Of a stretch of 11,609 nucleotides of DNA, positions 1 to 11,609 are shown piece after piece. The notes beneath the pieces are model-generated. The model saw only the letters and a list, made by a program, of their open reading frames with translations. It was not told the origin of the DNA and ran no database searches. The DNA is from Prevotella sp. GTDB taxonomy: Bacteria > Bacteroidota > Bacteroidia > Bacteroidales > Bacteroidaceae. Positions within the stretch are counted from its first letter, which is position 1, and every line of letters starts with the position of its first letter. The stretch lies in assembly GCA_021203915.1 (NCBI GenBank), contig JAJQAI010000235.1:1-11609 (forward strand), in the 5' to 3' direction. The position numbers and the translations under genes were made by a program.

Positions 1-55
1 GCTACTACTGGGATGAAAATGGAGTACATAAGTTCCTCAACTTTTGTGAATCAGA
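1..55. repeat. Terminal direct repeat marking a circular sequence (copy 1)
   Basis: Bases 1-55 are identical to 11555-11609. Both copies lie inside the terL reading frame, and removing one gives an uninterrupted 584-aa gene. This is the signature of a circular (or tandemly repeated) molecule reported with an assembly overlap rather than a biological terminal repeat; 55 is also a usual assembler k-mer. Confidence 0.95.
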
Positions 56-1538
56 GGTGAGGTTCAATAACTCCTTCGGTAGGACTCCATGTCGTTTTTC
101 TCCCGTGCAGGTCTTCCAGTTTGCTAACATCTTTGGTTTGGTTAAGGAGAATGGTAATAGACTTATTCGTGATGCTTACATATTTGTTCCGAGAAAATTT
201 GGAAAGACAACATCTATGGCCTCGCTAGCCGTTTATGATTTACTTTATGGTGACCATAACGCTGAGGTCTATATTGGAGCAAATAGCTATGACCAAGCCA
301 AAAAGTGTTTCAATGAGGTCAGAGCTATAATGCTAGACCATGACCCTTATCAAGAAACTTTTAGAATAAATCGTGAAATCATCTCATATAAGTACAATGA
401 GAGAGATTCCTTAATCCAATGCCTTACAGCTAACGCTAAGACTAAGGATGGTCTAAGTGCTTCATTAGTGATTATGGATGAATATGCTCAAGCTAGAAAC
501 ACTAAAGGCAAGAATGGTGCTGATTTGAAGAATGTTCTTACAACATCTATGGGTATTAGAGAGAATCCTCTTACCATAGTGATAACAACTGCATCAGACG
601 TAACTGATGGTGCTTTCTATGCAGAATTGGAGGGCGTTAAGGCAGTATTACGTGGTGAGCAAGATAACGATAACCTTTTCGCTGATTTGTTTATGCCCGA
701 TGTAGAAGATAAGGAAGATGACCCTGCAACTTGGGCTAAAGTTCAGCCACATCTAGGAGTAACCATCAAGTCCGATTTTTACGAACTAGAATGGCAGAAG
801 GCTCAACTTAGTGCTGAAAATCTTCTCGCATTTAGAACTAAACTCTTGAATGTATTTGCGGTCAATGAAGCCAAGTCTTGGTTCTCGTTGACTAAAGCCC
901 AAGCACTAATAGGAAAGTTTGATATAGATAAAGAGTCTAAAGGTTCTGAGGTTGCTATTGCGTTTGATTTATCTATCCGTGATGATTTTAGTGCAGTTAG
1001 CTACACATGCTATAAAGGTCAAACTAAGAAGTTCTATTGTCATACGGATTATTATTTCCCCGAAGGTGCGCTTGATGGTCATCCTAATCAACACTTGTAT
1101 AGGGAGTGGGCTGAAGAAGGTCACCTAAAGCTATGTAAAGGCGATAGAATAAGTTTTGAAACGATTGCTGGGGATATACTAAGAAGAACTAGATTCCTCT
1201 ATGTAAGGCGTATAAGCTACGATGCTTATAAAGCCCAAGATTTGGTTAACTTGCTCTCCCAGTATGACCATAGTGGTAGCACCATGACTCCATTCAAGCA
1301 AACTTACGGGGAATTCAATAAGGTTGTAGAGTCTTTTGAGGTTCTTGCCTATTCTAATATTCCTCGCATAGAGTTCAATGATAACCCTATCAACACCTAC
1401 TGCTTAACCAACTGCACCATAGATACGGATAGTCTCGGGAACAAGAAGCCCATCAAAATAGCCCCTAATAAAAAAATTGACGGGGTTATAACGTGTCTCA
1501 TGAACATTGGTGCAATAACTAGTCTTTTAAGGCAATAG
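1..1538 (+). CDS. terL: Terminase large subunit, 3' part (continues from 11338 across the circle joint)
   Basis: Joined to 11338-11554 the gene encodes 584 aa; the junction codon is GGC and the frame is continuous, so a GTG at 57 is not the start. The product is the phage packaging motor: an ATPase that translocates DNA and a nuclease that cuts it. Numbering on the full protein: Walker A PRKFGKT 136-142, Walker B LVIMDE 228-233 with catalytic Asp232-Glu233, coupling motif ITTAS 267-271. An RNase H-like nuclease domain follows, with acidic residues at Asp395 (AFDLS), Asp480 (SYDAY) and Asp566 (KKIDGVIT). Length and motifs fit an intact HK97-like (Terminase_1) large subunit. It follows HNH and TerS, but no portal or capsid gene comes after it; the next gene is the integrase. 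Function by family is firm; use on the element's own DNA is inferred. Confidence 0.95.
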   Translation, partial: YYWDENGVHKFLNFCESEVRFNNSFGRTPCRFSPVQVFQFANIFGLVKENGNRLIRDAYIFVPRKFGKTTSMASLAVYDLLYGDHNAEVYIGANSYDQAKKCFNEVRAIMLDHDPYQETFRINREIISYKYNERDSLIQCLTANAKTKDGLSASLVIMDEYAQARNTKGKNGADLKNVLTTSMGIRENPLTIVITTASDVTDGAFYAELEGVKAVLRGEQDNDNLFADLFMPDVEDKEDDPATWAKVQPHLGVTIKSDFYELEWQKAQLSAENLLAFRTKLLNVFAVNEAKSWFSLTKAQALIGKFDIDKESKGSEVAIAFDLSIRDDFSAVSYTCYKGQTKKFYCHTDYYFPEGALDGHPNQHLYREWAEEGHLKLCKGDRISFETIAGDILRRTRFLYVRRISYDAYKAQDLVNLLSQYDHSGSTMTPFKQTYGEFNKVVESFEVLAYSNIPRIEFNDNPINTYCLTNCTIDTDSLGNKKPIKIAPNKKIDGVITCLMNIGAITSLLRQ

Positions 1539-1678
1539 AGAGTGATTATATACGTTTTGAAGGGTTACCCATTTTCAAAGCTTTAAAGTGTATATTTTAC
1601 ACTTATTCGGGGTAGAGTCAGGTTTTCGCTAAAGCTAAAAAATAGACGAGCTACTAAGTTATAGTTCGGGAAAAATTT

Positions 1679-1686
1679 TACCTTTG
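1679..1686 (+). promoter_or_regulatory. Lone -7 box TACCTTTG, possible promoter
   Basis: TACCTTTG matches the Bacteroidota -7 consensus TAnnTTTG exactly, but no TTG sits about 19 bases upstream, so the promoter is only half supported. If active it would make a transcript of about 55-60 nt ending at the terminator at 1712-1748, with no ORF. Confidence 0.3.
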
Positions 1687-1711
1687 TCGTGCTTTAATTT
1701 AATTTTAATTC

Positions 1712-1748
1712 GGTGGTCATCAGTCGTGAGATTGGTGGCTACTTTTTT
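1712..1748 (+). terminator. Rho-independent terminator rich in G.U pairs, after terL
   Basis: In RNA, 1713-1724 (GTGGTCATCAGT) pairs along its whole length with 1731-1742 (ATTGGTGGCTAC): 12 pairs, of which four are G.U, around a 6-nt loop, followed by TTTTTT (1743-1748). On the minus strand the G.U pairs become C-A mismatches, so it works only for rightward transcription. It probably ends the packaging transcript, about 175 bases after the terL stop. Confidence 0.7.
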
Positions 1749-1841
1749 AGTTGGAAAATATCCATATCAGATTGAAAACGGGTAAAAAAACGGGTAAATT
1801 TTGACTTTTTGTATTTTTCCAAATGTTCGGAAACACCTTTG

Positions 1842-1913
1842 TATATCGGCTTTTCATGGAATATTGTATGTAGTCCCCTATCCACTACAAGGCGTGCTTC
1901 GGCACGTTTTTTT
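1842..1913 (+). ncRNA. Possible small RNA, about 65-70 nt
   Basis: A stretch with no ORF ends in two hairpins: TGTAGT (1869-1874) pairing with ACTACA (1884-1889), and the terminator stem at 1893-1906. Upstream, CACCTTTG (1834-1841) differs by one base from the Bacteroidota -7 box, but the nearest upstream TTG (1809-1811) is 22 bases away rather than 19. The segment lies between two groups of ACGGGTAAA repeats. It could instead be the tail of a longer transcript or a chromosomal terminator carried in attP. Confidence 0.3.
1893..1913 (+). terminator. Rho-independent terminator with UUCG loop
   Basis: Stem CGTGC (1893-1897) / GCACG (1902-1906) closed by a TTCG tetraloop, then seven T (1907-1913). 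It is a strong rightward terminator that insulates the integrase promoter from upstream transcription. Confidence 0.85.
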
Positions 1914-2154
1914 ATGCGTCAGAATGAACTGATATTTATCCCCTTAAGTCCTTGATTATAAGCACTTTATGCTCTACATATAAGGTGTAATCCCCAAAAC
2001 CCTTCTTCCCGTAAATCTTCATTTTTACCCGTTCAGATTCATAAAAACGGGTAAATTTTTATGGTCTAAAGCAGTTTTTTACCCGTTTTTTTAATGCCCA
2101 TAAAGAGCCTTGACAAAAAATAGCGCAAAACGAGTAAAAAAATCGGGTAATTCT

Positions 2155-2184
2155 TTGGTAGATGAAAATTAATGATTACTTTTG
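2155..2184 (+). promoter_or_regulatory. Integrase promoter, exact Bacteroidota consensus
   Basis: TTG at 2155-2157, 19 bases, then TACTTTTG at 2177-2184: an exact match to TTG-N19-TAnnTTTG. Transcription should start near 2190, which puts the upstream in-frame ATG at 2162 outside the mRNA and sets the integrase start at 2210. Degenerate ACGGGTAAA copies end at 2151, directly next to the -33 element. Confidence 0.85.
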
Positions 2185-2209
2185 CGTCAGAACAATAACC
2201 TATAGAATC

Positions 2210-3616
2210 ATGAGAGCAATACGTTACAACTTATCTACAAAAGTAAATGAGAAAGGTTACCAAAGACTATACATGGTAATCAAAGATGACTACGTTACAA
2301 GTCGTGGAAAGACCAACATTTTTATTCACAAGGATTTCTTTGATAAAAAACGTGGTATAGACGAGTTAGGCTTAACCCGTAAGAGAACACACATAGCTCA
2401 AAAAGCAACAAGGGAGGCTCTACTTGAGCTAAATGACATTAAGGATTTCGTAACAAAGCAGATTGAGGGGGAGAAACTCAGCAAGGAACTATTGCCTAAC
2501 ATCCTTAACGAATACTACGGCATTGTACTTGATGATGAGATAGCAAAAGAACTTGAAGAGCGAGCCAGCAATGCTACACCTACCCTAGAAGAACTATTTG
2601 AAATGTGTATCGCTTCTAAGCGTCTTAAGCCTCACGTTGCTAAGTGTTATCGCACATTAGTAAGAACCCTACGTAGATATGAAGGCTATACAAAATTCAA
2701 GTCTAAGAATCCTCAGTATATGTTTGACTTGGATAAAGTAACCCATCAAGAACTTGAGGACATTACTGCTTATTTTAGAGATGAAGATACATACGCTAAG
2801 CAATATCCAGCACTATTCAAGAAGTTATTGAAGGAACATTGTGTTAGTACCAAGAGTGGACGTAATGTCCTAAGAGGCAGAGGTCAAAGTACCATCAGTA
2901 AGATGCAGAGCTATCTTAAGTCCTTCTTCAACTGGTGCAGAAAACAACACTATACCAATAATACTCCTTTTGAGGATTTTGAGATTGAGCCTCAGAGATA
3001 TGCTGACCCAGTCGGTTTAAGCATTGAACAGCGTGATAGACTAGCTACTGCTCAACTACCAACTAAGCACTTAAGGACTCAGAGAGACATCTTCATCTTC
3101 CAGTGTTGGGTGGGTTGCCGTGTTTCTGATTTGATTACCTTAACCGAGAAAAATATAAAAGACATTAATGGTGAGAAGTATTTACAATATGTACCCATCA
3201 AGACTAAGGATGTTCACGAGCAAATCCAAAACGTTTGTGTTCCCCTTCTTGATGAAGCACTAGAGTATATTGAAAGATATAGAGGAGTTGATGCTAAAGG
3301 TCGCTTAATGCCTTTCATATCTCCACAAAGGTATAATGATGCTATCAAGGAGATGTTCAAACTAGCAGGTCTTGATGATATGGTGTCGGTTCGTAATCAG
3401 AAGACAAATAACGATGAGTTGAAGCCTCTCTACGAGGTTGCCTCATCGCACATGGCACGGAAAACATTCGTTACCATTTTATATAACAATGGTGTAGCAG
3501 ACCCTAAACTTATAGGTATGATGTCGGGGCATTCTAGTGATGCCATTGAGAGATATATTAGAAGAGAGCTACACACAATGCGTGAAGCTATAGGAAATTT
3601 GAGAAAAAAAATCTGA
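2210..3616 (+). CDS. int: Tyrosine integrase (site-specific recombinase)
   Basis: A 468-aa recombinase expected to integrate and excise the element at attP/attB. The ATG at 2210 is chosen because the in-frame ATG at 2162 lies inside the promoter. The N-terminus (about 1-90) looks like the arm-binding domain of Bacteroidota phage integrases, followed by a SAM-like core-binding region (about 125-250) and the catalytic domain. Visible catalytic residues: Arg304 in GCRVSDL, a beta-hairpin Lys near 331-333 (IKTKD), His414-x-x-Arg417 in HMARKTF, His441 in SGHSS and the Tyr449 nucleophile in ERYIRR. All are present, so it should be active. It heads a short operon with the HTH-tailed gene 8 bases downstream. 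The target site is not deducible. Confidence 0.95.
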   Translation: MRAIRYNLSTKVNEKGYQRLYMVIKDDYVTSRGKTNIFIHKDFFDKKRGIDELGLTRKRTHIAQKATREALLELNDIKDFVTKQIEGEKLSKELLPNILNEYYGIVLDDEIAKELEERASNATPTLEELFEMCIASKRLKPHVAKCYRTLVRTLRRYEGYTKFKSKNPQYMFDLDKVTHQELEDITAYFRDEDTYAKQYPALFKKLLKEHCVSTKSGRNVLRGRGQSTISKMQSYLKSFFNWCRKQHYTNNTPFEDFEIEPQRYADPVGLSIEQRDRLATAQLPTKHLRTQRDIFIFQCWVGCRVSDLITLTEKNIKDINGEKYLQYVPIKTKDVHEQIQNVCVPLLDEALEYIERYRGVDAKGRLMPFISPQRYNDAIKEMFKLAGLDDMVSVRNQKTNNDELKPLYEVASSHMARKTFVTILYNNGVADPKLIGMMSGHSSDAIERYIRRELHTMREAIGNLRKKI

Positions 3617-3624
3617 ATAATCCA

Positions 3625-4392
3625 ATGACAACAAGTAAACATGAATTCGTGATTGATATCAGAGAGTATATCAACACCATTTGGAGTGAACCTAAGCATA
3701 TACGGGCTATGCAGAGTTCAATATCGCTACGTGAAACGTGGGACGATTTGCGCAAACTTACTCTTGATTTATGCACCATATATGACATTATAGTTGAGAT
3801 GGAAGCAGACATTGAAAATGCCGCATTCTCGGAGAAGGTCAATTTCCTAAACTCCGAGAGTGAAAGAGCAGATATTGATAGGGAAATATGTCTAGGAAGA
3901 GATATTGCCGTTAGACATCTCATCAAAACTGATTTGGCAAAGCATAAAGATGTCGCTTCGGCTTGGCAGGTTGTTGCTAAGAGAATGGAGAACCTACTGG
4001 AATGGTTGAGTCTAATTGATAGCAAAGAAAAGGGTATCATGTATCCCGAAGAAAAAGACCGAGATAAACTACCTTTTGATTCTAGTCTATTGGAGGCTTA
4101 TAGTGCCTATAAAAAAGATGATAAGGAAGTCTTTAACGGCTTTGTCAATGAAATAGCACGGGGTGTTGCTCGTGAGCTAAATGTTGCTCACCAAATGCAC
4201 CAACATGGTGATATAATTGAAGGTGAAAGACATCTATACACCACTGAAGTTTGCCAGCTATTGGGTAAGTCAAAACGTACCCTAGCTAGGTGGAACAAAG
4301 AAGGTATATTAACGCCAGCTGGCTTTGATGGTAAGACACCATATTATACTTTCCGTCAACTACAAGAGGTTGATGCTAGTCTAAGATTATAA
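3625..4392 (+). CDS. Two-part regulator: unknown N-terminal region plus C-terminal excisionase-type HTH
   Basis: 255 aa, starting 8 bases after int, so probably cotranscribed with it. Residues 1-200 are mostly helical and charged and not recognised. Residues 203-250 form a MerR/HTH_17-type DNA-binding domain: EVCQLLGKS is followed by TLARW, KEG and GKTPYY. This tail is a close paralogue of the C-terminus of the gene at 5598: 23 of 34 aligned positions from EVC to PYY are identical. The two proteins probably bind related sites. Linkage to int and the added N-terminal domain suggest a regulator of integration/excision, possibly one that senses a partner or helper signal; that role is inference. 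No transmembrane or signal sequence is seen. Confidence 0.7.
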   Translation: MTTSKHEFVIDIREYINTIWSEPKHIRAMQSSISLRETWDDLRKLTLDLCTIYDIIVEMEADIENAAFSEKVNFLNSESERADIDREICLGRDIAVRHLIKTDLAKHKDVASAWQVVAKRMENLLEWLSLIDSKEKGIMYPEEKDRDKLPFDSSLLEAYSAYKKDDKEVFNGFVNEIARGVARELNVAHQMHQHGDIIEGERHLYTTEVCQLLGKSKRTLARWNKEGILTPAGFDGKTPYYTFRQLQEVDASLRL

Positions 4393-4415
4393 TATTAATA
4401 CTGGAGGAAATAGTT

Positions 4416-5327
4416 ATGCAATGGAACAAAAAGATTCTAGGGGCTACCATAAAGGAAATGAAAAATCCTTCGTGGCAAAACATAGATGATATTCATCACC
4501 ACTTGGCTGATGGAATACTGCTCCAACTAGTTATTGGAGAGAGATGTAAAATCCTTGACAAGCAAACCCAAGAGGTCTTTGATAGGTGGAAATCTCGTCT
4601 TGTTTATACACAAGGCGAGCTACGGGTGTATAGTGGATTCCCTAAGACCGATATAGTGGAGATATTGCAAGATTTTGCAGAGGCAGTAAAGAAGAGTATT
4701 TCTGCTGATAAAAAGAGTTGGGATAAGAATTATTGCAAAGAAGTGTTGGGCTTCATTGACAACTGGAAGAGCCTGCATGGTGAGAATGTAGAATTGTGGA
4801 GATTATCATTTATTATAGGTAGACTTATAATATTGGATACAACCACCAAGTTGACTCCCGATTATAAAAATGCTATAGACAAAGTGGAATTCGACAATGG
4901 CATTTCTCTAAATCATGTAGAGATTCCGAATATTGAGGATAAGAAAGCTAGTCTTTTATTCACGATGTTCTTTGTGGCTAAAGAGCATTGGTATAAAAAA
5001 TTTATACAAAAACTCAGAAAGGGATTTAAAGTAGAAGTATTAACTACTGGTTTTAAATCCGACCATGTTGCGAAAGCCTTCTTTGATACGCTTAAGGATT
5101 ATTTCCGTTGCGTAGATGGGGGGATGTCTTATATACGCAAGGAAAACCAGTACCTATGTCAAGCACTAATTGATGACCCTAATGTGAAGATGTGGTTTGA
5201 TAGACCAAATGAAAAAAAAGACAAAGAGAGAATTGACAAATTCAAAGAAAGATTCGCCAAGTTAATCACTAAGGAGCTAAAAGGGGTAACCGAGAGATAC
5301 ACTAATCAAATTAAACCTATAGGATAG
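4416..5327 (+). CDS. Unrecognised 303-aa protein, possible cargo gene
   Basis: No family recognised. The protein is soluble-looking, with no signal peptide or clear membrane helix, rich in Lys, Asp and Trp; its C-terminal 40 residues are strongly charged and helical. It has a strong GGAGGA ribosome-binding site (4403-4408) 7 bases before the ATG, which is unusual for Bacteroidota. It lies between the int/HTH pair and a terminator (5351-5379), a slot where satellites often carry accessory genes such as anti-phage or superinfection functions. No catalytic motif supports any specific activity. The reading frame is long and intact, so the gene itself is secure while the function is open. Confidence 0.75.
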   Translation: MQWNKKILGATIKEMKNPSWQNIDDIHHHLADGILLQLVIGERCKILDKQTQEVFDRWKSRLVYTQGELRVYSGFPKTDIVEILQDFAEAVKKSISADKKSWDKNYCKEVLGFIDNWKSLHGENVELWRLSFIIGRLIILDTTTKLTPDYKNAIDKVEFDNGISLNHVEIPNIEDKKASLLFTMFFVAKEHWYKKFIQKLRKGFKVEVLTTGFKSDHVAKAFFDTLKDYFRCVDGGMSYIRKENQYLCQALIDDPNVKMWFDRPNEKKDKERIDKFKERFAKLITKELKGVTERYTNQIKPIG

Positions 5328-5350
5328 AGCATAATACTAGTGGTAGCAGG

Positions 5351-5379
5351 GGTGTGTTAGCAATAGCACACCTTTTTTT
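5351..5379 (+). terminator. Rho-independent terminator ending the integrase operon
   Basis: Stem GGTGTG (5351-5356) / CACACC (5367-5372), extendable by a T.G wobble, then seven T (5373-5379). It starts 24 bases after the stop of the 303-aa gene and separates the integrase operon from the replication operon. Confidence 0.88.
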
Positions 5380-5460
5380 CGCCATAACTCGTCATTTGTA
5401 CTACGAATCAGTTTTTTAACATTTTTTGTTTTTTCCAAAAACGTTCAGAATCGTTCTTTT

Positions 5461-5512
5461 TTGTTCCTCGAATTTCACTTTCAAATTTGTGCTTTTATTT
5501 TCTATTCTTTTG
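5461..5512 (+). promoter_or_regulatory. Probable promoter region of the excisionase/replication operon
   Basis: A promoter is required between the terminator at 5351-5379 and the gene at 5598. No exact consensus is seen. Candidates are CAAATTTG (5482-5489; one mismatch to TAnnTTTG) with TTG at 5461-5463 and 18-base spacing, and TTCTTTTG (5505-5512; one mismatch) with TTG at 5487-5489 but only 15-base spacing. A weak core promoter would fit an operon needing activation or derepression, but the exact start is uncertain. Confidence 0.35.
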
Positions 5513-5574
5513 TAGCCGTACCTACGCAAAAGTGGGTATGGTGGCAAAACTATACACTTGGATATAGTCCCACC
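5512..5574 (+). promoter_or_regulatory. Structured 5' leader with mutually exclusive pairings
   Basis: Between the promoter region and the ATG at 5598: a small hairpin GTAG (5512-5515)/CTAC (5522-5525), then ACTATA (5549-5554)/TATAGT (5563-5568) with an 8-nt loop. Around this stem, either GTGGG (5532-5536) pairs with CCCAC (5569-5573) or GGTGG (5540-5544) pairs with CCACC (5570-5574); the 3' arms overlap, so only one can form. This suggests a leader with two alternative folds. No U-run follows, so it would act on translation or as a protein-binding site rather than as a terminator. Confidence 0.4.
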
Positions 5575-5597
5575 TTAATCTATTAAATTTTTCTTAT

Positions 5598-5909
5598 ATG
5601 GAAAATCAATTAATTGAAAATGGAGAGTTGGTAGTTATTAAACTCTCCCAGTTATCAGAGCTAATTGGCTTAAAGGTTAAGGATGCTATGTTCGGTGCAT
5701 TAGACGAGTATAATGCACGTAAATTGTCAGAGAAAAAACCTGACGAGCGCATATCTCAAAAAGAGGTGTGTGAGATTCTTCACAAGTCTATTAGCACTTT
5801 GAATCGTTGGGAAAAAGAGGGTTATCTGATTCCTGCTGGTCGTAATGGTAAGACTCCATATTACTATAGGAGTCAGATTGATAATCTCGGTAAACTTGAG
5901 GTGGCATGA
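5598..5909 (+). CDS. AlpA/excisionase-like helix-turn-helix protein
   Basis: 103 aa, first gene of the replication operon. Residues 1-45 are a short helical lead; residues 52-98 are an HTH_17/MerR-like domain (ISQKEVCEIL, then STLNRWEKEGYLIP and GKTPYYYR). Such proteins act as excisionases (recombination directionality factors) or AlpA-type activators in prophages and PICIs. Its HTH is 23/34 identical to the C-terminal domain of the protein at 3625-4392. The start is supported by a short A/T-rich leader; no clear ribosome-binding site is present, as is normal in Bacteroidota. The stop overlaps the next ATG (ATGA). Probable early switch gene; whether Xis or activator cannot be decided from sequence. 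Confidence 0.82.
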   Translation: MENQLIENGELVVIKLSQLSELIGLKVKDAMFGALDEYNARKLSEKKPDERISQKEVCEILHKSISTLNRWEKEGYLIPAGRNGKTPYYYRSQIDNLGKLEVA

Positions 5910-6310
5910 AAACACTAACTACTCACAAGAAAAAAGCCTCAACAACTGAGGCTTTTGGAGAAGGGAGGAAAAAAGTCGGAGCTATGAGTTCTGCCCCTTT
6001 TGCTATGGCAAAGGTACGAAAAAATACCCATAGAAGCAGGCTTTTGGACTACTTTTTCAACTGCACTGAAACTGCACGTAGTGCCTCTATTGAACTTGGT
6101 ATTCCTCGTGATGAGTTCTCGTCTCTTTTACCTAAATGGGTGAAAGAAGGATATGTCGTGGTAGCGTTTGTTGACAAAGATAAACGTACCCATAGAATGG
6201 CTAGACATTTCACTGCTAATCCCGATAAGATAAGAAAGATTAAGAAGCAACAATACTTGCAATTATCTTTTCTTGATACGCTGGGTGCAGAGGAAGGAGG
6301 TGACGTATGA
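5906..6310 (+). CDS. Small winged-helix-like protein, unknown function
   Basis: 134 aa from the ATG at 5906, which overlaps the previous stop by ATGA and has GAGG 4 bases upstream. The first 26 residues are Lys/Thr-rich and encode a perfect 10-bp stem-loop (5932-5956); the second in-frame ATG, at 5984, preceded by GGGAGGAA at 5963-5970, gives a 108-aa form that starts after it. Residues about 43-100 read as a winged helix-turn-helix (RLLDYFF, SIELGIPRDEFSSLLPKWVKE, then a beta wing ending HRMARHF), so DNA binding is likely. The tail carries QLSFLD, loosely like a sliding-clamp-binding peptide. It lies upstream of the primase-helicase; a replication or regulatory accessory role is plausible but not shown. 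Confidence 0.75.
   Translation: MKTLTTHKKKASTTEAFGEGRKKVGAMSSAPFAMAKVRKNTHRSRLLDYFFNCTETARSASIELGIPRDEFSSLLPKWVKEGYVVVAFVDKDKRTHRMARHFTANPDKIRKIKKQQYLQLSFLDTLGAEEGGDV
5932..5956. promoter_or_regulatory. Perfect 10-bp stem-loop inside the start of the 5906 gene, possible attenuator
   Basis: AAAAGCCTCA (5932-5941) and TGAGGCTTTT (5947-5956) are exact reverse complements around a 5-nt loop. A-run, GC-rich stem and T-run are the layout of a bidirectional intrinsic terminator, though the T-run is only four bases. It lies 23 bases after the stop of the HTH gene and 27 bases before the alternative start at 5984, so it could limit read-through into the replication genes. Confidence 0.55.
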
Positions 6311-6567
6311 GTAAGTTTATATTCCGTACCGAATGGTATCAGTTCTTTGACAACTTGAACTATGCTAAAACGGGTGGAAGTGGAGATTGGGACAAGTTTA
6401 TACTTGAGAATCTCAAAGAGCTATTATTTATGATTGACGCATACGTTAATCGTGTTCCATTAGTCCCGTCAAAAGAGATGTATATTGCTGAGGCAGTATT
6501 CATGTCTATTAGGTCACAAATAGACAAGGATTTGATGGCATTAAAAGAAACGGAGGTGGTCAAATGA
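6307..6567 (+). CDS. Small protein, paralogue of the next gene, unknown function
   Basis: 86 aa, starting in an ATGA overlap with the upstream stop and with a strong GGAGGTGA ribosome-binding site (6296-6303). It begins MSKFIFR and ends with SQIDKDLMALKE; the middle is helical (ELLFMIDAYVNR, AVFMSIRSQI). The next gene has the same length and the same end motifs, so the two are a tandem duplication. The shape recalls short DUF6291-like proteins found near replication genes of Bacteroidota phages, but that resemblance is from memory and weak. Confidence 0.75.
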   Translation: MSKFIFRTEWYQFFDNLNYAKTGGSGDWDKFILENLKELLFMIDAYVNRVPLVPSKEMYIAEAVFMSIRSQIDKDLMALKETEVVK

Positions 6568-6824
6568 GTAAGTTTATAGTTCGGTCAAAGTGGGTAGAGT
6601 TCTTTGCGGAGTACCTTAAGTCGCATAGCATAAGAACCAATAGCAAAGAAGGTCATAAATTTCTAGCTTCGTTTTTCGTTCTCATGGTAAAAATCGCAGA
6701 ATACACAAGGACGGGCAAATGCTCCTTCAGCAAATCTCAATACCGAGAAAAGGCGTTTTTTGAAATGCTTAAATCGCAAATAGACACCGATATGGAGCTA
6801 TTAAAGAAAGGAGGTATAGAATGA
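6564..6824 (+). CDS. Small protein, tandem paralogue of the previous gene
   Basis: 86 aa, ATGA overlaps at both ends and GGAGGTGG (6552-6559) upstream. It shares MSKFI-x-R-x2-W-x2-FF at the start and SQID-x-D-x3-LK at the end with the protein at 6307-6567, with little identity in the middle, so the duplication is old. The middle is more basic (EGHKFLASFF, RTGKC), suggesting divergence of surface function, perhaps two halves of a heteromer. Translational coupling to the primase-helicase points to a replication-linked role. No catalytic motif is visible. Confidence 0.75.
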   Translation: MSKFIVRSKWVEFFAEYLKSHSIRTNSKEGHKFLASFFVLMVKIAEYTRTGKCSFSKSQYREKAFFEMLKSQIDTDMELLKKGGIE

Positions 6825-9487
6825 ACACCAAACAATCTATTAAGCCTCTAGAGGCTACTAAAATGACTCAGATAGCACTGGACGGGAAGCCTCAAAATGA
6901 TAAAGGAGAGCCAGTGTTCCTCATCACGATTTTTGAGAGTCGCTATAGGAAACATATCCAAAGTTTTGCTCTTACATTGTCAGAGCTAGAGGCTTGGTTC
7001 AAGAGTGTTACTCACACATCAGAGCCGTCTGCTGAATATCTAAAAATGAATGACGAGCAGAAAACTAAGAGAAAGGACGTTGGTGGTTTCTCTATTGGTT
7101 TCTTTGATGGTGATATTAAGGCTGTTAATCTAATCGGAGGTTTAAGGCTAGCCGTATTGGACTACGATGGTATCAAGGGCTTTACTCTAGAGCAGACGAT
7201 TGAGATTCTCAAGAAGCGTAAGCCTAACACCATAATATTTATTTATCCGACACACAAATGCACTAAGGAGTGCTTACACATACGTGTGATATTTCCACTT
7301 ACCATGTGTGTAGATAAGAAGCAATATAGAGCATTTGTAGATGGTCTAATAGATAGTATTGAAGAACTAAAAGAGTTCGCTGATAAAAGTGCCTCATATC
7401 GTTTGGGCGGTCTTTATTTTTGGAGTTCTCTACCCAAAGATGTTGACATAGAACCTATAACTATTAAAGGTGATTTACTAGAGCCTCAATCTATACTGAA
7501 TGCTAACATCGTTGACTTGCCCGAGAACCATGCTGAGATAGTGGCAGAGGTTGGACAACTTGGTGACCCTAGAAAAAAGCAGGGTATCGTTGGTGACTTT
7601 TGCAAGTGCTACTCCATGCGTGAAGCTATTGAAGCCTTTCTTTCTGATGTATATGACGAAGCTGGCAAAGACAGATATAAATATGTCCCTGCAGACTCTG
7701 TAGCAGGTGCTTGGGTTATTAACGATTACTACCTTTACTCTCATCACTCATCTGACCTTGCTTGTACGGGGCATGCGGTTAATCCTTTTGATGTTGTACG
7801 TCTACACAAGTACAAAGAATTGGATAAGGGTAAAACATACGCTGATATAACCAAAGCACCTTCATACAAGGCTATGGTTGATTTTGCAAGTTCCTTACCT
7901 AAAGTTCGTGCTTTGAGAATAAAGCAAGACTTTGGTTCTCTCAAGCTAGGAAAACCAGCCATGATTGACACCGAAGCCGATTGGTTCACTACCCTAGAAA
8001 GAGAAAAGAAAAGTGGAAATGTTCGGTCAACTATGCGGAATCTTAGAACAATTTTGGACAATGACCCTAATCTTAAAGGTCGCTTCAGAAAGAACAAGTT
8101 TTCGAGTGTCATTATCATATCAAAAGACGTTTTTTGGCTGTCTAAAAGGCATGAACCTAAAGATAGGATGCTAACTGATGATGATGAGTATGATTTAGCC
8201 GAATATCTTGATGTTGCCTATCACATGGAGAATTCCAAAAAAATTCTTCATGATATGCTCACTAACGTTGCTAACGACAATGCTTTTCATCCTTTATTGG
8301 ACTACTTTGAAAGTCTCAAGTGGGATGGCACACCTAGAGTTGAAAGACTAGTCATTAACTATCTAGGGGCGGACGACACCAAACTTAATAGAGCCATAAC
8401 GAAAATCTTCTTGGTTGGGTGTGCTGCTAGAGCCTATGAGCCAACCATTAAATTGGATTATTGCTTTGTGTTTGCTGGAGAAGAAGGTATTGGTAAGTCT
8501 TCTTTACTCAAAATACTCGGTGGCGATTACTACCTTGATACTCCATCTATTGCAGGTAAGGATGGTGTCCTGCAGTTACAAGGTTATATAATAGCTGAAA
8601 TCTCAGAACTAGCAGGGTATAAAACTGCTGAAGTTGAATACATCAAAGGTTTCATCACGAGAACCAATGATATCGTGAGGAAGCCTTATGGGCGGAACTA
8701 TGAAAATTATGTGAGGCAATGTGTCCTATGTGGTACAACAAACGAGACTAATTTTCTCAGAAGCCAAAACGGAAATCGCAGGTTCTTAATCATAGTTTTG
8801 AACAAGACCAAGAGACTTGAGGAGTTAAAATCAACAGCGGATGTGAGGAAGGCTCTCATGGCTATTCGTGACCAAGTTTGGGCTGAGGCTATCCACATGT
8901 ATAAGACGGAACTCAAAACTGGAAAGTTCAATCTCTACTTGAATGAGGAATTAGAAGCGTTGGCTAGGGTGGAACAAAAGAACCACAATGTTAATGCCAC
9001 TAACCCAATTTACACCAGTCTTGATATCTTTCTCAAAACTCCTATAACGGATAATTGGGATGAGTTGGATACTAAGGGGCGAAGGTCTTATTACCATGGT
9101 GACATTACACCTAGAGATGGCAAGGTTCAGCGTAAAAAGATGTGTGCTATGGAATTTCTGACGGAATATCATAACTATAACAAAGAGGATAAATCCTATA
9201 GGACGATGGCAGGTAATGTCAATAATTGGATGAAGAGCGACCATCCCGATTGGAAACATCTTGGCAGGGTAGAGCATCCTTTATATGGTAGGGTGGATAC
9301 CTTTGAGTGCATATCTTCTACTGATGCTACTGAGGATAAGGTGGCTGATAAAGTACCCGATAAGGTGGCTGATAAAGTACCCGATAAGGTGGCTGAGACA
9401 GCTACTAAAACCACTGAAGGCGCTGTAATTGAAGTCCCTACCCGAAAGGTTAATGAACTTTCATTTATAGACGAGGATGACTTATAA
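6821..9487 (+). CDS. Primase-helicase replication protein (VirE_N/VapE type)
   Basis: 888 aa, the likely replication initiator. Residues about 20-210 are a BT4734/VirE_N-like domain with features of an archaeo-eukaryotic primase core: LDYD (113-116) for metal binding, THKCTKECLHIRVIF (144-158) and RLGGLYF (194-200). A second module (about 255-335) includes YSHHSSD and NPFDVVRLHKY, typical of phage primases next to VapE. The VapE P-loop domain (about 475-665) has Walker A GEEGIGKS (553-560), Walker B IIAEISEL (590-597), GTTNETNFL (638-646) and the arginine motif NRRF (652-655). Near the C-terminus (839-859) is a DKVA/DKVP repeat, and the protein ends acidic (FIDEDDL). The start is set by ATGA overlap and GGAGGT (6810-6815). 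The iteron origin lies immediately downstream, as with SaPI rep. The helicase assignment is firm; primase activity is inferred from motifs. Confidence 0.92.
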   Translation: MNTKQSIKPLEATKMTQIALDGKPQNDKGEPVFLITIFESRYRKHIQSFALTLSELEAWFKSVTHTSEPSAEYLKMNDEQKTKRKDVGGFSIGFFDGDIKAVNLIGGLRLAVLDYDGIKGFTLEQTIEILKKRKPNTIIFIYPTHKCTKECLHIRVIFPLTMCVDKKQYRAFVDGLIDSIEELKEFADKSASYRLGGLYFWSSLPKDVDIEPITIKGDLLEPQSILNANIVDLPENHAEIVAEVGQLGDPRKKQGIVGDFCKCYSMREAIEAFLSDVYDEAGKDRYKYVPADSVAGAWVINDYYLYSHHSSDLACTGHAVNPFDVVRLHKYKELDKGKTYADITKAPSYKAMVDFASSLPKVRALRIKQDFGSLKLGKPAMIDTEADWFTTLEREKKSGNVRSTMRNLRTILDNDPNLKGRFRKNKFSSVIIISKDVFWLSKRHEPKDRMLTDDDEYDLAEYLDVAYHMENSKKILHDMLTNVANDNAFHPLLDYFESLKWDGTPRVERLVINYLGADDTKLNRAITKIFLVGCAARAYEPTIKLDYCFVFAGEEGIGKSSLLKILGGDYYLDTPSIAGKDGVLQLQGYIIAEISELAGYKTAEVEYIKGFITRTNDIVRKPYGRNYENYVRQCVLCGTTNETNFLRSQNGNRRFLIIVLNKTKRLEELKSTADVRKALMAIRDQVWAEAIHMYKTELKTGKFNLYLNEELEALARVEQKNHNVNATNPIYTSLDIFLKTPITDNWDELDTKGRRSYYHGDITPRDGKVQRKKMCAMEFLTEYHNYNKEDKSYRTMAGNVNNWMKSDHPDWKHLGRVEHPLYGRVDTFECISSTDATEDKVADKVPDKVADKVPDKVAETATKTTEGAVIEVPTRKVNELSFIDEDDL
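9335..9396 (+). repeat. 24-bp tandem repeat coding DKVA-DKVP units
   Basis: Two exact 24-bp copies (9335-9358, 9359-9382) and a partial third (9383-9396) inside the primase-helicase gene. Each copy encodes DKVADKVP, so at protein level there are five DKV(A/P) units. The exact DNA identity points to recent slippage, and copy number may vary. It probably forms a flexible charged linker before the acidic C-terminus. Confidence 0.9.
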
Positions 9488-9805
9488 ATTCGGACGAAGT
9501 GACGAACCTTCTCTTGGGGGTTCGTCATTCTGAAACACCGATGTACACTAGCTTTGGACGAAGTGACGAACTTGACTAAGTATTTTCAAACTTTTGAAAA
9601 ATAAAAAAAAAGATAAAGGACTAGACATGGTAGATATAGAAATATATATTACTTATAAAATGTTGCGAAAAAGGTTCGTCAGGTTCGTCAGTTCGTCTAA
9701 TCCCAGTGTTTATCGGCCTTTGATTTGACGAGCTATTTTTAGGGGTTCGTCAGTTCGTCAAAATAACATTAATAACGCCAGTTATGGCTAAAAAAATTTA
9801 AAAAA
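9488..9805. other. ori: Replication origin: GTTCGTCA iterons around an AT-rich core
   Basis: No gene lies here. Seven exact GTTCGTCA units: reverse orientation at 9500-9507 and 9564-9571; forward at 9520-9527, 9674-9681, 9683-9690, 9745-9752 and 9753-9760. Near copies are at 9492-9499, 9556-9563, 9691-9698 and 9726-9733. GGACGAAGTGACGAAC is an exact 16-bp direct repeat (9492-9507, 9556-9571). 9500-9508/9519-9527 is a 9-bp inverted repeat. Left units mostly face left and right units face right, around about 100 bp of A/T-rich DNA (9572-9672) with the palindrome TTTTCAAA-ct-TTTGAAAA (9583-9600). This matches the known SaPI origin plan: two iteron sets flanking an AT-rich melting region, just 3' of the rep gene. 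Confidence 0.85.
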
Positions 9806-10228
9806 ATGAAAAAGACAATGGATTTTATTGATAGCGAAGCCAAAAGGCTATTCGCTATGCCAACATTTAATGTGGCAAAAAAGAGAGTGGACAATGATTT
9901 TGAGACTCTCATGACCAAAGAGGAACATGAAGCAGAAGACCACTTACGCAATGAATTATATTCAATTTTTGCTGAGTATTTAAAGAACAAAGGCGTTTAC
10001 AATGAAAAGAGACATGAAGTCCCCATTATAATAGCGCTTAACCTGCGGAAGTTTTATCATATCCTAACGGAGATGTTGTATTCCGACCATTGCAGGGAAT
10101 GCCCCCATTTGAAAGCACGCTACGAATCGGTGTTTAAGGGGTATTGTGAGATTCTTGAGCAATTGGGATTACTCGTGGAGGTTGAACAAAAGTCTGAAGT
10201 TCCTGCTACTACTGAACAAAAAGATTGA
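9806..10228 (+). CDS. Small protein upstream of HNH endonuclease, unknown function
   Basis: 140 aa, helical and charged, not recognised. Cys96-x-x-Cys99 with His101 and Cys114 (in CRECPH and KGYC) could bind a metal. The tail (about 127-140) is low-complexity and acidic/polar. The ATG at 9806 follows an A-rich leader typical of Bacteroidota; an in-frame ATG at 9818 is an alternative. It is the first gene of the packaging group, two bases before the HNH start at 10231, so it may assist DNA cutting or late expression, but this rests on position only. Confidence 0.7.
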   Translation: MKKTMDFIDSEAKRLFAMPTFNVAKKRVDNDFETLMTKEEHEAEDHLRNELYSIFAEYLKNKGVYNEKRHEVPIIIALNLRKFYHILTEMLYSDHCRECPHLKARYESVFKGYCEILEQLGLLVEVEQKSEVPATTEQKD

Positions 10229-10230
10229 GT

Positions 10231-10662
10231 ATGCTTAGAAAAAACGCTAACTTTAAACCGAAGGCTCGTAGAGCAAGTGCTAATAGAACTAGCACCAATA
10301 ACTCCAAACCAAAGAAAAGCCGTAAAGACTATCATGATGAGGAGTATAATCGCTTGTTGCAATCAAAAAGGTGGAGATTGCTTCGGAAGCAGGTTCTTGA
10401 GGAGAACAAGTGCTTGTGTCGTAGATGCATGGAGCAAGGCAGGGTGTCTTTGGCTACTACCATACACCACATAACGCCAGTGCAATGGGGCGTTAGCCTC
10501 AGAGAGAAAGAAAGACTTGCCTTTGATAGAAACAATCTTATGCCTTTATGTGACGAGTGTCATAAGGAAGTTCATCGTACAATGGGCAAGCAAACTCTTA
10601 AGGCTAATCAAGCTAAACTCAAGGCTTACTTAGATGATTTTCGTGAAAGATTTCTTGAATGA
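10231..10662 (+). CDS. HNH endonuclease, packaging-associated
   Basis: 143 aa from ATG 10231; a TTG at 10225 would add two residues and is less likely. The N-terminal 35 residues are very basic. The HNH fold is complete: Cys63-x2-Cys66 (CRRC), the catalytic pair in IHHITPV (His79-His80), Asn102 in NNLMPLC, and Cys107-x2-Cys110-His111 with His115. Small HNH proteins encoded next to TerS and TerL are required for cos cleavage in HK97-like and several Gram-positive cos phages. The position here, followed by TerS and TerL, argues for that role rather than a homing endonuclease. The sequence cut is unknown. Confidence 0.88.
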   Translation: MLRKNANFKPKARRASANRTSTNNSKPKKSRKDYHDEEYNRLLQSKRWRLLRKQVLEENKCLCRRCMEQGRVSLATTIHHITPVQWGVSLREKERLAFDRNNLMPLCDECHKEVHRTMGKQTLKANQAKLKAYLDDFRERFLE

Positions 10663-10780
10663 AAGATTTTAGAAAAAGGGGGTAGCGTTTTTAATCGGAG
10701 GGTGTTTTCCTAGTAAAGCACGTCTGCTCTCTTTTTCTCACGAGAGTGAATATGGTATTAATATTAACAAATAAAAAAAT
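10663..10780. other. Gap between HNH and TerS, possible cos or promoter region
   Basis: 118 bp without a gene. It contains two G-rich patches (10676-10683 and 10697-10703), an imperfect hairpin CTCTC (10727-10731)/GAGAG (10742-10746), the palindrome TTAATATTAA (10758-10767) and an A-rich leader before the TerS ATG. No exact -33/-7 promoter is present. In cos phages the cut site lies near HNH/terS, so this is a reasonable cos candidate without direct proof. Confidence 0.3.
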
Positions 10781-11326
10781 ATGAAAAGAAAACAACTTGT
10801 TGAGCTAGCTAATGAGCGCAAGGCTCAGTTCCTAGACGAATTGCGTAAAAGTGGTGGTGTGATAACCATAGCACTTAAAGCCATTAATGTTTCTTCGGTA
10901 CGCTACTACAAATGGGTAGAAACGGATGAGGAATTCAAGGCTAAAGTTGAGGCGTTGCTTTCAGAACTTAAGGCAGAAAATACGCCAGTTCTGATTATTA
11001 ACGCCAATAAGTCCCAAGTGAAAAAATGGGAAAAGGAAATCCGTAATAGTGTAAACATCCCTGCAGGTGACTTACCACTACTACGAAGAAGATTATCGTA
11101 TGTTTCCGATGTGTCTGCGGTGTTTGAACAATGGGGAATTAAGGCTAAGGCTTCAGATTGCTCTAACGCTACCCTATCATCTTTCTGCTCAGTTGCCAAA
11201 ATTATGGAAACGGCATTGAATGATTTGGATGTTGCGATTAACTCCATTAGGGATAGAGAAGGCAAGCGTAAATTCACGTTTGACATTACTGCCCAGCCTA
11301 TGGAGAAGAAAATAGTTAAACTATAA
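10781..11326 (+). CDS. terS: Probable terminase small subunit
   Basis: 181 aa, ending 11 bases before terL. Residues 12-58 form an N-terminal helix-turn-helix of the type found in phage small terminases (KAQFLDELRKSGG, then ALKAINVSSVRYYKWVETDEEF), which recognises the packaging site. The central part (about 60-160) is helical and suits ring oligomerisation; the C-terminus is short and basic/hydrophobic and may contact TerL. Length is within the usual TerS range. The assignment rests on the HTH pattern and on the HNH-TerS-TerL order. In PICIs the element's TerS redirects packaging to satellite DNA; here a cognate TerL is also encoded. Confidence 0.82.
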   Translation: MKRKQLVELANERKAQFLDELRKSGGVITIALKAINVSSVRYYKWVETDEEFKAKVEALLSELKAENTPVLIINANKSQVKKWEKEIRNSVNIPAGDLPLLRRRLSYVSDVSAVFEQWGIKAKASDCSNATLSSFCSVAKIMETALNDLDVAINSIRDREGKRKFTFDITAQPMEKKIVKL

Positions 11327-11337
11327 TCTATTGTGCC

Positions 11338-11609
11338 ATGACTCAAGAGGAAATTAGGTATCTAACGGAGTTAAAAACTGATACGGCATTGTGGCTCTCT
11401 GATTATAAAGATGAGTTATTCTCTAGGTATAAGTTGGCTCTAGTTAATACAGATAAACGCATTGCGGAATATGTGGCTATGGTTATCGCTAATCCCGATA
11501 GCCATAACCTTTATGAGCTATTAAAACTGAAGCGCTTCTTCGATATGCTAGACGGCTACTACTGGGATGAAAATGGAGTACATAAGTTCCTCAACTTTTG
11601 TGAATCAGA
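11338..11609 (+). CDS. terL: Terminase large subunit, 5' part (continues at position 1)
   Basis: The N-terminal 72 codons and the first base of codon 73 lie at 11338-11554; 11555-11609 repeat the start of the window. Translation begins MTQEEIRYLTEL at an ATG 11 bases after the terS stop and is helical and charged up to the joint (FFDMLDGYYWDENG). The region precedes the ATPase core and probably belongs to the N-terminal segment that contacts TerS. Together with 1-1538 it gives the 584-aa protein described there. Confidence 0.93.
   Translation, partial: MTQEEIRYLTELKTDTALWLSDYKDELFSRYKLALVNTDKRIAEYVAMVIANPDSHNLYELLKLKRFFDMLDGYYWDENGVHKFLNFCES
11555..11609. repeat. Terminal direct repeat marking a circular sequence (copy 2)
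   Basis: Identical to bases 1-55; see copy 1. Counting it once gives the 11,554-bp circle. Confidence 0.95.

Follow-up and report, generated by a model that had tools for sequence, protein, structure and literature searches.

The analysed stretch of DNA, in the following called the window, has a length of 11,609 bases and represents the whole of one contig (C286) of a Prevotella MAG (1.64 Mb, 336 contigs, 71.7% complete). Its first 55 bases are identical to its last 55, which marks a circular molecule. Removal of this overlap leaves a circle of 11,554 bases, and besides the terminal pair no exact repeat of 55-base length was listed in the window. The GC content is even along the contig (0.35 to 0.41 in 1-kb windows), all 12 main open reading frames (ORFs) are intact and located on the + strand, and the coding density is approximately 88% (Table 1). 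When the circle is opened between terL and int, int becomes the first gene and terL the last, the full order being int, the 255-aa MerR/HTH-like protein, the 303-aa protein, the xis-like HTH protein, the 134-aa protein, the two 86-aa proteins, VapE, the iterons, the 140-aa protein, HNH, TerS and TerL. Searches against PHROGs (12 of the 12 main ORFs), Pfam (10 of 12) and NCBIfam (10 of 12) gave no match to portal, capsid, protease, connector, tail or lysis families. Since the molecule is closed, the absence of head genes is not an effect of a contig edge; a head gene of an unrecognised type may be present among the ORFs without known function. The sequence-only reading had described an element with its own HNH, TerS and TerL and no portal or capsid, and the family searches on the closed circle confirmed this gene content. 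Its coordinates were right within one start codon, HNH beginning with a TTG at 10225 and 10231 being an in-frame ATG. That the element was also called a satellite is an interpretation.

Table 1. Features of the window, with positions on the forward strand and the matches or repeats on which each assignment is based.
Feature	Position	Strand	Evidence or remark
Direct terminal repeat, 55 bp	1..55		identical to 11555-11609; marks circular molecule
TerL, C-terminal part (ATPase and nuclease domains)	1..1538	+	PF03354, PF20441, phrog_9; presumed catalytic residues kept
Non-coding stretch before int	1539..2161		five exact ACGGGTAA repeats at 1778-1797 and 2025-2086
Tyrosine integrase, 484 aa	2162..3616	+	PF00589 E=8.2e-10, phrog_1 E=6.1e-24
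255-aa protein, C-terminal MerR/HTH_17-like domain	3625..4392	+	HTH_17 E=3e-4, MerR_1 E=9e-4, below Pfam cut-offs
303-aa protein, no function assigned	4416..5327	+	no match better than E=0.05
103-aa excisionase-like HTH protein (xis/AlpA-like)	5598..5909	+	MerR_1 E=5.1e-5, phrog_66 E=4.7e-5
134-aa protein, no function assigned	5906..6310	+	no match better than E=0.1
86-aa protein, first of pair	6307..6567	+	DNA repeats D4, D5; no family
86-aa protein, second of pair	6564..6824	+	DNA repeats D4, D5; no family
VapE-type primase-helicase, 888 aa	6821..9487	+	PF05272 E=4.1e-65, phrog_256 E=2.7e-180
Probable replication origin	9500..9760		seven exact GTTCGTCA iterons in two sets (9500-9571, 9674-9760)
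140-aa protein, no function assigned	9806..10228	+	weak only: phrog_14333 E=0.013, PADLOC E=0.0044
HNH endonuclease of packaging cassette	10225..10662	+	PF01844 E=4.7e-9, phrog_144 E=2.2e-22; TTG start
Terminase small subunit TerS, 181 aa, divergent	10781..11326	+	phrog_4044 E=2.9e-6; between HNH and TerL
TerL, N-terminal part	11338..11609	+	runs on at position 56

Integration and replication genes

The integrase residues R320, K347, H430, R433, H457 and Y465, which we take to be the catalytic ones, are invariant in an alignment of ten sequences. In the non-coding stretch before int, the ACGGGTAA repeat was observed five times where 0.17 occurrences are expected, and these repeats are likely to be arm sites of the integrase. 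Because they look like arm sites, the attP core was placed at about 1800-2020, where it is probably located. A search for attB, in which int-proximal DNA was compared with the MAG and 149 relatives, yielded short matches at chance level only. An att site in a tRNA or host gene was dropped as a candidate on the basis of these matches; seven of the matched loci were scanned and contained no tRNA.

The VapE-type primase-helicase is 35-36% identical to its nearest others. On its 3' side the two sets of GTTCGTCA iterons (0.18 expected) flank a stretch of 78% A+T (9572-9673), and this cluster has the appearance of a probable replication origin. Two iteron sets around an A+T-rich stretch, 3' of the rep gene, are described for PICI origins in excerpts of PMC6092414. 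As a proof that the element is a PICI, the iterons were nonetheless rejected after a phage control based on mononucleotide shuffles. A repeated 8-mer after the primase exceeded every shuffle in 18 of 35 loci from related phages (a set that includes copies of the same locus), and since these phage loci have repeat clusters too, iterons do not discriminate PICIs in this group. The PICI-like element L106, described below, showed no repeated 8-mer of this kind.

The remaining genes of this part of the circle gave few matches. The 255-aa protein is a possible regulator on the basis of its MerR/HTH_17-like domain. The 303-aa protein has no relative among viral contigs, and the single-sequence structure models of this protein and of the 140-aa protein were unusable (pLDDT of 38.8 and 50.3, respectively). 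For eight proteins compared with PADLOC, the matches were to the HTH and HNH domains only, apart from a single weak one. The two similar 86-aa ORFs lie in tandem directly 5' of VapE (window positions 6307-6824) and are apparent paralogues.

The packaging genes and their relatives

The part of TerL that is encoded in one stretch matches PF03354 (E=1.1e-23), PF20441 (E=4.8e-22) and phrog_9 (E=8.7e-117). The earlier suggestion that terL continues at 1-1538 was borne out, as the two parts joined across the junction (11338-11609 and 56-1538) form a single frame of 584 aa, in register with relatives and free of stops and frameshifts. This frame contains the motifs VPRKFGKTT and VIMDEYAQ and three aspartates, which are presumably the Walker A motif, the Walker B motif and nuclease residues. 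The window TerL groups with those of Bacteroidales HK97-type phages, to which it is 60-66% identical, and its identity to any TerL found is at most 66%. In a phylogenetic tree its sister is the TerL of another contig of the same MAG, C182 (support 100/99), a grouping in which two long branches meet and which was flagged as possibly false. When we counted the columns that are invariant in 37 other TerLs of at least 55% identity, the window TerL broke 9 of 191; the same count gave 10 of 192 for C182, 8 of 190 for L032, and 0 to 5 with a median of 0 for the other rows shown. Judged by this alignment, the window TerL is among the more divergent members of the group, though not at the catalytic motifs. 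Relative to C182, terL differs at 179, 115 and 346 of the 580 first, second and third codon positions (31%, 20% and 60%), with a dN of 0.29 and a saturated dS; at the codon level the TerL protein is constrained, in a comparison that cannot tell a satellite branch from a phage branch.

The identities of HNH and TerL are firm, and TerS is the weakest assignment of the three. HNH is 38% identical to a Prevotella phage HNH across 107 residues. TerS matched no Pfam TerS family, and among 298 candidates from a large protein database only TerS itself was retrieved at E<=0.01. Its residues 10-73 aligned to a profile of 10 phage TerS sequences with an HHalign probability of 97.2, its residues 1-57 weakly match the annotated TerS of Bordetella phages (33%, E=0.3), and it is 33% identical to the C182 TerS over 46 residues. 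The likeness to phage TerS is thus confined to the N-terminal region, with no reported match for the C-terminal part. The divergence of TerS was rejected as a sole sign of a satellite, because phages show comparable divergence: in a control that identified TerS genes from their position and length alone, TerS was as divergent as the window TerS is from its best match in 32% of 415 phage pairs whose TerLs are similar, and 13 of 79 phages had a TerS as isolated as that of the window.

To place terL in context, matches were collected from 398 genomes of the genus (15 with terL at E<=1e-20) and 399 genomes of the family (10 with terL at E<=1e-60), the MAG of the window being included in both counts. 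The comparison covered 111 loci with 91 distinct TerLs; left out of the 91 were L041-L043 and L095-L099 (copies of counted stretches), L102 (which has head genes), and L076-L093 (short copies, or seven distant TerLs). The phages of this TerL group have the order primase, helicase, HNH, TerS, TerL, followed by portal, protease and MCP. Head genes were present in the fetched stretch for 80 of the 91 distinct relatives, on the same strand in 77 cases and on the opposite strand in 3. Of the others, 10 have less than 2.3 kb downstream and are not judgeable, and one is truncated inside its contig (L224). These TerL relatives are therefore phages, and represent the likely donor family rather than relatives of the element as a whole. 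The sequence-only reading had considered that the locus might run on into portal and capsid genes in relatives, or that terL might be disrupted in most of them. The former holds for these 80 TerL relatives, which are phages, but not for the whole element, of which no second copy was found. The latter does not apply, with one of 91 truncated (L224) and L024 looking split into two frames.

Among the seven distant TerL loci (28-32% identity), the portal gene adjoins TerL in L085 and L088, MCP and protease are encoded on the opposite strand in L293, and L292 has a tail tape-measure gene. L291, L294 and L295 are not judgeable for head genes, which brings the total of such loci to 13 (10 close and 3 distant). 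L291 (G222:C70, 6690 bases) encodes HNH, a 140-aa protein, TerS and a TerL of 648 aa that belongs to another type, and no head gene was recognised in the 3 kb from TerL to the contig end. Both its TerS and its 140-aa protein are similar to proteins of L106. In L088 (G025:C2), the distant terL has seven in-frame TAG codons, with portal pieces alongside, which may point to a phage in which TAG codes for an amino acid, or to decay. In the Bacteroidales phages L019, L023, L034 and L036, about 3.5-5 kb of variable genes separate TerL from portal, and this gap is a possible cargo spot.

The sequence-only reading had also recommended a search for further headless copies. This was unsuccessful: no second copy of the whole element was found among the TerL matches of the 398 genus and 399 family genomes, in viral contigs or in genome contigs, and the window is the single known copy. 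Single-protein scans of viral contigs with the integrase, VapE, the 303-aa protein and HNH gave two integrase relatives and nothing more. An integrase profile scan yielded 53 loci, and phmmer detected no TerL or head gene in the stretches fetched for them, a search that other TerL types could escape.

Resemblance to known satellites and phages

For comparison with known elements, TerL matches were obtained in 473 E. coli records, of which 20 were listed and four loci read, and in 2105 records of a phage collection, of which we read five (F1, F2, Pmp7, Pmp8 and vB_KppS-Ant). The cf-PICI label on the E. coli loci and on vB_KppS-Ant is our own and follows the definition given in excerpts of PMC10690885. 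All four E. coli loci have the order primase, further genes, MCP, protease, portal, connectors, HNH, TerS, TerL, a small ORF and host genes, with int visible at the far end in two of the four stretches. The circular order of vB_KppS-Ant agrees with this, except that terL is followed by a further gene, which is annotated as tape measure. The window shares with these elements int, a regulator, a primase and HNH-TerS-TerL before the presumed far att, as well as a common direction for almost every gene and a similar type of TerL. In the cf-PICIs, by contrast, primase and HNH are separated by MCP, protease, portal and connectors, at the place where the window has the 140-aa ORF. The window thus has the E. 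coli cf-PICI order minus the capsid-to-connector block. It encodes HNH, TerS and TerL but lacks capsid, protease, portal and connectors, and because of this lack of head genes we did not file it as a cf-PICI. The portal, capsid and tail genes that accompany the terminase in a complete HK97-type phage are likewise absent.

The nearest gene set that we saw is that of Pasteurella Pmp7 (OR544138, 10.7 kb), which, like the window, is without portal and capsid. Pmp7 and Pmp8 (OR544139) share HNH-TerS-TerL, an AlpA-like gene, primase and int with the window, but in both int is on the opposite strand beside the primase, further genes follow 3' of TerL, and TerL is about 31% identical. Pmp8 has a head block directly before HNH-TerS-TerL. 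The Pmp7 record ends inside Ad1 and keeps a Neck1 gene, and its packaging region is 94.7% identical to that of Pmp8; Pmp7 is best seen, from these records, as a cut or truncated cf-PICI.

Classical PICIs use the TerL of their helper. The Gram-negative ones share with the window the co-directional order int-regulator-xis-rep-ori, an A+T-rich stretch 3' of the rep gene that is bordered by iterons, and the absence of structural and lytic genes. They differ in that some carry TerS only, according to excerpts of PMC6092414, whereas the window adds TerL and HNH. Of the features by which a PICI is recognised, the window has int with a replication module and a candidate master regulator (int, VapE and the MerR/xis-like HTH proteins, the regulator assignment being weak), unidirectional transcription (12 of 12 main ORFs on the + strand) and the origin layout, for which the phage control covered the presence of a repeat cluster. 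It has no structural or lytic genes, and its size of 11.55 kb is slightly under the approximately 12-15 kb given for Gram-negative PICIs in the excerpted text of PMC6092414. By its gene content the window therefore has all PICI features open to sequence testing except att, with TerL and HNH added. The earlier placement of the layout between PICIs and cf-PICIs is supported by both gene content and gene order. Gram-negative PICIs that captured varying clusters of prophage late genes have already been described (excerpts of PMC10111431), so that a partial late-gene set is, as far as that text goes, not unheard of. Among the matches listed in literature searches, no title or abstract described a satellite with TerS and TerL but without a head, and among the 25 matches listed of 82 on phage satellites with terminase in Bacteroid/Prevotella, none used the term.

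The Bacteroides phages F1, F2 and F4 and Prevotella prophages share the order primase-HNH-TerS-TerL with the window, at TerL identities of 48.6% (F1, F2, F4) and about 62-64% (Prevotella prophages). F1 (F2 being a partial record) and the Prevotella prophages differ from the window by the portal, protease and capsid genes after TerL.

A related element was found in another genome of the genus (L106:980-8560, G083:C70). It is 7.6 kb long, lies in a tRNA-Gln with 17-bp att repeats, and shares with the window the integrase family (41%), a xis-like gene and a PICI-like order. It differs in having TerS without TerL, no TerL having been found in it, and a DUF3987 helicase in place of VapE. Its TerS is weak by family, and the homologue of this TerS in L291 directly precedes a TerL (87 bits); the two loci share another protein beside TerS (34%). 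Another member of the integrase family lies at a tRNA-Gln with 14-bp repeats (L109). The att regions of L106 and the window have at most 12-13 bases in common. With its int, xis-like gene and TerS, the L106 element indicates that PICI-like elements exist in this genus.

Origin and function of the element

We consider the window, with a probability of roughly 0.6, to be the circular form, excised or replicating, of an 11.55-kb integrative Prevotella phage satellite that has its own cos-type terminase and fills helper proheads. The closed circle and the intact genes for integrase, primase-helicase and HNH-TerS-TerL were observed directly; what we infer are the steps of induction, docking and packaging, and a block of the helper, if there is one. 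An incoming or co-resident phage would induce the element, which would then be excised and replicate from the iteron origin. The satellite TerS would pick the satellite's own DNA, and TerL together with HNH would cut the concatemer at a cos site; none was located in the window. Since the element is without a portal gene, TerL would have to dock on the portal of the helper's prohead, which would be filled with satellite DNA. The helper would be an HK97-type phage of Bacteroidales whose TerL is related to that of the satellite, and would provide prohead, tail and lysis. Judged by its relationships, the terminase probably derives from a phage of this kind rather than from a known cf-PICI.

The foremost alternative is that the window arose by deletion from a temperate Bacteroidales phage, or is what remains of such a phage in decay; the early, replication and packaging half would have been kept together with int and the structural half lost, leaving a circle without transmission of its own. 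Primase, helicase, HNH, TerS and TerL do occur in the same order in phages of this TerL group, about half of which (the 18 of 35 loci) also have the repeat clusters after the primase. Three Prevotella prophages (L178, L208 and L221) carry the HNH-TerS-TerL cassette in the orientation opposite to that of their head genes, with a convergent integrase located 0.4-1.6 kb past terL; a single deletion in such a prophage could produce a layout like that of the window. We nevertheless regard a remnant as unlikely, given that the 12 ORFs are intact at this coding density and that TerL has conserved its catalytic sites although it is so distant from any TerL found. Moreover, the 303-, 134- and 140-aa proteins and the first 86-aa protein are unmatched among the ORFs of the compared loci, and the 255-aa protein is weakly matched, which argues against a fresh deletion of a sampled phage.

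An integrative plasmid-like element, using the terminase for concatemer resolution or to compete with an incoming phage for its portal, would agree with the circular form, the probable origin with its primase-helicase and the several genes without assigned function. This we hold to be quite improbable, as the full HNH-TerS-TerL set is held together in phage order, which points to packaging, and PADLOC recognised little besides the HTH and HNH domains. An assembly artefact, in which a prophage repeat closed a false circle and the head genes were dropped, could explain why the overlap measures exactly 55 bases, assemblers commonly working with words of this length, in a closure that rests on the assembly, but seems highly improbable with TerL in frame and in register across the junction, an even GC content, and a continuous sequence from int to TerL inside one contig.

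If the element is a satellite, it would be of a kind in which the motor is complete and the head is missing, known satellites either borrowing the helper motor apart from TerS or building a whole head with a motor of their own. We suggest tentatively, at somewhat less than even odds, that it stands for a 'motor-only' class, in which a complete cos terminase and not just TerS is clamped on the portal of the helper prohead. Such a class would be a stable stage between PICIs, with TerS at most, and cf-PICIs, with the whole head, and would have arisen independently in Bacteroidota from local phages. An element with a whole motor but no head would allow tests of how readily a terminase accepts a foreign portal, and of whether the motor or the head came first in the origin of cf-PICIs. 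It would also extend PICI-like satellites to Prevotella, outside the Gammaproteobacteria from which alone Gram-negative PICIs were reported in the 2018 survey, according to excerpts of PMC6092414.

As to a helper, portal (PF04860) and HK97 capsid (PF05065) had no match in the MAG, which is 72% complete. Its contig C182 encodes a TerL that is 66% identical to that of the window, a phage-type TerS and a 232-aa gene product found in phages. The contig ends 55 bases past terL, so that the downstream region is not visible, and its end has no clear overlap with another contig. C182 could belong to the helper, or to a second element of the same kind.

In the TerL of C182 (L094, G000:C182, 56-1798, - strand), a serine stands in place of the first of the nuclease aspartates (AFSLS for AFDLS; residue 395 of the window TerL). 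This change needs at least two base changes, and the aspartate is kept in the window and in all 36 other TerLs compared; the nuclease of the C182 TerL may be impaired.
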